The translations under genes and the position numbers were made by a program. This document shows, piece by piece, positions 1 through 64,000 of a DNA stretch of 64,000 nt. The first letter of the stretch is position 1, and every line of letters starts with the position of its first letter. Origin of the DNA: Verrucomicrobiaceae bacterium (GTDB lineage Bacteria; Verrucomicrobiota; Verrucomicrobiia; Verrucomicrobiales; Verrucomicrobiaceae); contig JAEUHN010000029.1 in NCBI GenBank assembly GCA_016795365.1, positions 62,001-126,000 on the forward strand, written 5' to 3'. The notes below the pieces were generated by a model that made no database searches, was not told the origin of the DNA, and saw only the letters and a list, made by a program, of their open reading frames with translations.

Positions 1-641
1 TTGTCCGCGAGATCGGCGCCGAAGAGGCCAACAAGGAACTCGCCTCACGCAACGCTGACGGCTTCGTCGAACTCGTGAACGGCAAGGACCTGAGCAACTG
101 GCAGGGTGCCGTGGACAGTTATGAAGTGAAGGACGGCGCCATCACCTGCAAGCCCGGCAAAGGCGGCGACCTCCTGACAAAGGATGAGTATGAGAACTTC
201 ACCATCCGCACCGAGTTCAAGCTGCCCAAGGCTGGCAACAATGGCATCGCCCTGCGCACACCGCTCGGCGGCCACTCCGCCTCCGACGGCCTGGAACTCC
301 AGGTGATCGACAGCGACGGCTACAACGAGAAGATGGCCGCCGCCGGCAAGAAGGGCCTGGAACCGTATCAGTATCATGGCTCGCTGTATCATTGCGTGGG
401 TGCCAAGCACGGCTACCTGCGTCCCGTGGGTGAATGGAACTTCGAAGAGATCGAAGTGCAGGGTCAGAAGATCAAGGTCACGCTCAACGGCACCAAGATC
501 CTCGACGTGGATATCGACACCTTCGACCGCAGCCAGATCGCCCATCCGCCCAAGGGCCTCGACCGCAAGTCCGGCCTCATCGGTTTCGCCGGTCACAGCG
601 ACCCAGTCGAGTTCCGCAGCTTCAAGGTGAAGAAGCTGTAA
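1..641 (+). CDS. DUF1080 / 3-keto-disaccharide hydrolase domain protein, C-terminal part (5' end outside window)
   Basis: The frame is open from base 3 and ends with TAA at 639-641, so the gene starts upstream of the window. The visible ~212 residues hold a jelly-roll DUF1080 domain: 'FVELVNGKDLSNW' opens it, 'NNGIALRTP' and 'LELQVID' are typical internal strands, and 'SGLIGFAGHSDPVEFRSFKV' closes it in the usual way. Family knowledge: these domains are secreted or periplasmic, bind or hydrolyse carbohydrates, and some act on 3-keto-glycosides. An internal GTG at 75 is not a credible start because homology continues upstream of it. A rho-independent terminator follows at 674-700. A second DUF1080 gene lies at 5674-6840. 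Confidence 0.85.
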   Translation, partial: VREIGAEEANKELASRNADGFVELVNGKDLSNWQGAVDSYEVKDGAITCKPGKGGDLLTKDEYENFTIRTEFKLPKAGNNGIALRTPLGGHSASDGLELQVIDSDGYNEKMAAAGKKGLEPYQYHGSLYHCVGAKHGYLRPVGEWNFEEIEVQGQKIKVTLNGTKILDVDIDTFDRSQIAHPPKGLDRKSGLIGFAGHSDPVEFRSFKVKKL

Positions 642-673
642 GCCCACATTGATCCGAACCACTCCAACCACGA

Positions 674-700
674 AGCGGGCCAGCGATGGCCCGCTTTTTT
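674..700 (+). terminator. rho-independent terminator of the DUF1080 gene
   Basis: GCGGGCC (675-681), a 6-nt loop and GGCCCGC (688-694) form a perfect 7-bp GC-rich stem followed directly by six T residues (695-700). It lies 33 bases after the stop codon of the upstream gene. Confidence 0.85.
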
Positions 701-766
701 GTTGAGAAGGCCCGTGTGCCTATCAACCTACACCATCGGTGTTGGCTCACGAGTCTCCCCTCGCCA

Positions 767-814
767 AGCCGCAGAGCGGCGACCGAAATGTAGCCCGGCC
801 TTTCAAGGCCGGGA
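767..814. repeat. left REP-like inverted arm of the RAYT unit
   Basis: It contains AGCCGCAGAGCGGC (767-780) and, after a short spacer, GTAG plus a 20-nt hairpin (794-813). The stretch is nearly identical to the reverse complement of 1382-1429; the 24 bases 791-814 match exactly. Confidence 0.8.
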
Positions 815-878
815 ACCGAACGTCGCCACGAAATCCAGTCGCAGCGCGACGCCCGAACCTTCCACCACCTCCCTGACC

Positions 879-1331
879 ATGGCCGATTCGTTCCACTCGC
901 TGAACTACCACCTCATCTGGAGCACCAAGGATCGCTACCCGTGGTTCACGGCCGACATCGAGCCTCGCGTGTGGGAATACTTAGCAGGCATTGCCCGAGA
1001 GAAAGGGATGACGGCCATCTGCGTCGGCGGTTATCGGGACCATGTGCATCTGCTCGTGCGCGTGCCGCCCACGATGGAGTTGAGCAAGGCGGTGCAACTT
1101 CTCAAAGGGCCGTCGTCCAAGTGGCTGCGGGAGACGCTTCCGGGGTTCTCAACGTTCCATTGGCAGGACGGCTACGGAGCCTTCACCGTCAGCAAGTCGG
1201 GCATCGACGGCGTGGTCGAATACATCCGTGGTCAGGCCGAGCATCATCGCGTGAAGACGTTCCAGGAGGAGTTCATGGAGTTTCTGAAGCGCCACGAGAT
1301 CAATTACAAGCCGGAGTATCTGTGGGGGTAG
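879..1331 (+). CDS. REP-associated tyrosine transposase (Y1_Tnp / IS200-like, RAYT)
   Basis: This 150-residue protein is a single-strand DNA transposase of the HUH/Y1 class. The HUH metal-binding pair is H55-V-H57 in 'DHVHLLVRVP', and the likely nucleophile is Y115 in 'VEYIRGQAEHH', with Q119 and H122/H123 in the usual places. The segment 'GYGAFTVSKSG' is a signature of this subgroup. The frame stays open upstream to 699, but that part runs through the REP hairpin and has no recognisable protein features, so the ATG at 879 is chosen. The gene is intact and flanked by inverted REPs, which points to the RAYT type and away from a classical IS200 element. Confidence 0.88.
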   Translation: MADSFHSLNYHLIWSTKDRYPWFTADIEPRVWEYLAGIAREKGMTAICVGGYRDHVHLLVRVPPTMELSKAVQLLKGPSSKWLRETLPGFSTFHWQDGYGAFTVSKSGIDGVVEYIRGQAEHHRVKTFQEEFMEFLKRHEINYKPEYLWG

Positions 1332-1343
1332 CGAAGTCTTCGT

Positions 1344-1360
1344 GTGTCGCTCTGCGACAC
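1344..1360. repeat. inner palindrome downstream of the transposase
   Basis: GTGTCGC-TCT-GCGACAC is a perfect 7-bp stem starting 12 bases after the transposase stop. A shorter related palindrome (GTCGC-AGC-GCGAC) lies upstream of the gene at 838-850. No T-run follows, so it is treated as part of the REP structure and not as a terminator. Confidence 0.55.
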
Positions 1361-1381
1361 AGGGATATTGAGGACGAGTGG

Positions 1382-1429
1382 TCCCGGCCTTGAAAGGCCG
1401 GGCTATATTTCGGATGCCGCTCTGCGGCT
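1382..1429. repeat. right REP-like inverted arm of the RAYT unit
   Basis: Bases 1382-1405 are the exact reverse complement of 791-814, and GCCGCTCTGCGGCT (1416-1429) mirrors 767-780 of the left arm. The arm ends about 40 bases before the stop of the convergent ABC permease gene. Confidence 0.8.
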
Positions 1430-1470
1430 GGATTGAATCGACCGCCCTGAGATCAACAGGCCGTGAGCAC

Positions 1471-2328
1471 CTACTCACTCACGCTCTTCGGATCGAATGC
1501 ATCGCGCAGGGCGTCACCGAGGGTGTTGAGTGCGAGCAAGGTGGAGCAAAAGAAGAGGGCGGGGCCGAGTAGCAGCCAGGGATACGATTGGATGCCGGCT
1601 GCCCCTTCGCCGATGAGGACACCCCACGAGGCAAACGGTGGCTGCACGCCGAGGCCGAGGAAGCTGAGCGTGGCTTCCAGCAGCATGACGCCGGGGACGG
1701 TGAGGCTGGCGTAGATGACGATGCTACCGGCGACATTGGGCAGCAGGTGGCGGAAAAGGATCTGCCCGAAGCTGGCTCCGTAGGCGCGGGCGGCGGTGAT
1801 GAACTCCTGGTTCTTCAGTGCGAGCACTTGGCTGCGCACCACGCGCGCCATGGTGAGCCACTCAACGGCACCGATGGCGGCAAAAAGGAGCCACAGCTCG
1901 CGGCCAAACACGACGGTGAGCAGGATCACAAACGTCATGAACGGGAAGGCGTAGAGGATGTCCACGAAGCGCATCATGGCGGAGTCCACGCGCGGATGGC
2001 TGAGGCCGGAAAGCAAGCCGTAGCCGACGCCGATGACCATGGCGACGAGCGTGGCAACCATGCCAACGAGCAAGGACATGCGCCCGCCGTAGAGCAGTCG
2101 GGTGAAAAGATCTCGCCCGAGCGAGTCGGTGCCAAGCCAGTGCGACCACGAGGGCGCTGAGGCTCCGAGTTTCAGATCCTGCGATGCTTCGGTGTAAGGC
2201 GACAGCCATGGGCCGCAACCACAGAGCAGCACCAGGAACACGAGGAAGAGCATCGCGATCACGGTGCTGCGATGGCTGGTCAATCGACGCCATGCAGCTT
2301 GTCCAGGAGACTCGTGCAGCGTGCTCAT
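1471..2328 (-). CDS. ABC transporter permease, OppC/DppC type
   Basis: This 285-residue inner-membrane permease belongs to the binding-protein-dependent peptide/nickel/oligosaccharide uptake family. The cytoplasmic N-terminus is followed by a first membrane helix (about residues 25-45), the periplasmic motif 'HWLGTDSLGRDLFTRLLYGGR' typical of OppC/DppC, and further helices. The coupling (EAA) loop that contacts the ATPase reads 'AARAYGASFGQILFRHLLPN'. It overlaps the upstream permease gene by 4 bp (ATGA), so the pair is translationally coupled. No ATPase or substrate-binding-protein gene is visible in the window, so the substrate cannot be assigned. Confidence 0.9.
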   Translation of the reverse strand: MSTLHESPGQAAWRRLTSHRSTVIAMLFLVFLVLLCGCGPWLSPYTEASQDLKLGASAPSWSHWLGTDSLGRDLFTRLLYGGRMSLLVGMVATLVAMVIGVGYGLLSGLSHPRVDSAMMRFVDILYAFPFMTFVILLTVVFGRELWLLFAAIGAVEWLTMARVVRSQVLALKNQEFITAARAYGASFGQILFRHLLPNVAGSIVIYASLTVPGVMLLEATLSFLGLGVQPPFASWGVLIGEGAAGIQSYPWLLLGPALFFCSTLLALNTLGDALRDAFDPKSVSE

Positions 2329-3242
2329 GACTTGAGACCGATGCGGGGATTGATGGCGGCCTGGATGATGTCCACCAGCAGGTTGAAGCCGACGATCATC
2401 GCGGCGTAGAACGCGGCGGTGGCGCTGGCGAGCGCATAGTCGCGATTGATCGCGGCGCTAACAAAGTGCTGCCCGAGGCCGGGGATTTGGAACACAGTCT
2501 CGGTGACGAACGAACCGGTCAGCAATCCAGCGGCCGCGGGGCCAAGGAAGTTGAGCAACGGCAGACTCGCGAGCTTCAGTGCGTGACGAAACACGACCGC
2601 GCCTTCGCCAGCGCCCTTGGCGCGCGCGGTGCGGATGAACTCCTGCGCGAGCGTTTCGCGCAAGCCGCCACGTGTGAGCCTTGCCACGTAAGCGGCGTAG
2701 ATGAGACCCAACGTGAGCGAGGGGAGCACCCAATCGTCTGCATCATACCAGCCGGCGACGTTGAACCAATTGAGCTTCAGTCCAAACACCAGCGCGATGA
2801 GCGGACCGAGCACGAGGCTGGGCGCGCAGATGCCGAGCGTGGACATGAGCATGGCACTGCGATCTTCCAGGGAACCGGGGCGCAGTGCGGCGAGTGCTCC
2901 GGCTGGAACACCGAGCCCGATCGCGATGAGCAGCGCTGGCAGGCCGATCGCGGCGGAGATCGGGAAGCTGTTGCGAATGATGTCGCCGACGAGCTGGCTC
3001 TTGAACTTGTCGCACTTCAGCGTGCCAGACATGGCCTTGCTGAGCACACGCAGGAACTGCACATGCAAGGGCTGGTCGAGGCCATACTCCTCGCGCAGCC
3101 GCGCCTCGTTCTCTGGCGTGGTGGCGCGTTCCTTTTGGTAAGGTCCGCCGGGTGCGGCTTTCAGCAGCGCGAAGGTGGCGACCATCGTGATGAAGACCAC
3201 CACGATGCCCTGCAACAACCGGCTGATGAGGAAGCGCGCCAT
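2325..3242 (-). CDS. ABC transporter permease, OppB/DppB type
   Basis: This 305-residue permease is the usual partner of an OppC-type protein. It begins with the standard N-terminal helix ('FLISRLLQGIVVVFITM'), has a periplasmic loop, and carries an EAA loop 'TARAKGAGEGAVVFRHALK' before 'ETVFQIPGLGQHFVSAAINRDY', the classic OppB C-terminal signature. The start codon lies only 9 bases after the dnaB stop, so cotranscription with dnaB is likely, an unusual neighbour for a transporter. No Shine-Dalgarno sequence is apparent. Confidence 0.9.
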   Translation of the reverse strand: MARFLISRLLQGIVVVFITMVATFALLKAAPGGPYQKERATTPENEARLREEYGLDQPLHVQFLRVLSKAMSGTLKCDKFKSQLVGDIIRNSFPISAAIGLPALLIAIGLGVPAGALAALRPGSLEDRSAMLMSTLGICAPSLVLGPLIALVFGLKLNWFNVAGWYDADDWVLPSLTLGLIYAAYVARLTRGGLRETLAQEFIRTARAKGAGEGAVVFRHALKLASLPLLNFLGPAAAGLLTGSFVTETVFQIPGLGQHFVSAAINRDYALASATAAFYAAMIVGFNLLVDIIQAAINPRIGLKS

Positions 3243-3251
3243 GGATGCGGT

Positions 3252-4820
3252 TTAGCTGCCGGATTGCGGATTGGGTGAGCGCTCAAGGAATCGCATCGAG
3301 TGGTCGATGAAGGTCAGCAGCACGTCATCGGTCGGACCATTTCGGTTCTTCGCGATGATGAGCACCGACTCACCCTTCGGCTTCTCTTCCTCGACGTCCT
3401 TGGAGCCCTTGCCGCCCTTCTTGTCGTCATCGTCGTCGGGCTGCTTGCTGCCCGCGTAATCGGTTCGCGTCAGCAGGCCCACCATGTCGGCATCCTGCTC
3501 GATGGAGCCGGATTCACGCAGGTCGGAGAGCATCGGGCGCTGGCCTTTGCGCTGCTCCACCGAGCGGTTGAGCTGCGCGAGCACGATGATCGGGATGTTG
3601 AGTTCCTTGGCGATGCCTTTGATACCGGCGGAGATTTCCGCGATTTCGATCTGGCGGTTGTCCTTGGCTTTGCGTGAGCTGGAGGTGAGGAGCTGCAGGT
3701 AGTCGATCGCGATCATGCGGATGCCATGCTGCTTGTGCAGGCGGCGGGCCTTGGCGCGCAGTTCCATGATGTCGATGCCCGGCGTTTCATCGATCCAGAT
3801 CTGGCTCTTCTGCAAGTCGCGCATCGCCTTGGCAATCGCATCGTGATCGGCATCATTGAGCAGACCGCGCTGCAAGGTGGACATGCTGATGCGCGCACGG
3901 GAGACGAGGAGACGTCGCACCAGCATGGATGCACTCATTTCCAAGCTGAATACGGCAGTCGGCAGGCCCTGATCGACGGCGATGTGCTCGACGATGTTCA
4001 TGACGAGCGAGGTCTTTCCCATCGACGGACGGGCCGCGATGACGAACATTTCCCCGCCTTGCAGACCGGCACTGAGGTCGTCGAGTTGCTTGTAGCCGGA
4101 GGAGATGCCGCGCAGTTGTCCCGGGGCCGCCAGCATCTGCTCAATGCTGTCGATGGCGTCCATGACGTGGTCCTTCAGCGGCTTGATGCCGTCGGCGGAC
4201 TTCGCGCCTTCACGCACGGCCAGCACGCGTTGCTCGGCCTTGTCGATTTCACCATCCACGTCTTCGTCGATGTGGCCGCGACCATGCTCATAGGCATAGT
4301 GAATGTTCAGCGAGCAGGCGTGGATGAGTTGCCGCAGGACGTGCTTGTCCATGAGCACCTTCTTGTAGAAGTCGTAGTGCGCGGAGACGGGAATGAAGCT
4401 GTAGAGCTGCGAGATCGCGCCTGCGCCACCGACCTTGTCGATGACCTGCTTTTCACGCAGGGCGTGCGTCAGCGTGGCGATGTCGAGCGGCGTGCCACGG
4501 TCGTAGAAGGTCTGCAGCGTCTCGTAGATGAGGCGGTTGGCTTCGTGATAAAACGCTTCCAACGGAATCTGCACACGGGCGTCGCTGAGACGTTCACGTG
4601 GATCGTGCAGCAGGCCGGAGAGCACGCCTTTCTCGGCCTCATCCGAGAAGGGCAACGAGCGGTTGATATTGGCCAGCAGTTCCTCGGTGGTAGGCTCTTC
4701 CCGGGACTTGCGATCACGCAACGAGAAGGGCTTCTCGGGGCGAAAGCCAGGCTTCGGCTCGGCGTCAGGAACACCGGCTTGAGGAAGGGGAATGACGTTG
4801 ATGGGTTGGGGCTCGGCCAT
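3252..4820 (-). CDS. dnaB: replicative DNA helicase DnaB
   Basis: DnaB is the hexameric 5'-3' helicase that unwinds the replication fork. The 522-residue protein has a proline-rich N-terminal extension (~45 residues), the DnaB N-terminal helical domain ('LPFSDEAEKGVLSGLL' onward), a linker, and the RecA-like ATPase domain with Walker A 'ARPSMGKTS' at about 263-271, the Walker B region 'MIAIDYLQLL' and 'LSDLRESGSIEQDAD'. It is longer than usual (~450-480) because of the N-terminal extension and a charged insertion near the C-terminus ('QPDDDDDKKGGKGSKD'). There is no intein. It follows rplI, an arrangement common in bacteria. Confidence 0.96.
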   Translation of the reverse strand: MAEPQPINVIPLPQAGVPDAEPKPGFRPEKPFSLRDRKSREEPTTEELLANINRSLPFSDEAEKGVLSGLLHDPRERLSDARVQIPLEAFYHEANRLIYETLQTFYDRGTPLDIATLTHALREKQVIDKVGGAGAISQLYSFIPVSAHYDFYKKVLMDKHVLRQLIHACSLNIHYAYEHGRGHIDEDVDGEIDKAEQRVLAVREGAKSADGIKPLKDHVMDAIDSIEQMLAAPGQLRGISSGYKQLDDLSAGLQGGEMFVIAARPSMGKTSLVMNIVEHIAVDQGLPTAVFSLEMSASMLVRRLLVSRARISMSTLQRGLLNDADHDAIAKAMRDLQKSQIWIDETPGIDIMELRAKARRLHKQHGIRMIAIDYLQLLTSSSRKAKDNRQIEIAEISAGIKGIAKELNIPIIVLAQLNRSVEQRKGQRPMLSDLRESGSIEQDADMVGLLTRTDYAGSKQPDDDDDKKGGKGSKDVEEEKPKGESVLIIAKNRNGPTDDVLLTFIDHSMRFLERSPNPQSGS

Positions 4821-4891
4821 CGTGGGAAATCAGAGTGGAGCGAGTGTAGAGAGCGGGCGAGGAGCCGTAAAGGTTTAGAAGCTCACATTGC

Positions 4892-4897
4892 ATTGTA
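4892..4897 (-). promoter_or_regulatory. possible -10 element for dnaB
   Basis: On the minus strand TACAAT lies about 72 bases before the dnaB ATG, downstream of the rplI terminator. The matching -35 region (TTCAAC, 17-bp spacing) is poor, so this is only a candidate. Confidence 0.25.
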
Positions 4898-4972
4898 AAC
4901 AAGCGATCGGCGATGTTGAAGGTGCCGATGAACCGACGTCAGAGCCAAAGCATTGCGAGCAACCTGGGCACT

Positions 4973-5010
4973 CCAAAAACAACAAGGCCCCTGGGGACAC
5001 CAGGAGCCTT
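4973..5010 (-). terminator. rho-independent terminator after rplI
   Basis: Read on the minus strand, AAGGCTCCTGG and CCAGGGGCCTT form an 11-bp stem (one mismatch) around a TGTC loop, followed by GTTGTTTTT. It lies 29 bases after the rplI stop, so dnaB probably has its own promoter or depends on read-through. Confidence 0.8.
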
Positions 5011-5038
5011 GATGAAAATTGAAGGAGTGGCGGAGAAA

Positions 5039-5530
5039 TTACTCGTCGCCTTTCTCGTCGGCAGGAGCCTCGGCACCTTCGGACACAACGATCAGCTTCA
5101 CCGTGGCGGTGATGTCGTGACCGAGGTTGACCGGGACGTCGAACTTGCCCGTGCCCTTGATGGGCTTGTCCAGCTGGATGGCGTGACGATCGATGTCGAT
5201 GCCGGTTTCGGCGACGATTGCCTTAGCGATGTCGATGGTGGTGATCGAACCGAAGGACTTGCCCTTGGCACCCGTATTGAGCGTCAGCGTCAGCTTGGCC
5301 TTCTTGAGCTTGGAGGCGAGCTTTTCAGCTTCGATCATCTCCTCGGCTTCGCGCTTGGCGCGAGCTTCCTTGAGAGCCGCAGTGTGCTTCAAGTTCGCTT
5401 CGGTGGCTTCATAGGCCTTGCCCTGGGGGACGAGGAAGTTGCGGGCATAACCGCGACGGACTTTGACCACGTCCGCTTCCGCGCCGAGGTTCTTGATCTT
5501 TTCTCTGAGAATGACTTGTGTAAGGGCCAT
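5039..5530 (-). CDS. rplI: 50S ribosomal protein L9
   Basis: L9 binds 23S rRNA at the base of the L1 stalk. The 163-residue protein starts with the family signature 'VILREKIKNLGAEADVVKVR' and 'GYARNFLVPQGKA', continues with the long connecting helix (Lys/Glu/Ala-rich, about 45-80) and ends with the C-terminal rRNA-binding domain ('TLNTGAKGKSFGSITTIDIA'). It is slightly longer than the usual ~150 residues because of an acidic tail (EGAEAPADEKGDE). A GAGG sequence 9 bases before the ATG is one of the few convincing ribosome-binding sites in the window. Confidence 0.97.
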   Translation of the reverse strand: MALTQVILREKIKNLGAEADVVKVRRGYARNFLVPQGKAYEATEANLKHTAALKEARAKREAEEMIEAEKLASKLKKAKLTLTLNTGAKGKSFGSITTIDIAKAIVAETGIDIDRHAIQLDKPIKGTGKFDVPVNLGHDITATVKLIVVSEGAEAPADEKGDE

Positions 5531-5673
5531 GGCTTTTGCCTCTTTGGTTTAAGGGGCGGCGACGCTACACGGTGACCTCCCTTTGTCAAACGGGAGAACA
5601 AACTGCCTGGAAGTGGCCCCGGACGGCGAGGTTCCTGTTGATGCCTGGGGCCTTTCTCTCTACGAACACGCTC

Positions 5674-6840
5674 ATGCGCTCGCTCCTTGCTGCCACCTTG
5701 TCTGTCCTGCCTGTCTCCCTCGCCATCGCCGATGGCGCTTTCTACGGTGATCCGCCGGACGCCACTCATCCATGGGCCATCCACGACATGAATCGCCCGC
5801 AGCCGCCCGTGGTGGTGGCTGGCACTCCCAGTTCCAACGAACAGCCGGGCAAGCCACCGTCGGACGCCGTGATGCTTTTTGGCGGCAGTGACGCGGATAT
5901 CCAGAAATGGGAAGCGGACAAGAATCCCCCTGAGCCCACCAAGTGGGTGGTGAAAAACGGACTGCTCCAGTGCGTGCCTGGCTCTGGCTACATCCGCTCG
6001 AAGGAGCAGTTCAGCGATTGCCAGCTGCACGTGGAATGGAGCGAGCCTGAGGACATCGAAGGCAAGAGCCAGGGTCGTGGCAACAGCGGCATCTTCCTCA
6101 TGGGCCAGGTGGAAGTGCAGGTGCTCGACAATCACAACAACCCTACCTACCCGGACGGTGCCGCAGGTTCCGTCTATGGCGTGAATCCGCCGATGGCAAA
6201 CCCGATCCGCAAGCCCGGCGAGTGGCAGACCTATGACATCGTGTTCCGCCGCCCTATCTTCAAAGACGGCAAAGAAATCGATCCCGGCTACCTCACGGTC
6301 TTCATCAATGGCGTGCTCGTTCAGGATCACACACCGCTCGAAGGCGGCGGCGGTCACAAGGCGCGCTCCAAGCCCCGCCCCTTCCCAGACATGGGACCGC
6401 TGAAGCTTCAGGACCACGGCAATCCCGTGCGTTACCGCAACATCTGGTATCGCCCGCTGCCGAAGCGCGCGATCGACGGCGGCGACACCAGCCACATGAG
6501 CGAAGAACAAACCAAGGCCAAGCGGGCCGAGATTGCGAAGTCGATCCGCGAAGATGCCGCGACGAAGCAAGGCAATGAGAAGATGCTGCGCCTGCTCGAG
6601 TCCCTGGTCTATGATTCGAATGCCGAAGCATTGAGCGAAGGTTCCACCATGGCTGATGCCTTTGTCGCCGCGATGAAAGCCGTGCCATCCGACAAGCTCG
6701 AATCAAAGAAGGGCGAAATCATGCACGTGAACTCGGCTTTCCAATACCTGACGAAGTTCAAGCTCGTCCCGGACAGCTTCAAAGCCGCTGGTGAACTCAA
6801 TGCCATCGTGAAAGCCAACGAGTGGGACAAGAAGAAGTAA
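5674..6840 (+). CDS. secreted DUF1080 / 3-keto-disaccharide hydrolase domain protein
   Basis: The 388-residue product starts with a signal peptide (MRSLLAATLSVLPVSLAIADG). The DUF1080 jelly-roll occupies about residues 65-265: 'VMLFGGSDADIQKWE', 'GRGNSGIFLMGQVEVQVLD', 'GEWQTYDIVFRRP' and 'GPLKLQDHGNPVRYRNIWYRPL'. A charged helical tail of ~110 residues follows and is not assigned. The frame is open upstream to 5536, but the ATG at 5674 gives a proper signal peptide and is chosen. Family members act on 3-keto-glycosides or bind glycans in the periplasm. The GH63-type gene starts 49 bases downstream on the same strand, suggesting a carbohydrate operon. Confidence 0.88.
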   Translation: MRSLLAATLSVLPVSLAIADGAFYGDPPDATHPWAIHDMNRPQPPVVVAGTPSSNEQPGKPPSDAVMLFGGSDADIQKWEADKNPPEPTKWVVKNGLLQCVPGSGYIRSKEQFSDCQLHVEWSEPEDIEGKSQGRGNSGIFLMGQVEVQVLDNHNNPTYPDGAAGSVYGVNPPMANPIRKPGEWQTYDIVFRRPIFKDGKEIDPGYLTVFINGVLVQDHTPLEGGGGHKARSKPRPFPDMGPLKLQDHGNPVRYRNIWYRPLPKRAIDGGDTSHMSEEQTKAKRAEIAKSIREDAATKQGNEKMLRLLESLVYDSNAEALSEGSTMADAFVAAMKAVPSDKLESKKGEIMHVNSAFQYLTKFKLVPDSFKAAGELNAIVKANEWDKKK

Positions 6841-6889
6841 GACACCGTGCGTGATTGCGGCACGGCAATTGCTTGCTTGGGTTTCTCCA

Positions 6890-9559
6890 ATGTCAAAGAA
6901 GCCAACCACAGCCAATGCTGAATTCCTCCGCCTCAACGAAAATGCCGAACGCGAGAGGAACTGGAAGCGCTGGGGGACTTTCTTGTCCGAGAGGCAATGG
7001 GGCACCGTGCGTGAGGACTACTCGGAGTATGGCGACTGCTGGAATTACTTTCCGCACGACCATGCCCGCAGCCGTGCCTACCGCTGGGGCGAGGATGGCC
7101 TGCTAGGCTTCTCGGACCGGCAGTGTCGCGTCTGCTTTTCGATCGCTCTCTGGAATGGCAAGGACCCCTTCCTCAAAGAACGCCTCTTCGGCCTGACCAA
7201 TCCCCAGGGTAATCACTCCGAGGATGTAAAGGAGTCGTATTTTTATCTGCGCGCGACGCCCACCCACAGCTACCAGAAGGCACTCTACAAGTATCCGCAG
7301 AGCGCGTTCCCCTACCAGGACCTGGTGGAGGAAAACGGCAAGCGCAACCGCCATCAGTCCGAGTATGAAATCGAGGACACGGGTGCCTTCGATGAGAACC
7401 GCTACTACGACGTCACCGTCGAGTATGCGAAGGCCGCACCTGATGATGTGCTGATCCAGATCACCATCGCCAATCGCGCGGATGAAGCGGTTCAACTGCA
7501 TCTGCTGCCTCAGATCTGGTTTCGAAACATCTGGTCTTTTGGTGGCCGCCACTTGTCAGGGAACACCAAACCGCTGCTCTGGCAGGAGGGCTCGAATCGC
7601 ATTCGCCTCAGCCGCGAAACGCTGGGCGAGTTTTGCCTGGACTTCGAAACCGACAAGCGGCGGCGCGGGCTCATCTTCACCGAGAACGCCACGAATTACG
7701 AAAAACTCTTCGGCCAGACGAATGAAGAGAAGTTTGTGAAGGATGCCTTCCACGAGCATGTGGTGGACGGCAAGCCCGCCGTGGTCAATCCGCAGCAACG
7801 CGGCACCAAGGGCGCCGGCCATTACGTGCTCGATCTCGCCGCTGGCGAAACCACGCGAGTGCGGCTCCGGCTTCGTCCGCTGGAACAAGGCGGCACACCC
7901 GCCTTTCTCGACTTCGATGACATCATGCAGCAGCGCATCGCCGAGTGCGATGAGTTCTACCGCCAGGTGATGCCCGACGGTATGGATGCAGAGTCTGCTG
8001 AGATCTCGCTCCAGGCGTATGCGGGGCTGATCTGGAGCAAGCAATTCTATTCCTACGCGGTGGATGACTGGCTGCGTGGCGATGCTCGTCTGCCTCTTCC
8101 TCCTCACGCCGTGGTGAAGCGTCGCAATGGCGACTGGCGCCACCTCTTCGCCCGTGATGTGATTTCGATGCCGGACAAGTGGGAGTATCCATGGTTCGCC
8201 GCCTGGGATCTCGCCTTTCACATGGTGCCGTATGCGCAGATCGATTCCGAGTTCGCCAAGTATCAGCTCGAACTCCTGCTGCGTGAATGGTTCATGCATC
8301 CGAACGGGCAGATCCCGGCCTATGAGTTTGCCTTCAGCGATGTGAACCCTCCCGTCCACGCCTGGGCTGCTTGGCGCGTGTATCAGATCGACAAGCAGAA
8401 GAACGGCAAAGGTGACCGCAAGTTCCTCGCGGGTGTCTTCCACAAGCTGCTCATGAACTTCACCTGGTGGGTGAATCAGAAGGATGAAAAAGGGCGCGGC
8501 ATCTTCTCCGGCGGCTTCCTCGGGCTGGACAACATCGGTGTCTTTGATCGTGGCGCACCGCTGCCCACCGGCGGCAGTCTTGAGCAGGCAGATGCGACGT
8601 CGTGGATGGCCTTCTACTGCTTGTGCATGCTGCGCATGGCGCTGGAGCTGTCGATGCGCAAAGGCAAGGTGCAGCCCCCTTACGAGGACATGGCATCGAA
8701 GTTCCTCGAGCACTTCGTGCAGATCGCGGATGCGATCAACACCCACGGCGGCACTGGCTTGTGGCATGAGCCTGACGGCTTCTACTACGATCAGGTGCGC
8801 AAGGACAAGGAGACGATCATCCTCAAGACTCGCTCGCTCGTGGGCCTGCTGCCGCTGATTGCTGTGGAGCACCTCACCGATCAGGAAGTGAACCAGCTGC
8901 CAGGCTTCTCGAAGCGCTTCGAGTGGTTCCGCAAAAATCGCGCAGACCTCTCGCGCCATCTCACGCGCGGCGATCGTGGTGGCTGGCTGCTGGCGATCCC
9001 CTCGCGCGAACGTCTCATTCGGGTGCTGCGGCACATGCTTGATGAGGAGGAATTCCTCTCGCCGCATGGCATCCGCTCCGTCTCACGCTTCCACAAGGAG
9101 TCGCCATTCACGCTGCGTGTGGGCGATGTGGAGTATCGTGTGACCTACACGCCCGGCGAGTCGGACACAGACATGTTTGGTGGCAATTCGAACTGGCGCG
9201 GCCCAGTGTGGTTCCCGGTGAACCACTTGCTCATCGAGGCACTCGAGCACTACCACGCCTTTTACGGACCCAACTTCTGCGTCGAGTATCCCACGCAATC
9301 AGGTGAAGATAAGTCCCTGCACGAAGTGGCTGTGGACCTGCGCAAACGCTTGTCGTCTCTTTTCCGCATGGACCCAGAGACGGGCCGCCCATGCCACAAT
9401 GGTGACGAGCGCTATCGCAGTGATCCACACTGGAAGGACCTCGTGTTGTTCCATGAGTTCTTCCACGGTGACTCAGGTAAAGGCCTGGGTGCCAGCCATC
9501 AGACCGGCTGGACCGCACTCGTGGCCACGCATCTCGACGAACTGGTGCGCCACGCATGA
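6890..9559 (+). CDS. GH63-type glucosidase (MGH1-like family)
   Basis: The 889-residue cytoplasmic protein (no signal peptide) belongs to the bacterial 'glucosidase' branch of GH63-like (alpha/alpha)6-barrel enzymes. Conserved blocks are 'ERNWKRWGTFLSERQWGTV' at the N-terminus, 'YFPHDHARSRAYRWGEDG', 'ALWNGKDPFLKERLFGLT', 'WFAAWDLAFHMVPYAQID' around residue 435 (a likely catalytic-acid region) and 'GGNSNWRGPVWFPVNHL' around 765, typical of GH37/GH63-related barrels. ATG 6890 is preferred over the upstream GTG at 6851. It overlaps the next gene by 4 bp, so the two are coupled. A likely role is removing glucose from alpha-glucans or glucosylated metabolites; the exact linkage is unknown. Confidence 0.9.
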   Translation: MSKKPTTANAEFLRLNENAERERNWKRWGTFLSERQWGTVREDYSEYGDCWNYFPHDHARSRAYRWGEDGLLGFSDRQCRVCFSIALWNGKDPFLKERLFGLTNPQGNHSEDVKESYFYLRATPTHSYQKALYKYPQSAFPYQDLVEENGKRNRHQSEYEIEDTGAFDENRYYDVTVEYAKAAPDDVLIQITIANRADEAVQLHLLPQIWFRNIWSFGGRHLSGNTKPLLWQEGSNRIRLSRETLGEFCLDFETDKRRRGLIFTENATNYEKLFGQTNEEKFVKDAFHEHVVDGKPAVVNPQQRGTKGAGHYVLDLAAGETTRVRLRLRPLEQGGTPAFLDFDDIMQQRIAECDEFYRQVMPDGMDAESAEISLQAYAGLIWSKQFYSYAVDDWLRGDARLPLPPHAVVKRRNGDWRHLFARDVISMPDKWEYPWFAAWDLAFHMVPYAQIDSEFAKYQLELLLREWFMHPNGQIPAYEFAFSDVNPPVHAWAAWRVYQIDKQKNGKGDRKFLAGVFHKLLMNFTWWVNQKDEKGRGIFSGGFLGLDNIGVFDRGAPLPTGGSLEQADATSWMAFYCLCMLRMALELSMRKGKVQPPYEDMASKFLEHFVQIADAINTHGGTGLWHEPDGFYYDQVRKDKETIILKTRSLVGLLPLIAVEHLTDQEVNQLPGFSKRFEWFRKNRADLSRHLTRGDRGGWLLAIPSRERLIRVLRHMLDEEEFLSPHGIRSVSRFHKESPFTLRVGDVEYRVTYTPGESDTDMFGGNSNWRGPVWFPVNHLLIEALEHYHAFYGPNFCVEYPTQSGEDKSLHEVAVDLRKRLSSLFRMDPETGRPCHNGDERYRSDPHWKDLVLFHEFFHGDSGKGLGASHQTGWTALVATHLDELVRHA

Positions 9560-11754
9560 TCTTCACCGTTCAATGGCCGCAAGACGCATCGCGTGTAGTT
9601 CCCTTGCCCGCAGCGCAGGTCACGCGCTTCGCTGCGGCACAGCCATTCACGTTGCAGCTCGGCACCGAATCATGGTCTAGCGCTCCCTCGGGACATCAGC
9701 ACGTGCTGGAGCTTGGCTTGGCTGAAGTCGAAACCGTGACCTCAGTCGAGGCGGTCTGGACGTTCGCTGATGGCACCGAAGGTCGTTCCCAACTGGCCAT
9801 GCTGCCAGATGCGGGAAGGCTGGAAGCACGATCCCTGGTGCAAGGTCCATGGCACGGAGCGCATGGCATCCTGTCCAACCTCCGCGGCAACGCCGTTCAA
9901 GCCCGCGCTTCGTGGGGCCGCATCGAAAGCAAATACGATGCGCTGCTCTCGGTGAACTTCGCCGAGGAAGGCCCAGGTGACCGGCGCGTGGTGATCCCGT
10001 TTGTTAGCCTCGTCGTCGTGTTAGGCGCTCAACGAGTGGAATTGAACGCCGATGCGGTGGAGTCCTTCGAGAGCCAGCCACACTCACTTCACTGGACATT
10101 CGCCGTCCAGGGATTGAGGCTCTCTGCGGTATTGGTGCTGGGCGACGGCAAAGCCATCCGGTTGCGCCTGCACACGCTCTCGGCAGTGGGCGGCGATGTG
10201 CAGGTGGAAGTCCGCCCGGCTCTGGATGATCGCTCGTTCCATGGCGTGACCAAGGCCTTCATGGGGGCAGAACAACGCTTCCCCGATGCCTTGCAGCCAA
10301 GTCCACAGGGCTTCGATTTCGCCTTGAACGATGGTCACCAGCTCAGCGTGCGTGGCACCAGTGAATTCAAAATGGAGCCGCAGTGGCAGTATTGTGTTCC
10401 TCTTCCCGAAGAGATTCAGCGAGGGCTCGAGGACATGACAGATGTGTTTTTCCCAGGGCACTTTGTTTGGCGTCCATCGGCTCTCAACCCCTTCGAGTTC
10501 ACCGCCTCGGTGGACGGCGATGCACCTCCGAAATCTGAAGGTTCCCACCGGCCCGCCAGCCGCCCGTTGCCCGAAGCGATGAAGCAATCGCTGGAACTGT
10601 TCCTCAGCCATCGAGGCGATGCACTGACCGTGATCGCTGGCTATCCCTGGTTCCTCGATTGGGGTCGCGACAGCCTCATCTTCGTGCGCGCGCTGATCGC
10701 TGAGGGCCGGATTAGCGAGGCTGGCGAAGTGCTCCGCCGCTTCGGATCATTCGAATCGGGCGGCACCTTGCCCAATTTGCTAAGAGGTGCCGAAGTCTCG
10801 AATCGCGAGACCTCCGATGCTCCGCTCTGGTGGCTGGTGGCAGCGGGTGAATGGATCGAACGCGGGGGGGATGCCTCCATGCTCTGCGAGTCGCGCACGC
10901 TCGGTGAGATCGCTGACAGCATCGTCAGGCACTACATCGCCGGCACCGAGTCCGGGGTGAAGATGGATCAGGCGAGTGCTCTCATTTTCAGCCCCGCGCA
11001 CTTCACGTGGATGGATACTGACAACCCGTGTGGCACAGCGCGTGAGGGCTACCCGATCGAGATCCAGGCGCTGTGGATTGGTGCCTTGCGCGTGGCTCAG
11101 CGACTGGCCCCTGACGCCACGTGGCAGGACCTGATCGACCGTGCCTCGATCAGCCTCGACCAGTTCTACTGGCGTGATGAAGACGGATGGTTCTCTGACT
11201 GCCTGCACGGCAAACCCGGAACTCCGGCGGTCGAAGCGATCGCGGATGATCATTTGCGGCCCAATCAGTGGCTGGCGATCACGCTCGGTGCCATCACGGA
11301 TGCTGAAAAGATGCGGTCCGCCTTGCTTGCCTCGCAATGCCTGCTGGTGCCCGGCGCTGCACGCAGCTTGGCTCCGCGCGAAGTGATGCACCTCCTGCCG
11401 GTCGTTCGCGCTGACGGTCTGGCGCTCAATGATCCTTCCTTCCCCTACTGGCCTCGCTACAACGGGCCTGAAGACGTCACCCGCAAGCCTGCCTACCACA
11501 ACGGCACGGCCTGGTGCTGGCAGTTCCCGCTCTACGCCGAAGCTATGCTCATCGCGTGGCAGGAGGAGGCACGCTACACAGCACGCCGACTCATGAGCGC
11601 CAGCAAGCTGCCATGGCGCAATGGCTGTGCCGGACAGCTACCGGAGATCATGGATGGCGACCTTCCGCACCTCCAGCGAGGCTGCGGAGCACAGGCCTGG
11701 AGCGTCAGCGAATGGGTGCGGGTGTGGCTCTTCCTCCATGCGGGTCCGGTTTGA
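9556..11754 (+). CDS. amylo-alpha-1,6-glucosidase (glycogen-debranching-type GDE domain)
   Basis: The 732-residue protein has an N-terminal beta-rich domain (about 1-300) and a C-terminal (alpha/alpha)6 glucosidase domain of the GDE_C type. Signature blocks are 'YPWFLDWGRDSLI' around residue 362, where the Asp is probably catalytic, 'FSPAHFTWMDTDNP' around 475-488, 'REGYPIEIQALWIGAL', and 'AYHNGTAWCWQFPLYAEA' near the C-terminus. The start overlaps the GH63-type stop (ATGA). Debranching activity on glycogen fits the nearby glgA/glgB pair. It lacks the GH13 transferase half of eukaryotic debranching enzymes, so it should act only as the 1,6-glucosidase. Confidence 0.9.
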   Translation: MIFTVQWPQDASRVVPLPAAQVTRFAAAQPFTLQLGTESWSSAPSGHQHVLELGLAEVETVTSVEAVWTFADGTEGRSQLAMLPDAGRLEARSLVQGPWHGAHGILSNLRGNAVQARASWGRIESKYDALLSVNFAEEGPGDRRVVIPFVSLVVVLGAQRVELNADAVESFESQPHSLHWTFAVQGLRLSAVLVLGDGKAIRLRLHTLSAVGGDVQVEVRPALDDRSFHGVTKAFMGAEQRFPDALQPSPQGFDFALNDGHQLSVRGTSEFKMEPQWQYCVPLPEEIQRGLEDMTDVFFPGHFVWRPSALNPFEFTASVDGDAPPKSEGSHRPASRPLPEAMKQSLELFLSHRGDALTVIAGYPWFLDWGRDSLIFVRALIAEGRISEAGEVLRRFGSFESGGTLPNLLRGAEVSNRETSDAPLWWLVAAGEWIERGGDASMLCESRTLGEIADSIVRHYIAGTESGVKMDQASALIFSPAHFTWMDTDNPCGTAREGYPIEIQALWIGALRVAQRLAPDATWQDLIDRASISLDQFYWRDEDGWFSDCLHGKPGTPAVEAIADDHLRPNQWLAITLGAITDAEKMRSALLASQCLLVPGAARSLAPREVMHLLPVVRADGLALNDPSFPYWPRYNGPEDVTRKPAYHNGTAWCWQFPLYAEAMLIAWQEEARYTARRLMSASKLPWRNGCAGQLPEIMDGDLPHLQRGCGAQAWSVSEWVRVWLFLHAGPV

Positions 11755-11756
11755 AG

Positions 11757-11815
11757 AACTGTTACGTTTTTCAAAAACTATTTAATTGATGTTAAATAAT
11801 TTTGAGGATTCTAGC
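11757..11815 (+). promoter_or_regulatory. AT-rich upstream region of the spherulin-4-like gene
   Basis: In this GC-rich window the ~60 bases after the debranching gene are strikingly AT-rich, with TTTAAT, TTGATG and TTAAATAAT. They lie 70-130 bases before the next start codon and are a plausible promoter, possibly UP-element-like. No spaced -35/-10 pair is strong enough to assign. Confidence 0.35.
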
Positions 11816-11887
11816 TGCCTGACCGCGTCAGCTGCCGCCACCAGCCTCGCTGTTTCAAAAACAATCAGCTCCTCTGCGCTCTCTTCC

Positions 11888-12634
11888 ATGAAATCTGGCA
11901 CCTCATTGTCCTCCCGTTCCGTCCTCGTCGCGGCCCTGTTCTCTGTGCTCGCCGCTTCTGTTCACGGCGCTGGCATCATCATGCCGATCTACGGCAACAC
12001 CACCTCCCAGTTCAACGCCGCCGTCAGCGCCGCTCAACGCGTGTCGATGATAGCCGTGATCAATCCCGACAACGGACCCGGCTCCAGCAAGGTGGGTGGG
12101 ATCAGCAATCAAGTGTCCCGACTCCGAGGTGCGAAGGCCACGGTGGCCGGCTACATCAACACCTTCTATGGCGGCGAGTCCCAGTCCTCCGTGCAGACCC
12201 AGATCGACCGCTACAAGAGCTGGTATGGAGCCAATGCGATCTACCTCGATGAGATGTCCGACCGCACCAACAAGGTCAGCTACTACAAGTCCATCTACAC
12301 CTACGCCAAAGGCAAGGGCATGACCGTAGTGGGCAATCCTGGAACCTTCGTGCCCTCGGGATACGCCAGTGTGGCAGATGTGCTCGTGACCTTTGAAGAT
12401 CCGCATTCCCGCTGGGGCAGCGTGAAGCAGGTGAGCTGGGCAGGGAGCTACTCGGCGGGCAAGTTCGCCGCCATCATTTACGCGGCGGCGTCTGGCGTGA
12501 TGAAGAGCGTGGTCGATAAGGCAGTCTCGCTCAAATATGGCTGGGTCTTCGTCACCGATGGCAGTGGTGGCAATCCCTTTGGTCGCGCCCCGAGCTACCT
12601 TACGGCCGAGGCCGACTACGTGAAAAAGAAGTAG
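11888..12634 (+). CDS. secreted spherulation-specific family 4 (spherulin-4-like) protein
   Basis: The 248-residue protein has a signal peptide (MKSGTSLSSRSVLVAALFSVLAASVHG) and a single domain resembling the spherulin-4 family, an alpha/beta barrel-like fold found in slime moulds, fungi and some bacteria. Typical segments are 'IIMPIYGNTTSQFNAA', 'IAVINPDNGPGS', 'VAGYINTFYGG', 'AIYLDEMSD' and 'VVGNPGTFVPSGY'. The conserved Asp/Glu of 'YLDEM' suggests a glycosidase-like pocket, but no activity can be stated. ATG 11888 is chosen over 11786 because it begins a clean signal peptide. It follows the debranching gene by 133 bases and is convergent with the next gene (8-base gap). Confidence 0.8.
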   Translation: MKSGTSLSSRSVLVAALFSVLAASVHGAGIIMPIYGNTTSQFNAAVSAAQRVSMIAVINPDNGPGSSKVGGISNQVSRLRGAKATVAGYINTFYGGESQSSVQTQIDRYKSWYGANAIYLDEMSDRTNKVSYYKSIYTYAKGKGMTVVGNPGTFVPSGYASVADVLVTFEDPHSRWGSVKQVSWAGSYSAGKFAAIIYAAASGVMKSVVDKAVSLKYGWVFVTDGSGGNPFGRAPSYLTAEADYVKKK

Positions 12635-12642
12635 CACTCCGA

Positions 12643-13821
12643 CTACTTCGCCGGTGCCAGTCCGAGCCGCCCGCGCAGCCATTGCAGGGCGGCGAGTTCG
12701 CCGAGTGCCTTCTGCCGGTCGAGGAATTGCGCGAGCACTTCGGGTGTGACATTGGCAGCTGCGGGATCGGTGCCCTGGACCGTGCGCTTCACGAGATCCC
12801 GGCGAGCAGCCAACTGCTGCAATCTTTGCTCCACCGTGAACCCGGAATCGGCCAGCACCGTCGCGGGGTCGAGCGTTTTGAGAGCCCGCTGTTCGATCGT
12901 GACTCCGACGAGGTCATTGATCAGGATGCGATGGCCAAGCGACTGCTGCACTCGCTGGCCGAGGTCGATCCCCAGCTCGATCATCGCCTGGGCAGAGTCC
13001 GCATCACCCGCCTCGGCGTAGGCGCTGCGCAAAGTCTCCATCTCCTGGCTGAGGCGGTTCAGCTCGCTCGTCTGTGGCATCGCCATGCCATACATCGCCG
13101 CCGCCTTGGCCTGGAGCGGCGTGAAGCCCGCGCTCAGATACGCCTCCTCAGCCGAGACCACGTTCGCCATCGCGTAGTCATCCATCGACGTTCGCTGCAT
13201 CGCCTCGCTCAGCAGCTTGACCGCATCATCACTCCGTCCTGCCTTGAACGCCTCAGCCGCACTCAAGTAGGAACCGATCGCATTGTTAGGATCTGCTGTG
13301 CGCAGGGCTTCCAGGGCACGCGCACGCTCTTGCGGATCGGAGGAGCGAAGAGCCAGATCGAGCTGTGCCCGTGCATCGTCGGGGAACCGGGCCACGGCTT
13401 CACGCAGCAGAGACAAATCATTCGTCACACGGGATGCGGTCACCAGACTTTCGGCATTGCGTTGATTGGCAGCGAGGTAGGCGCGCAGTTGTTCCAGCTT
13501 GAGCACGGTCCCGCCTTCCTCCATGACACGACCGAGCAATGGATGCCCACTGGTCGGCTCCGGCGCGGGACTGCTCGTCGAAGCTGAGGGCTGCAGTTTG
13601 GGCGCAGGCAAGGCCGGCTGACGAGATGCTCCACGATCACCGCTTGCCTTCGGTGGTGCCACCTTGGACGACGATGTCCCCCCACCCCATCGCCAGGCCA
13701 GCAGACCTGCGATCACGGCGAGCAATGCAATGCCGGTAATGGAAGCGACGCGAGGGTGCATGCGTGTGCCGGATGTCTCTCGTTGGGCATGATGTGTGTC
13801 AATCGTGCTTACATTCCCCAC
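12643..13821 (-). CDS. membrane-anchored TPR-like protein of unknown function
   Basis: The product has one N-terminal membrane helix ('ITGIALLAVIAGLLAWRWGGG', about residues 28-48), a Ser/Pro/Ala-rich linker to about residue 95, then an alpha-helical region resembling tetratricopeptide repeats ('AVARFPDDARAQLDLALRS', 'ALRTADPNNAIGSYLSAAEAFKAG'). The topology suggests a helical domain in the periplasm. A start at 13761 (MHPRVASITG) is as plausible as 13821 and places the helix closer to the N-terminus. It is divergent from glgA. No family is recognised and no catalytic motif is seen. Confidence 0.75.
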   Translation of the reverse strand: MGNVSTIDTHHAQRETSGTRMHPRVASITGIALLAVIAGLLAWRWGGGTSSSKVAPPKASGDRGASRQPALPAPKLQPSASTSSPAPEPTSGHPLLGRVMEEGGTVLKLEQLRAYLAANQRNAESLVTASRVTNDLSLLREAVARFPDDARAQLDLALRSSDPQERARALEALRTADPNNAIGSYLSAAEAFKAGRSDDAVKLLSEAMQRTSMDDYAMANVVSAEEAYLSAGFTPLQAKAAAMYGMAMPQTSELNRLSQEMETLRSAYAEAGDADSAQAMIELGIDLGQRVQQSLGHRILINDLVGVTIEQRALKTLDPATVLADSGFTVEQRLQQLAARRDLVKRTVQGTDPAAANVTPEVLAQFLDRQKALGELAALQWLRGRLGLAPAK

Positions 13822-13998
13822 CAGAGCCTAGTTGGCACCGGTTCTGCTGATGAACGCCGCGTGAAAATCAAAGGCCCCTTGTCAGATCTCGTCCCGCCCA
13901 CCGCGCCCATCCCTGAGCGCCTCAAGCCCGCCAAGATCGGCACCACTGCACGCAAACCCCGGCTGGCCAAACCCGCTCGGAGCGTTTACGGTGCGCCG

Positions 13999-15549
13999 AT
14001 GTCCTCCGCTCGCCCAGCCAACCGGCCCCGCATTTTGATCGTCACCCCGGAGATCACCTACCTGCCTTCTGGGATGGGAAACATGGCCGAACGCATGTCT
14101 GCCAAAGCAGGCGGCCTGGCTGATGTTTCTGCTTCACTGGTCTCCGCTTTGTTTGACCTCGGAGCCGACGTTCACGTCGCCCTGCCGAACTACCGGCGCA
14201 TGTTCCACATGGACATTTTCCAGCTGCACGAGAAGGAGCTGCGCAAGTATCACCAGAAGCTGCCCGAGGATCACATCCACCTCGCTGAGGACCGTATTTT
14301 CTACTACCGCGACCAAGTCTATTCCGGCTACACAGAGGACTCCGTGAAGGTGGCGCTCGCCTTCCAGCGCGAGGTCATCAACCACGTCGTGCCCCGCGTG
14401 AACCCCGACCTCATCCACTGCAATGACTGGATGACCGGCCTGATCCCCGCCATGGCACGCCGCCGCGGCATCAAGTCCCTGTTCACCGTTCACAACATCC
14501 ACACGCAACGCGTTTCGTTGGGCCAGGTGGAGGATCGCGGGATCGACTCCGCAGAGTTCTGGATGAACCTTTACTTCGACCGCGCACCTGCCTCGTATGA
14601 GGATGCTCGCGACAACATCAAGGTGGACCTCCTCACCAGCGGCATATTCGCCTCCCACTTTATCAACACCGTCAGCCCGCGCTTCCTCTGGGAGATCAAC
14701 AATGGCTGGCATGGCGTGGTGCCCGACTCCGTGCGTCGTGAGCTGGCCGAAAAGACTCATGCAGGCTGCGCTGCTGGCATTCTCAATGCGCCCGATCCTT
14801 CGTATGATCCTGAGAGTGATGACTTGATCGCCCAGACCTACACCGCCTCAAGCCATCGTGAAGGCAAACGGGCAAACAAGCTGGTGCTCCAGCGAGAACT
14901 CGGCCTCATCGAAGATCCCGACGCTCCGATCCTCTTCTGGCCCTCACGCCTGGACCCGATTCAAAAAGGGCCCCAGCTCCTCACTGACATTCTTTATCGC
15001 CTCGTTTCCGACTACTGGGATCGCAAGCTGCAAGTAGTGGTCATCGCCAGCGGCCCGCACCAGCGGCACTTCAATGACATCGTTCACAATCACAGCCTGT
15101 GGGAACGCGTCGCTGTGCGCGAGTTCGATGAGCGCCTGTCGCGCATCGGTTATGCCGCCTCCGATTTCATGCTCATGCCCTCGCTCTTCGAGCCCTGTGG
15201 TCTGCCTCAGATGATCAGCCCGATCTATGGCTCGCTGCCCATCGTGCATGGCACCGGTGGCTTGTGGGACACCGTCCAGCACATGAACTGGCAGGGCGGG
15301 GACGGCAACGGCTTCCGCTTTGACGTTTACGGTGCCGCCGGACTCCGCTGGGCCATCGACGAAGCCATGCGCTTCTACGCTCGTGATGGTGAATTCCGCG
15401 AACGCGAGATCACTCGCGTCATGAATCAAAGCCGGCAGCAGTTCAATCACGAAGCCGTCGCGCAGAAATACGTGCAGATCTACGAAGACATGCTCGCTCG
15501 TCCCCTCGTGCACCGAAAGGCCGATGAGGTTCTCACCGCCAAGGCATGA
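13999..15549 (+). CDS. glgA: glycogen synthase (GT5)
   Basis: GlgA transfers glucose from ADP-glucose to a growing alpha-1,4-glucan. The 516-residue protein starts 'RPRILIVTPEITYLP', carries the substrate-binding 'KAGGLADV' (K36), 'VHNIHTQR' in the N-terminal Rossmann domain, and the C-terminal 'PSLFEPCGLPQM' with the conserved Glu of retaining GT-B enzymes, then 'PIVHGTGGLWDTV'. About ten extra residues ('SGMGNMAERM') precede the KxGGL loop compared with E. coli GlgA. The frame is open upstream, and a GTG at 13861 would add 46 basic/proline-rich residues; ATG 13999 gives the usual length. The stop overlaps the branching enzyme start. Confidence 0.93.
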   Translation: MSSARPANRPRILIVTPEITYLPSGMGNMAERMSAKAGGLADVSASLVSALFDLGADVHVALPNYRRMFHMDIFQLHEKELRKYHQKLPEDHIHLAEDRIFYYRDQVYSGYTEDSVKVALAFQREVINHVVPRVNPDLIHCNDWMTGLIPAMARRRGIKSLFTVHNIHTQRVSLGQVEDRGIDSAEFWMNLYFDRAPASYEDARDNIKVDLLTSGIFASHFINTVSPRFLWEINNGWHGVVPDSVRRELAEKTHAGCAAGILNAPDPSYDPESDDLIAQTYTASSHREGKRANKLVLQRELGLIEDPDAPILFWPSRLDPIQKGPQLLTDILYRLVSDYWDRKLQVVVIASGPHQRHFNDIVHNHSLWERVAVREFDERLSRIGYAASDFMLMPSLFEPCGLPQMISPIYGSLPIVHGTGGLWDTVQHMNWQGGDGNGFRFDVYGAAGLRWAIDEAMRFYARDGEFREREITRVMNQSRQQFNHEAVAQKYVQIYEDMLARPLVHRKADEVLTAKA

Positions 15550-17534
15550 TCCTCCCACCCATCGCATCGCTCAAGGACGACGGCTGGCTGGCCCCGCATC
15601 GTCCTGTCCTCGTCGCTCGGCGTGATCGAGCCAGGGCTCTTCGCCTGGCACTCGCGAAGACTGGGACTCTTGCCGACTTTGCCACCGGTCACCAGCACTT
15701 CGGTCTGCATCGGGAAGCCGATGGTTCGTGGGTCTATCGTGACTGGGCACCCAATGCGCGAGCCCTCTATCTCATCGGTGAATGCAACGGCTGGCAGGAG
15801 CAGCCTGCTTTCTGCGCAACGCGTGTGAACGAGCATGGCGAGTGGGAGTTGCACATGGCTCCAGACGCCCTGCACCATGGCCAGCTCTATCGCATTCGCA
15901 TGCACTGGGAAAACGGCAGCGGCGAGCGCATGCCAGCGTGGGGTCAGCGCGTAGTGCAGGACGAACAAACCAAGGCATTCAACGCCCAGGTATGGGCACC
16001 TGCCGAACCGTTCGCCTGGAGGCACACTGCTCCACCACCCGGCCCCACCTTGATCTACGAAGCTCACGCGGGCATGGCGCAGGAGGATGCGAAGGTGAGC
16101 ACCTGGGATGAATTCCGTCGCCTCACACTCCCTCGCATCAAGGAAGCTGGCTACAACACGGTGCAACTCATGGCCGTGCAGGAGCACCCGTATTATGGGT
16201 CGTTCGGCTATCACGTCGGCTCCTTCTTTGCCACCTCGTCACGCTTTGGCACACCGGAAGAACTGAAGGCTCTCATCGACGAAGCGCATGGCATGGGCCT
16301 GCGCGTCATCATGGACCTCGTGCATTCTCATGCGGTGAAGAACGAGGTGGAAGGCATCTCCCGATACGATGGCTCGCCCTACCAGTTCTTCCACGACGGT
16401 CCGCGCGGCAATCACAGTGCCTGGGACTCGCGTTGCTTCGACTATGCCAAGCCCGAGGTGCTGCACTTCCTGCTCTCGAATGTGCGCTACTGGCTGGAGG
16501 AGTTCCGCTTCGACGGCTTCCGCTTCGATGGCGTCACCTCGATGCTTTACCTGGACCACGGCCTCGGCTCCTTGTTCACGAGTTACGATGACTACTTCGG
16601 GCCACGAGTGGATGAGGATGCACTCACCTATCTGACCCTCGCCACCCAGCTCACGCACGAGATCAATCCCCACGCCATCGCCATCGCTGAAGACGTCAGC
16701 GGCATGCCTGGACTCGGTGCCGCCACCGAAGAAGGCGGCGTCGGTTTCGATTATCGCCTGGCGATGGGCGTGCCCGACATCTGGTTCAAGCTCACCGACC
16801 TGCGCGATGAAGACTGGTCGATGAACGGGCTGTGGCACGAACTCACCAACCGCCGCGGCGATGAGCGCACCATCTCGTATGTGGAGAGCCACGATCAGGC
16901 CCTCGTCGGTGGCAAGTCCTTCATCTTCACCCTGATCGATGCCGACATGTATTGGGCCATGCACCTCGGGTCTCAAAGCCTGCGCGTGGATCGCGGCGTC
17001 GCCTTGCACAAGCTCGCCCGCCTGACCACGCTAGGCCTCGCGGCTCATGGCTACCTCAACTTCATGGGCAACGAATTCGGCCACCCCGAGTGGATCGACT
17101 TCCCTCGCGAAGGCAACGGCTGGTCCTGCGACAAAGCTCGTCGCCAGTGGAGTCTGCGCGACAATCCAGCCCTTCGCTTCAAGGGCCTGGCCGACTTCGA
17201 CCAGGCCATGCTCGGACTCGTGAGTGCCCGTTGGGATCGCACCTCCCCCAGTCTCGTCAAAGCCGATGACGGTGACAAGCTCCTCGCCTGGTTGCGTGGC
17301 GAGTTGCTCTTCGTTTGCAACTACCACACCACCAACTCCTTCGAAGGCTATGGCCTTCGCGTGCCCGAAGGTGAGTATGAACTCGTGCTCAGCACCGACG
17401 ACAGCGCGTTCGGTGGCTTTCACCGGGTGCAATCGCCGCAACGCTTCGCCACTGATGCAGATGGCTGGATTCGACTCTACCTGCCGAACCGAACAGGCCT
17501 GGTGCTGCGAACTGTTTCATCGACCGCTGCTTAA
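15546..17534 (+). CDS. glgB: 1,4-alpha-glucan branching enzyme (GH13, eukaryote-like GBE)
   Basis: The 662-residue enzyme makes alpha-1,6 branches in glycogen. An N-terminal CBM48-like domain ('VYRDWAPNARALYLIGECNGW') precedes the GH13 barrel: 'MDLVHSHAVKN', the nucleophile D328 in 'FRFDGVTSM', the acid/base E382 in 'IAEDVSGMP', and 'YVESHDQALVG'. 'LYLDHGLG', 'YLNFMGNEFGHPEWIDFPR' and the lack of a second N-terminal domain match the GBE1-type (GH13_8, common in eukaryotes) better than E. coli GlgB. It overlaps glgA by 4 bp (ATGA), a translationally coupled glycogen-synthesis pair. Confidence 0.93.
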   Translation: MILPPIASLKDDGWLAPHRPVLVARRDRARALRLALAKTGTLADFATGHQHFGLHREADGSWVYRDWAPNARALYLIGECNGWQEQPAFCATRVNEHGEWELHMAPDALHHGQLYRIRMHWENGSGERMPAWGQRVVQDEQTKAFNAQVWAPAEPFAWRHTAPPPGPTLIYEAHAGMAQEDAKVSTWDEFRRLTLPRIKEAGYNTVQLMAVQEHPYYGSFGYHVGSFFATSSRFGTPEELKALIDEAHGMGLRVIMDLVHSHAVKNEVEGISRYDGSPYQFFHDGPRGNHSAWDSRCFDYAKPEVLHFLLSNVRYWLEEFRFDGFRFDGVTSMLYLDHGLGSLFTSYDDYFGPRVDEDALTYLTLATQLTHEINPHAIAIAEDVSGMPGLGAATEEGGVGFDYRLAMGVPDIWFKLTDLRDEDWSMNGLWHELTNRRGDERTISYVESHDQALVGGKSFIFTLIDADMYWAMHLGSQSLRVDRGVALHKLARLTTLGLAAHGYLNFMGNEFGHPEWIDFPREGNGWSCDKARRQWSLRDNPALRFKGLADFDQAMLGLVSARWDRTSPSLVKADDGDKLLAWLRGELLFVCNYHTTNSFEGYGLRVPEGEYELVLSTDDSAFGGFHRVQSPQRFATDADGWIRLYLPNRTGLVLRTVSSTAA

Positions 17535-17548
17535 GCCAAAGCAGACGA

Positions 17549-18904
17549 TCAAAACAACTCCGTCATCACACTGCCATCCGTCAACGGCGTGGGACGACCA
17601 TCAGAAGCATGGTAGCTGATGCTCTTCGGCTCGTAGCCGAGCGCGGCATACATCGTGGCGTGGATGTCCGCCGGAGTCGTGGGCCGATCCTTGGGATAGG
17701 CACCGATCGCATCCGAGGAGCCAATGACTTGTCCGCCGCGAATGCCACCGCCAGCGAGCAGCACGCTGTAGCAACCTGGCCAATGATCGCGTCCGGCGTC
17801 GGCATTGATCTTCGGCGTGCGCCCAAACTCGCCCATCCACACGACGAGCGTGCTGTCGAGCAGGCCGCGTTCTTCGAGATCATCGAGCAGAGCGCAGTAT
17901 GCCTGTTCCATCGGCGGCACGAGCGTCTTGCTCAGCTTGTTGAAGTTGTCCTTGTGCGTGTCCCACGTGATCGAGGGTCCGTTCACCGTGGTGACAAATC
18001 GTGTGCCGGATTCGACGAGGCGACGCGCGAGCAAATGCGATTGCCCCCAGCTATGGCGACCATAGCGCTCGCGCACCGAGTCGGGCTCCTTGGAGAGATC
18101 AAAGGCATCCGCTGCGCTGCCGGTTTGCAGCAGCTTCGCGGCTTGTTCGTTGAAGGTGTCGATGTCCGCCGTCTGCGGCGAGGTGATGATCGGAGCAGTC
18201 TTCGACAAGTCATTGAGCAGGCCAAGGCGATCCTTCAGCCGGTCGTGCGTGAGGCTGCGATCCAGCGCGAGATCCTTCACGCGAAAGTCCTTCGCGTTCG
18301 GATCATCATCGAGCACGAACGGATCGTAACGAGTGCCGAGACAGCCACCGAACTGACCTGGCGTGAGATACACCTTGCTGTCGCAGTGCGGGAAGGGCGT
18401 GATCACATACGGCGGCACTCCTTTGCTAAAGCCATCGCGTTGCGCGAGCCAGCCGCACAGTGTGCCCACGCCGGGAATGTCCGTTGGGCTCGGATGGATG
18501 AGCGTGCTGTCCACGCGATACGGCCTGCCCACGGTGGCCCAGTGCATGCCACCATTGTGACTGCTGTGGCCGTGATACACGGAGCGCACCAGCGCCACCT
18601 TGTTCATGCGCTTCGCCATGTTCGGCAGCAACTCGGAGATGTGCAGGCCAGTGACGTTGGTTCTGATCGGCTTGTAGATGCCGCGAATTTCGGAGGTCGC
18701 GTCCGGCTTCGGGTCCCACAAGTCGATGTGACTCGGCGCGCCGCCATTGAAGATCATGATGATCGACTTCGCCTTCCCCGGACCGAATCGACCCGGCTGC
18801 AACGGCGAGCCCAACGCATTCAAGCCAAGGCCAAACAAGCCCATCGCTCCCTGGTGGAGCAGATGCCGTCGTGAGAGACGAAGCGTTGGCAGCGCGGACT
18901 TCAT
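17549..18904 (-). CDS. DUF1501 family protein with Tat-type signal
   Basis: The 451-residue protein starts with a twin-arginine-like leader ('LSRRHLLHQGAMGLFGLGL'), implying folded export. The DUF1501 domain, an alkaline-phosphatase/sulfatase-like fold of unknown reaction, fills the rest: 'IIMIFNGGAPSHIDLWDPKP', 'RVDSTLIHPSPTDIPGVG', 'LLDSTLVVWMGEFGRTPKIN', 'GRDHWPGCYSVLLAGGG' and 'DIHATMYAALGYEP'. In planctomycetes and verrucomicrobia it usually pairs with a DUF1549/DUF1553 cytochrome-like gene; none is adjacent here. The 42-base gap to the upstream kinase gene on the same strand leaves cotranscription possible. Confidence 0.9.
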   Translation of the reverse strand: MKSALPTLRLSRRHLLHQGAMGLFGLGLNALGSPLQPGRFGPGKAKSIIMIFNGGAPSHIDLWDPKPDATSEIRGIYKPIRTNVTGLHISELLPNMAKRMNKVALVRSVYHGHSSHNGGMHWATVGRPYRVDSTLIHPSPTDIPGVGTLCGWLAQRDGFSKGVPPYVITPFPHCDSKVYLTPGQFGGCLGTRYDPFVLDDDPNAKDFRVKDLALDRSLTHDRLKDRLGLLNDLSKTAPIITSPQTADIDTFNEQAAKLLQTGSAADAFDLSKEPDSVRERYGRHSWGQSHLLARRLVESGTRFVTTVNGPSITWDTHKDNFNKLSKTLVPPMEQAYCALLDDLEERGLLDSTLVVWMGEFGRTPKINADAGRDHWPGCYSVLLAGGGIRGGQVIGSSDAIGAYPKDRPTTPADIHATMYAALGYEPKSISYHASDGRPTPLTDGSVMTELF

Positions 18905-18946
18905 GTGACTGCAAACCTACGTCTGGAGCGGCATGATCTTGCCCGA

Positions 18947-20842
18947 TCACTTGTCCGTCATCGGATCGAGCGCACGCGGTGTGGTTTTCACATTGAGATC
19001 GAGCACCACGCGGAAACCGAAGTTCGCCTGCGCTCTGCCAGGTCGTGTGCCGAGATGAAAATCAGGCCTCGCCTGCCTCGCCGTGCCGGTCGCCCAGGAG
19101 CCGCCGCGCACGCCGAAGAGGATCGTGCTGCCATCGCCCAAGCTGTCGGGCGCGGGCGTGTCCACCCACTCGGAGATGTTGCCAAAAACATCATACAAAC
19201 CAAGCGCGTTGGGCTGAAAGCTGCCCACTGGCGCCGTTCGAGGGAAAGGATCGCGGCGCGAGAAGTAAGGCGCGTCGCTCGGCCAGGGCTGCACTTCGGG
19301 TCCTTCGATACCTGCGAAGTTCGCCTTCGCTTCGGCGTCCTCGCGCTGCCAGTTTGTTTCGTCGTAGGCAACCAATGCGGTCCACTCCTTGTCGTTCGGC
19401 AGGCGGTAGGAGTGCTTCGACGTGATGCGGCCTTCGTTGCGTTCCTTCCAGGTAAGCCAGGCGCAAAACAAACGCGCGTCCACCAAATCGACTCCGCACA
19501 CGGGATCGGTCGGCGTCTGTGCGAAACCGGGATTGTCCCAGGTGCTGATCTTGTCTGTAGTCTCCTCATTACGGCTGCGCTTGCGGAAACCCGCCTGCTG
19601 TCGTCGTGGATTCGCAGCACCGAGCCGCCAGTCCGGCAGCACCGCGTTCTCCGCATTGCTGAACTCACGATAATCGCGCACCCGTGTCTCCCAGATGCTG
19701 ACCAGCAGCGAGTGCTTCGGCAGCGGCACGAACTTCATGCCCAGGCTGTTCTCCCAGGGTTTCTCCTTGGTCGCACGCGCGGGTTTGGCAAAGACGGGCT
19801 TGGCTGCTGCGGCCTGTCGCTTCATCACAAACCATGCCCCCAAGGCACCGCCAATCACCAGCACGCCGAGCGCCGCAGCGATCAGCATCATGACATGAGA
19901 ACGACGACGACGCGTGTCATGCGCGAGCGCAATCTTCTTCACCGCTGACGCAAGCTCTGCCACCGACGCCGTGCGTCGCTCAGGATCATCCGCGAGGGCT
20001 TCGCCGATCACCGAGTCGATGCGCTTGTCGATGTCGATGCGCTGCGAGAGCGGTGTGAACTGCCCCATCGGCACCGCGCCCGCGAGCAGCTCATAGAGCA
20101 GCACGCCGAGTGCATACACATCACTGCGCGTGTCCGCCTTGTCCGCCTGTCGCGTGACCTCCGGCGCGATGTAGTAGGGCGTGCCGAAGGTGTCGCGCGT
20201 CTGCGTGAAGCCATACCAGTGCGATGAATCGACGAGCGTCTTCGCCAAGCCAAAGTCCGCAACCTTCACCGTGCCATCGCTGCCCACGAGGATGTTCGCA
20301 GGCTTGATGTCGCGATGCACAATGCCGCGCTCATGGGCGTGCGCGATGCCAGCACACACCTTGTCGAAGATCTCAAACGCCCGCGCTGGCTCCAGTCGCT
20401 GCCCTTTCATGAGACGACGTAAATCACAACCATCGACGAACTCGCTCACGAGGTAGTGCCGACCATCCAACGATTCGCCCTGGTCCAGCACGCGCACGAC
20501 GTTCGCGTGATCAAGCTGCGACATCGCGCTGACTTCGTTTTCAAATCGAGCCGTCACCTCGGGATCGCGTGTGAGCCGACCTGCGACCACTTTGATCGCG
20601 ACGATCTTCTCGTCGATCAGCCGCCGCGCGCGATACACCTCGCCCATGCCGCCACCGCCGATGAGTTCCTGCACCTCGTAGCCATCAATGACGAGCGCAA
20701 CGGCTTCCTTCTCAGCAGGCGCTTCATCGAGCAAATCGAGCAATCCCGACTTCACGTTCTTCGCCACGCACGACGGGCACAAGCCACCGATGAGCAGGTT
20801 CTCATCCTGCTCGCAGCCGCATCTGGGACAAGCCTTCGTCAT
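18947..20842 (-). CDS. membrane Ser/Thr protein kinase with Zn-ribbon and C-terminal FGE-like domain
   Basis: Domains in order in this 631-residue protein: a zinc ribbon (C5xxC8...C22xxC25); a Hanks-type kinase with glycine loop 'IGGGGMGEVY' (61-70), catalytic Lys84, HRDIKPAN (176-183) and DFG (196-198); one membrane helix ('MMLIAAALGVLVIGGALGAW', around 315-340); and an external formylglycine-generating-enzyme-like domain ('NSLGMKFVPLPKHSLLVSIW', 'GNISEWVDTP', 'VRGGSWATGTARQARPDF'). All kinase residues are present. The FGE part lacks the active-site cysteines normally found after RGGSW, so it is probably a sensor or binding domain. It overlaps the sigma-factor stop by 1 bp, so the two form an operon. 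Confidence 0.92.
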   Translation of the reverse strand: MTKACPRCGCEQDENLLIGGLCPSCVAKNVKSGLLDLLDEAPAEKEAVALVIDGYEVQELIGGGGMGEVYRARRLIDEKIVAIKVVAGRLTRDPEVTARFENEVSAMSQLDHANVVRVLDQGESLDGRHYLVSEFVDGCDLRRLMKGQRLEPARAFEIFDKVCAGIAHAHERGIVHRDIKPANILVGSDGTVKVADFGLAKTLVDSSHWYGFTQTRDTFGTPYYIAPEVTRQADKADTRSDVYALGVLLYELLAGAVPMGQFTPLSQRIDIDKRIDSVIGEALADDPERRTASVAELASAVKKIALAHDTRRRRSHVMMLIAAALGVLVIGGALGAWFVMKRQAAAAKPVFAKPARATKEKPWENSLGMKFVPLPKHSLLVSIWETRVRDYREFSNAENAVLPDWRLGAANPRRQQAGFRKRSRNEETTDKISTWDNPGFAQTPTDPVCGVDLVDARLFCAWLTWKERNEGRITSKHSYRLPNDKEWTALVAYDETNWQREDAEAKANFAGIEGPEVQPWPSDAPYFSRRDPFPRTAPVGSFQPNALGLYDVFGNISEWVDTPAPDSLGDGSTILFGVRGGSWATGTARQARPDFHLGTRPGRAQANFGFRVVLDLNVKTTPRALDPMTDK

Positions 20843-21549
20843 TAGTCCGAGCCCAGCACCGTGAGCAGATACCGCAGTTCCGTTTCCACATCGCCTCCGT
20901 TGTCGAGCGTCGTCGCCACCTCGGCGCGCAATTCATCGGCGAGGCGTTTCCTCGCGCGATGCATTTCGATTTTCACATGGCCTTCCGTCATGCCCAGAGC
21001 AGCCCCGATCTCGGCGTAAGGTTTCAACAATTCTGGATTCGCGAGTCCTGACTTCAGCGCATCGAACAATGCCATGCGCCCACGCGACTCGAAGTGCGCC
21101 TGTATCCGATCCATCGCCCGCCGCAGCACCGACCACGCCCAGCGTCGATCAAACCACGCATCTGCTGTGTCCGGCGCGCTTGGCACATCGAAGGACTCCA
21201 TGTCATCCATGGAGACCATCGCCAGCCCACCACCGCGCTTCTGCCGCGCCGCATCACGCCGTGCATTGGACAAATGATTGCGCACTGACTGCATGATGTA
21301 ACTGCGCAGCCGCCCGCGCTCCGGTGCCACCTTGTGCAGATCACCTTTCACAATGAAGTCCGCTAGGAACTCCTGCGTGAAGTCCCGCGCCTCCTCGCGC
21401 TCACAGCCCAATGCGCGCAGATAGGTGTAAATCGCTGGCCAGTAAGCCGTGCAGATGTCCTCCAGCGCGTCGCGAGACTCCGGCGCATCGGTTTGCGCTG
21501 CGAGGACTTGGGTCCAGGCCGTGGGGGGGAAAGGAGCGCGTGAGGGCAT
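20842..21549 (-). CDS. ECF-type RNA polymerase sigma factor
   Basis: The 235-residue protein has sigma region 2 ('DICTAYWPAIYTYLRALG', 'EEARDFTQEFLADFIVKG', 'RLRSYIMQSVRNHLSNARRDA') and region 4 ('YAEIGAALGMTEGHVKIEMHRARKRLADELR'), separated by a ~55-residue linker. It is of the large ECF group that PVC bacteria pair with Ser/Thr kinases and not with anti-sigma factors. The ATG at 21549 (MPSRAPFPPTAW) is preferred over 21579 because family members start this way and a G-rich stretch precedes it. The kinase start overlaps its stop codon (TAATG), so the kinase probably controls this sigma factor or shares its output. Confidence 0.9.
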   Translation of the reverse strand: MPSRAPFPPTAWTQVLAAQTDAPESRDALEDICTAYWPAIYTYLRALGCEREEARDFTQEFLADFIVKGDLHKVAPERGRLRSYIMQSVRNHLSNARRDAARQKRGGGLAMVSMDDMESFDVPSAPDTADAWFDRRWAWSVLRRAMDRIQAHFESRGRMALFDALKSGLANPELLKPYAEIGAALGMTEGHVKIEMHRARKRLADELRAEVATTLDNGGDVETELRYLLTVLGSD

Positions 21550-21603
21550 GACGCCCCCACTGTGCCCTGATCGCACCACCGGGCAACCTGCGGCGCACGC
21601 CGA

Positions 21604-24600
21604 TTACTGTGCCTGCACTTTGAAGAATGCCGCGTTGTCCGGCGAGGTGAACTTGAACTCCACCTTGCCCTGGCCGTTGATGGTGCATTGTGGCGCGGTC
21701 ATGGGCAGCGCGGTAAAAGTGGTGAGGTTGGCGCTCTTTTGCACGCCGATGGTGAGCGTGAACTCGCCCGTAGTCGGATTCTTCGAGAGCAGCGGAGCGC
21801 CCACGTTGAGCGCCTGCAACTGCGACTGGGTGAAGAGGCTGTAAGCATTCGGATCGCTGGTCACGTCGTTGCGCCCGAGCGTGCGGCTATCGGTGACTTG
21901 AGCGGATGTGAAGAGTCCGTAGTCGTTCGGATGGTAAAGGATCAAGTTCATGCCGTCCGCGCGGTTCTGATCGTATTGCGAAGAGGTGTAGAGGCTGAAG
22001 GCATTCGGGTTGTTGATGACTGAGTTCTGCCCCGCGATGTAGCGTGCGTCGTATTGCGCCTGACTGTAAAGCCCAGCGCCATTCGCACTGGAGTAGTAGA
22101 GCGAAACCATGTCTGGCTGGCTCACCTGCCAGTCGAAGCCGAAGGGTGCCATCTGCACCTCGCTGGCATCATTGAGACCATCGTTGTCGAAGTCATGTGC
22201 ATAGTCCACCGCGACGGCGTTGAGCGACACCACATAGTCCGGTGTGTGCGTCGGATCAGTGCTCTGAATCCGCAGGCTCGCGGTCTTGAGGCCGACGCTT
22301 TGTCCTGAGAACCCGACGGTGAATGTGGTGCTGCCCGTGAGAGCTGCCACTGGCGTGGACGGCGGTGAGGTCACGCTGAACAGGCTCGCGTGCGGCCCGG
22401 TGACGCTGACGAGCGGCGCGCCTGTGAGATCGAGCTGCCAGGGGCCCGTGTTCTTGATGGTGAAGGTGAGGCTGCTCGTATTGCCGACGATGACCGGACT
22501 GAAGCTGCGAGTGCCGCCGTCCATGACGCCGGTTCCTGCTGGCTGCTCCAGTTCCATGTGAGGGTAGAGCGGGCCGAGTCCAGTCACGACATAGGCCGCG
22601 CCAGAAGTTGGCGCGAGTTCGTCAGGGGTTCCATTCACGCCGCTGTTGCTGCTGTCCTCTTCCCACGAGCCAAAAATCGCCGTGTCGCCCGAGATGGCCA
22701 CACTCACGCCAAAACGGTCTTCCGTATCCGTGTTGGATGCCTTCACATAGGCCTGCTGGCTCCAGGTGCTGCCATTGCGGACAAAGACGTAACCAGCGCC
22801 CGAATAGTGAGCGAGTTCATCTGGCGTTGAGTTGATTCCCGTGCCACTGCTGCTCTCATTCGGGGCTCCAACGACGATCGTCTCCCCCGAGATGGCCACC
22901 GCAGCGCCAAAGATGTCGCTACTGCTGGGATTAGAGGCTTTCAGAAACGCCTGCTGGCTCCAGGCGGCCCCATTGCGCACAAAAACATACGCCGCGCCCG
23001 CGCCGCCGGTCAGCTCGTCGGGCGTTGGATTGACGCCCCCCATGCTCGTTTTTTCCGATGAAGCGCCCACCACGGCGGTATCCCCCGAGATGCCCACACT
23101 GATACCAAACAGATCGCTCGTGCCGGGGTTCGAAGCCTTGAGAAAGGCCTGCTGGCTCCAGGTATTCCCGTTGCGAACAAAGATGTAAGCTGCTCCTGCC
23201 CTGCTGCTTATTTCATCGGGCGCAGGGTTCACCCCGGCAGCACCCGTGTCCTCATTTATCGCACCCACGATCATCGTATCTCCGGAGATGGAGACCGCTT
23301 CGCCAAATTGATCAGTCAGGCCCGGATTGGACGCCTTCAGGTAGGCCTGCTGGCTCCATGTATTTCCGTTGCGGACGAACACATAAGCCGCGCCCGAGTT
23401 GGGGAGATTATTGCTGTCAGGCGGGTTCACGCCAGCGCCGGAGCCATCCTCGTTGTATGCTCCCACCACGATGGTGTTGCCCGAAATGGCTAGTCCAATG
23501 CCAAAAAGATCCTGAGACTCGCTGTTGTAGGCCTTCAGGTAGGCCTGCGGGCTCCAGGTATTACCAGTGCGGGTAAACACATAGGCTGCGCCAGCCGAAG
23601 GAGCCAACTCGTCCACTGGCGGATTGATCCCCGCTCCGCTGCCGTCCTCCCCCTCAGCACTCACCACCACGGTATCTCCAGAGATCGCCACCCTGCGGCC
23701 GAAGTAGTCGTCGGCCCCGGCATTGAACGCTTTCAGATAGGCCTGGAGAGTCCATGTGTTGCCACTGCGGACGAAGACATACGCAGCCCCTGCATCAGTG
23801 GCCAGTTCGTCGGGCACCGAGTTCACTGCGGTCGTGCTGCTGTCTTCTCCGGATGCCCCCACGACCATCGTATTGCCCGAGATCGCCACCGAAACACCAA
23901 AGATGTCCACTGAATCCGGGTTCGACGCCTTCACATACGCCTGCTGCGCGATGGGATCGATAGTGATCGGGTAGCGCGCCTCGCGTTCATCCACGAGCAG
24001 TCGCACACCATCGCTCACTGGTTCAAAGCGTGAGCGCAGCACCCTGCCCTCGGCATCCCACACCTTCAGTCCTGAGTAGTTCAACACCGTGGCTCCGGCA
24101 TCGTTTTGGAACTGCACGCCCAGCGCATCGCTCGTGATCACAGGCTTCAAACTGCCGCGCACGCCGAGTGTGAAGGCCAGCTCTGCGGTGCTGGTGGACA
24201 CAGGCCGCTGCTTCACCGTGAACCCATGCTCAAGCCCACGCTGATCATTGACGAACCACTCCTGCACCATCGCATCCCATTGATAGGTCAAACGCTGGCC
24301 CTCAGCCTGCGCAGCAGGCGTGTCGCTCATCGCACGCTCTTCATCAGCGAAGCCGTAGCTCTTCAATTCCAGCCCCCACTGCCAACCACCTTCTTTCGGC
24401 TGCGTCGTGAACCCACGCCCATCAAACTTCGTTTTCCACTGCTGACCAGGATTCATCGCTTCATAGCCCGCCGCTGTCCTTTGAAACCCATGCCGCCATG
24501 CATCGTGAGCTGCACGGACTTCAGCCCACGTGGAAGCATCCACGGAGCTGCTGGGGGGAACTGGCAGGTCAGGGGCAGCGGATGCTGTGATAGAAAGGGA

Positions 24601-24636
24601 CAGCGCAACAAGGAAGAAGCGAATGGACAGTTTCAT
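21604..24636 (-). CDS. secreted FG-GAP repeat protein with choice-of-anchor-like domain
   Basis: This 1010-residue exported protein starts with a signal peptide (MKLSIRFFLVALSLSITASA). After ~210 residues of unassigned beta-rich sequence it has seven tandem 66-residue FG-GAP-type units ('DIFGVSVAISGNTMVVGA ... GAAYVFVRSGNTWTLQ') expected to form a seven-bladed propeller. An Ig/ASPM-like 'choice-of-anchor' domain follows ('PVIVGNTSSLTFTIKNTG'), then a calcium-site-like 'DFDNDGLNDASE' and a C-terminal set of ~26-residue repeats ('DPNAYSLFTQSQLQ'). Codon 24636 is chosen for its signal peptide. A surface-exposed or adhesive role is inferred; no enzyme motif is visible. Confidence 0.88.
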   Translation of the reverse strand: MKLSIRFFLVALSLSITASAAPDLPVPPSSSVDASTWAEVRAAHDAWRHGFQRTAAGYEAMNPGQQWKTKFDGRGFTTQPKEGGWQWGLELKSYGFADEERAMSDTPAAQAEGQRLTYQWDAMVQEWFVNDQRGLEHGFTVKQRPVSTSTAELAFTLGVRGSLKPVITSDALGVQFQNDAGATVLNYSGLKVWDAEGRVLRSRFEPVSDGVRLLVDEREARYPITIDPIAQQAYVKASNPDSVDIFGVSVAISGNTMVVGASGEDSSTTAVNSVPDELATDAGAAYVFVRSGNTWTLQAYLKAFNAGADDYFGRRVAISGDTVVVSAEGEDGSGAGINPPVDELAPSAGAAYVFTRTGNTWSPQAYLKAYNSESQDLFGIGLAISGNTIVVGAYNEDGSGAGVNPPDSNNLPNSGAAYVFVRNGNTWSQQAYLKASNPGLTDQFGEAVSISGDTMIVGAINEDTGAAGVNPAPDEISSRAGAAYIFVRNGNTWSQQAFLKASNPGTSDLFGISVGISGDTAVVGASSEKTSMGGVNPTPDELTGGAGAAYVFVRNGAAWSQQAFLKASNPSSSDIFGAAVAISGETIVVGAPNESSSGTGINSTPDELAHYSGAGYVFVRNGSTWSQQAYVKASNTDTEDRFGVSVAISGDTAIFGSWEEDSSNSGVNGTPDELAPTSGAAYVVTGLGPLYPHMELEQPAGTGVMDGGTRSFSPVIVGNTSSLTFTIKNTGPWQLDLTGAPLVSVTGPHASLFSVTSPPSTPVAALTGSTTFTVGFSGQSVGLKTASLRIQSTDPTHTPDYVVSLNAVAVDYAHDFDNDGLNDASEVQMAPFGFDWQVSQPDMVSLYYSSANGAGLYSQAQYDARYIAGQNSVINNPNAFSLYTSSQYDQNRADGMNLILYHPNDYGLFTSAQVTDSRTLGRNDVTSDPNAYSLFTQSQLQALNVGAPLLSKNPTTGEFTLTIGVQKSANLTTFTALPMTAPQCTINGQGKVEFKFTSPDNAAFFKVQAQ
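22575..23942 (-). repeat. seven 198-bp tandem repeats encoding FG-GAP propeller blades
   Basis: Each unit encodes 66 residues starting AYxKAxN and ending NTWSxQ. Protein identity between units is high, especially at 'FGxxVAISGxTxVVGA' and 'GAAYVFVRxGNTW', while acidic loops differ. The seventh unit is slightly shortened. Such near-identical DNA repeats allow copy-number change by recombination. Confidence 0.85.
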
Positions 24637-24781
24637 GGCTGACCTGAACAGCCCCGCCCGCCAGCTGAGGTTACAAAACAACTGTCGAAAACCTTGAGCC
24701 GCGCAGCATCATTGCTCGTGGGGTTGTCGGTCGTTTGCAGGGATTGCGGACGTTGAGCTTCCAGCAGGCGTATGCCTCAGG

Positions 24782-26512
24782 ATGACGGATCTCTCTCTGA
24801 TTACAACGATCGCCGGTTGTGCGACAGCGGCGCTGGTGGGTGGACTGGCAGCGAAGCGGTTCGGCCTCTCACCGCTCGTGGGCTATCTGCTCGCGGGCAT
24901 CGCCGTGGGGCCGCACACGCCTGGTTTCGTTGGTGATGAACACATTGCCAGCCAGCTTGCGGAGATCGGCGTGATGCTCATGATGTTCGCCGTCGGACTG
25001 CATTTTCATCTCGCCGATCTGATGCGTGTCAAAGGCATCGCCATCACAGGTGCCGTGGGTCAGAGCCTGGTGGCGACCGCCGCCTGCATCTGGCTGACCA
25101 CAGCACTGGGCTGGCCGCTCTCGCAAGCCATGGTGCTGGGCGTGGCCGTGTCTGTGGCCAGCACGGTAGTGCTGCTGCGCAGCCTGGATGATCACGGCTT
25201 GGTGGAGACGCCGGAGGGACATGCAGCGGTGGGATGGCTGGTCGTGGAGGACATTCTCACCATCATCATTCTGGTGCTGCTGCCGCCACTCGCTGCGGAT
25301 GATGGCGGCGGTCAAGTGTGGCTGACACTTGGCATGGCGCTGGGCAAGCTGGCGATCTTCATGGTGGTGATGCTGGTGGCAGGGGCAAGGCTCGTGCCAT
25401 GGCTGCTGCATCGCGTGGCGAAGCTGCGCTCACGCGAGTTGTTCACGCTCACCGTTCTGGTGCTGGCCGTGGCAGTCGCCACGCTCGCCTACTTTGTCTT
25501 TGGTGCCTCAATGGCGTTAGGTGCCTTCCTGGCCGGTATGGTGGTCGGCCAGTCAAAGCTGAGCCATCAGGCCGCAGCGGATCTGCTGCCGATGAAGGAT
25601 GCCTTTGCCGTGCTGTTCTTTGTCTCCGTGGGCATGCTCTTTGATTACCGTGTGCTGCTCGCCCAGCCGCTGCTGGTCGCGGGAGTGACCGCCATCATCG
25701 TGATGGTGAAGCCTCTGGCCGCCCTGCTCATCGTATTGATCCGGGGGCACGCTTTGCGCACAGCGTTCACAGTGGCGGGCGGCCTCGCGCAGATCGGAGA
25801 GTTCTCCTTCATCGTCGGCGGTCTCGGTGTGCAGATCGGCATGCTGCCCCGCGTGGCCCTCGATGTGCTGGTAGCGGGCGCGATGATTTCCATCTGCATC
25901 AATCCACTGCTCTTCCGCTGGATGCTGGCCGCGGAGCCGCGCCTGGATCGCTGGTCATGGCTGAAGCGCCGCCTTTCCCGTGCTGTGGCTGACCGTGGCG
26001 AAAAACTGAACCTGAGCCAGGATACCTCCAGGAACGACGCCATCGTGGTGGGCTACGGGCCAGTGGGCAGGACGGTCACTCGACTGCTGCGGGAGGGCGG
26101 CCTCACCCCCGTGGTAATCGAGACGAACATCGATACCGTGAGCCAGATACAATCCGAAGGTCATCACGCCATTTACGGCGATGCCGCGAGCCATGAGATC
26201 CTCGCTGCCGCAGGTCTCGCGCGAGCGCGCTACCTGGTAATCACGGTGCCGAAGGCTGCCATTTCCACGGCCATCATGCACAGCGCCCGGGAGATGAATG
26301 CAACGACGCACATCCTTTGCCGCGCAGCCTATCTCAATGAGCATGATCAGCTCAAGGAAGCAGGTGCTACGATCATCCGCTTCGACGAAGGTGAATGTGC
26401 CACCGCTCTGGCCAAGGCTGTCCTGCACGAGATGAAGCTGCCCGACGACCAAATCGCACAGAACATTCGCAACGTGCGCGATGACCTGGGCATTCGCGCG
26501 GACATCCTCTGA
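24782..26512 (+). CDS. Kef-type cation:proton antiporter (CPA2) with TrkA-N domain
   Basis: The 576-residue inner-membrane protein has about 12 hydrophobic helices (1-385), beginning 'LSPLVGYLLAGIAVGPHTPG' and including the CPA2 signature 'EIGVMLMMFAVGLHF', and a cytoplasmic Rossmann TrkA-N domain (from about 420) with nucleotide-binding 'AIVVGYGPVGRTVTRLL' and 'VIETNID'. 'GVAVSVASTVVLLRSL' matches the YbaL/Kef branch. It should exchange K+ or Na+ for H+, gated by a bound nucleotide. Region 24637-24781 separates it from the divergent FG-GAP gene and must carry both promoters. No separate ancillary KefF/G gene is visible. Confidence 0.93.
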   Translation: MTDLSLITTIAGCATAALVGGLAAKRFGLSPLVGYLLAGIAVGPHTPGFVGDEHIASQLAEIGVMLMMFAVGLHFHLADLMRVKGIAITGAVGQSLVATAACIWLTTALGWPLSQAMVLGVAVSVASTVVLLRSLDDHGLVETPEGHAAVGWLVVEDILTIIILVLLPPLAADDGGGQVWLTLGMALGKLAIFMVVMLVAGARLVPWLLHRVAKLRSRELFTLTVLVLAVAVATLAYFVFGASMALGAFLAGMVVGQSKLSHQAAADLLPMKDAFAVLFFVSVGMLFDYRVLLAQPLLVAGVTAIIVMVKPLAALLIVLIRGHALRTAFTVAGGLAQIGEFSFIVGGLGVQIGMLPRVALDVLVAGAMISICINPLLFRWMLAAEPRLDRWSWLKRRLSRAVADRGEKLNLSQDTSRNDAIVVGYGPVGRTVTRLLREGGLTPVVIETNIDTVSQIQSEGHHAIYGDAASHEILAAAGLARARYLVITVPKAAISTAIMHSAREMNATTHILCRAAYLNEHDQLKEAGATIIRFDEGECATALAKAVLHEMKLPDDQIAQNIRNVRDDLGIRADIL

Positions 26513-26694
26513 ACTTGCGGTCAGGAGTCTTCAAAGGACGGGCAAATATCAAAATCCGATGGGGTTCAAGCGCTTGGTCTTTGTTCAATTCCCATGCGTT
26601 GATCAATATCCGCAGTTGGCAATGATCAGACCGCTTGGAGACAAACTCATCATCCCTCTCTCGATCGTGGCGTGCATGCCAACGAACCATCCGC

Positions 26695-27573
26695 TCAGGC
26701 GCGGCATGCATGCTGTTTCAGCCAGGCGATCCGGCGCTGAAGCCGTGCCTGACGTTCCTCATTCGGTTCAGGATAGAGAATGGGATACCACGCCGTCATG
26801 ACCGCTGCCCGACCGATCATGCAATGCTGGAGAACCGTCATGTCTAGTTCACCACCCGCAGCACGATAAGCATCCACGATGGCATCGGCGGAGGCGTGAT
26901 CCTCTTCGAGGATGCGGGCGTTCCAGATGATCGACGCTACATCCCATTCCACAGGACCCGAAAAGGTGTCTTCCCAATCCGTCCACAGCAGCCCGCGGGT
27001 GGTATTCATGAGGTTGCCCATGTGGGCGTCTCCATGCAGGGCTTGATGCGTGCATCCACTCAGAGCTTCGATCGAAGTCGTGAGGTGATCGCGCAGCATC
27101 TGCTGGATGGAGTCCGGGAAAAGCTCCCGATCCTTCAGAATCGCCAGGCTCTCGGTGAGGATTGCGAGCGTGGGCAAAGGCTCCGGGAAGTCCCGCATAA
27201 TCTCGTGACACTGCCTTAACGTGTGTCCGATCTCGCGAGGTTCAGGCTCGTCCTCGACTCGTGTAACGAACTCCCAGAAGTTCAACGGAAAGCCCAGATG
27301 CTCGTGAGGGCCGGGCGGCAGATCGGGATGAAGCGGGATCACAGGTGCTCCGCGCATGGTGAGATGTTGGGCGATCACGTTTTCTCGTGCGAACCACTCG
27401 GTGCCCTGCCGTGGTCCATCGCGATCCTGCACCACGCGTGCAACCAGCGTCTCGGTCAATCGCAACACCAGCGTGCTGCTGTTTTGCAAAATGTCGCAGC
27501 GATCAGGCACGATGCCGTGAGCGAGGGCGGTTTCGCTGGCGGCACGAATGGCGGAATCAAGGGAGGAAGTCAT
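26695..27573 (-). CDS. aminoglycoside phosphotransferase-like (APH) family kinase
   Basis: The 292-residue protein has the APH/choline-kinase catalytic core: the Brenner-type motif 'HGDAHMGNLM' near residue 180 and the metal-binding 'LWTDWEDTFSGPVEWDVAS'. The N-lobe is shorter and poorly conserved ('TLVLRLTETLVARVV'). Substrates of this family range from antibiotics to sugars and choline, and nothing here identifies one, so resistance should not be assumed. The 182-base region 26513-26694 between this gene and the convergent antiporter has no recognisable gene or terminator. Confidence 0.85.
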   Translation of the reverse strand: MTSSLDSAIRAASETALAHGIVPDRCDILQNSSTLVLRLTETLVARVVQDRDGPRQGTEWFARENVIAQHLTMRGAPVIPLHPDLPPGPHEHLGFPLNFWEFVTRVEDEPEPREIGHTLRQCHEIMRDFPEPLPTLAILTESLAILKDRELFPDSIQQMLRDHLTTSIEALSGCTHQALHGDAHMGNLMNTTRGLLWTDWEDTFSGPVEWDVASIIWNARILEEDHASADAIVDAYRAAGGELDMTVLQHCMIGRAAVMTAWYPILYPEPNEERQARLQRRIAWLKQHACRA

Positions 27574-27610
27574 GGAGTAGAGCAGTGGCTCTCGACTGCG
27601 AGAGCATTCA

Positions 27611-28258
27611 TCAACGCACAGGTGGTGGAACAGGCAGAAACTGAACCGCGTCGGCGATCACGACCTTATTAGGCTCGGTCCCATCATTGGACACACGCAC
27701 CCATCCACCACGGCCGACTTCAAATCGAAAGATGCCAAGGGTGCGCCAGAGATGTTCGTGCTTGGGTTCCTCCTGCTGATTGACCTTCAGCGTCGTGTCT
27801 CCATCGGCATGGTGAATCGTGACCGGCGTCCTGGTCGAACGGCGAACATTGAAACAATGGGCCAGCCGCACCTCATACCACCCAGCCTGGGGAAGTGTGG
27901 GGGTGAAGGTCACGGACTTGGTGCCTTTGCCAGCCTTCATGTCGTGCAAGTAACCAAGCCCCACATAAGGGGGTGTGTGGGTGGAATACTGCCACTCGCC
28001 GACCAACTCAGCCGAAGTCTCATCCACGACAATCCCAGGCAGCTTCTGGGGATTGGTCACGATGAATGGCACCATTTCAGGACGATCGACTTCACCCGGT
28101 GGATGAATGTTCTTCAATGCCTTCGGATGGAGCACGAGGGATGGCAGCTTTGGCTCCTGGGCCATCAATAGCGTGCCGAGTATCGACGCACAAAGGCACC
28201 CAACGAACCTGCAATCACGAAGGGATTGCACCAGGATGAGTGGAGGGGAGCAGCGCAT
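27611..28258 (-). CDS. exported protein with golvesin/xanthan-lyase CBD-like domain
   Basis: The 215-residue protein has a hydrophobic leader ending around 'ASILGTLLMAQ'. Residues ~75-212 resemble the beta-sandwich domain of golvesin and the xanthan lyase carbohydrate-binding region: 'IVVDETSAELVGEWQYSTHTP' , 'KSVTFTPTLPQAGWYEVRLAH', 'VTIHHADGDTTLKVNQQ' and 'VRVSNDGTEPNKVVIADAVQF'. In relatives this domain is normally the C-terminal part of a large oxidoreductase or lyase; here it stands alone. It follows the upstream propeller-like gene by 12 bases, so they are likely cotranscribed. Confidence 0.75.
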   Translation of the reverse strand: MRCSPPLILVQSLRDCRFVGCLCASILGTLLMAQEPKLPSLVLHPKALKNIHPPGEVDRPEMVPFIVTNPQKLPGIVVDETSAELVGEWQYSTHTPPYVGLGYLHDMKAGKGTKSVTFTPTLPQAGWYEVRLAHCFNVRRSTRTPVTIHHADGDTTLKVNQQEEPKHEHLWRTLGIFRFEVGRGGWVRVSNDGTEPNKVVIADAVQFLPVPPPVR

Positions 28259-28270
28259 CGCAACGGACGT

Positions 28271-29155
28271 TTATTTGAGTGCCGCACTTGGGTTGCGTCC
28301 GTTCTTGATCACGATCATTGACGAGGCACCAGCCTCCGCTGCCATGCGACAAATCGTGGACTTCTTGGTCTTGGGATCAAACTTGCCGAAAAGAAACTCT
28401 TTGCCACCAGGCAACCAGGTGGGGAAATCGCACGACGTGCCCTTGGGCGTCAAACGGGTGAGCTTTCCGGTCGCGATTTCGATGAGGAAAATCGCAGACG
28501 GAGGACCCTCGGCTTCCGGCCCATCTTCCCCATCCATCATTTGATCGAACAACGCTGTCTTGCCGTCGGCAGATACGGCGATGCGTGAAGGCATCGAGAG
28601 TCCCTCGATGACGGTTGGTTTTGGCAAGTCCTTGATCACGCCGACCCTACTGCCCGGCACGGTGACCAAAAAGAACCTCTCCAAGTCGTGGCATAGCCAG
28701 TCGATCGCATTGGGCAGCGGGCTGTAGCCAGCAACCTGGCGCACGCCTTGATCAATCACGATCTGAAAACTACCGTCACTGGGGTTGATGGATGCCAGTG
28801 CCCAATCGTTTTCCTTGAAGTGACTGAAAATCAGCTTAGTCCCGTCGGTGCTCCACACCGGCATGAACTCATTCTTGCCAGGGATGCCCTTCACCAAATT
28901 CGACTTTCCCGTCTTTACGTCGAAGATGGCAATGCGGCGATCACCTTGTTCGTCCGTCTGAGTGTAGGCCACCTTGGTGCCATCAGGTGACATCGCGGGA
29001 TCATATCCCTTGCCCAATACACGAGGCTTTGGCTTGGCCTCGGCAAGGCTGGCGACCGCCACATCTTCCTCGAGTTGGAACGTGAACATCTGAGCACTGA
29101 GTGCCGATGCGGAGAGAAACAAGACGAGGGCCGTGGCGAGAGATGTTCGATGCAT
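28271..29155 (-). CDS. exported TolB/WD40-like beta-propeller protein
   Basis: The 294-residue protein has a signal peptide (MHRTSLATALVLFLSASALSAQ) and WD40-like PD40 repeats: 'GYDPAMSPDGTKVAYTQTDEQG', 'FMPVWSTDGTKLIFSHF', 'SRIAVSADGKTALFDQM' and 'CDFPTWLPGGKEFLFGKFD'. This is a TolB-type propeller without the N-terminal TolB domain, so a periplasmic binding role is likely. The start at 29155 is chosen for the signal peptide; the frame is open to 29215. The 114 bases up to the pyrC stop hold no gene. Confidence 0.82.
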   Translation of the reverse strand: MHRTSLATALVLFLSASALSAQMFTFQLEEDVAVASLAEAKPKPRVLGKGYDPAMSPDGTKVAYTQTDEQGDRRIAIFDVKTGKSNLVKGIPGKNEFMPVWSTDGTKLIFSHFKENDWALASINPSDGSFQIVIDQGVRQVAGYSPLPNAIDWLCHDLERFFLVTVPGSRVGVIKDLPKPTVIEGLSMPSRIAVSADGKTALFDQMMDGEDGPEAEGPPSAIFLIEIATGKLTRLTPKGTSCDFPTWLPGGKEFLFGKFDPKTKKSTICRMAAEAGASSMIVIKNGRNPSAALK

Positions 29156-29269
29156 GGCGAGGGTCAGATGGATGGGTTGGAGGCCGATGTCAGGGTCGTG
29201 GGATGCCTTGCACAAACAACTCCTGGTGCGAGACGATTCGTTGCCTCGAGTTGCAAAGAATTGCTCCAG

Positions 29270-30364
29270 CTACCCCACGATCCGCCAGCTCAGTTCCATG
29301 CCCAACCCGAGCGGCAGCGGAGTGACCGGACCGGCAGGTGTGTCGAGCAGCGTTGTGCTCGATGGTGCCTTCTCCATCTGGAACCGCTGCTGTGAAGCTG
29401 GGAATCCATAGAACGCAGGTCCGTTGAGGCTCAAGAAGCGCTCGAACTGCGCCTGGCCTCCCGCCGTGCTCAGATCGACGCCCGCTTCCTCAAACGCCAT
29501 CGCATAGAGTTGCGGTGCGCAGCCGCCGGTGAAGCAACCAGCCGCACAGCCGCAGGCCGTCGCCTTGGTGGTGTGCGGTGCGCTGTCGGTGCCAGCGAAG
29601 AACTTGGTCTGGCCTGCGATGGTCACCGCTTGTCGCAGCGCGGCGCGATCGTCTTGGAACTTCACGATCGGCAGGCAGTAGAGGTGATACTTCAGTCCCT
29701 GAATCAAATGCCCGAGCGTGTAGAGCAAGTGCTGCGGGGTGATGGTCGCGCCTACATGCTCCGGCGCATTCGCGACGAACTCTGCCGCTGTGCGCGTGGT
29801 GATGTGCTCGCACACGATGCGCAGCTTCGGATGCGCAGCGAGCAGGCGCGGCATGCGTTTGGTGTAGAAGCTTGTCTCCGCGTTCTGCTGCGCGTCGATG
29901 TAGTCTGGTCCGCTCAGCGCGTGCTGCTCCCCATGAATGCACAGCACGATGCCGCATGCTTCCATCGCGCGAAACACCTCGCCGCCAATGAGATCATCCA
30001 TCGGCGTGCCGTGCTCCGAGTTCGTTGTGCCGTGTGGCGGGTAGTATTTGCAGGCGCGCAGCAAACCCGACGCCGCACCTTCGCGAATCATCGCCGCGGT
30101 CGTGTGCCGCGTGAGATACAAGGGCACGATGAGCTGCTCAAAAGCATCCGCACCGGCTGCGCGTAGCTCCGCCGAGTAGTTCTCAATCGATCGTCCATCA
30201 TCCCGCGCAGCACCGGAGACATACGACACTGGTGGTTGCGTGTTTGGCATCGCGAGAGCACCTGCGCAGCCCATGTCGAGATGCGCCTTTACATAAGCCG
30301 GCATCGCGGGGCCTTGACGGAAGTGCGTGTGGAGGTCGAACCACTTGGGAAGATCGAGAGTCAT
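29270..30364 (-). CDS. pyrC: dihydroorotase (class II, E. coli PyrC type)
   Basis: Dihydroorotase cyclises carbamoyl aspartate to dihydroorotate in pyrimidine synthesis. The 364-residue protein has the zinc-binding 'DLHTHFRQ' (H12, H14), the lysine expected to be carbamylated (K106 in 'RACKYYPPHGTTNS'), 'CIHGEQ', 'CEHITTRTAA', and 'FAGTDSAPHTTKAT' with the catalytic Asp. It belongs to the ~345-residue E. coli-type class, not the longer allantoinase-like class. A REP-like hairpin (30375-30397) lies 10 bases upstream of the start, in the gap after the helicase gene. Confidence 0.95.
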   Translation of the reverse strand: MTLDLPKWFDLHTHFRQGPAMPAYVKAHLDMGCAGALAMPNTQPPVSYVSGAARDDGRSIENYSAELRAAGADAFEQLIVPLYLTRHTTAAMIREGAASGLLRACKYYPPHGTTNSEHGTPMDDLIGGEVFRAMEACGIVLCIHGEQHALSGPDYIDAQQNAETSFYTKRMPRLLAAHPKLRIVCEHITTRTAAEFVANAPEHVGATITPQHLLYTLGHLIQGLKYHLYCLPIVKFQDDRAALRQAVTIAGQTKFFAGTDSAPHTTKATACGCAAGCFTGGCAPQLYAMAFEEAGVDLSTAGGQAQFERFLSLNGPAFYGFPASQQRFQMEKAPSSTTLLDTPAGPVTPLPLGLGMELSWRIVG

Positions 30365-30374
30365 GCTCAGGAAA

Positions 30375-30397
30375 GGAGCGCGGACACTCCTGTCCGC
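30375..30397. repeat. single GGAG-type REP-like hairpin
   Basis: GGAG-C is followed by a perfect 7-bp stem GCGGACA/TGTCCGC around a CTCC loop. The same motif occurs twice, in inverted orientation, at 63012-63096. Here it sits between the helicase stop and the pyrC start, so it will be transcribed and could cap the helicase 3' end or block the pyrC leader. Confidence 0.7.
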
Positions 30398-30439
30398 AAG
30401 CCGAAGCGATGGATAGCCAAAGACCCGAGCGCCCTTCCG

Positions 30440-32971
<2,532 letters not shown>

Positions 32972-32973
32972 GA

Positions 32974-33357
32974 CTAGCGAGGGGCAAACGCCTTGCTGAT
33001 CTCCGCGTGAGCCGTCGCGATGGAAGGCACACGTTCCATCATCGCTGCATACTTCGAGGCGAAGCTGCCGCTCTCATTCGAGCCCGTGAGCAGGAGGCGC
33101 GCTTCATTGACCAAGGCATCCTTGCGCTCGGTGGTGATCGGCGGCTTCTCTTCCATCGCTTCGTCGATCATCACGATGAGCTGCGACAGCTCGCGAAGCC
33201 AGGCGAAGCGCGCATCGCCCGTCAGCAGTTGCAGGAAGTGATTGGGTCCCTGGATGACGTTGCCTTCCTTCTCATACAGCGCGCGCTCGGCGAGCATGAG
33301 GATCTTGTGCAGGCTGAGGAGCTGGTTACGGAGGGTGGGCAACGGGTGGTCGTTCAT
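32974..33357 (-). CDS. small helical protein of unknown function, upstream of the helicase
   Basis: The 127-residue product is soluble, acidic-basic mixed and predicted helical: '[21 protein letters not shown]' , '[31 protein letters not shown]' and '[16 protein letters not shown]'. Similar ~120-residue proteins with 'FLQLL..D..FAWLRPLS.LIV..DE' occur widely in bacteria without a known role. The ATG at 33357 is chosen over 33447, which would add unrelated residues. The stop lies 2 bases before the helicase ATG, so translation should be coupled and a physical partnership is plausible. Confidence 0.8.
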
Positions 33358-33458
33358 GGCAGGAGACTGTCGTCCTTCGATGCACTTCGCAAGTGAGCTT
33401 GCCGAGTCCACTCTTGTCGCTAGCCTCGGCGCTCCATTCAACTCCACCCCTCCACATC

Positions 33459-33854
33459 ATGTCCGACATCGCACTCGCCAAAGGTGAAAAGTTCCTCGAA
33501 GACAACGCCAAGAAAGAAGGCGTGACCGTTACCGCCAGTGGCCTTCAATACAAGGTCATCACCCCTGGCACCGGCAAGAGCCCCAAGGCCACGGACACCG
33601 TGGAAGTCCACTACGAAGGCACGCTGATCGACGGCACCATCTTCGATAGCTCCTATCGTCGGAAGGAGACCATTGAGTTCCCGCTCAATGGCGTCATCGC
33701 TGGCTGGACCGAAGGAGTGCAGCTGATGCAGGAAGGGGCGAAGTATCGCTTCTTCATCCCCTCGAAGCTGGCCTATGGCTCGCGTGGTGCAGGTGGCGTG
33801 ATCGGACCGAACCAAGCGCTGATCTTTGACGTTGAGCTGATCAAAGTTCGATAA
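33459..33854 (+). CDS. FKBP-type peptidyl-prolyl cis-trans isomerase
   Basis: The 131-residue cytoplasmic protein (no signal peptide) catalyses proline isomerisation. After a short helix ('AKGEKFLEDNAKKEGV') comes a complete FKBP domain: 'SGLQYKVITPGTG', 'VEVHYEGTLIDGTIFDSSYRR', 'FPLNGVIAGWTEGVQLMQEGAKYRFFIPSKLAYG' and 'LIFDVELIKV'. Aromatic pocket residues are retained. It resembles the FklB group without the N-terminal dimerisation helices. The 101-base gap 33358-33458 to the divergent small gene must hold both promoters. Confidence 0.95.
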   Translation: MSDIALAKGEKFLEDNAKKEGVTVTASGLQYKVITPGTGKSPKATDTVEVHYEGTLIDGTIFDSSYRRKETIEFPLNGVIAGWTEGVQLMQEGAKYRFFIPSKLAYGSRGAGGVIGPNQALIFDVELIKVR

Positions 33855-33935
33855 GTTCACCCTCGATGGCTTAGCGCTGGCGTATTACTGCGCAGCGCTT
33901 GGCGGCACTCAGTGATCCTGTGACCGCGACCCACC

Positions 33936-33964
33936 TTGACATGGGGTGCTGCCGTTCGTCTTGT
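33936..33964 (+). promoter_or_regulatory. possible promoter of the small lipoprotein gene
   Basis: TTGACA (33936-33941), a 17-base spacer and a weak -10 (TCTTGT, 33959-33964) end 10 bases before the ATG at 33975. No ribosome-binding site lies between, so a very short or absent leader is possible. The -10 match is poor. Confidence 0.3.
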
Positions 33965-33974
33965 TTACACGCCT

Positions 33975-34241
33975 ATGAAACTCATCAAACCGCTGCTCGG
34001 CACGCTCGCTTGTCTCATTCTTCAGAGTTGTGCCCACGCACTCGAGGTTGTGCAATCCAGTTCACGCACCGTCACTCTCGAGTATAACTCGGTGCTCACC
34101 GACTATAAAACGGTCGTCAAAACTGCCGAGCAAGAGGCCCGCAAGTATGGCAAGCAGGCTGTGGTGCGCGGTGTGATCAATGAGCGTCGCAAGACTCAAT
34201 GGGGTTCCATCGACACCATTGTGTTTGATCTCGTTGACTGA
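33975..34241 (+). CDS. small putative lipoprotein
   Basis: The 88-residue product has a short basic N-terminus, a hydrophobic stretch and a plausible lipobox (MKLIKPLLGTLACLILQSCA), suggesting lipid attachment at Cys20 and an envelope location. The mature part ('VVQSSSRTVTLEYNSVLTDY', 'EARKYGKQAVVRGVINERRK') is beta-alpha-beta like and not assigned. Bases 33855-33974 before it include an inverted repeat AGCGCTG/CAGCGCT (33873-33899) without a T-run. The gene is convergent with the FmdB-like gene (17-base gap). Confidence 0.7.
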   Translation: MKLIKPLLGTLACLILQSCAHALEVVQSSSRTVTLEYNSVLTDYKTVVKTAEQEARKYGKQAVVRGVINERRKTQWGSIDTIVFDLVD

Positions 34242-34258
34242 CACAGCACGCCCCGGCG

Positions 34259-34465
34259 CTATCGTCCTCCCCTGGTCTTCATCGACATGATGCTGGTGCC
34301 GTGCGTGATCCAGCCTCCGCTGCCGCCGGTGATGATTCGACGAACAGGCTCGCCTGTTTGGGGGTCTGTCGTCAGCGCCGGATCACTCATCTTCTGCTGC
34401 ACCTCGAAACGGCGAGGTTGTTCGTCCGGTTTGGTGGGAATGGTTTCGTAAACGTAAGTAGCCAT
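34259..34465 (-). CDS. FmdB-like small protein lacking the zinc-binding cysteines
   Basis: The 68-residue protein follows the FmdB layout: 'MATYVYETI' at the start, 'RRFEVQQKMSDPALTTDP' in the middle and 'GEPVRRIITGGSGG' in the place of the 'PVRRLISGG' end. FmdB proteins carry two CxxC pairs that bind zinc. Here there is not one cysteine; the first pair is replaced by a Thr/Pro-rich stretch and the second by 'TDPQTGEP'. The fold may persist without metal. It was first described as a regulator, but the family role is poorly known. Confidence 0.75.
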   Translation of the reverse strand: MATYVYETIPTKPDEQPRRFEVQQKMSDPALTTDPQTGEPVRRIITGGSGGWITHGTSIMSMKTRGGR

Positions 34466-34500
34466 GGTCTTGAATGAACGAAGGGTGCTGGGTGGTGATG

Positions 34501-34547
34501 CTTGCGGACACCGAAGACGTTCGCAAGGAGTAGCAATTTACGCTGCT
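34501..34547. repeat. two adjacent hairpins between the FmdB-like gene and the Ig-repeat gene
   Basis: CTTGCGGAC (34501-34509) pairs with GTTCGCAAG (34519-34527) with one mismatch; directly after it AGTAGC (34529-34534) pairs with GCTGCT (34542-34547), again with one mismatch. The two small stem-loops lie in the 112-base gap 34466-34577 and have no T-run. They resemble REP palindromes but have no second copy in the window. Confidence 0.45.
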
Positions 34548-34577
34548 TCTCACGCCTTCAACTTCATGTGATCGAAT

Positions 34578-37500
34578 CTAAGGGCGCGTCACTTGAAGCC
34601 TCCGGAACAAACGCACCTCACCACTCGGTGGCGCTGTGCTGAACCACTGAGTCAAATTCAGCGACCATTGCGATGTGATGGTGATGTCCGTAGCGGCCGC
34701 GTTCGGTGTGTAGTCGAGCGTGCCGTTGGCGAGCAGTCGTGGCAGCGGCGCGGTGTTGGGCAGAGTTGGATGGCCGTTGAGCGCGTATTCGAGGAGGTTT
34801 TTCAAGCCGTCGCCATCAGGGTCGGCATCGTCTGCGCGGTGAGCGCTGTTTTGATGCGAGCCAAAGTGCGTCACGCGCCATTGCTGGATCGGAGTGTAGG
34901 CACTGGTGACGGGGACGGTCGTGGCCCAGCGATCCACATAGCGCGTGTCTTGGATCATGGCATCGAGCGAGAAGTTGCCGATGGCTGCGGGTGTCCACTC
35001 GAAGGAGTAGGGCGAAGAAGTGTCCGTGTTCACAAGTGTGCTGTTCACGAAGAAGCGCACCTCCTGCAGGGCGTAGGTGCCACGGGTAACATTCGCGGTG
35101 AGCGTCACGGGTGTGTCGGGCGAGACCGTCGCGGGAGCGCTGAGCGTGATGAGCGGCGGGATGATGAGTTCAAAGGCCACCTGGCTGGAGTTGGCGAAGG
35201 CGTTGCTCGTGTCGTAAGCGCGGGCGACGAGTTCGTGGTAGCCGGTGCTGCTGCCGACGACCCAGTCCATTTCATACGGCGCGGTGGTGTCTTGGGCGAG
35301 CAGGGTGTTGTCGAGCCAGAACTCTACGCGTTGAATGCCCAGCGCGCCGGTGTGTTGAGCGCTGGCGGCAAAGCGCACGGTGCTGAAGGACTCGCCAAAC
35401 TGCGGGCCTGAGTAGCGTGGTGCAGTGATGACCGCGACAGGCGAGTTCGCCGCGCCGACGGTGACAATGTTCGACGCGGAAGTGCCCGTGGTGCCGGTCG
35501 AGGAAGTGGCGACGGCATACAAGTGATGATCGCCGAGGCTCAGGGCAGGCGAGGTGAGGCTGAATGGCGCGGTGGCGTCCTCGCCGAGCAGCGTGGCACC
35601 ATCGTAGAACTGCACGCGGGTGATCGTGGCGAAGTTCACACTCGCGTCAGCGGTGAGTTCCGGCGTGGCGGGCGCGGTGAGGATGCTGCCGCTCGATGGC
35701 GACGTAAGCGTGACATTGGGAATGGCCGGGCCGGTGACATGCACGGTGATGGCGGCGTCTTGTGTGCGACCCAGCGCGTCCACGGCACGGGCGCGGAGTT
35801 CCCACTGGCGGATGGAGGTGGGCGTGAAGTCCGCAGTGAAAGGCGCGGTGGTGTCGCTGCTGACGAAGCTGTTGTTCGCGTAGAAGTCGATTCGCGTGAT
35901 GCTGCTGCCCGGTGCGCTGGCGCTCGCGGTGATCGGGATCGTGGCGGGGAATGGGAACGACGCGTTCGGCGCAGGTGAGTCGATGCTGACGCTCATCGCG
36001 GGCAGCGAGACGATTTCAAATGTCGTCGAGAAATCCGCGCTGCCACCATTCGCTTCGAATGCCCGCGCGGTGAGCGTGTGCGTGCCAGCGGCCCAACGCG
36101 AGGAGATGAGCCAGTCATCTTCAAACGGCGCGGTCGTGTCCTCGCCCACTGGCGTGTCGTCGGCATAAAAAACAACGCTCGTGATGCTGCTGCCGGGTGC
36201 GGAGGCATTCGCGGTCATGTGCAGCACCGCGCCGTTCGTTGTCTGCTGGTCGGTGGTGGGCGCGGTGAGTGTCACACTCGGCGGCGTGGGTGTTTGCACG
36301 TTCACTTCGAGCGTTTGCACGGTGTAGCCGCCGTTGCTGTCCCAGGCCCAGATTTCATAGCCATGCGTGCCGTGGAGCAAGCCGGTGATCGTGTGCGAAT
36401 ACGGCGGCGCGGTGTCCTCATGCAGCGGCTGGTAGCTCTGCGTGAAAACGACGCGCGTGATGGTGCTGCTGCCTTCGGGTGTCGCGGTGGCATTGATGGT
36501 CACGCTGGCGGGCGCGGTGAAGGTCGCACCATTCACCGGACTCGTGATCGTGAGCTGTGGATGCGTGGGCGAGACGACATTGAGACCCACAGGCTCGGAG
36601 TTGCCGACCACACCAAGAGAGGTCGTGGCCTTCGCCGTGAGCACGTGACTCGGCAGCGCGGCGATGACGTTGTTCCACTGGAGCGAATACGGCGCGGTGG
36701 TGTCTTCGCCGATCTTGTCTGAGCCATCAAAGAACTCCACTTTCACTATCGTGCCACTGGTGGTGGTCGCGGTGGCCTCGATGAGAATGTTCACGGGCGC
36801 GGTGAAGTTTTGATTCTGAACCGGCGACGTGATCGCGACCACTGGCGGCGGAGAGATGGTGTCGATGACGTTCATCACCCACGAAAGGCTCGCGGAAGGT
36901 CGGTTCTCCCATGCAAACTTGCGCGGCGGGATGCAACGAAACGCCGTGAGTCCCAGCGGTGGCGCGGCGGGACGCGTCCAGTGATTGACACCAATGTCGT
37001 AGGCCAGATACAGCTCCCGAGCATTGGCTTCCATCAAGGGAAACGGCACGCCGCTGAGCAAATGCTGGAAGTAGCTGCCCCACGCGATGGTCGTGAGCAC
37101 TTCCTTCGAATGCTCGATCGTGGAGGTGTCGTAGCCGTCGAGCGCGTCCGGCGTGCCGTCGTATCTCGCGAGGTAGAAGGGATAGCGCAGCGCGCCGGAG
37201 TATTCGTAATCGTGGTCGTTGTTGAAGTGCGTGCAAGCGGCCTGGAACTTGCCTCCGCGACGGATGAAATCGGCGATTGCCGGATCTTCCGACACGCCAT
37301 ACACGCGCAGCATCGCGTCCATGAGCAGAGACATCATCCACGGCGACGCGATGAGGTCCGTGAAGATGCCATCGCCATGCTGAGTGCCGTAGTGATAGAG
37401 ACCGCCGTCGAGTTTTCCGGCCGGGATGGCTCCATCGGCTCCGTTTTGATGCCACATGAAGTCCGCAGCCTGCGTGAGCACATTCTGCCGATACGAGGCC

Positions 37501-38654
37501 TCACCTGTCAGCTCAAAGGCGACCACATTCGCCAGCGTGCGAAAGGCTGTGTGACGCTCCGTCCATTCGCCAAGCGATGGCGACCACCGGCTCGGCTCCG
37601 TGAGCCCCTGATGTGTGGCCGTCACCCAGCGCACCGGTTCGACCATCTGTGGATCGCCCGTGAGCCAGTGATCATACGCGAGGCACTCCGCATACGAATA
37701 CATCGTCGTATTCCCGGCGGTTACATCGCCGACCGTTGGCGCTTTGAGGCTGAAGATGCCGCGGAACGGATCGCTCACTGCCGTGCCGAAGAGTTTGCTC
37801 TTATAATACTGCGTCGCCCGCACTGCCTCACGCAGCGGCTTGAGGAAACCTGTTTTCACATAGAGCATGAAGAACGCCGAGGCTCGATCGTAGAGCCACG
37901 GCTCCGACTCCGCCTTGTAGTCCACGAGCTGGCCACTGCCGTAGCCGGTCACCTGCGGATCGTCTTCATTGATCGAGGTGTAGAAGAAGTTCTTGAAGGC
38001 CCGGTCCGCTTCCTCGTAGCCCGGCCAGTGCTCGGTGGCGTCCATCACGTTCGGATCATCACGCGTCTCTGCGATGTGATCTGCAAACGGCGTGCTCCTG
38101 CGCAGGCTCAGCACTCCCTGCGAGAGCAGTGTTTTCGGCAAAAGCGCATACACGTCTGGCTCTTGAATGCCATCTGCCGCCACGAACGAACCGCTCGTCA
38201 CAGCGTGCCATCCGCTGCGCGGATCGTTGAGCGTGAGCACGTTTTGCGTCCTCGCTGCGCCACCCCATTCGATCGTGATGGACTCCGTCTGCGGATACGA
38301 CACCGCGAAGCTGTGCTGAATCTGAATCCGCGCGATGCGCACAGACTGCCCATCAAGCGCACTGTTTGTCAGATGTCGCCATGGCGTCTGCTGCTCCACG
38401 TAAGCCGGCACTTCGTTGCCATTGACGAGCACGCGCACGGTGTTCAATCCCGCCGCTGTGATTGAGCCGCGCGAAAACGGCACGCCGAAAGTCACGAGTC
38501 GCGTGGAGCCCGGCGTCACATTCTCCATGGGACACAGTTTCACCGTGATGGAGCCGGTCGGCTGCGCTGGTGCGTGAAACGATGGCACCTGAGCGGACGC
38601 AGTGGCAGCGAGGACCAAGAAAAGCAACAACCGGACGGGCATGGCATGAATCAT
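34578..38654 (-). CDS. giant exported protein: helical-barrel-like N-terminal region plus Ig-like (Big_7-type) repeats
   Basis: The 1358-residue protein begins with a signal peptide (MIHAMPVRLLLFLVLAATASAQ); AGGTAGGG six bases before this ATG supports the start. Residues ~50-600 look like an alpha/alpha-toroid with Trp/Tyr/His-rich helices ('ANVVAFELTGEASYRQNVL', 'ADFMWHQNGADGAIPAG', 'YHYGTQHGDGIFTDL') as in polysaccharide lyases and glycosidases, but no family is certain. About seven Ig-like modules of ~95 residues follow, each with 'VxFYxxxxxxGEDTTAPY'. The C-terminus has 'DDADPDGDGLKNLLEYALNG' and a beta-rich end shared with the protein at 46114-48861. A surface polysaccharide-processing role is inferred. 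Confidence 0.85.
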   Translation of the reverse strand: MIHAMPVRLLLFLVLAATASAQVPSFHAPAQPTGSITVKLCPMENVTPGSTRLVTFGVPFSRGSITAAGLNTVRVLVNGNEVPAYVEQQTPWRHLTNSALDGQSVRIARIQIQHSFAVSYPQTESITIEWGGAARTQNVLTLNDPRSGWHAVTSGSFVAADGIQEPDVYALLPKTLLSQGVLSLRRSTPFADHIAETRDDPNVMDATEHWPGYEEADRAFKNFFYTSINEDDPQVTGYGSGQLVDYKAESEPWLYDRASAFFMLYVKTGFLKPLREAVRATQYYKSKLFGTAVSDPFRGIFSLKAPTVGDVTAGNTTMYSYAECLAYDHWLTGDPQMVEPVRWVTATHQGLTEPSRWSPSLGEWTERHTAFRTLANVVAFELTGEASYRQNVLTQAADFMWHQNGADGAIPAGKLDGGLYHYGTQHGDGIFTDLIASPWMMSLLMDAMLRVYGVSEDPAIADFIRRGGKFQAACTHFNNDHDYEYSGALRYPFYLARYDGTPDALDGYDTSTIEHSKEVLTTIAWGSYFQHLLSGVPFPLMEANARELYLAYDIGVNHWTRPAAPPLGLTAFRCIPPRKFAWENRPSASLSWVMNVIDTISPPPVVAITSPVQNQNFTAPVNILIEATATTTSGTIVKVEFFDGSDKIGEDTTAPYSLQWNNVIAALPSHVLTAKATTSLGVVGNSEPVGLNVVSPTHPQLTITSPVNGATFTAPASVTINATATPEGSSTITRVVFTQSYQPLHEDTAPPYSHTITGLLHGTHGYEIWAWDSNGGYTVQTLEVNVQTPTPPSVTLTAPTTDQQTTNGAVLHMTANASAPGSSITSVVFYADDTPVGEDTTAPFEDDWLISSRWAAGTHTLTARAFEANGGSADFSTTFEIVSLPAMSVSIDSPAPNASFPFPATIPITASASAPGSSITRIDFYANNSFVSSDTTAPFTADFTPTSIRQWELRARAVDALGRTQDAAITVHVTGPAIPNVTLTSPSSGSILTAPATPELTADASVNFATITRVQFYDGATLLGEDATAPFSLTSPALSLGDHHLYAVATSSTGTTGTSASNIVTVGAANSPVAVITAPRYSGPQFGESFSTVRFAASAQHTGALGIQRVEFWLDNTLLAQDTTAPYEMDWVVGSSTGYHELVARAYDTSNAFANSSQVAFELIIPPLITLSAPATVSPDTPVTLTANVTRGTYALQEVRFFVNSTLVNTDTSSPYSFEWTPAAIGNFSLDAMIQDTRYVDRWATTVPVTSAYTPIQQWRVTHFGSHQNSAHRADDADPDGDGLKNLLEYALNGHPTLPNTAPLPRLLANGTLDYTPNAAATDITITSQWSLNLTQWFSTAPPSGEVRLFRRLQVTRP

Positions 38655-38722
38655 AAGGGACCCTACCTCTTGAGCCAACTGTGGAATCTCTGACAAAAAC
38701 TTCAGGCCGTTGCCAGACATCG

Positions 38723-39244
38723 TCAGCCGTCCGTTGGCTCGTGAGGTGTCGGGAGCAGCAACTGATAGAACTCCAAGTCCAGCCAGCGCCCGAACTTGAA
38801 ACCTGCTTGCTTGATCGAAGCACAGTGCGTGAAGCCGAGGCTCTGGTGCAGCGCGATGCTCGCGGCGTTCTCCGCATCGATGCCGCCGATCATCATGTGA
38901 TAGTGCTGTGACTTCGCGGCCTCGATGATCTCGCTGAGCAATCGTCTGCCCACCCCCCGACCACGAAAGCGCGAATCCACATACACCGAATGCTCCACGG
39001 AATACTTGAAGCCTGGATACGCGCGGAACGAACCATAGCTCGCGAAGCCCATCAGCGTGCCATCGTTGTCCACGAGCCCGAGCACAGGGAAGTTGCTCTT
39101 CGCTTTCGCATCAAACCACGCGCGCATCGTGTCCATGGTGCGCGGCTGATACTCGTAGAGCGCCGTCGAGTTCGCGATGGCATCGTTGAAGATCGCCAGG
39201 ATCGCCGGTGCGTGTTGATCGAAGGTGCAGGTGATGAGGTTCAT
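38723..39244 (-). CDS. GNAT N-acetyltransferase, phosphinothricin/methionine-sulfone acetyltransferase type
   Basis: The 173-residue protein fits the PAT/MnaT group that acetylates small amino-acid analogues with acetyl-CoA: 'AILAIFNDAIANSTALYEYQPRTMDTM', the acetyl-CoA loop 'SRFRGRGVGRRLLSEII', 'GGIDAENAASIALHQSLGF' and 'GRWLDLEFYQLLL'. Start 39244 gives the usual length; 39268 adds eight residues. It is cytoplasmic and monocistronic in appearance; the 68-base gap 38655-38722 separates it from the giant gene downstream. Confidence 0.9.
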   Translation of the reverse strand: MNLITCTFDQHAPAILAIFNDAIANSTALYEYQPRTMDTMRAWFDAKAKSNFPVLGLVDNDGTLMGFASYGSFRAYPGFKYSVEHSVYVDSRFRGRGVGRRLLSEIIEAAKSQHYHMMIGGIDAENAASIALHQSLGFTHCASIKQAGFKFGRWLDLEFYQLLLPTPHEPTDG

Positions 39245-39659
39245 CGCGGCCAGTGTCTCATGCACCAACGTTGGAGCCAGCGCTATTCATCATGGCCGTG
39301 CTGCGCCTTCAGCAGGCTCGTCGATTCGCCAGTTGATGCTTCCGATGGCACGTTGAAAAGCGAAGGCTTGGGGTTGATCGGGTTTTGTCGGTAACGTTCT
39401 CGCAGAAACCGGGAAGATGGACTCCGAGTGGCATTCCCACTGCTCCGACGTTGTGCAGGCGAACAATTCATTGCTCGACATTCCATCATCCACCTACCAA
39501 GATCAGTCATCGATGTGCCGGGCCAGCCAGCACTTGATCCTCACCAGTCCTTTCCCCTGACGGGAGCCACTGCGGAGCGCTGATCCTGACGCCACACCCC
39601 ATCCGTCAAAGGCAGCCACCGACTGCCTTCGGACACCTTCACCTTGCCTCTCTCAAGCC
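39245..39659. other. 415-base gene-poor stretch
   Basis: Between two outward-facing starts there are only short overlapping reading frames (for example minus-strand 39283-39510), none with a recognisable motif or a likely start. No strong hairpin or terminator was found. It presumably carries the promoters for the acetyltransferase and for the large gene at 39660, and could include remnants of a lost gene. Confidence 0.5.
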
Positions 39660-42600
39660 ATGAAAAGCCCTCTCCTTCGCCGTGCTCTGTCCTTCCTGTT
39701 CCTGGCCGCTGCCAGCGGTGCCGTGGCCCAGACAACGACCACCGCCAATCAGTCGGGCACCCTGGCCCAGGCGCGGATCACGGGCACTGCCTTCGGAGGC
39801 AGCCAGTTGCTGATGCGTGTCACCTTCCCGACGCCCTACGCCTCGCCGCCTTCTGTCGCGGCCCTCGACAAAGGCTGGACCGCCACGGCGGCAGACACCA
39901 CGGGCTTCACGGCGAAGTATGCGGTATTTGCTCCCGTGCGGCTCGGTGAGGCGGTGAGCTGGATCGCCTCCCCCTCGAAGACGGCGATCAGTCGACAAGG
40001 CCCCCCGGCGTCCCCTTTCCTTTCCGTATTGAGCCCTAACAGTAACAGCTTGGCGCTGATGTATTCGACTGGGGCTATGAGCACCGCTAACGGCAACTCT
40101 GCCTTCCCTCGTTTTGGCGTTAACGGGACGATTATTCAGCAGTCCAACGGGCAGGTGTATGACGATTCCACTCCCATACCGAGGCGGAATAGCTCCTCAA
40201 ACGAGGGGCAGTTTCTCTCGTGCACCCCCGCGCCTGATGGAGCAGACATGATGAGCTTCTACGACGCCACCAATGGTGACCTTCGGTTCGCCCGTATGAA
40301 GGGGACAACCGTTCTTCCAAACGCGACGATCGACTCGACCGGTGACGTCGGCCAATACACGTCGATCGCGATTGTGGAAGGGTTCCCAGCCATCAGCTAC
40401 TACGATGCCACGAATGGCGACCTGAAATACATCCGTGCCACCAGTGCAGACGGCAGTTCCTGGGGGGCCGCCGTGACGGTGGATAACACTGTAGGGCTGA
40501 ATGTGGGCACTCACACCTCCCTCGTCGTGGTGGATGGCAGGCCCGCCATCGCCTACCGGAATGTGACCAATGATCATCTGCGCTTCGTGCGTGCGACCGA
40601 CGCGACTGGCACCTCCTGGGGCACACCCGTGACAGTGGATAACTCTGGACCCACGGGGGAATTCAACACGCTGGCCGTCATCGGCGGTGTGCCCATGATC
40701 TGCACGCAGGGGACTGACTACGGCGCGCGCGCTTGTGTGCTGTGGGTGAACTCCACAACGCCCGGGGACGGCACCTGGAGCCGCATCACCATCAGCCCCA
40801 ACAACGGCAGCGGCAACCACAGCGGTGCAGGCTGCGATATGGTGGATTACTTGGGCCAGCCCGCCATCAGCTACGTGGAGGACTACACGGGCTTTCTGAT
40901 GCTGGCCACCATTCCGGCTCTGCGCTGGGTGGCAGGCACCACCGTGTCCTTCTCTACCGATCTGGTCGAAGTCGAAGAGGCCAGCGGTCAGGCAGTGCTC
41001 ACCGTTGATCGCAGTGGTCCCGTCAGCACGAGTCCCGTCACGGTGCCTCTGACCTATTCCTTCCCGACCGGCCAAGCGGTGGCAGCTGACCTTGGTTCAT
41101 TGAGGCCGACCTCAGTCACCTTTGCCGCAGGTCAGACGACAGCCAATATCACAGTGCCGATTGCGATCGACACTCTGGCGGAACAAACCGAGTCCTTCAC
41201 CGTGACCCTCGCACCCACAACCGGCAGCACGCACGCCGCAGGCAGTCCCGCGAGCACCACCGTCCGCATCTACGACAAGCCCACTGTCACCACCCTCGCG
41301 GATGATGGACCGGGCTCCCTGCGGGCCGCTCTGGCCAAGGGCGCCGCTTCACCCAACGCCTCCACCATCACCTTCGCCCCGACGCTCTCCGGCAAGACGA
41401 TCACCCTGGGCAGCGAGATCATCGTCTCCGACAACTGGCCGGTCACCATCGATGCCAGCCAATTGCCTGCCGGTCTCACCCTTGATGGCGGTGCCGGAGC
41501 CAACCGTATTTTCGAAGTGAACTCTGGGGCCGGATTGCATCTCATCGGCCTCACCTTGACCAGCGGCGGCGGCGAGGGCACGAATGACTCAGGCAACGGT
41601 GGGGCCATTAACAATCGCGGCAGCCTGCAACTGACGCGCTGCACGCTCACCGGGAACACCAGCAGCAACCTTGGCAAGGCGATCTACACGCAGGCAGGCA
41701 CCTTCGTTCTGGAGCGCTGCACGGTGTCTGGTAATCCCGGTGGCTCGTCGATCTATGCCGCATCTGGTGTGAACTCCCTGACCTTCTGCACCCTGGGCGG
41801 AGGCGACTTCATAGACGGAGCTGGGGCCTGGACCCTCACCAGCTCCATCGTCACGGGAGGTATCTATGGCACCGGCACCCTCACCTGCGTGGGCAACAAC
41901 TTTGCCACGGTCTCTGGCCCCACCGTCACGGGGACGGCACCCACCGGCGGTGATCCTCAGCTCGCCCCGCTGGCGCTCAATGGTGGTGGCACCATGACCC
42001 ACTCGCTCCGGGGCACCAGCCCGGCCCGAAACAACGCTGGGCAAATCCCGACCGGGACCTACGAACTCGATCAGCGCAGCAAGCTGATCATTGGCCCTGC
42101 CGATGCAGGAGCCTTCGAGTCCCAACCCGGCGGCGTCTTTTCTCTCGAGTTCCCTCCCGACCAACTGGGCTACAGCACCTTCGAGGGTTCACCCGCCATC
42201 GTCACCATCCGCCGCAGCGGGGACATGTCCGGCACGGCGACGGTGCGTCTCTATACTGCTGCGGGCACAGCGACCGCTGCCGACTTTACCGGACGACCCA
42301 ACACCACGGCTTCAGACATCGTCTTTAACGACGGGCAAGACCTCGAGACGGTGCCCATCGACACCTCGACCGACGCCGTGACCAATGAACCTGCCGAGAT
42401 TTTCACGGTGACCCTCTCCGAATCTGGCACCACCACCAGCCTCGGGACCCCCAGCACGGCCAGCGTCGTCATCATTCCCACGGGCGGCACTGACACTATC
42501 GCCCCAGGACTGCCCACGCTGACCACGCCTGCACCCGCTACCGTGATCTCTCCACGCTTTGCCAATAATTATCAGTTCGAGTTGGTGATCGACATAGCGG

Positions 42601-44288
42601 GCCGTGCCACGGACAATGTCGGGGTCACCGAAGTCACGGTGCAATTGGATGGCGCAGGGCCGAGCACAACGATGCGGCTCACCGCACCAGGGGCTGCCAC
42701 GACAAACTTCAGCGGCACAATCGCAGTGCCCTCAGGGCCGCTGGCCAAGCCCTTTGCGGGTGGTCACACCCTGACCATCACCGTCAAGGATGCCGCCAAC
42801 AACTCTCGCACCAGCGCGGCCATCCCCTTCCGCCTCCGGGGACTTCTGGCGGTCGCGCCCTGGGGACCGGGATCGGTCGCCCAGGCGGGATACGTTCCGT
42901 GGTCCTTCCGCGAGGAAGGCCAGCTCATCACTCTCACCGCCAAACCTTCAGATTCGAACTCGACCTTCGCCTATTGGCTGGTGGGCGGCGCCACCCTGCA
43001 GCAGCTCGGCCTCACCGCCGCCGCGCTTCAGCTGCCCACGCTGAAGTTCACGATGCGTCACGGCGCAGTGCTTCAGCCTGTATTCTATACAAGTGCCTTT
43101 GCCTTACTACCCCAGCTCAAAGGTGAGTATCGCGGCTCCATCGCCCCAGCGACGCCGCCCTACGATGTGAGCAATGAGGGGGCCATCGCCCTCACCGTCA
43201 CCAATGCCCAGGGGGCCTTCACCGGCAGTCTGCGCATCGATGGCCTGGTGCTGCCCGTGACAGGAGCCTTCGACATCGATGGTCATGCTCGCTTCGGTGC
43301 CAACCGCACCAAGACCCTCAGCATCGCCCGGCCGGACAAGGTGAGCTTCTCGGTTTCTCTCCGATGGGCGCTTCGGACCTCAACCTTCAACTATGGATCC
43401 ATCAGTGGCCAAGTGACGCAGTTCTTGAACGGTGGGAGCACCGTGACCAGCGTGGTGCAGGCCACTCAGTGCCCTGCCAGCAGCACCTCTCGACTTAATT
43501 CGACGTGGCCGGGACTGGGCAAATACACCTCGCACCTCAAATACATTGATCCCATCCAGCAGACCACCTCACCCGGACTCCTGCCCACCAACGTGCCTTC
43601 GGGCCTCGGGTGCGGTGGCATGGACCTCACTTCCGATGGCAAGATCACCTGGGTGGGCACCCTCGCCGATGGCACAGCGGTCACCGTCTCCACCTTGTTG
43701 GACGCCGAACTCAAATGGCACTTCTACTCCCCCCTCTATGGCAATCAGGGCTACATCGCCGCACCGATGAACACCTTCCGCTCGACCAACTCGACGCACA
43801 CCGACTTCGATGCGCCCGTGGTGCGCTGGCAGCGCCCTGCCCAGGATACTCAGCATTACCCCGCTGGCTGGCCCAATGGGCTCGTCACTGAGATGCACAC
43901 CGCCCGCTACACCGTGCCCACCAGCGGCAGCGTCGTGCCAGGGCTGCGCCCGATCGATGCCACCCTGGGGAACTTCCGAGCCTGGTGGGATGGCGGCGGC
44001 ATGAGCACCGGTCTGGAAGGCTGGATCAACCTCAGCACCACCGACGTGGCCACTCCGCTGAATAGCGGCCCCTTCACCGTCACCATTACCCGCACGACAG
44101 GTCTGGTGACAGGCACCTTCCTCCACAGCAACGGCACCCGCCCGAGCTACCGCGCCTTCCTCTACCAAAAGCCGGACGCCACCAATCCCGATCTGGGTTT
44201 TGGCTTCTTCCTGACGAACACCCCCACCGTGAAGGACTACTCTGGCGAAGCTGGCGCTGTCTTCTTCTACCTGCCGTCAACACCCTAA
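39660..44288 (+). CDS. giant exported protein with Calx-beta-like domains and a beta-helix (choice-of-anchor Q type) region
   Basis: The 1542-residue protein starts with a signal peptide (MKSPLLRRALSFLFLAAASGAVAQ). Residues ~175-425 contain propeller-like units ('YTSIAIVEGFPAISYYDATNGDLKYIRA' type, three copies). A first Calx-beta-like domain lies around 425-530, a right-handed beta-helix region with 'GSLRAALAKGAASPNASTITF' and 'NGGAINNRGSLQLTRCTLTGN' around 535-810, a second Calx-beta-like domain around 820-940, then Ig-like sequence and a long unassigned C-terminal part. No catalytic motif is obvious. This mix is typical of surface or exported adhesins. No Shine-Dalgarno precedes the ATG. 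Confidence 0.85.
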   Translation: MKSPLLRRALSFLFLAAASGAVAQTTTTANQSGTLAQARITGTAFGGSQLLMRVTFPTPYASPPSVAALDKGWTATAADTTGFTAKYAVFAPVRLGEAVSWIASPSKTAISRQGPPASPFLSVLSPNSNSLALMYSTGAMSTANGNSAFPRFGVNGTIIQQSNGQVYDDSTPIPRRNSSSNEGQFLSCTPAPDGADMMSFYDATNGDLRFARMKGTTVLPNATIDSTGDVGQYTSIAIVEGFPAISYYDATNGDLKYIRATSADGSSWGAAVTVDNTVGLNVGTHTSLVVVDGRPAIAYRNVTNDHLRFVRATDATGTSWGTPVTVDNSGPTGEFNTLAVIGGVPMICTQGTDYGARACVLWVNSTTPGDGTWSRITISPNNGSGNHSGAGCDMVDYLGQPAISYVEDYTGFLMLATIPALRWVAGTTVSFSTDLVEVEEASGQAVLTVDRSGPVSTSPVTVPLTYSFPTGQAVAADLGSLRPTSVTFAAGQTTANITVPIAIDTLAEQTESFTVTLAPTTGSTHAAGSPASTTVRIYDKPTVTTLADDGPGSLRAALAKGAASPNASTITFAPTLSGKTITLGSEIIVSDNWPVTIDASQLPAGLTLDGGAGANRIFEVNSGAGLHLIGLTLTSGGGEGTNDSGNGGAINNRGSLQLTRCTLTGNTSSNLGKAIYTQAGTFVLERCTVSGNPGGSSIYAASGVNSLTFCTLGGGDFIDGAGAWTLTSSIVTGGIYGTGTLTCVGNNFATVSGPTVTGTAPTGGDPQLAPLALNGGGTMTHSLRGTSPARNNAGQIPTGTYELDQRSKLIIGPADAGAFESQPGGVFSLEFPPDQLGYSTFEGSPAIVTIRRSGDMSGTATVRLYTAAGTATAADFTGRPNTTASDIVFNDGQDLETVPIDTSTDAVTNEPAEIFTVTLSESGTTTSLGTPSTASVVIIPTGGTDTIAPGLPTLTTPAPATVISPRFANNYQFELVIDIAGRATDNVGVTEVTVQLDGAGPSTTMRLTAPGAATTNFSGTIAVPSGPLAKPFAGGHTLTITVKDAANNSRTSAAIPFRLRGLLAVAPWGPGSVAQAGYVPWSFREEGQLITLTAKPSDSNSTFAYWLVGGATLQQLGLTAAALQLPTLKFTMRHGAVLQPVFYTSAFALLPQLKGEYRGSIAPATPPYDVSNEGAIALTVTNAQGAFTGSLRIDGLVLPVTGAFDIDGHARFGANRTKTLSIARPDKVSFSVSLRWALRTSTFNYGSISGQVTQFLNGGSTVTSVVQATQCPASSTSRLNSTWPGLGKYTSHLKYIDPIQQTTSPGLLPTNVPSGLGCGGMDLTSDGKITWVGTLADGTAVTVSTLLDAELKWHFYSPLYGNQGYIAAPMNTFRSTNSTHTDFDAPVVRWQRPAQDTQHYPAGWPNGLVTEMHTARYTVPTSGSVVPGLRPIDATLGNFRAWWDGGGMSTGLEGWINLSTTDVATPLNSGPFTVTITRTTGLVTGTFLHSNGTRPSYRAFLYQKPDATNPDLGFGFFLTNTPTVKDYSGEAGAVFFYLPSTP

Positions 44289-44325
44289 GACGGGCCCGAG
44301 GCGCGCGGTTTCGAATCGTGACCGC

Positions 44326-44763
44326 TTACGCAGGAAGTCGATGATCATCAGCCAGCCGGGTGATGAACCACTCGACGGACGCCGAGAGCGTGTGCGCTCC
44401 GGATTCATCGTGCAGTTCCACCGCGACCGTGATCAAGGCGCGTCCCTTGGTCGCGAGGTCAGCGTGAAGTTGTTCGAGCCCTTGCGGTGCCGATACGGTC
44501 GATGTCACAGTTCCATTGGCAGGCTTGCGAAACTTCGATTCCAACCGGCGAACCACCGGCACCACGTTCGCGACTGAGCCCAATTCACGAAGCAAGAACT
44601 CACCGCTCGAGGCTTCCGCCAAAGCAAGCTGAGCACTCGCGTGCACGGTGCCGAGGTGATTCAGATACTGCGCGCCCGCTGGCAGGCGCAGCACCTGTGA
44701 AGGATCGGCTGCTGGCTCAATGCCGATGAAGCGATTGAAGGGGAGTTCGGTGACGCTGTTCAT
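44326..44763 (-). CDS. hotdog-fold thioesterase-like protein (DUF4442/PaaI-like)
   Basis: The 145-residue protein looks like a single hotdog domain: 'LPFNRFIGIEP', 'YLNHLGTVHASAQLALAEASSG' (the HxGxxxA-type segment at the helix start), 'VVRRLESKFRKPANGTV' and 'LITVAVELHDESGAHTLSASVEWFI'. It probably hydrolyses an acyl-CoA or similar thioester; the substrate is unknown. The ATG at 44763 overlaps the upstream monooxygenase stop by 4 bp. It is the last gene of a four-gene operon starting at 46002. Confidence 0.8.
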   Translation of the reverse strand: MNSVTELPFNRFIGIEPAADPSQVLRLPAGAQYLNHLGTVHASAQLALAEASSGEFLLRELGSVANVVPVVRRLESKFRKPANGTVTSTVSAPQGLEQLHADLATKGRALITVAVELHDESGAHTLSASVEWFITRLADDHRLPA

Positions 44764-45095
44764 GAGTTTGGTTTGCCATACGCACGCTCGACCTTCGCCA
44801 CGCGCAATTGATAATCCGCATACCAACGCGTCTTCCCCGTCTCCTGTGCGATGCGATGCTCGGCATTGGCCTTCCAGTTCCTGATCGCTTCCTCACTGGT
44901 CCAATACGACACCGTGATGCCAAGCCCCTCCGCACCACGTGCACTCTCCACCCCGAGGAAGCCAGGTTGCTCACGAGCCAGTTCCACCATGCGTTCAGCC
45001 ATGTGGCCGTAGCCCTGGTCGCCATCGGTGCGGATGGAGGTGAAGATCACCGCGTAATACGGAGGTTCAGGTGTCGTGGCGAAAGACGAAGGCAT
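44760..45095 (-). CDS. antibiotic-biosynthesis-monooxygenase (ABM) domain protein
   Basis: The 111-residue protein is a small ferredoxin-like alpha/beta barrel of the ABM family: 'YYAVIFTSIRTDGDQGYGHM', 'LAREQPGFLGVESARGAEGLGITVSYWTSEEAIRNWKANAEH' and 'WYADYQLRVAKVERAYG'. 'W.S.EA...W....EH' is typical of YczJ/Dabb-type monooxygenases that act without cofactor or serve a haem-degrading role. The ATG at 45095 is chosen because the longer frame adds an unrelated Arg/Pro-rich segment. It is coupled to the thioesterase-like gene. Confidence 0.85.
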   Translation of the reverse strand: MPSSFATTPEPPYYAVIFTSIRTDGDQGYGHMAERMVELAREQPGFLGVESARGAEGLGITVSYWTSEEAIRNWKANAEHRIAQETGKTRWYADYQLRVAKVERAYGKPNS

Positions 45096-45112
45096 GGGGT
45101 TTGGATTGGGAT

Positions 45113-45541
45113 TCAAGCGATCGGCGCATCGTGCTCCAGTCGCTTTCCAAGGCTCAGGACATTGTCCTGAACAAACCCAAGCCGCTCGTAAAACGCGATC
45201 ACGGCCGCGTTGGTGCTGCGGACTTGGAGGTTGATCTTTGGACAACCAGCGGCGCGCAGCAACGACTCCGCATGCTGCATGATCTCACGCGCAAACCCAT
45301 GCCGCTGATGCTCAGGATGCACGGCGAGGTAATTGATCCAGCCGCGATGACCTTCATAGCCAGCCATGCAGGAGGCGATGATTTCTCCATGGAGTTCGCC
45401 GACAAGGAACCACTCGGGATTCACCCGCAGCTTCCGCTCAATGTCGCGCTTCGGGTTGTTGTGCGGAACGACGAGACCGCAGGCGTGCCACAAAGCAATC
45501 ACTGCCCCTTCATCGGATAAACAGTAGGCACGAATCGTCAT
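45113..45541 (-). CDS. GNAT N-acetyltransferase (YpeA-like)
   Basis: The 142-residue protein closely follows the YpeA pattern: 'MTIRAYCLSDEGAVIALWHACGL', 'RDIERKLRVNPEWFLVGE', 'GYEGHRGWINYLAVHPEHQRHG' with the acetyl-CoA loop, and 'INLQVRSTNAAVIAFYERLGF'. The acceptor is unknown. Its ATG overlaps the MOSC stop codon by 4 bp and its stop lies 17 bases before the monooxygenase start. Confidence 0.9.
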   Translation of the reverse strand: MTIRAYCLSDEGAVIALWHACGLVVPHNNPKRDIERKLRVNPEWFLVGELHGEIIASCMAGYEGHRGWINYLAVHPEHQRHGFAREIMQHAESLLRAAGCPKINLQVRSTNAAVIAFYERLGFVQDNVLSLGKRLEHDAPIA

Positions 45542-46002
45542 GGCTTCGCGAAGGTTTCCACGGTGATCGCATCGCCCACGCGGATGGTGCCATCGCTCAA
45601 GATGTTGGCCCGCAAACCACCACGATCGGCGAGTGGCAGGAGCAACTTTTTGCCCGTCACCTTGTCGAGATGCGTGCAAGGCGGGCAGAGGCGGATGCCT
45701 TCGATGAGCACGTCGCCAATGCGGAAGCGCCTCCCGACGAGGTCATTCAAGCGCACGCCTTCGGTGACGAGGTTGCGGCGAATCTCGGCGGCGCGAAGAC
45801 CAAGTTCGGTCAGCACCTCGCCTTCGATGAGCGTCAGCTCACGACCAGGACCTTGCGGCTCAAACAGGGAGAACGTGCCCTGCTGCTGGAAGTAGCGATC
45901 ACCCACCAGCCCGCGCTGCGCACAGGCTTCCACCTGCTTCACCGAGTGCGGCAACACCGTGGCGGTGGGCGAGATGTAGATGGCGGCGACGAGGGCAGAC
46001 AT
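45538..46002 (-). CDS. MOSC domain protein
   Basis: The 154-residue protein is a stand-alone MOSC (molybdenum cofactor sulfurase C-terminal) domain: 'QRGLVGDRYFQQQGTFSLFE', 'ELTLIEGEVLTELG', 'RRNLVTEGVRLNDLVGRRFRIG', and the conserved cysteine in 'LCPPCTHLDKVTG'. Such proteins bind the molybdenum cofactor or deliver sulfur and can reduce N-hydroxylated compounds. It heads the operon MOSC-GNAT-ABM-hotdog. The next region upstream (46003-46113) is divergent and contains a hairpin at the opposite gene's start. Confidence 0.9.
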   Translation of the reverse strand: MSALVAAIYISPTATVLPHSVKQVEACAQRGLVGDRYFQQQGTFSLFEPQGPGRELTLIEGEVLTELGLRAAEIRRNLVTEGVRLNDLVGRRFRIGDVLIEGIRLCPPCTHLDKVTGKKLLLPLADRGGLRANILSDGTIRVGDAITVETFAKP

Positions 46003-46090
46003 GGGCTGATCTTCTCAAATCGTCGCCCGTGAGCAACGCGAAACCATTCACATCGAATTTGTAACCTTCACCGAGCTCACAGGGCTTCCC

Positions 46091-46112
46091 CGAGCAGAAC
46101 CCCATCTGCTCG
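46091..46112. promoter_or_regulatory. perfect 8-bp hairpin touching the start codon of the 46114 gene
   Basis: CGAGCAGA (46091-46098), a 6-base loop and TCTGCTCG (46105-46112) form a perfect stem that ends one base before the ATG at 46114. In RNA it would cover the ribosome landing site; in DNA it is a possible dyad operator. No function is demonstrated. Confidence 0.5.
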
Positions 46113-46113
46113 C

Positions 46114-48861
46114 ATGAAAAAACTCGTCCTCGCCCTGGCCTTGATTGCCTCCAGCACCCTCGCCCAACTACCACAAAACTGGTCGCCGAACTTCCCGGTG
46201 GCGACAACGGTCGGCTCAATCAATGCCATCGCAGAGGCAGCAGACGCCTACTATGTCGGTGGCTCGTTCAGCAAGCTCGCGGGTGTCGCGGCGCAAGGAA
46301 TCGCACGGGTGGACAAGACGACGGGCACGGTCACTCCGCTCGGCGCTGGATTGACGGGTGGCACGCTCATGGTCAATGCGGTGGCGGTGATAGGCGGCGA
46401 TGTTTTCATCGGCGGCACCTTCACCGCCGTGGATGGCGTGGCCGCCAGCCGTATGGCAAAGTGGAATGGCAGTGCATGGTCAGCGCTCGGCAGCGGGGCC
46501 AATGGCACGGTGAATGCCATGGCGGTGCTCGGCTCGGAGCTCTTCATCGGCGGCACGTTCACCTCCGTGGGCGGCGTGGCATTGACGGCGAGACTGGCGA
46601 AGTGGGATGGCACAGGCTGGCTTGCGGTCGGCGCAGGGTTTAACACGACCAGCGTGCCCACAGGCGGCCTCGCAGTGGCCGGCAGTGCCTTGTTTGTGGG
46701 ACGTGGCACGCAGGTGCAAAAGTGGGATGGCAGCACGTGGTCAAATGTGGGGCCGGTCACGACCTCGATCGGCGGCATCGCCACGCAGGACGGCATCAAC
46801 GTCTATGTGGTGGGCGGCACCACCTGCCGTCATTGGAATGGCTCCACGTGGACGACGTTGAAGGACTTTGACGAGATCGCCACGGAGGTCGCCATGCTCG
46901 GCAGTGATGTGTATGTGGGCGGACAGTTCACAAATAGTCTGGAACGCTGGGATGGCAGCGCCTGGCACACCGTGGGTGGCAACAGCATGACCACCTACCT
47001 CACGACGCTCGTGAACGTGGGCGGTGCCATTTTCATGTGCGGCGACTTCACCTCCATCGATAGCGTGAAGACTCCCAAACTCGCCCGCTGGAGCGGCAGC
47101 GCTTGGTCATCCATCTTTGAGGACATCGACGGCGGCCTCAATGCCGAGGGCTATTCCATCGTCGAACTGAACGGCAAAATCTACGTCAGTGGTGCCTTCA
47201 CCAGAGCCGGCAACATCGCGGCCAACGGTGTGGCCTGCTACGACAAGGCCACGAACACCTGGACCACACTGCCGGGGTCGCATCCGTCCACGCTCGTCGT
47301 TCATCAGGGTGAGCTGTATTCGAGCTGGTGGACGGACACTCCCGCGCCGCCCTATCCGCTGACGGTGGATCGATGGACGGGCAGTGCCTGGGTGACGGTA
47401 GGGAACCTGGAAGGCGCTTCGAATGGCAGTCCCGTCAGCATCGGTGGGATGCTCTATGTTTGGGGTGACATCTCCGTGGCCAATGGCACCCCCATCAACT
47501 ACATTGCCAAATGGAATGGCACGACGTGGAGTGATGCAGGCGCAGGCATCCCGCTCAATGCGAACTCCTCCGTGTGGGCCATGTGTCAGGTGAGCGGCAC
47601 GCTGTATGCAACCACGAATACGTCCGAGATCATATCTGGGAACCAAGTGCAGCACAGCGACATCTTACAGTGGAACGGCAGCGCGTGGGTCACCCACAGT
47701 AGCCACATCTCACCTGCCGTGACCTGCATGATCGCGGTGGGTGATGACCTCATCATCGGCGGTTCAATCAACTCCGTGAACGGAGTGCCAACGAGCAATA
47801 ACGTGCTGCGCTGGAGTGGCTCTGCCTGGACAGCGCTCGGCACAGGAGTCACAGGTGGAGTGAACGTGCTCAAATACACCCACGGCCTGCTCTACGCTGG
47901 AACACAGGTGGACAGTGAGTTCCTCCGCGAATGGAACGGCAGCACCTGGGAAGAAGTGGGCGGCGGGCCGAACTATGATGTGTGGGACATCGCGGTGCTG
48001 GGCGATGAGTTGTTCATCACTGGCAGCTTCACCGAAGCAGGCCCTATTATCACGGGTGGTGAAGGCATCGCGGTCAATCTGGCCATCAGTTCCAGCTACA
48101 TCGGCAGCTACCCGCTCACGCCCGAGATCGCCATCGAGCAACCGGTGAACACCAACCTCGTGGACGGCAGCGCGAGCATCGACTGCGGCATTGTCACGCA
48201 GGGCTCCAGTGGCGGTGCCGTCACGGTGACGATTCGCAGCGTGGGCACGATTCCCTTGCTCGGCTTGGGCTTTACCAAAGATGGAGCCCATAGCTCTGAC
48301 TTCACTCTCAGCACGATCCCATCGGCGCTGGAAGACAATACCAGCACCACCTTTACCATCACCTTTACTCCTAGCGGGACGGGCACTCGCAGCGCTGTGC
48401 TGCACCTCGCTAGCAATGATGCCAACGAAAGCCCCTTCGACATCACGCTCACCGGCACCGGCCTGCCTGCCACAGGCAGCATTGATGACTGGCGCTTCAC
48501 GTGGTTTGGCACCACAAACAACACCGGCACGGCTGCCGACGATGCCGACCCTGATGGCGATGGCGTGAAGAACAAGCTGGAGTTCGCGCTCTTCAGCAAT
48601 CCGCTGGCCGCAAGCGCCGTGACGACCCAACTGGCCATCGTCGGCAACAACATGGAATTCACCTATACCCGCAGCAAAGCCGCCGTGGATGCAGGCCTGA
48701 CCTTCAACGTGCCCTGGTCGGCAACGATGACCAACGGCCAGTGGAACTACGGCGACACGGTGCAGACGATCCTCAGCGACAACGGCTCCACGCAAGTCGT
48801 GAAGGCCACACTTCCCGCAGGCACCAACGGCCACCGCTTCGTGCGGCTAGAAGTCTGGTGA
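46114..48861 (+). CDS. large exported kelch-like repeat protein with choice-of-anchor D-type domain
   Basis: The 915-residue protein has a signal peptide (MKKLVLALALIASSTLAQ), about ten propeller-type repeats of ~45-55 residues around 'GGTFTSVGGVxxxxLAKWDGTGWxxVG', an Ig/ASPM-like domain near residues 675-785 ('SGGAVTVTIRSVGTIPLLGLG', 'TSTTFTITFTPSGTGTRSAVL'), and a C-terminus with 'ADDADPDGDGVKNKLEFALF' followed by a beta-rich end 'NGHRFVRLEVW'. The last ~120 residues match the architecture of the protein at 34578-38654. Exported, probably surface-attached; no enzymatic motif. An 8-bp hairpin touches the start codon. Confidence 0.87.
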   Translation: MKKLVLALALIASSTLAQLPQNWSPNFPVATTVGSINAIAEAADAYYVGGSFSKLAGVAAQGIARVDKTTGTVTPLGAGLTGGTLMVNAVAVIGGDVFIGGTFTAVDGVAASRMAKWNGSAWSALGSGANGTVNAMAVLGSELFIGGTFTSVGGVALTARLAKWDGTGWLAVGAGFNTTSVPTGGLAVAGSALFVGRGTQVQKWDGSTWSNVGPVTTSIGGIATQDGINVYVVGGTTCRHWNGSTWTTLKDFDEIATEVAMLGSDVYVGGQFTNSLERWDGSAWHTVGGNSMTTYLTTLVNVGGAIFMCGDFTSIDSVKTPKLARWSGSAWSSIFEDIDGGLNAEGYSIVELNGKIYVSGAFTRAGNIAANGVACYDKATNTWTTLPGSHPSTLVVHQGELYSSWWTDTPAPPYPLTVDRWTGSAWVTVGNLEGASNGSPVSIGGMLYVWGDISVANGTPINYIAKWNGTTWSDAGAGIPLNANSSVWAMCQVSGTLYATTNTSEIISGNQVQHSDILQWNGSAWVTHSSHISPAVTCMIAVGDDLIIGGSINSVNGVPTSNNVLRWSGSAWTALGTGVTGGVNVLKYTHGLLYAGTQVDSEFLREWNGSTWEEVGGGPNYDVWDIAVLGDELFITGSFTEAGPIITGGEGIAVNLAISSSYIGSYPLTPEIAIEQPVNTNLVDGSASIDCGIVTQGSSGGAVTVTIRSVGTIPLLGLGFTKDGAHSSDFTLSTIPSALEDNTSTTFTITFTPSGTGTRSAVLHLASNDANESPFDITLTGTGLPATGSIDDWRFTWFGTTNNTGTAADDADPDGDGVKNKLEFALFSNPLAASAVTTQLAIVGNNMEFTYTRSKAAVDAGLTFNVPWSATMTNGQWNYGDTVQTILSDNGSTQVVKATLPAGTNGHRFVRLEVW

Positions 48862-48870
48862 CGGCTCTGA

Positions 48871-49440
48871 TCAAACCGGAATCACCCCAGCGCCCGCAGG
48901 CACGGGACATTTGAGAAACGCTGGGTCGATCCTGGACCACATCATTCGAACTGCCTCGGCAAGGATGGCCACATCGCCGCGAGCATCATGGCGGCGCACG
49001 CTCTGAGGGTCTAGTTGCAAACGGTTCAGGATCACATCCAATCCGTGGCCTCCACCACGCCCCCACAGCCGACGGGAAAAGGCGATCGAATCGATAAAGC
49101 CAATCGGACGCACGGGCGTGCTGTTGCGCAGGCAGGTCTCGCGAATGAAAGGCATGTCGAAGCGCTTGCCATTGTGAGCGACGAGCGTGGCATCACCGAC
49201 GAACTTGGAAAATTCCGCCAGCGCCTGCACGGCTCCAGGCGCGTGGCAAACCTGCGCATTGGTAATGCCAGTGTAGTGCGTGATGAAGCTTGAAATGCGC
49301 TTGCCCGGATTCACATAGGTCTCAAAGACCTCGCTCTTCAGGATAACGCCATCGCGCATCCTCATGCCCGCGATCTGAATGATCTCTTCGCAGTAGGGAG
49401 AGAGCCCCGTGGTCTCCAGATCGAATACAACTATATCCAT
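48871..49440 (-). CDS. DnaQ-like 3'-5' exonuclease
   Basis: The 189-residue protein carries the DEDDh exonuclease motifs: ExoI 'VVFDLETTGLSPYCEEIIQIAG', ExoII 'TLVAHNGKRFDMPFI' and ExoIII 'HDARGDVAILAEA' with H and D. It resembles the epsilon subunit or a repair exonuclease acting on single-stranded DNA or RNA. There is no C-terminal polymerase-binding tail, and no polymerase gene is nearby. The start at 49440 (MDIVVFDLETTGL) is preferred to 49455. It ends 9 bases from the convergent repeat-protein gene. Confidence 0.88.
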   Translation of the reverse strand: MDIVVFDLETTGLSPYCEEIIQIAGMRMRDGVILKSEVFETYVNPGKRISSFITHYTGITNAQVCHAPGAVQALAEFSKFVGDATLVAHNGKRFDMPFIRETCLRNSTPVRPIGFIDSIAFSRRLWGRGGGHGLDVILNRLQLDPQSVRRHDARGDVAILAEAVRMMWSRIDPAFLKCPVPAGAGVIPV

Positions 49441-49542
49441 TGTTCCTGTCTGCATGGAGGCAAACGGAGCTTATGTCAATGCATGGTCTCCAAGGCCATG
49501 AAAAGATAACTCCCCCATCATTGCCGCGTTTGAATGCCGCCC

Positions 49543-51096
49543 ATGAAACTTCGCCTCACCTTTATCTGTGTTTTCACTGCCTTCCAGGCATACGCCGACT
49601 GGCCGCAATGGCGGGGTCCAGATCGCAATGGTGTGTCCTCAGACACCACGCCGTTGGTGAGCACGCTGCCTCCCGAAGGCTTCAAGAAAGTGTGGGAAAG
49701 CGGTGCCATTCCCAGCGATCACTACGGCGGTCACAGCAGTCCCGTTGCGCAGGGTGAAAGCGTGTTCATGGCCGTGGTCTGGCATGAGCGTGTGCCTTCG
49801 GAGACGAGGGAGATCGACACTGAGACGATGCAGAAGTTCAACCACCGTGGCCTGCCTGAGGATCTCGCCAACCGACTGGAGAAAGCACGCGAAGAACTGA
49901 GCCCCCGGCTGCGCGGTGAAAAGCTCGATGCCTGGATCGAAGAATGGAATAAGGCCAACCTCACGCCCGAGCAAATGATCGCGCTGGGCTCGTGGACGGC
50001 TTCACGCTTCAAAGCCGGCAAGACGGCCATCCCGCTCAAGTGGCTGAACAAGATCGCCAGCCGCGAGGGCAAGCCGTTTGAGAATGCCGAAGCTCTTCGA
50101 GTCTGGCTGACCACCGAAGGATTCCCCGAAGACCTCAAACAAAAAGTGATCGACACCGTGCCTAACACCGTCATGCGTGCCAACGATGTGGTGCTCTGCC
50201 TCGACTCCAACACGGGCAAGGAGCGCTGGCGCTGGTCCGAACCCGGCATCCCCTCGGGCAGACGCTCGTCCAGCACCCCGGCGGTGGTCGATGGCAAGGT
50301 GTATGCGATGCTGAGCAACCATGTGGTGTGTGTGAATCAAGCCGATGGCAAGCTGGTGTGGAAATCACCCATCGGCACCAAGGGCCCAGGCTCATCGCCG
50401 CTCGTGATCGAAGGCAAGGTGATCTGCAATGCTGGCACCACCACGGCCTTCGATGCCAAGGACGGAAAGCAGCTGTGGTCTCAAAAAGACGCAAAGGAGA
50501 GCACCACCAGTCCTACCTGGTGGACCCCCTCGACCGGCAAGCCCACCATCGTCGTGCAGACCAACAACAAGCTGCTCGGCCTCAGCCCCGCTGATGGCTC
50601 TGTGCAATGGACCGCTGAAGGCGGCGGCCAGAGCACTCCGGTCGCCAGCGGAGACTGGCTGGTGATTTACAGCGGCACCAAGGACGTTGGACTGCGTGCC
50701 TACAAAGCCGATGCCGAGGGCAAGCCGAAAGCGGCATGGTCGCACTACTGGCTCACCCGACGCTACAGCGGCACCCCCATCATCCATGACGGGCTCGTCT
50801 TCCACATGTGCGGCGAGAAACACCTCTGTGTGGACCTCGAGAGCGGCAAGGTTCGCTGGGAGGACAAGATCAACTCGACGATCAGCAGTCCCCTTCTCGC
50901 CGATGGGAAGATCATTGTGCAGGAAAACAACGGCACCCACATCCGTCTCATCAAGGCCGACCCCACGAGCTATCAACTGCTCGGCCGTGCCAAGGCCGAT
51001 GCGATGGGCTGTGCATCGCCCATCGTGTCGAATGGCCGCATGTTCATCCGGCAGAAGGACAAGCTTGTGTGCTTTGACCTGAGGCCGAATCCGTAA
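49543..51096 (+). CDS. exported PQQ-binding-like beta-propeller protein
   Basis: The 517-residue protein has a signal peptide (MKLRLTFICVFTAFQAYADW) and PQQ-type propeller repeats with the 'WxxxxGxxxxG' tryptophan motifs: 'DWPQWRGPDRNGV', 'GKERWRWSEPGIPSG', 'DGKLVWKSPIGTKG', 'DGKQLWSQKDAK' and 'SGKVRWEDKINST'. An ~120-residue helical insertion (residues ~85-205, Glu/Lys-rich) interrupts blade 1. In PVC bacteria such proteins accompany sugar or alcohol oxidation or act as BamB-like scaffolds. No PQQ synthesis genes are near. A second propeller is at 54515-55993. Confidence 0.87.
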   Translation: MKLRLTFICVFTAFQAYADWPQWRGPDRNGVSSDTTPLVSTLPPEGFKKVWESGAIPSDHYGGHSSPVAQGESVFMAVVWHERVPSETREIDTETMQKFNHRGLPEDLANRLEKAREELSPRLRGEKLDAWIEEWNKANLTPEQMIALGSWTASRFKAGKTAIPLKWLNKIASREGKPFENAEALRVWLTTEGFPEDLKQKVIDTVPNTVMRANDVVLCLDSNTGKERWRWSEPGIPSGRRSSSTPAVVDGKVYAMLSNHVVCVNQADGKLVWKSPIGTKGPGSSPLVIEGKVICNAGTTTAFDAKDGKQLWSQKDAKESTTSPTWWTPSTGKPTIVVQTNNKLLGLSPADGSVQWTAEGGGQSTPVASGDWLVIYSGTKDVGLRAYKADAEGKPKAAWSHYWLTRRYSGTPIIHDGLVFHMCGEKHLCVDLESGKVRWEDKINSTISSPLLADGKIIVQENNGTHIRLIKADPTSYQLLGRAKADAMGCASPIVSNGRMFIRQKDKLVCFDLRPNP

Positions 51097-51116
51097 GCTG
51101 AGGATATTCTAGGCGC

Positions 51117-51146
51117 TTGACAGCGAGCATGGCTTTTCTTGATAGT
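51117..51146 (+). promoter_or_regulatory. candidate sigma-70-type promoter before the DegP-like gene
   Basis: A perfect TTGACA (51117-51122), an 18-base spacer and GATAGT (51141-51146, four of six matches) lie so that transcription would begin about at the ATG at 51153. No Shine-Dalgarno sequence is present, so a leaderless mRNA is possible. Confidence 0.4.
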
Positions 51147-51152
51147 GCAGTA

Positions 51153-52805
51153 ATGATCCGACTTATTCGCCCCGCCACTGCGGCCTGCCTGGCCGCCATG
51201 CTTTTGCACAGCACCGCGCTCGCCGAGAATTTGACGACGAAAGACGGCAAGGTCTTTAACAACATCAAGGTGAGTGGCGAGACGCCGGACAAGGTGAAGA
51301 TCATCCACGATGGCGGGATTTCTTTGATCCTCAAAAGCCAGATCAACGCTGATTTCTTCACGCAGCACGAGTTATCCCCCCCTGTATCCACAGGCAGCAC
51401 TAACGACGAGGGAACGGATTGGGAAGCGACTCTCGCAGCATTCAAAGCGAATGTGCCGAGCTTTACGACGAAGGATGGCCGCACCTTCCAGTCGAAGGAC
51501 GTCACCAAGGTGGAGCCCAGCGGCCTCAAGCTGATGACCACCACGGGCATCGTGAAGCTCAAGTTCACCGAACTGAAGACCGCCACACAAGCGGCCTTTA
51601 ACTATGATCCCCTGAAGGCAGCGACGTTCGAGGCTGAGGCAGAGAAAGCACGCCAGGAGCAAGCTGCAATCGCTCTGCGTATTTCGAATGCGAACAGCGA
51701 AGTGGAGTCTTTCTCATCCCATGTCCGTCTTTACCTTGCTCAGAATGTTGGCAAGGGATGGATTTGCTCGGCAGAGGTGCTTGAGGACCGTGATGTGGAC
51801 GTGGTTACTTCCCGTGCAGGCTCGCCACTCTCAGGGCCCAAGGTGATTTATGAATCACAAACCCGCACTGAAACCATCAAGGTTGGCGTCATCAACAGGG
51901 TCATCGTCTTCGGGTTGCCGAGCTTCAATAACCTTCCAGCCGATCTTCAAAGTCGCAGGCAGTGGTCGGGCAAGGTTTATCGAATCGGCAACTTCAACTC
52001 TGTTTCTGCCTCCAACGGCAAGTCTGAAACCATCATCGCCGCTCACATCGATCGCGCAGAGGCCGTTCGCTTGATCGCCAAAAACGGGAACAGCGCCTTC
52101 TACAACGATTCTGTCATGGTGAAGAAAGACGAGATTAGCACACGATCAGGCACCTTCACCGGGACAGGTTTTGCCCTCACCATGGATGGCTACGTTGGCA
52201 CCGCTGCGCATGTGGTGAAGCAGGCAAACTCAATCACTGTCTCCGTCAAAGGAGAATCCGTGAAAGCTCGAGTGGTCGCAATCAATGAGTCGCAAGACGT
52301 TGCGATTCTGAAGATCGATTCCTCAGTCACACTTCAGCCGCTCGCACTCGCGAAGACAGGTGCTTTAAAGGCTGGAGCCGACCTTTTTTGTGTGGGTTAC
52401 CCGCTTGTGGGTCAACTCGGAGTCAATCCCAAGCTCACCAAAGGAACGCTCAACTCTTTGACGGGTCTCGCCGATGATCCCAACAGCATTCAGATGAGCG
52501 TGCAAATCCAGCCCGGCAACTCGGGCGGCCCCGTGTGTGATAGCCAGGGCCGTGTAATCGGCATTGTCTCGCAGACTGGTTCCACCATCGCCGGAGCCAG
52601 GGGCAGCGCTGGAGCGGTCCCCCAAAACGTTAACTTCGCGGCGAAAGCAGATCTCATGATTGACCTGACAGCTACGGTTCCAGAACTCAAGCTGCCAGCA
52701 ACCGTTGATAGCGGCCCTTCGCCCGAAGAGCGTGTGTTGGGCAGTTCTTACCTCATCACGGTCACAACGGGAGACGACACAGGAAACAGTCCAAGCTCAA
52801 ACTAG
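51153..52805 (+). CDS. exported DegP/HtrA-like serine protease with duplicated N-terminal module
   Basis: The 550-residue protein has a signal peptide (MIRLIRPATAACLAAMLLHSTALAE) and a trypsin-like S1C domain with a complete triad: H353 in 'GTAAHVVKQA', D382 in 'ESQDVAILKID' and S457 in 'IQPGNSGGPVC'. No PDZ domain follows. Before the protease come two copies of a ~45-residue module: 'LTTKDGKVFNNIKVSGETPD' and 'FTTKDGRTFQSKDVTKVEPS', the second ending 'FNYDPLKAATFEAEA'. The region ~190-330 is unassigned. Periplasmic quality control or envelope stress response is likely from the family. Confidence 0.88.
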   Translation: MIRLIRPATAACLAAMLLHSTALAENLTTKDGKVFNNIKVSGETPDKVKIIHDGGISLILKSQINADFFTQHELSPPVSTGSTNDEGTDWEATLAAFKANVPSFTTKDGRTFQSKDVTKVEPSGLKLMTTTGIVKLKFTELKTATQAAFNYDPLKAATFEAEAEKARQEQAAIALRISNANSEVESFSSHVRLYLAQNVGKGWICSAEVLEDRDVDVVTSRAGSPLSGPKVIYESQTRTETIKVGVINRVIVFGLPSFNNLPADLQSRRQWSGKVYRIGNFNSVSASNGKSETIIAAHIDRAEAVRLIAKNGNSAFYNDSVMVKKDEISTRSGTFTGTGFALTMDGYVGTAAHVVKQANSITVSVKGESVKARVVAINESQDVAILKIDSSVTLQPLALAKTGALKAGADLFCVGYPLVGQLGVNPKLTKGTLNSLTGLADDPNSIQMSVQIQPGNSGGPVCDSQGRVIGIVSQTGSTIAGARGSAGAVPQNVNFAAKADLMIDLTATVPELKLPATVDSGPSPEERVLGSSYLITVTTGDDTGNSPSSN

Positions 52806-52863
52806 GCAGGTCGTCAGCCGATGCTGGCAAGGCGGACCACCAGTGCAGCGTTTGGGAGCCCTG

Positions 52864-53844
52864 ATGAATCGTCGCCACTTCCTTCAATCGGCATCGAGCG
52901 CAGTGCTCGGCACCGCCACCACCTCGTGCTCCATGTTTCCAGCGGGCAAGCCGGACGCTCTGATCATCGACACGCATCAGCACCTCTGGGATCGCAAGCA
53001 GCTGAACCTGCCCTGGCTTTCCGGTTCACCTGAGGTCTTGCGCCACGACTATCGAACCGAAGAATACCTGAAGGCGTTTGAGGGCCTGAATGTGAAGTCC
53101 ATTTACATGGAGGTGGATGTCGCTCCCGACCAGCACATCAAGGAAGCCGATGCCGTGGTGAAGCAGTGTCGTGAAGGCAGGACTCCGACGATTGCCGCGA
53201 CGATCGGAGGGCGGCCCGCCTCGGCGGACTTCGAGGCCTACCTCCTGCGCTACGCGGGCAATGGCATCGTCAAGGGACTGCGCCAGGTGCTCCATGGCGA
53301 ATCCACGCCCCGGGGCTTCTGCTTGAGCAAGGAGTTCGTTCATGGCGTGCAGACGCTGGGCAAGCATGGGCTGAACTTCGAACTCACCATGCGACCCACC
53401 GAACTGGCCGATGGCATGAAGTTGATTCAGCAATGCCCGGAAACCCGCTTCGTGCTCGATCACTGCGGCAATGGCGATCCCAAGGCCTTCAATCCCAAGC
53501 TGGCTCCCGATCAAAAACGCAGCTGCTCTGCCGATGTGTGGAAACGCGGTATTGATGCTGTCGCCGCCCAGCGGGGTGTAATGTGCAAGATCAGCGGCAT
53601 CGTCGCCTTCGTGCCTCCAGGTCAATGGCACGCCGAAGACCTCGCGCCGGTCGTCAATCACTGCCTGGACGCCTTCGGCCCTGACCGCGTCTTCTTCGGT
53701 GGCGACTGGCCTGTCTGCCTGCTTGGCAGTCCTGTGCGCAGCTGGGTGGAGGCTCTGAAACAAATCATCGCCTCCCGCCCCGAATCCGATCAGCGCAAGC
53801 TGTGGTCAGCCAACGCGATCCGGTTCTACCAGCTCAAGGTCTGA
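52864..53844 (+). CDS. amidohydrolase-2 family (TIM-barrel metal-dependent hydrolase)
   Basis: The 326-residue protein starts with a Tat-like leader ('MNRRHFLQSASSAVLGTAT'), so it is probably exported folded. The barrel carries 'IIDTHQHLWDRKQL' (HxH metal ligands), 'FVLDHCGNG' and 'RVFFGGDWPVC', typical of amidohydrolase 2 enzymes such as L-fuconolactonase and 2-pyrone-4,6-dicarboxylate hydrolase. ATG 52864 is chosen over 52705 because it begins the leader. It ends 8 bases from the convergent msrB gene. The substrate is unknown. Confidence 0.88.
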   Translation: MNRRHFLQSASSAVLGTATTSCSMFPAGKPDALIIDTHQHLWDRKQLNLPWLSGSPEVLRHDYRTEEYLKAFEGLNVKSIYMEVDVAPDQHIKEADAVVKQCREGRTPTIAATIGGRPASADFEAYLLRYAGNGIVKGLRQVLHGESTPRGFCLSKEFVHGVQTLGKHGLNFELTMRPTELADGMKLIQQCPETRFVLDHCGNGDPKAFNPKLAPDQKRSCSADVWKRGIDAVAAQRGVMCKISGIVAFVPPGQWHAEDLAPVVNHCLDAFGPDRVFFGGDWPVCLLGSPVRSWVEALKQIIASRPESDQRKLWSANAIRFYQLKV

Positions 53845-53851
53845 GACGACA

Positions 53852-54457
53852 CTACTTCGCCGCTGCTTCCTCTTTCTTCCGGGCCTCGGCAGCTTCCGCC
53901 TTGGCCTTGTCGAGGTCCTTGAGTTCGGGCTTCTTCTCGTTGGCCGCGACAAACTTCAGCGCTGCCGCATTGATGCAGAAGCGGCGATTGGTCGGGGTGG
54001 CATAGCCTTCGCCTTCGAAGACGTGGCCCAGGTGAGCATCGCAGCGTTTGCAAACAGTCTCGATGCGAACCATGCCGTGCGAGGTGTCTTTTTTCTCCAG
54101 CACGCATTTGGCTTTGCTCGTGTCGTAGAATGATGGCCAGCCGCAGCCGCTGTGGAATTTCTCCTTGGAAGTGAAGAGTTCGGCACCGCAGCAAACGCAG
54201 AAGTAGGTGCCTTCGCCCTGCTTGTTGAACTCTTCGTATGCCTCGCCGAAGGGACGTTCGGTGCCAGCGGTGCGCGTCACGCGGTATTGCTCGGGCGTGA
54301 GCATCTTCCGCCATTCTTCTTCGGTCTTCACGACCTTCTCGGTCTTGTCGTTCTTGGTTTCCACTGCGGGTTTCTTGTCGGTGGTTTGGGGCTTGTCTTC
54401 AGCGCAGACGATCAGGGCTGCAGCTGAGAGCAAAGTGAGAGTGCTGACGAATTTCAT
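53852..54457 (-). CDS. msrB: exported peptide-methionine (R)-S-oxide reductase
   Basis: MsrB repairs the R form of oxidised methionine. The 201-residue protein has a signal peptide (MKFVSTLTLLSAAALIVCAE), a Lys/Thr-rich linker, then the MsrB domain: 'WRKMLTPEQYRVTRTAGTERPF', the zinc CxxC pairs in 'CVCCGAELF' and 'CKRCDAHLGHVF', 'HSGCGWPSF', and the catalytic Cys in 'RRFCINAAALKF'. A C-terminal tail of alternating Lys/Glu/Ala follows. Export points to repair of periplasmic proteins. The start at 54457 gives the signal peptide. It lies 57 bases after the PQQ-propeller gene on the same strand. Confidence 0.93.
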   Translation of the reverse strand: MKFVSTLTLLSAAALIVCAEDKPQTTDKKPAVETKNDKTEKVVKTEEEWRKMLTPEQYRVTRTAGTERPFGEAYEEFNKQGEGTYFCVCCGAELFTSKEKFHSGCGWPSFYDTSKAKCVLEKKDTSHGMVRIETVCKRCDAHLGHVFEGEGYATPTNRRFCINAAALKFVAANEKKPELKDLDKAKAEAAEARKKEEAAAK

Positions 54458-54514
54458 GGTCGGAGTTACGTGCGGGTTCAGCGATAAGAGACGCAAATGG
54501 CGGGGTTATTCCTT

Positions 54515-55993
54515 TCAAGGAGCACGAAGGTCGTAACAAACAAAGCGCTGCTGGGTGCCGTCCACCTGATCGTTCTCGTGCTGGCCCACATAAAGCAGGC
54601 CGCGGCTGATGACGGGAAGCGACCACGTATGTGGAGCGATCCAGAGCTGCGTGCGCTCCAGTTCCTTGCAGCCCTTGGGCGACAGGTCCAGCCAGTGCAG
54701 GCTTCCAGTCTCACCGAGGCAAAGGGTGCTGCCATCCACGTCCAGCAAGCTCGCACGCAGGATGCTGAAGTTGTAGTCCTGGCCCTTGATGGGCATCTTC
54801 CACGTCACTTCGGTGTGCCAGACTTCGGTGCCTTTGTCCGCATCGAAGCACACCAGCCGCGCGAGACGCTCAGTCTCGCCATCAATGGCATAAAGATAAC
54901 CGTCGCGATACAACGGTGTCATCCAGTGACAGGCGATCTTGTTGCTACGCCAGACCTCCTTCGCCTTCCACTCCTTGTCGAACTCCAGCATGATGCCGCC
55001 GATCGGCTTGCCTTTGGGATATGCGGTGGTGACGAAGACGCGGTTCTTCTCCGCGATCACGACCGGCGTGCTCGCGTTCACCGAGGTATACATGTCCGCG
55101 CGCCAAAAAAAGCGCTCATACACTTTGCCGTCTTTCGGATCGAGGCAGAGCAGGCCGCCCGTGACCGGATTGCTTTCGCCGCCGGCGAAGACCAGCAGAC
55201 GCTTCTGGCCGTGCAGCTCCGCCATGATCGGGCAGGCGTAGCTGGAGCCCCAGTCATCCTTCATCTGCCAGAGTTCCTTGCCCGTATTCAAATCAAAAGC
55301 AGCGACACATACGCCGGTCGAGGCGAGTCCGGCCATGCGCTCTTTATCAGCAGGATTAAGTGAGCCCCGCGCAACCTTCACGCCTTTGCCCCCGACGTTC
55401 ACGAAGACACGATCGCCATCGATCAAGGGTGTCGCGCCGTGACCAAAGAACTCCTGTGGAACAAGGTATTCCGATTCGAGATTATGCTTCCACAGTTGCT
55501 TGCCGGTGTTTAGATTGAGGCAATGCAACTGGCTGGTCACGCCTAGCGTCACCACCTTGTCACCCGAAATCACCGGGCTGGTGCGCGGGCCGTTCGCATA
55601 GCCGAGAAGGTCTTGATAGCTGATCGGATAGTCGAAGGACCAGTAACGCTTGCCCGTCTCGCGATGCAGGCACTCCACGGTCTCTTTTTCATCCAGAGCG
55701 TGAAAGATCACGCAGTAATCGCCCACAATGCTGGGCGAGGTGTAGCCATCGCCCTTGGTGACTTCCCAGACTTTCTTCGGACCCGCCGGACCCCAGTCAT
55801 GCAGCAGATGTGTCTCGGGCGACTTCGCATCGTCCGTGGGACCCAGCATGCGCGGCCAGTCACTCGTCTTCGCCTCGGCGGACAAGGGCTTCGGTGCGGC
55901 GTGAAACAGCAGCCGGTCAAAGCCCTGCGGCTCCTGCGCTGTGGAAATGAGAGCGGAGATGAAAATGCAAAACAGGCTGGACGAACGAATCAT
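54515..55993 (-). CDS. exported PQQ-binding-like beta-propeller protein
   Basis: The 492-residue protein has a signal peptide (MIRSSSLFCIFISALISTAQ) and propeller repeats: 'DWPRMLGPTDDAKSPE', 'VVTLGVTSQLHCLNLNTGKQLWKHNL', 'VAAFDLNTGKELWQMKDDWG' and 'ARLVCFDADKGTEVWHTEVTW'. It resembles the PVC exported propellers next to sulfatases and oxidoreductases. It is divergent from the lipoprotein gene at 56018, with only 24 bases between start codons, so each promoter overlaps the other's coding region. Cotranscription with msrB downstream is possible. Confidence 0.87.
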   Translation of the reverse strand: MIRSSSLFCIFISALISTAQEPQGFDRLLFHAAPKPLSAEAKTSDWPRMLGPTDDAKSPETHLLHDWGPAGPKKVWEVTKGDGYTSPSIVGDYCVIFHALDEKETVECLHRETGKRYWSFDYPISYQDLLGYANGPRTSPVISGDKVVTLGVTSQLHCLNLNTGKQLWKHNLESEYLVPQEFFGHGATPLIDGDRVFVNVGGKGVKVARGSLNPADKERMAGLASTGVCVAAFDLNTGKELWQMKDDWGSSYACPIMAELHGQKRLLVFAGGESNPVTGGLLCLDPKDGKVYERFFWRADMYTSVNASTPVVIAEKNRVFVTTAYPKGKPIGGIMLEFDKEWKAKEVWRSNKIACHWMTPLYRDGYLYAIDGETERLARLVCFDADKGTEVWHTEVTWKMPIKGQDYNFSILRASLLDVDGSTLCLGETGSLHWLDLSPKGCKELERTQLWIAPHTWSLPVISRGLLYVGQHENDQVDGTQQRFVCYDLRAP

Positions 55994-56017
55994 GGAGATG
56001 AAAAACTAGCGGCCACT

Positions 56018-56431
56018 ATGAAGAACGCCACCACCAGTCTTTTTGTTGTCGCCGCTTTGATGCTCAGCTCGTGCGCCACGAACAACCGCAGCACCTGCCC
56101 CTTCGCCAAGCACAAGGCCGGAGGCATTGAGCACATCGTGCTCGCCTGGCTGAAGAATCCGGGCAACAAAGAGGAGCAGGCCAAGCTCATCGCCGTCGCC
56201 AAGGCGCTCAAGGCCGAGATCAAGGAAGTGAAGTCCCTCGCCGTGGGTCGTGCCCTTCCAAGCGATCGCGATGTGGTGGACGACAGCTTCGATATGGCCC
56301 TGGTGATGCACTTTGACAGCCCCGCAGCTCTCGCCAGCTACGAGAAAGATCCGGTGCATGTGAAAGCTGTGACCGACACGCTGAAGCCACTCACCAAGAA
56401 GATCGTCGTCCACGACATCGTGAACGAGTAG
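56018..56431 (+). CDS. putative lipoprotein with Dabb (stress-responsive A/B barrel) domain
   Basis: The 137-residue protein has a lipoprotein leader with lipobox 'LMLSSCATN' (Cys19). The mature part is a ferredoxin-like Dabb domain: 'GIEHIVLAWLKNPGNKEEQAK', 'EVKSLAVGRALPSDRDVVDDSFDMALVMHFDS' and 'YEKDPVHVKAVTDTLKPLTKKIVVHDI'. Dabb proteins form dimers and have been linked to stress and aromatic-compound binding. An envelope-anchored form is uncommon but known in PVC bacteria. It ends 7 bases before the convergent hydrolase gene. Confidence 0.85.
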   Translation: MKNATTSLFVVAALMLSSCATNNRSTCPFAKHKAGGIEHIVLAWLKNPGNKEEQAKLIAVAKALKAEIKEVKSLAVGRALPSDRDVVDDSFDMALVMHFDSPAALASYEKDPVHVKAVTDTLKPLTKKIVVHDIVNE

Positions 56432-56438
56432 CCACTTC

Positions 56439-58007
56439 CTAGCGCCCGGAGAACAGGTGTCGCCGAACAAGGTCCTTCACCGCACTCACAGTCTCCAACT
56501 TTTTCGTGCAGCTGTGCCCTGACTTCACGGTCACCTCGCTCCTTGCTTCGTCGAGGTGGCTGCTGCGGTAGGGCACGATGCCATCGCTGGTCTCAGCCAG
56601 CACCGCCTTGTCTTTGATCACGGCGATGATGGAATGACAGGGAGCTTTCATCGGTCGCTTCGCAATGGCTTCCAAGACGGGGTGCTTGGTCGAAAGGCCG
56701 TTGATGCTGTCAGCACCCAAACGATTCATTTCCAGGCGAGCGGGATTGATCAATTCCACATCCAGCGTGGCGAGGGAGGTCACCGCCTGCACGAGCTGGA
56801 TCGGCGCTCGGATCAGCTTCGATCCCAGCCGCCCGATCCAGCCATCGGCCACTTCGCTGCCACGATGCGGTGTCGCGATGAAGACCACGCGCTTGACTCG
56901 TGGGTTCGCCTTGAACAGCAACGATGAACGCATCATGCGATCGGCCGCACCATCGAGCGGCACCTTCTCCGGCGGAGCGGTGAACCACGTGTGCCAGAAG
57001 TCGAGATCCGAATCGATCACCTGCATTCGCGAGAGCAGCCCGCCCATGCTGTGGCCCACCAGCATCGTGCGATTCATGCCAGGATCATCCTTTTCGGGAT
57101 CGAGGATCTTGTCCGCTTCCTGAAGGCTCTGACGAAGTCGAGCGGCGGACACCGGCACCGGCAGGCCCGAGGGATACATGTAGCACCAGCACTGCACACG
57201 CTTGCCCAGCTCGGGATCAGCACGAATCGCCACGATCACATTCTCCCAGATGTGCGGATCGCTCATCAGACCGTGCACGAGCACGATGGGCACCTTGTCC
57301 GCACGATATGGCTCCTGAATGAACAACCCCTCGTCGTCCCAGAATCGCCCTGGCCTCAGCAAACCGCCCAGTGCCCGGCGAACAAACGAACGCCGGTCCA
57401 GCAAGGCGTGGACGGAGGTGGCAAAATCCGCAGCCAGCGGGACCGTTCGACGGCCCACACGCACATTCTGTAGCTCTCGCGGATCGTAGAGCCGAAGCGT
57501 CGCCGACTTGTTGCCTGTGCCAAACTCCAGCACCGCTGTCACCGGGAGGTTTTGCTTTCCTTGATAAACAAATCTCGACTGGCTGTCTTCCTCCTCATCG
57601 ACGCGCAAGCCATCAACTGGCAGCCCCAAACCCTCGCGTAGAGCGCCGGGCACGTCCGATTTGGGCTTCTTCTCCGGGACCTTCAACTCGTCGAACAGCT
57701 TCGGCGTCCACACCTCGTGTGACTTGGTCGAACCACCATCCACACGCAACGTCCAGCCATCGCGCAGACGGACTTGGGAGGGCCACTCGTTCGGACTTCC
57801 AAGGTCGGCCAACTCCCCGAGCACGGCAGCCACACCCTGACGATAAGACGATTCCGCGTGCGCATTCGGACCGTTGTCGGCCATGCGTTGCCAAGCCTCC
57901 GCCGCCTGCTCCATGCCCGACGACTTCGCTGGCTTCACCTGCACCGAAGCACAGGAAGCCAGGGCAAGGAGCAAACTCAGAGATCCAATTCGTGAGAGCC
58001 AGTTCAT
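56439..58007 (-). CDS. lipoprotein alpha/beta hydrolase (lipase/esterase-like)
   Basis: The 522-residue protein has a lipobox leader ('LLLALASCASV') and an alpha/beta-hydrolase domain from about residue 235: 'VPIVLVHGLMSDPHIWENV' (oxyanion region), nucleophile elbow 'VGHSMGGLLSRM' around residue 318, 'VVFIATPHRGSEVADGW', and 'SDGIVPYRSSH' plus 'VKSGHSCTKK' supplying the Asp and His. The N-terminal ~230 residues are unassigned and beta-rich. It probably cleaves esters outside the inner membrane. It starts 29 bases after the TatD stop on the same strand. Confidence 0.88.
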   Translation of the reverse strand: MNWLSRIGSLSLLLALASCASVQVKPAKSSGMEQAAEAWQRMADNGPNAHAESSYRQGVAAVLGELADLGSPNEWPSQVRLRDGWTLRVDGGSTKSHEVWTPKLFDELKVPEKKPKSDVPGALREGLGLPVDGLRVDEEEDSQSRFVYQGKQNLPVTAVLEFGTGNKSATLRLYDPRELQNVRVGRRTVPLAADFATSVHALLDRRSFVRRALGGLLRPGRFWDDEGLFIQEPYRADKVPIVLVHGLMSDPHIWENVIVAIRADPELGKRVQCWCYMYPSGLPVPVSAARLRQSLQEADKILDPEKDDPGMNRTMLVGHSMGGLLSRMQVIDSDLDFWHTWFTAPPEKVPLDGAADRMMRSSLLFKANPRVKRVVFIATPHRGSEVADGWIGRLGSKLIRAPIQLVQAVTSLATLDVELINPARLEMNRLGADSINGLSTKHPVLEAIAKRPMKAPCHSIIAVIKDKAVLAETSDGIVPYRSSHLDEARSEVTVKSGHSCTKKLETVSAVKDLVRRHLFSGR

Positions 58008-58036
58008 GAGCGCCTGTGATGGCGTGGTGGCTGGCG

Positions 58037-58837
58037 CTACGCAACGCCAAAGAGCGCGACGAAGTTTTGCTCCACCTGCGCAGCCAGTGCTTCGACGGCC
58101 AGCCCACGCAGCGTCGCGAGTTCGCGATACATCAGGTCAATGTTCGCCGGATGATTGATCGGCTTGTGGGCATCGTCGCGCAACGGACGCGGATTGAGTT
58201 CATCCGGTGGCCACATGTCGGGCGCGTCGGTCTCCATCAGCAGTCGATCCAGCGGCACCGCCTTGAAAGTCTCCCACTGCCGCGCCTTGCGCTCGTGCAG
58301 GAAGTAGGGCGACACCGAGAAGTAAGCCCCCAACTTCGCAAAGCCCTCCACCATCTCCACCGGCCCGCCATACGAGTGCAGCAGGAAGCCGCGTGCGGGC
58401 AGCGCGTTGGTGCGCAGCACCTCATCGAGCAAACCGAAGGCACGCAGGCAATGGATCGTCGCAGGCCGATCATCGCGCGCCGCGAGGTCGAGCTGCGCGC
58501 GCATCATCCGCACCTGGAGATCGACATCCGCGTTCTCGATCCAGCGATCCAATCCGATCTCGCCCACACCTGCATGTGGGAAACGACTCAGATAGGCCTC
58601 CAGCGTCGCGAGCCAGTCTTGCGGCTGCTCTTTCACATACCACGGATGCACGCCGAACGACGGCAGCAGCCACGCGTGCTGGGCCGCGAGCGTCGCGACC
58701 TGCTCCCAGTCCTCGACGCCCGAGCCAGCGACCACCGCCCGCTGCAAGCCGACACCCGGCAACATCGCCGCGATGGACTCGCGCTGAGCGTCGAGCCGTT
58801 CATCCTGGAAGTGGTTGTGCGCATCGTAGAGCCGCAT
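58037..58837 (-). CDS. TatD-family metal-dependent hydrolase
   Basis: The 266-residue protein fits the TatD nuclease family: metal ligands in 'RLYDAHNHFQD' (HxH), 'GVGEIGLDRW' with the Glu, 'TIHCLRAFG', 'LLHSYGG' and 'LLMETDAPDMWPPDELNPR' with the final Asp. Family members are magnesium-dependent 3'-5' DNA/RNA exonucleases. No tat genes are nearby. The region 58838-58957 separates it from the divergent fusion gene and holds no gene. Confidence 0.92.
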   Translation of the reverse strand: MRLYDAHNHFQDERLDAQRESIAAMLPGVGLQRAVVAGSGVEDWEQVATLAAQHAWLLPSFGVHPWYVKEQPQDWLATLEAYLSRFPHAGVGEIGLDRWIENADVDLQVRMMRAQLDLAARDDRPATIHCLRAFGLLDEVLRTNALPARGFLLHSYGGPVEMVEGFAKLGAYFSVSPYFLHERKARQWETFKAVPLDRLLMETDAPDMWPPDELNPRPLRDDAHKPINHPANIDLMYRELATLRGLAVEALAAQVEQNFVALFGVA

Positions 58838-58957
58838 GCCGATTCATCGGCGGCGCGGCGACAGCCGCAAGGCCGGTCATGTGCATTTCAAATAGTGCCC
58901 GGTGCGTAAATGGGCTTCACGCCGGACGTTCGTCTCTGTAGCATCCGACCACTTTTT

Positions 58958-61900
58958 ATGAAACGCCTCATCCTCGCCGCCGCCGTTCTCCTTTCGTCAT
59001 TCGGCATTCCTCATTCGTCATTCGCGGCGGAGCCGTTGCGCGTCTTCATCCGCGCGGGTGCCAAGTCGCATGGTCCGGGCGCGCATGATTTCCCGCAGTT
59101 CCTCAAGGACTGGGTGCCCATGCTCAATGAGCGCGGCGCGAAGTGCGAGGGCTCGCTGGAGTTTCCGACGAAGGAGCAGCTCGACCGCACGGACGTGCTC
59201 ATCCTGCACGCGCAGGAGGCGGGCAATATCAAGATCGGTGACGAGCGGAAGAACCTCATGGAGTTCCTCGCGCGCGGCGGTGGCATCGTGACGCTCCATG
59301 CAGGCGCGGTGTCGCGTGATCCGGGTTGGTTTGCCTCGGTCGTCGGCGGCTCGTGGAATCATCAGCGGCCCACGAAGTGGCTGGAGGCACCGATGCATCT
59401 CTACTTCACCGATCGCGAGAACCCCATCACCACGGACATGGCGAACTTCGCGATGGACGACGAGATCTACTACGACATGGACGTGCTGCCCGAGTGCCGC
59501 ATCCTCGCCGGAGCCTACACGCCGAACCCGAAGGACACCGGCGGCAAGGGCAACAAGGAAGCCCAGGCACGCGCCGCCGAAGCCGTGGCGAAGAAGAAGG
59601 GCGTGAACATCTACGACATCCAGCCGCAGGTGTGGACATACGAGAAGGACAAGTATCGCTCCTTCGTCTGCATCCCCGGCCACTGGTATAAAAACTTCAG
59701 CCACAACACCCTGCGCACCATGCTCCTGCGCGGCATCGCCTGGGCTGGCAAGCGGGCGAACGCGGATGAACTCTGCAAGCCCGAGGAACTCGGCGACGCA
59801 CTCCGCTATCCCGAAGGCGGCCCCACGCATCCGACCAAGGCGACGGAGAAGCTCGAAGTTCATCCCGAGTTCAACATCTCGCTCGTCGCCGCTGAGCCGC
59901 TCATCAACAAGCCGATGAACATCGACTGGGATGAAAAGGGTCGCCTGTGGGTGGTCGAGACACCCGAGTATCCCAATGGTCGGCGCGAGCTGAACGTCGA
60001 GCTTTGGAAGGATAGCGGCTCGTGGACGAAGAAGCTCGACCGCGATCCCATCGACCGCATTGCCTGGCTCGAAGACACCAACGGCGATGGCGTGATGGAC
60101 AAGAAGCACGTCTTTGCCGACAAGCTCGAACTCTGCACCAGCTTCGTCTTCTACAAGAACGGCGTCATCGCCTGCGCCGCGCCTGACATCTGGAACCTTC
60201 AGGACACGGACGGCGACGGCGTCGCTGACAAGCGCGAGAAGCTCTACACCGGCCTCGGCATCCGCGACACGCATGCCGTGATCAACAACATGCGCTGGGG
60301 CCTCGATGGCTGGATCTACGCGACGCATGGTTACAGCTCCGGCGAAGTGACTTCGCCCGATGGCAAGATAAACTTCGGCACCGATGGCTCCGGCGTGGTG
60401 CGCTTCAAACCTGATGGCAGCGCCTTCGAGCAATACTCTTCACGCGGTGGCAACACCTGGGGCCTCAACATCACGTCGGATGGTCAGGTGTTCTGGACGC
60501 AGCCCACGAGCGGCACGGTGTTCTTCCACGTTGTGCTTCCTGAGTATGTCCTGGCCAAAGGCAAGCTCCCCGGCACGAACTCCTGGAAGGGCATGATGGA
60601 GCACCAGAAGAGCTACCCGCTCATGTCCTGGCCCGAGCAGGCGTATGTGCAGATCGACCTCGTCGGCGAGTTCACCGCCGCCGCCGGTTGCGCCATCTAT
60701 GAAGGCGGCGCGTGGCCCGCGAAGTGGAACTACAGCTACTTCACCACCGAGCCGACGCTGAACATCGTGCATCACGAGTTCGTCGAGAAAGACGGCGTGA
60801 CCTACAAGTCGCACAAGGAAGCCGGTCGTGAGGAGACCGAGTTCATCCGCAGCAAAGACCTGTGGTTCCGCCCCATCGAGACACGCATCGGCCCTGACGG
60901 CGCGCTGTATGTGATCGACTTCTACAATCAGGCCGTCATCCACAACGATACGCGCGGCCCGATCCACGGCCCCGCCAACGCCGCTGTGCGCCCTGACCGC
61001 GACCACTATTACGGACGCATCTGGAAGGTGAATCACAAGGAAGCCAAGCCCGTCGCTGGCAGCTTTTACCATCACGGCGAGAACTCGAAGGGCACGATGG
61101 GCAGCGCTGCGCTGCGCACTTATGAGTCGAATACAGATGCGCTCGCTACCTTCAAGTCCGCGCAGGATGACTGGACTCGCTCCGCTGTCATCGCCGCATC
61201 GGCGGATCATGCGGATGATGTGATCACGAAAGCCCTCGGTGCTCCTGAAGGCGCGGACTTGCTGGTGAAGTCGCTGCTGCCTCTGGCCAAGTCCGCCGAA
61301 AAGTTGATCGAAGCCTGCGCCAGCGCTGATGCGAAGGCCGATGCTTTGAAGATCATCATCCTGCAAGGAGTCGCGCAGCAGGTGAACGAAGTCCCAGCGC
61401 TCTCGCCTGCGCTCACGGATGCACTGAAGAAGCTCCTCGCTCAGCCCGCGCTCGCACCCGCAGCGCTGCCGCTCGCGGTGAAGTGGGACAAGGGCGGCGC
61501 GCTAGCCGATGTGATCAAAGCGCAGATCGCCAGCTTGAGCGGTGTGCTTGGTAAGAACGGCGCTCCGCTGCCAGAACGCATCGGTGCCGCGAAGGCGCTC
61601 ATTGCACTCGGTGGATCGAATGCGCAGATCGGTGTCGAGGCACTCGCTGATCCAACTTCGCCCGAGGAACTTGCTCGTGCAATCATCGTCGCACTCGACG
61701 AAACCGGCAACGCAGCACCGCTGGTGATGGCTTTGGACACACTGAAGCCTGCGCTGCAACAGGTCGCCTTCGATGCCGTGCTGAAGCGCCCGCAGGCCAC
61801 GCAGGCGCTGCTCACCGCGATTCAAGACGGCAAGTTCGATCCCAAAATCCTAGGACCCGGCAACATCGCCCGCCTCCGCACGCATCCGAACAAAGCGGTC

Positions 61901-63841
61901 GCCAAACGTGCTGCGACGATGATGGAAAAGCTCAACCCGAACGCGAAGAAGCGCGCGGAGTTGATCGCGCAGTTCACGCCCATCGTGGAGCAGCCGGGCG
62001 ATGCTGTGAAAGGCAAGGCACTCTTCGCTGCGGCGTGCGCGGTTTGCCACAAGCTCGGCGACATCGGCAAAGACGTGGCCCCGCCGCTCACTGGCATGGG
62101 CGCGCATGGTCCTGCCGAACTCGTCATTCACATCCTCGATCCCAATCGCGAAGTGGACCCGAGCTTCTACAACTGGAACATCACCAAGAACAATGGCGAA
62201 ACGCTCGCCGGTGTGATCGCTTCCGAGAACACTGCGACCGTCACCTTGCGCAATCAGGCGGGCGATTTCGAAGTAAAAAAGTCCGACATCAAGGAACGCG
62301 TGAACACAAAGATGTCGCTCATGCCCGAAGGTCTCGAAGGCCTCGGTGCGGAGAACATCCGCGACATCCTCGCCTTCATCGTTGGCGATGCCGCGAAACA
62401 CTTCCGTGTGATCCCTCTCACCGATGCGTTCACGGCGGACAGCCGTGATGGGCTCTTCGCCAGCCCTGATCCGCGCGGTGGACAGGTGAAGCTCGCGAAG
62501 TTCGGCAACGTCACCGTCGAAGGCATTCCCTTTGCTGTCGTTGATCCGGCCAAGAGCGCCACCGGTGCCAACCTCATCGTGCTCAAAGGCGGTCCTGGAC
62601 CTGACGTTCACGGCCAGACTTTCCCGGGGAAGGTTGAAGTCGCGCTCAACGTCGAGACCAAGCGCCTGCAACTTCTCAGCGGCATCAGCGGCTGGGGCTG
62701 GCCCGCCGTCCGCGAGGAGGACGTGGCGCTGCAAGCCACGGTCGTCTATGCCAGCGGCGACAAGGAAGTCTTTCCGCTGAAGAACGGCGTCGAGTTTGCC
62801 GACTACATCCGCCCCGTCGAAGTGCCCGGATCGAAGTTCGTCGAAGACCTCTGCAACGGCGGGCAGGTCCGCCTGATCACATTGAAGCTCACGAAGAAAG
62901 GCGTCGCGAAGTCCTTGATCCTCGAAAGCCCCAACGGCAACAAGACCACGCCCGTCGTCGCCGCCATCACTGCCGACATCGAAGGCCGCGTGGAAGCGAA
63001 GGGTGAAGAAAGGAGCGCGGGCACTCCTGCCCGCAATCCAAACAAAGGCGGCGAAGCCGCGAAGAATAAAGGAGCGGACAAGAGTGTCCGCGCTCCCGTG
63101 GACGGCCCCGCGCCTGCTGATTCACCCAAGGAAGGCGGCAAGGGCGATGGCCCGCTTGCGCCCACGACGGCTCCGGCTTGGGAAGCTGGCAAAACGAAGG
63201 TCCTCGTCATCGGCGGTGGCTCATCGCATAACTTCGCCAAGTTCTTCGGTGACACCGACGTGGCCACGCTCAAGGCCGCTGGCTACACCGTTCACTACAC
63301 CGAAGATCGCGACCAAGCCGCCGACCTCCTCGCCGAAGCCGACGTGGCCGTCATCAGCGTGAACCGCAAGTTCTTCGATACCGCCAAGTATCGCAAAGCG
63401 CTCTTCGACCGCGTGAACGCTGGCAAAGGCGTCGTGATGCTGCACCCTGGCACCTGGTATGGCTTTGGTGGATGGCCCGAGATCAACAAAGAGATCGTCG
63501 GCGGCGGTGCGCGCGGCCACGACAGGCTCGGCGAGTTCAAAGTCAACGTGACCCGCCGCGATCACGCCATCATGGTCGGCGTGCCGGACAGCTTCGAGGT
63601 ATTCGACGAGCTGTATTACATGAATGCCGAAGGCACTCCCGAAGGCACGAACAAGATCGAAGTCCTCGCCGAAACGTCGCCTTCACAAAAATACAACAAG
63701 CCCCATCCCAGCGTCTGGATCACCGACCATCCGAAAGCCCGCATCGTCGGCATCGCCCTCGGTCACGACGACAAGGTCCACGACTTGCCAGCCTTCAAAG
63801 CGATCCTCGCTAATTCGGTGAAGTGGGTGGCCGGGAAATAG
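58958..63841 (+). CDS. exported fusion: ThuA - PVC-type dehydrogenase propeller - HEAT-like - cytochrome c - ThuA
   Basis: This 1627-residue protein has a signal peptide (from MKRLILAAAVLL). Domains in order: ThuA (~25-280: 'VFIRAGAKSHGPGAHDFPQFL'); PVC-type membrane-bound dehydrogenase propeller (~300-720: 'MNIDWDEKGRLWVVETPEYP', 'WLEDTNGDGVMDKKHVF'); a HEAT-like helical region (~720-980); a cytochrome c with haem site C1027-A-V-C1030-H1031; a beta-rich region (~1135-1345); a low-complexity linker (~1345-1405) that includes an inverted REP pair at 63012-63096; and a second ThuA (~1405-1627). ThuA domains are tied to sugar metabolism (trehalose utilisation). The start at 58958 gives the signal peptide. 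A soluble periplasmic sugar oxidoreductase is inferred. Confidence 0.92.
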   Translation: MKRLILAAAVLLSSFGIPHSSFAAEPLRVFIRAGAKSHGPGAHDFPQFLKDWVPMLNERGAKCEGSLEFPTKEQLDRTDVLILHAQEAGNIKIGDERKNLMEFLARGGGIVTLHAGAVSRDPGWFASVVGGSWNHQRPTKWLEAPMHLYFTDRENPITTDMANFAMDDEIYYDMDVLPECRILAGAYTPNPKDTGGKGNKEAQARAAEAVAKKKGVNIYDIQPQVWTYEKDKYRSFVCIPGHWYKNFSHNTLRTMLLRGIAWAGKRANADELCKPEELGDALRYPEGGPTHPTKATEKLEVHPEFNISLVAAEPLINKPMNIDWDEKGRLWVVETPEYPNGRRELNVELWKDSGSWTKKLDRDPIDRIAWLEDTNGDGVMDKKHVFADKLELCTSFVFYKNGVIACAAPDIWNLQDTDGDGVADKREKLYTGLGIRDTHAVINNMRWGLDGWIYATHGYSSGEVTSPDGKINFGTDGSGVVRFKPDGSAFEQYSSRGGNTWGLNITSDGQVFWTQPTSGTVFFHVVLPEYVLAKGKLPGTNSWKGMMEHQKSYPLMSWPEQAYVQIDLVGEFTAAAGCAIYEGGAWPAKWNYSYFTTEPTLNIVHHEFVEKDGVTYKSHKEAGREETEFIRSKDLWFRPIETRIGPDGALYVIDFYNQAVIHNDTRGPIHGPANAAVRPDRDHYYGRIWKVNHKEAKPVAGSFYHHGENSKGTMGSAALRTYESNTDALATFKSAQDDWTRSAVIAASADHADDVITKALGAPEGADLLVKSLLPLAKSAEKLIEACASADAKADALKIIILQGVAQQVNEVPALSPALTDALKKLLAQPALAPAALPLAVKWDKGGALADVIKAQIASLSGVLGKNGAPLPERIGAAKALIALGGSNAQIGVEALADPTSPEELARAIIVALDETGNAAPLVMALDTLKPALQQVAFDAVLKRPQATQALLTAIQDGKFDPKILGPGNIARLRTHPNKAVAKRAATMMEKLNPNAKKRAELIAQFTPIVEQPGDAVKGKALFAAACAVCHKLGDIGKDVAPPLTGMGAHGPAELVIHILDPNREVDPSFYNWNITKNNGETLAGVIASENTATVTLRNQAGDFEVKKSDIKERVNTKMSLMPEGLEGLGAENIRDILAFIVGDAAKHFRVIPLTDAFTADSRDGLFASPDPRGGQVKLAKFGNVTVEGIPFAVVDPAKSATGANLIVLKGGPGPDVHGQTFPGKVEVALNVETKRLQLLSGISGWGWPAVREEDVALQATVVYASGDKEVFPLKNGVEFADYIRPVEVPGSKFVEDLCNGGQVRLITLKLTKKGVAKSLILESPNGNKTTPVVAAITADIEGRVEAKGEERSAGTPARNPNKGGEAAKNKGADKSVRAPVDGPAPADSPKEGGKGDGPLAPTTAPAWEAGKTKVLVIGGGSSHNFAKFFGDTDVATLKAAGYTVHYTEDRDQAADLLAEADVAVISVNRKFFDTAKYRKALFDRVNAGKGVVMLHPGTWYGFGGWPEINKEIVGGGARGHDRLGEFKVNVTRRDHAIMVGVPDSFEVFDELYYMNAEGTPEGTNKIEVLAETSPSQKYNKPHPSVWITDHPKARIVGIALGHDDKVHDLPAFKAILANSVKWVAGK
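58996..59023 (+). repeat. four tandem 7-bp repeats inside the signal-peptide coding region
   Basis: The units GTCATTC, GGCATTC, CTCATTC and GTCATTC follow each other without gap (consensus NNCATTC). They encode the end of the signal peptide ('SSFGIPHSSFA'). A period of 7 in coding DNA rotates the frame with each unit, so it is unlikely to arise from protein repetition. Confidence 0.75.
63012..63096. repeat. inverted pair of REP-like hairpins (REPIN-like) within the fusion gene
   Basis: The first arm (63012-63034) is GGAG-C plus the stem GCGGGCA/TGCCCGC with loop CTCC. The second arm (63074-63096), read on the other strand, is GGAG-C plus GCGGACA/TGTCCGC with loop CTCT. The 39-base spacer includes GCGGC-GAA-GCCGC. 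The pair stays in frame and encodes about residues 1352-1380, a charged, Gly/Ala-rich linker. The arms match the single copy at 30375-30397, with one base pair exchanged in arm 1. Confidence 0.8.
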
Positions 63842-63844
63842 TCG

Positions 63845-64000
63845 CTACTGCTTCTGCTCGAATGCAAAGCCGCCAAAGAACATGACGAGTTCTTTGAGCG
63901 GCACTCGGAATTCGCCTTTTTCCATGGGCCAGCCGTGGGTCAAACCGGGCTCGCCTTTCGGCTTGAAGGCAGCGCCGTGAGGATTCCAGAGATGGACTTC
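63845..64000 (-). CDS. partial CDS, C-terminal 51 residues (possible C2/calpain-like cysteine peptidase)
   Basis: On the minus strand the frame is open from the window edge and stops with TAG at 63845-63847. The visible end reads 'VHLWNPHGAAFKPKGEPGL' ... 'GEFRVPLKELVMFFGGFAFE'. A 'NPxG' segment followed by 'F.vPl.ELv..F' resembles the end of C2 (calpain-like) peptidases found in PVC bacteria, where that Asn is part of the catalytic triad. Too little is present for a firm call. It is convergent with the fusion gene, 3 bases from its stop. Confidence 0.5.
   Translation of the reverse strand, partial: EVHLWNPHGAAFKPKGEPGLTHGWPMEKGEFRVPLKELVMFFGGFAFEQKQ

Follow-up and report, generated by a model that had tools for sequence, protein, structure and literature searches.

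In-frame insertion of a REPIN as the probable origin of a linker segment in a fused ThuA protein of a Verrucomicrobiaceae bacterium

Introduction

How can a pair of facing, REP-like hairpins come to lie in frame inside a large gene, at the point where two domains of its product are joined? The locus raising this question belongs to a 64,000-nt stretch of contig JAEUHN010000029.1 from Verrucomicrobiaceae bacterium GCA_016795365.1; we refer to this whole stretch as the window, and coordinates below are window positions unless a contig (C..) or locus (L..) is given. An earlier note had recognized a REPIN-like pair at 63012-63096 as a translated domain linker and had offered two origins for it, either an intergenic REPIN trapped by the fusion of neighbouring genes or a later in-frame insertion.

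Results

The host gene (58910..63841, + strand) encodes a 1643-aa protein with the domain order ThuA - DUF7133 (Piru_Ver_Nterm) - heme-binding CxxCH domain - ThuA. The DUF7133 match covers residues 308-711, the putative heme-binding domain is of the PVC type (TIGR02603; 61997..62380, + strand, residues 1030-1157), and the second ThuA domain (63263..63829, + strand, residues 1452-1640) is the better of the two ThuA matches in the ORF. An interdomain linker occupies 62978..63154 (+ strand, residues 1357-1415); an AlphaFold2 run covering the last 620 aa of the protein, in which 12 orthologs were included, gave pLDDT below 50 over this interval (residues 334-392 of the fragment). The linker is hypervariable, its length between two anchor motifs ranging from 24 to 105 aa among orthologs, and the REPIN sits in the middle of this predicted disordered region.

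The REPIN (63012..63096, + strand, 85 bp) is an in-frame insert encoding residues 1368-1396 (RSAGTPARNPNKGGEAAKNKGADKSVRAP) between the heme domain and the second ThuA domain, and the frame of the 58910-63841 ORF is open across the pair, as the earlier note had read it. Arm 1 (63012..63034, + strand; GGAGCGCGGGCACTCCTGCCCGC) has the tag GGAG and is the G-C stem variant, and the inverted arm 2 (63074..63096, - strand, read 63096-63074; GGAGCGCGGACACTCTTGTCCGC) is the A-T stem variant; the perfect 7-bp stems previously described are present in both, each with a 4-nt loop. The 39-bp spacer (63035..63073, + strand) has a small GC hairpin of its own (GGCGGCGAAGCCGC) and differs between copies. Folded as RNA, the pair forms one long hairpin (-52.2 kcal/mol, z -7.5 versus shuffles), and folded as DNA it has a z-score of -6.2 versus shuffles. 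The third arm reported at 30375 is also real: it is a single arm of the same GGAG family in the A-T variant (30375..30397, + strand), and it is probably intergenic, since none of the ORFs across it shows a coding signal and the longest is without a match in Pfam.

A paired change between this arm and arm 1 had been taken as a sign that the hairpin is maintained for its structure. The A-T to G-C change is genuine, but it separates two equally common variants of the family (39 arms A/T, 31 arms G/C and 2 mixed in the fetched regions), so we discarded it as evidence of local maintenance. Upkeep of the structure is supported for the family only, whose stems covary across copies as would be expected if the hairpins are needed for mobility.

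Counting the arm throughout the genome (6.74 Mb, 55 contigs) with at most 3 mismatches returned 35 + 34 arms (about 69), and a reversed-pattern control returned 0 arms in the same genome. As in REPINs, the arms form a dispersed repeat population (69 arms, 31 pairs), and their spacing is fixed: 22 pairs are short (84-113 bp) and 9 are long (165-187 bp), and none of the latter lay inside a gene. Arms were also found in 34 of 57 related genomes, with a maximum of 104 in one genome. A REP in the strict sense has a 5' tetranucleotide GT(A/G)G followed by a palindrome (PMC3686654); the palindrome is present here, but the tag is GGAG in nearly all copies, and we therefore call the arms REP-like.

Statistics over all copies rest on fetched regions, and a pair was called genic when the ORF around it was 250 codons or longer and showed coding signal to either side of the pair. 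By this measure 13 of the 31 REPIN pairs in the fetched regions of the window's genome are in frame in large genes. In three other DUF7133 proteins a REPIN directly follows the DUF7133 domain, and one of the three has a second REPIN elsewhere; a fourth protein has one inside DUF7133. Other hosts are an MmeI-type restriction enzyme, with the REPIN between the methylase and recognition domains, a kinase, where it precedes a hydrophobic stretch resembling a membrane helix, a cellulase, where it precedes the carbohydrate-binding domain, a DUF1549/DUF1553 protein and a DNA methylase. Orthologs in the same-genus genome G001 lack the insert, with matching boundaries, at residues 270-298 of the protein on contig C10 and residues 701-730 of that on C3. 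In the linker after DUF7133 of the C10 protein, other orthologs have a GGAG REPIN (L128) or other palindromes (L126, L127, L129).

Several neighbouring observations concern similar positions. Loci L126, L127, L129 and L116, from other genera, have unrelated palindrome pairs (e.g., AACGAGTTTTCCAACTCGTT and GGGGAACAGGCGTCTCGCCTGTTC) where the window's genome has a REPIN, and in the G001 ortholog of the C22 DUF7133 protein (L123) expanded imperfect repeats (CACTTCCAAAATCGGAAA...) replace the REPIN in the linker. A Cas4-Cas1 fusion (L079, C23:2041-4263) has a single arm at C23:3161 between its domains, translated as GARTLLSA.

The age of the window insertion relative to the gene fusion can be read from its relatives. 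The C-terminal ThuA domain was fused in 30 of 30 orthologs sampled from related genomes, as well as in all further public orthologs reaching the linker; together these sequences represent Verrucomicrobiaceae, Opitutaceae, Chthoniobacteraceae and others. Most fused orthologs have a linker without a REPIN. Because the nearest relatives are fused and have REP-free linkers, namely G001 (92% identical; a 63-aa Pro/Ala/Lys/Gly linker) and G011 (87% identical; also a Pro/Ala/Lys/Gly linker), the REPIN is younger than the fusion. Of the two proposed origins it is the later in-frame insertion that is supported, by the REPIN-free linkers in relatives and by the 12 further genic REPINs of this genome. 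No base-exact empty site was found among the orthologs for the window insertion, because the linker varies too much.

Full GGAG REPINs occur in the ortholog linkers of the window, L156 and L168/L170. On the tree these lie apart, in three positions, and the starred branches force three changes. Linkers L137/L139/L140/L145/L154 have a shorter pair whose stem core is the same; an unrelated GTAG-tagged pair (GTAGAACGAAC...GTTCGTT) is present in L141/L143/L157, and a single arm of the GTAG family in L158/L162/L165. In L166 the short pair has decayed, and one arm in L170 is interrupted. Both the GGAG and the GTAG families are dispersed repeats in most carrier genomes. In related bacteria this linker has gained hairpins independently, some of them similar and others unrelated, which indicates that mobile palindromes repeatedly supply spacer peptides there. 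The linker of L163, whose peptide (RAGFQPATSGPGILPGSGKAGKMPAAP) includes several small palindromes, contains one (GGCGGGCTTCCAGCCTGCC) that was not confirmed as a further REP family, as it has one copy in its genome.

Reading phase was strongly biased among the 23 genic pairs from four genomes, phases 1, 0 and 2 being used in the ratio 20:3:0. The favoured phase 1 yields the peptide (R/G)SA(D/G)TP(V/A)R (20/23 pairs), the second phase yields GARTLLSA (3/23), and the third was not used (0/23); these counts include the MmeI and DNA methylase families in two genomes each, and with one copy of each the favoured phase accounts for 18 of 21. Non-genic pairs, by comparison, had the phases open about equally often (0:1:2 = 37:35:32 of 66; p about 2e-7 versus genic). 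An insert length of 1 mod 3, with which both arms stay in the favoured phase, was found in 17/23 genic versus 9/33 non-genic copies (p 9e-4). Read in the third phase, an insert encodes about two cysteines, and in the second phase the peptide is more hydrophobic; phase 1 would be favoured because its peptide is low in both hydrophobic residues and cysteine. The simplest reading of the bias is selection on the encoded peptide after insertion.

The genome has ten Y1 transposase genes. A RAYT-like gene on contig C30 (about 2244-2915; locus L090, C30:1797-3045, outside the window) has GGAG arms on both sides (C30:1954, 2026 and 2183, and C30:2864 and 3023), the arrangement of a REPtron, in which a RAYT gene is flanked by the same REPs. 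The protein has the motifs NHVH and YIEDNP, a Pfam Y1_Tnp match over the cut-off, and a match to NCBIfam NF047646 REP_Tyr_transpos of 60.8 bits (E 1.3e-16), for which the curated cut-off is 80. Being REP-flanked, and with these motifs and the NCBIfam match, it is the probable mobiliser of the GGAG REPs. We also observed that its final codons extend into a REP arm and that several REP pairs lie on either side. The genome's best Pfam Y1_Tnp match is a 229-aa open frame at window 891-1235, a different transposase lineage with no GGAG REP arms nearby. Elsewhere, tandem arrays with 14-bp and 42-bp units (L034:1088-1395 and L035:2604-3191) adjoin Y1 transposase genes.

Discussion

We consider it very probable that a REPIN moved into the disordered linker of an already fused gene, in a process that is tolerated, phase-selected and recurrent. 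The REPIN is a short palindrome pair, mobile but non-autonomous, whose movement probably depends on a RAYT-like single-strand transposase, and its target was a predicted disordered linker in a gene fused beforehand. As the arms and most spacers have no stop codon in several frames, an insert with a net length that is a multiple of three would be translated, and it would be read as a Pro/Ala/Lys/Gly-rich peptide that the linker could tolerate. Insertions that break folded domains or shift the frame would be lost, and the survivors strongly favour the phase reading both arms as SA(D/G)TP(V/A)R ... (D/G)KS(V/A)RAP. In other lineages the linker has been filled independently by the GGAG family and the unrelated GTAG family, with inserts later decaying to ordinary linker sequence. 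Beyond spacing, the insert probably has no function of its own.

An origin by fusion would have dehydrogenase-like and ThuA genes as neighbours, with an intergenic REPIN between them that was translated as a linker once they fused. It accords with a REPIN placed exactly between domains, with the usual intergenic location of REPs, and with the single arm that separates Cas4 from Cas1 in a fusion gene of the same genome; however, linker-spanning orthologs of three families are fused and most are REPIN-free, which tells against it unless all of these lost the REPIN, and twelve other genic REPINs lie in quite unlike genes, several of them within one domain. We have set this origin aside on the strength of the REPIN-free fused orthologs, and consider it very improbable. 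Still more remote is the idea that the pair is chance GC-rich, low-complexity sequence within a hypervariable linker. Linkers here are indeed GC-rich and repetitive, and some orthologs have other small palindromes, but the copy number of the arm, about 69 near-identical dispersed arms against 0 in the reversed-pattern control, rules against chance, as does the folding z-score of -7.5.

Less improbable than these, though still unlikely, is that selection keeps an mRNA hairpin, e.g., one that pauses the ribosome between domains and thereby allows separate folding or export of the C-terminal ThuA. The RNA hairpin is very stable, between-domain positions recur, and arms are more conserved than flanks at shared sites: they are 46/46 identical at the DNA methylase site (L099/L244; flanks 0.83) and at the MmeI site (L109/L233; flanks 0.74-0.77), and 51/51 identical in the GTAG pair L143/L157 (flanks 0.82-0.88). 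Identical arms with 74-83% flanks at the first two sites are not predicted by a simple neutral insert, and independent insertion at the same codon, arm homogenisation or hairpin selection are possible explanations. The spacers at these two sites resemble one another no more than they resemble those of other copies; the identical arms are therefore accounted for just as well if the family inserted independently, and an ancestral shared insertion, which we considered as proof of arm conservation, was not established. Most orthologs, moreover, have no hairpin in the linker, the arms in L166 and L170 are decayed or interrupted, and the strength of the phase bias speaks for the peptide. We keep to insertion into a tolerant linker as the preferred reading. 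A wider proposition, that REPIN populations of this bacterial family are a recurrent source of interdomain linkers with a coding-compatible, phase-selected genic subset, that unrelated families converge on shared linkers in conserved multidomain proteins, and that the hairpins may be retained there because they also act in mRNA, strikes us as possible but rather doubtful.

One linker of a conserved protein, filled independently by two unrelated mobile hairpin families, together with a phase bias strong enough to measure peptide selection, offers a countable natural experiment in how selfish DNA turns into protein; the "extragenic" palindromes of this bacterial family, moreover, frequently lie within genes.

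Comparison with known systems

Like REPIN/RAYT systems (PMC3116915, PMC3686654, PMC8266576), the family described here combines inverted palindromic arms and a 5' tetranucleotide with stems that covary; its copies are dispersed and number in the tens, and its arms flank a Y1 HUH transposase gene. It differs from them in its GGAG tag and in its location: classical REPs are almost exclusively intergenic (PMC3116915, PMC3686654, PMC8266576), whereas 13 of the 31 sampled pairs here are intragenic.

In-frame genic palindromes are already known from the Rickettsia RPEs and from Opitutus terrae REPs, and the present case extends them. The RPEs, of about 150 bp (Ogata 2000, 2002; reviewed in PMC10969869), are likewise mobile palindromes lying in frame in many unrelated genes as tolerated peptides; the 85-bp REPIN is smaller and its host is not Rickettsia, and the likeness is one of behaviour only. 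Intragenic GTAG/CGTC REPs reach their maximum in Opitutus terrae, a member of the same phylum (Verrucomicrobia), where REPs or their dimers lie in ORFs and encode 20-30 aa, and recB of two Xanthomonas species has different REPs at about the same site (PMC3733652). As far as the available portions of these accounts extend, the present case adds two things: the bias in reading phase, and the arrival of unrelated REPIN families in a single linker in multiple lineages.
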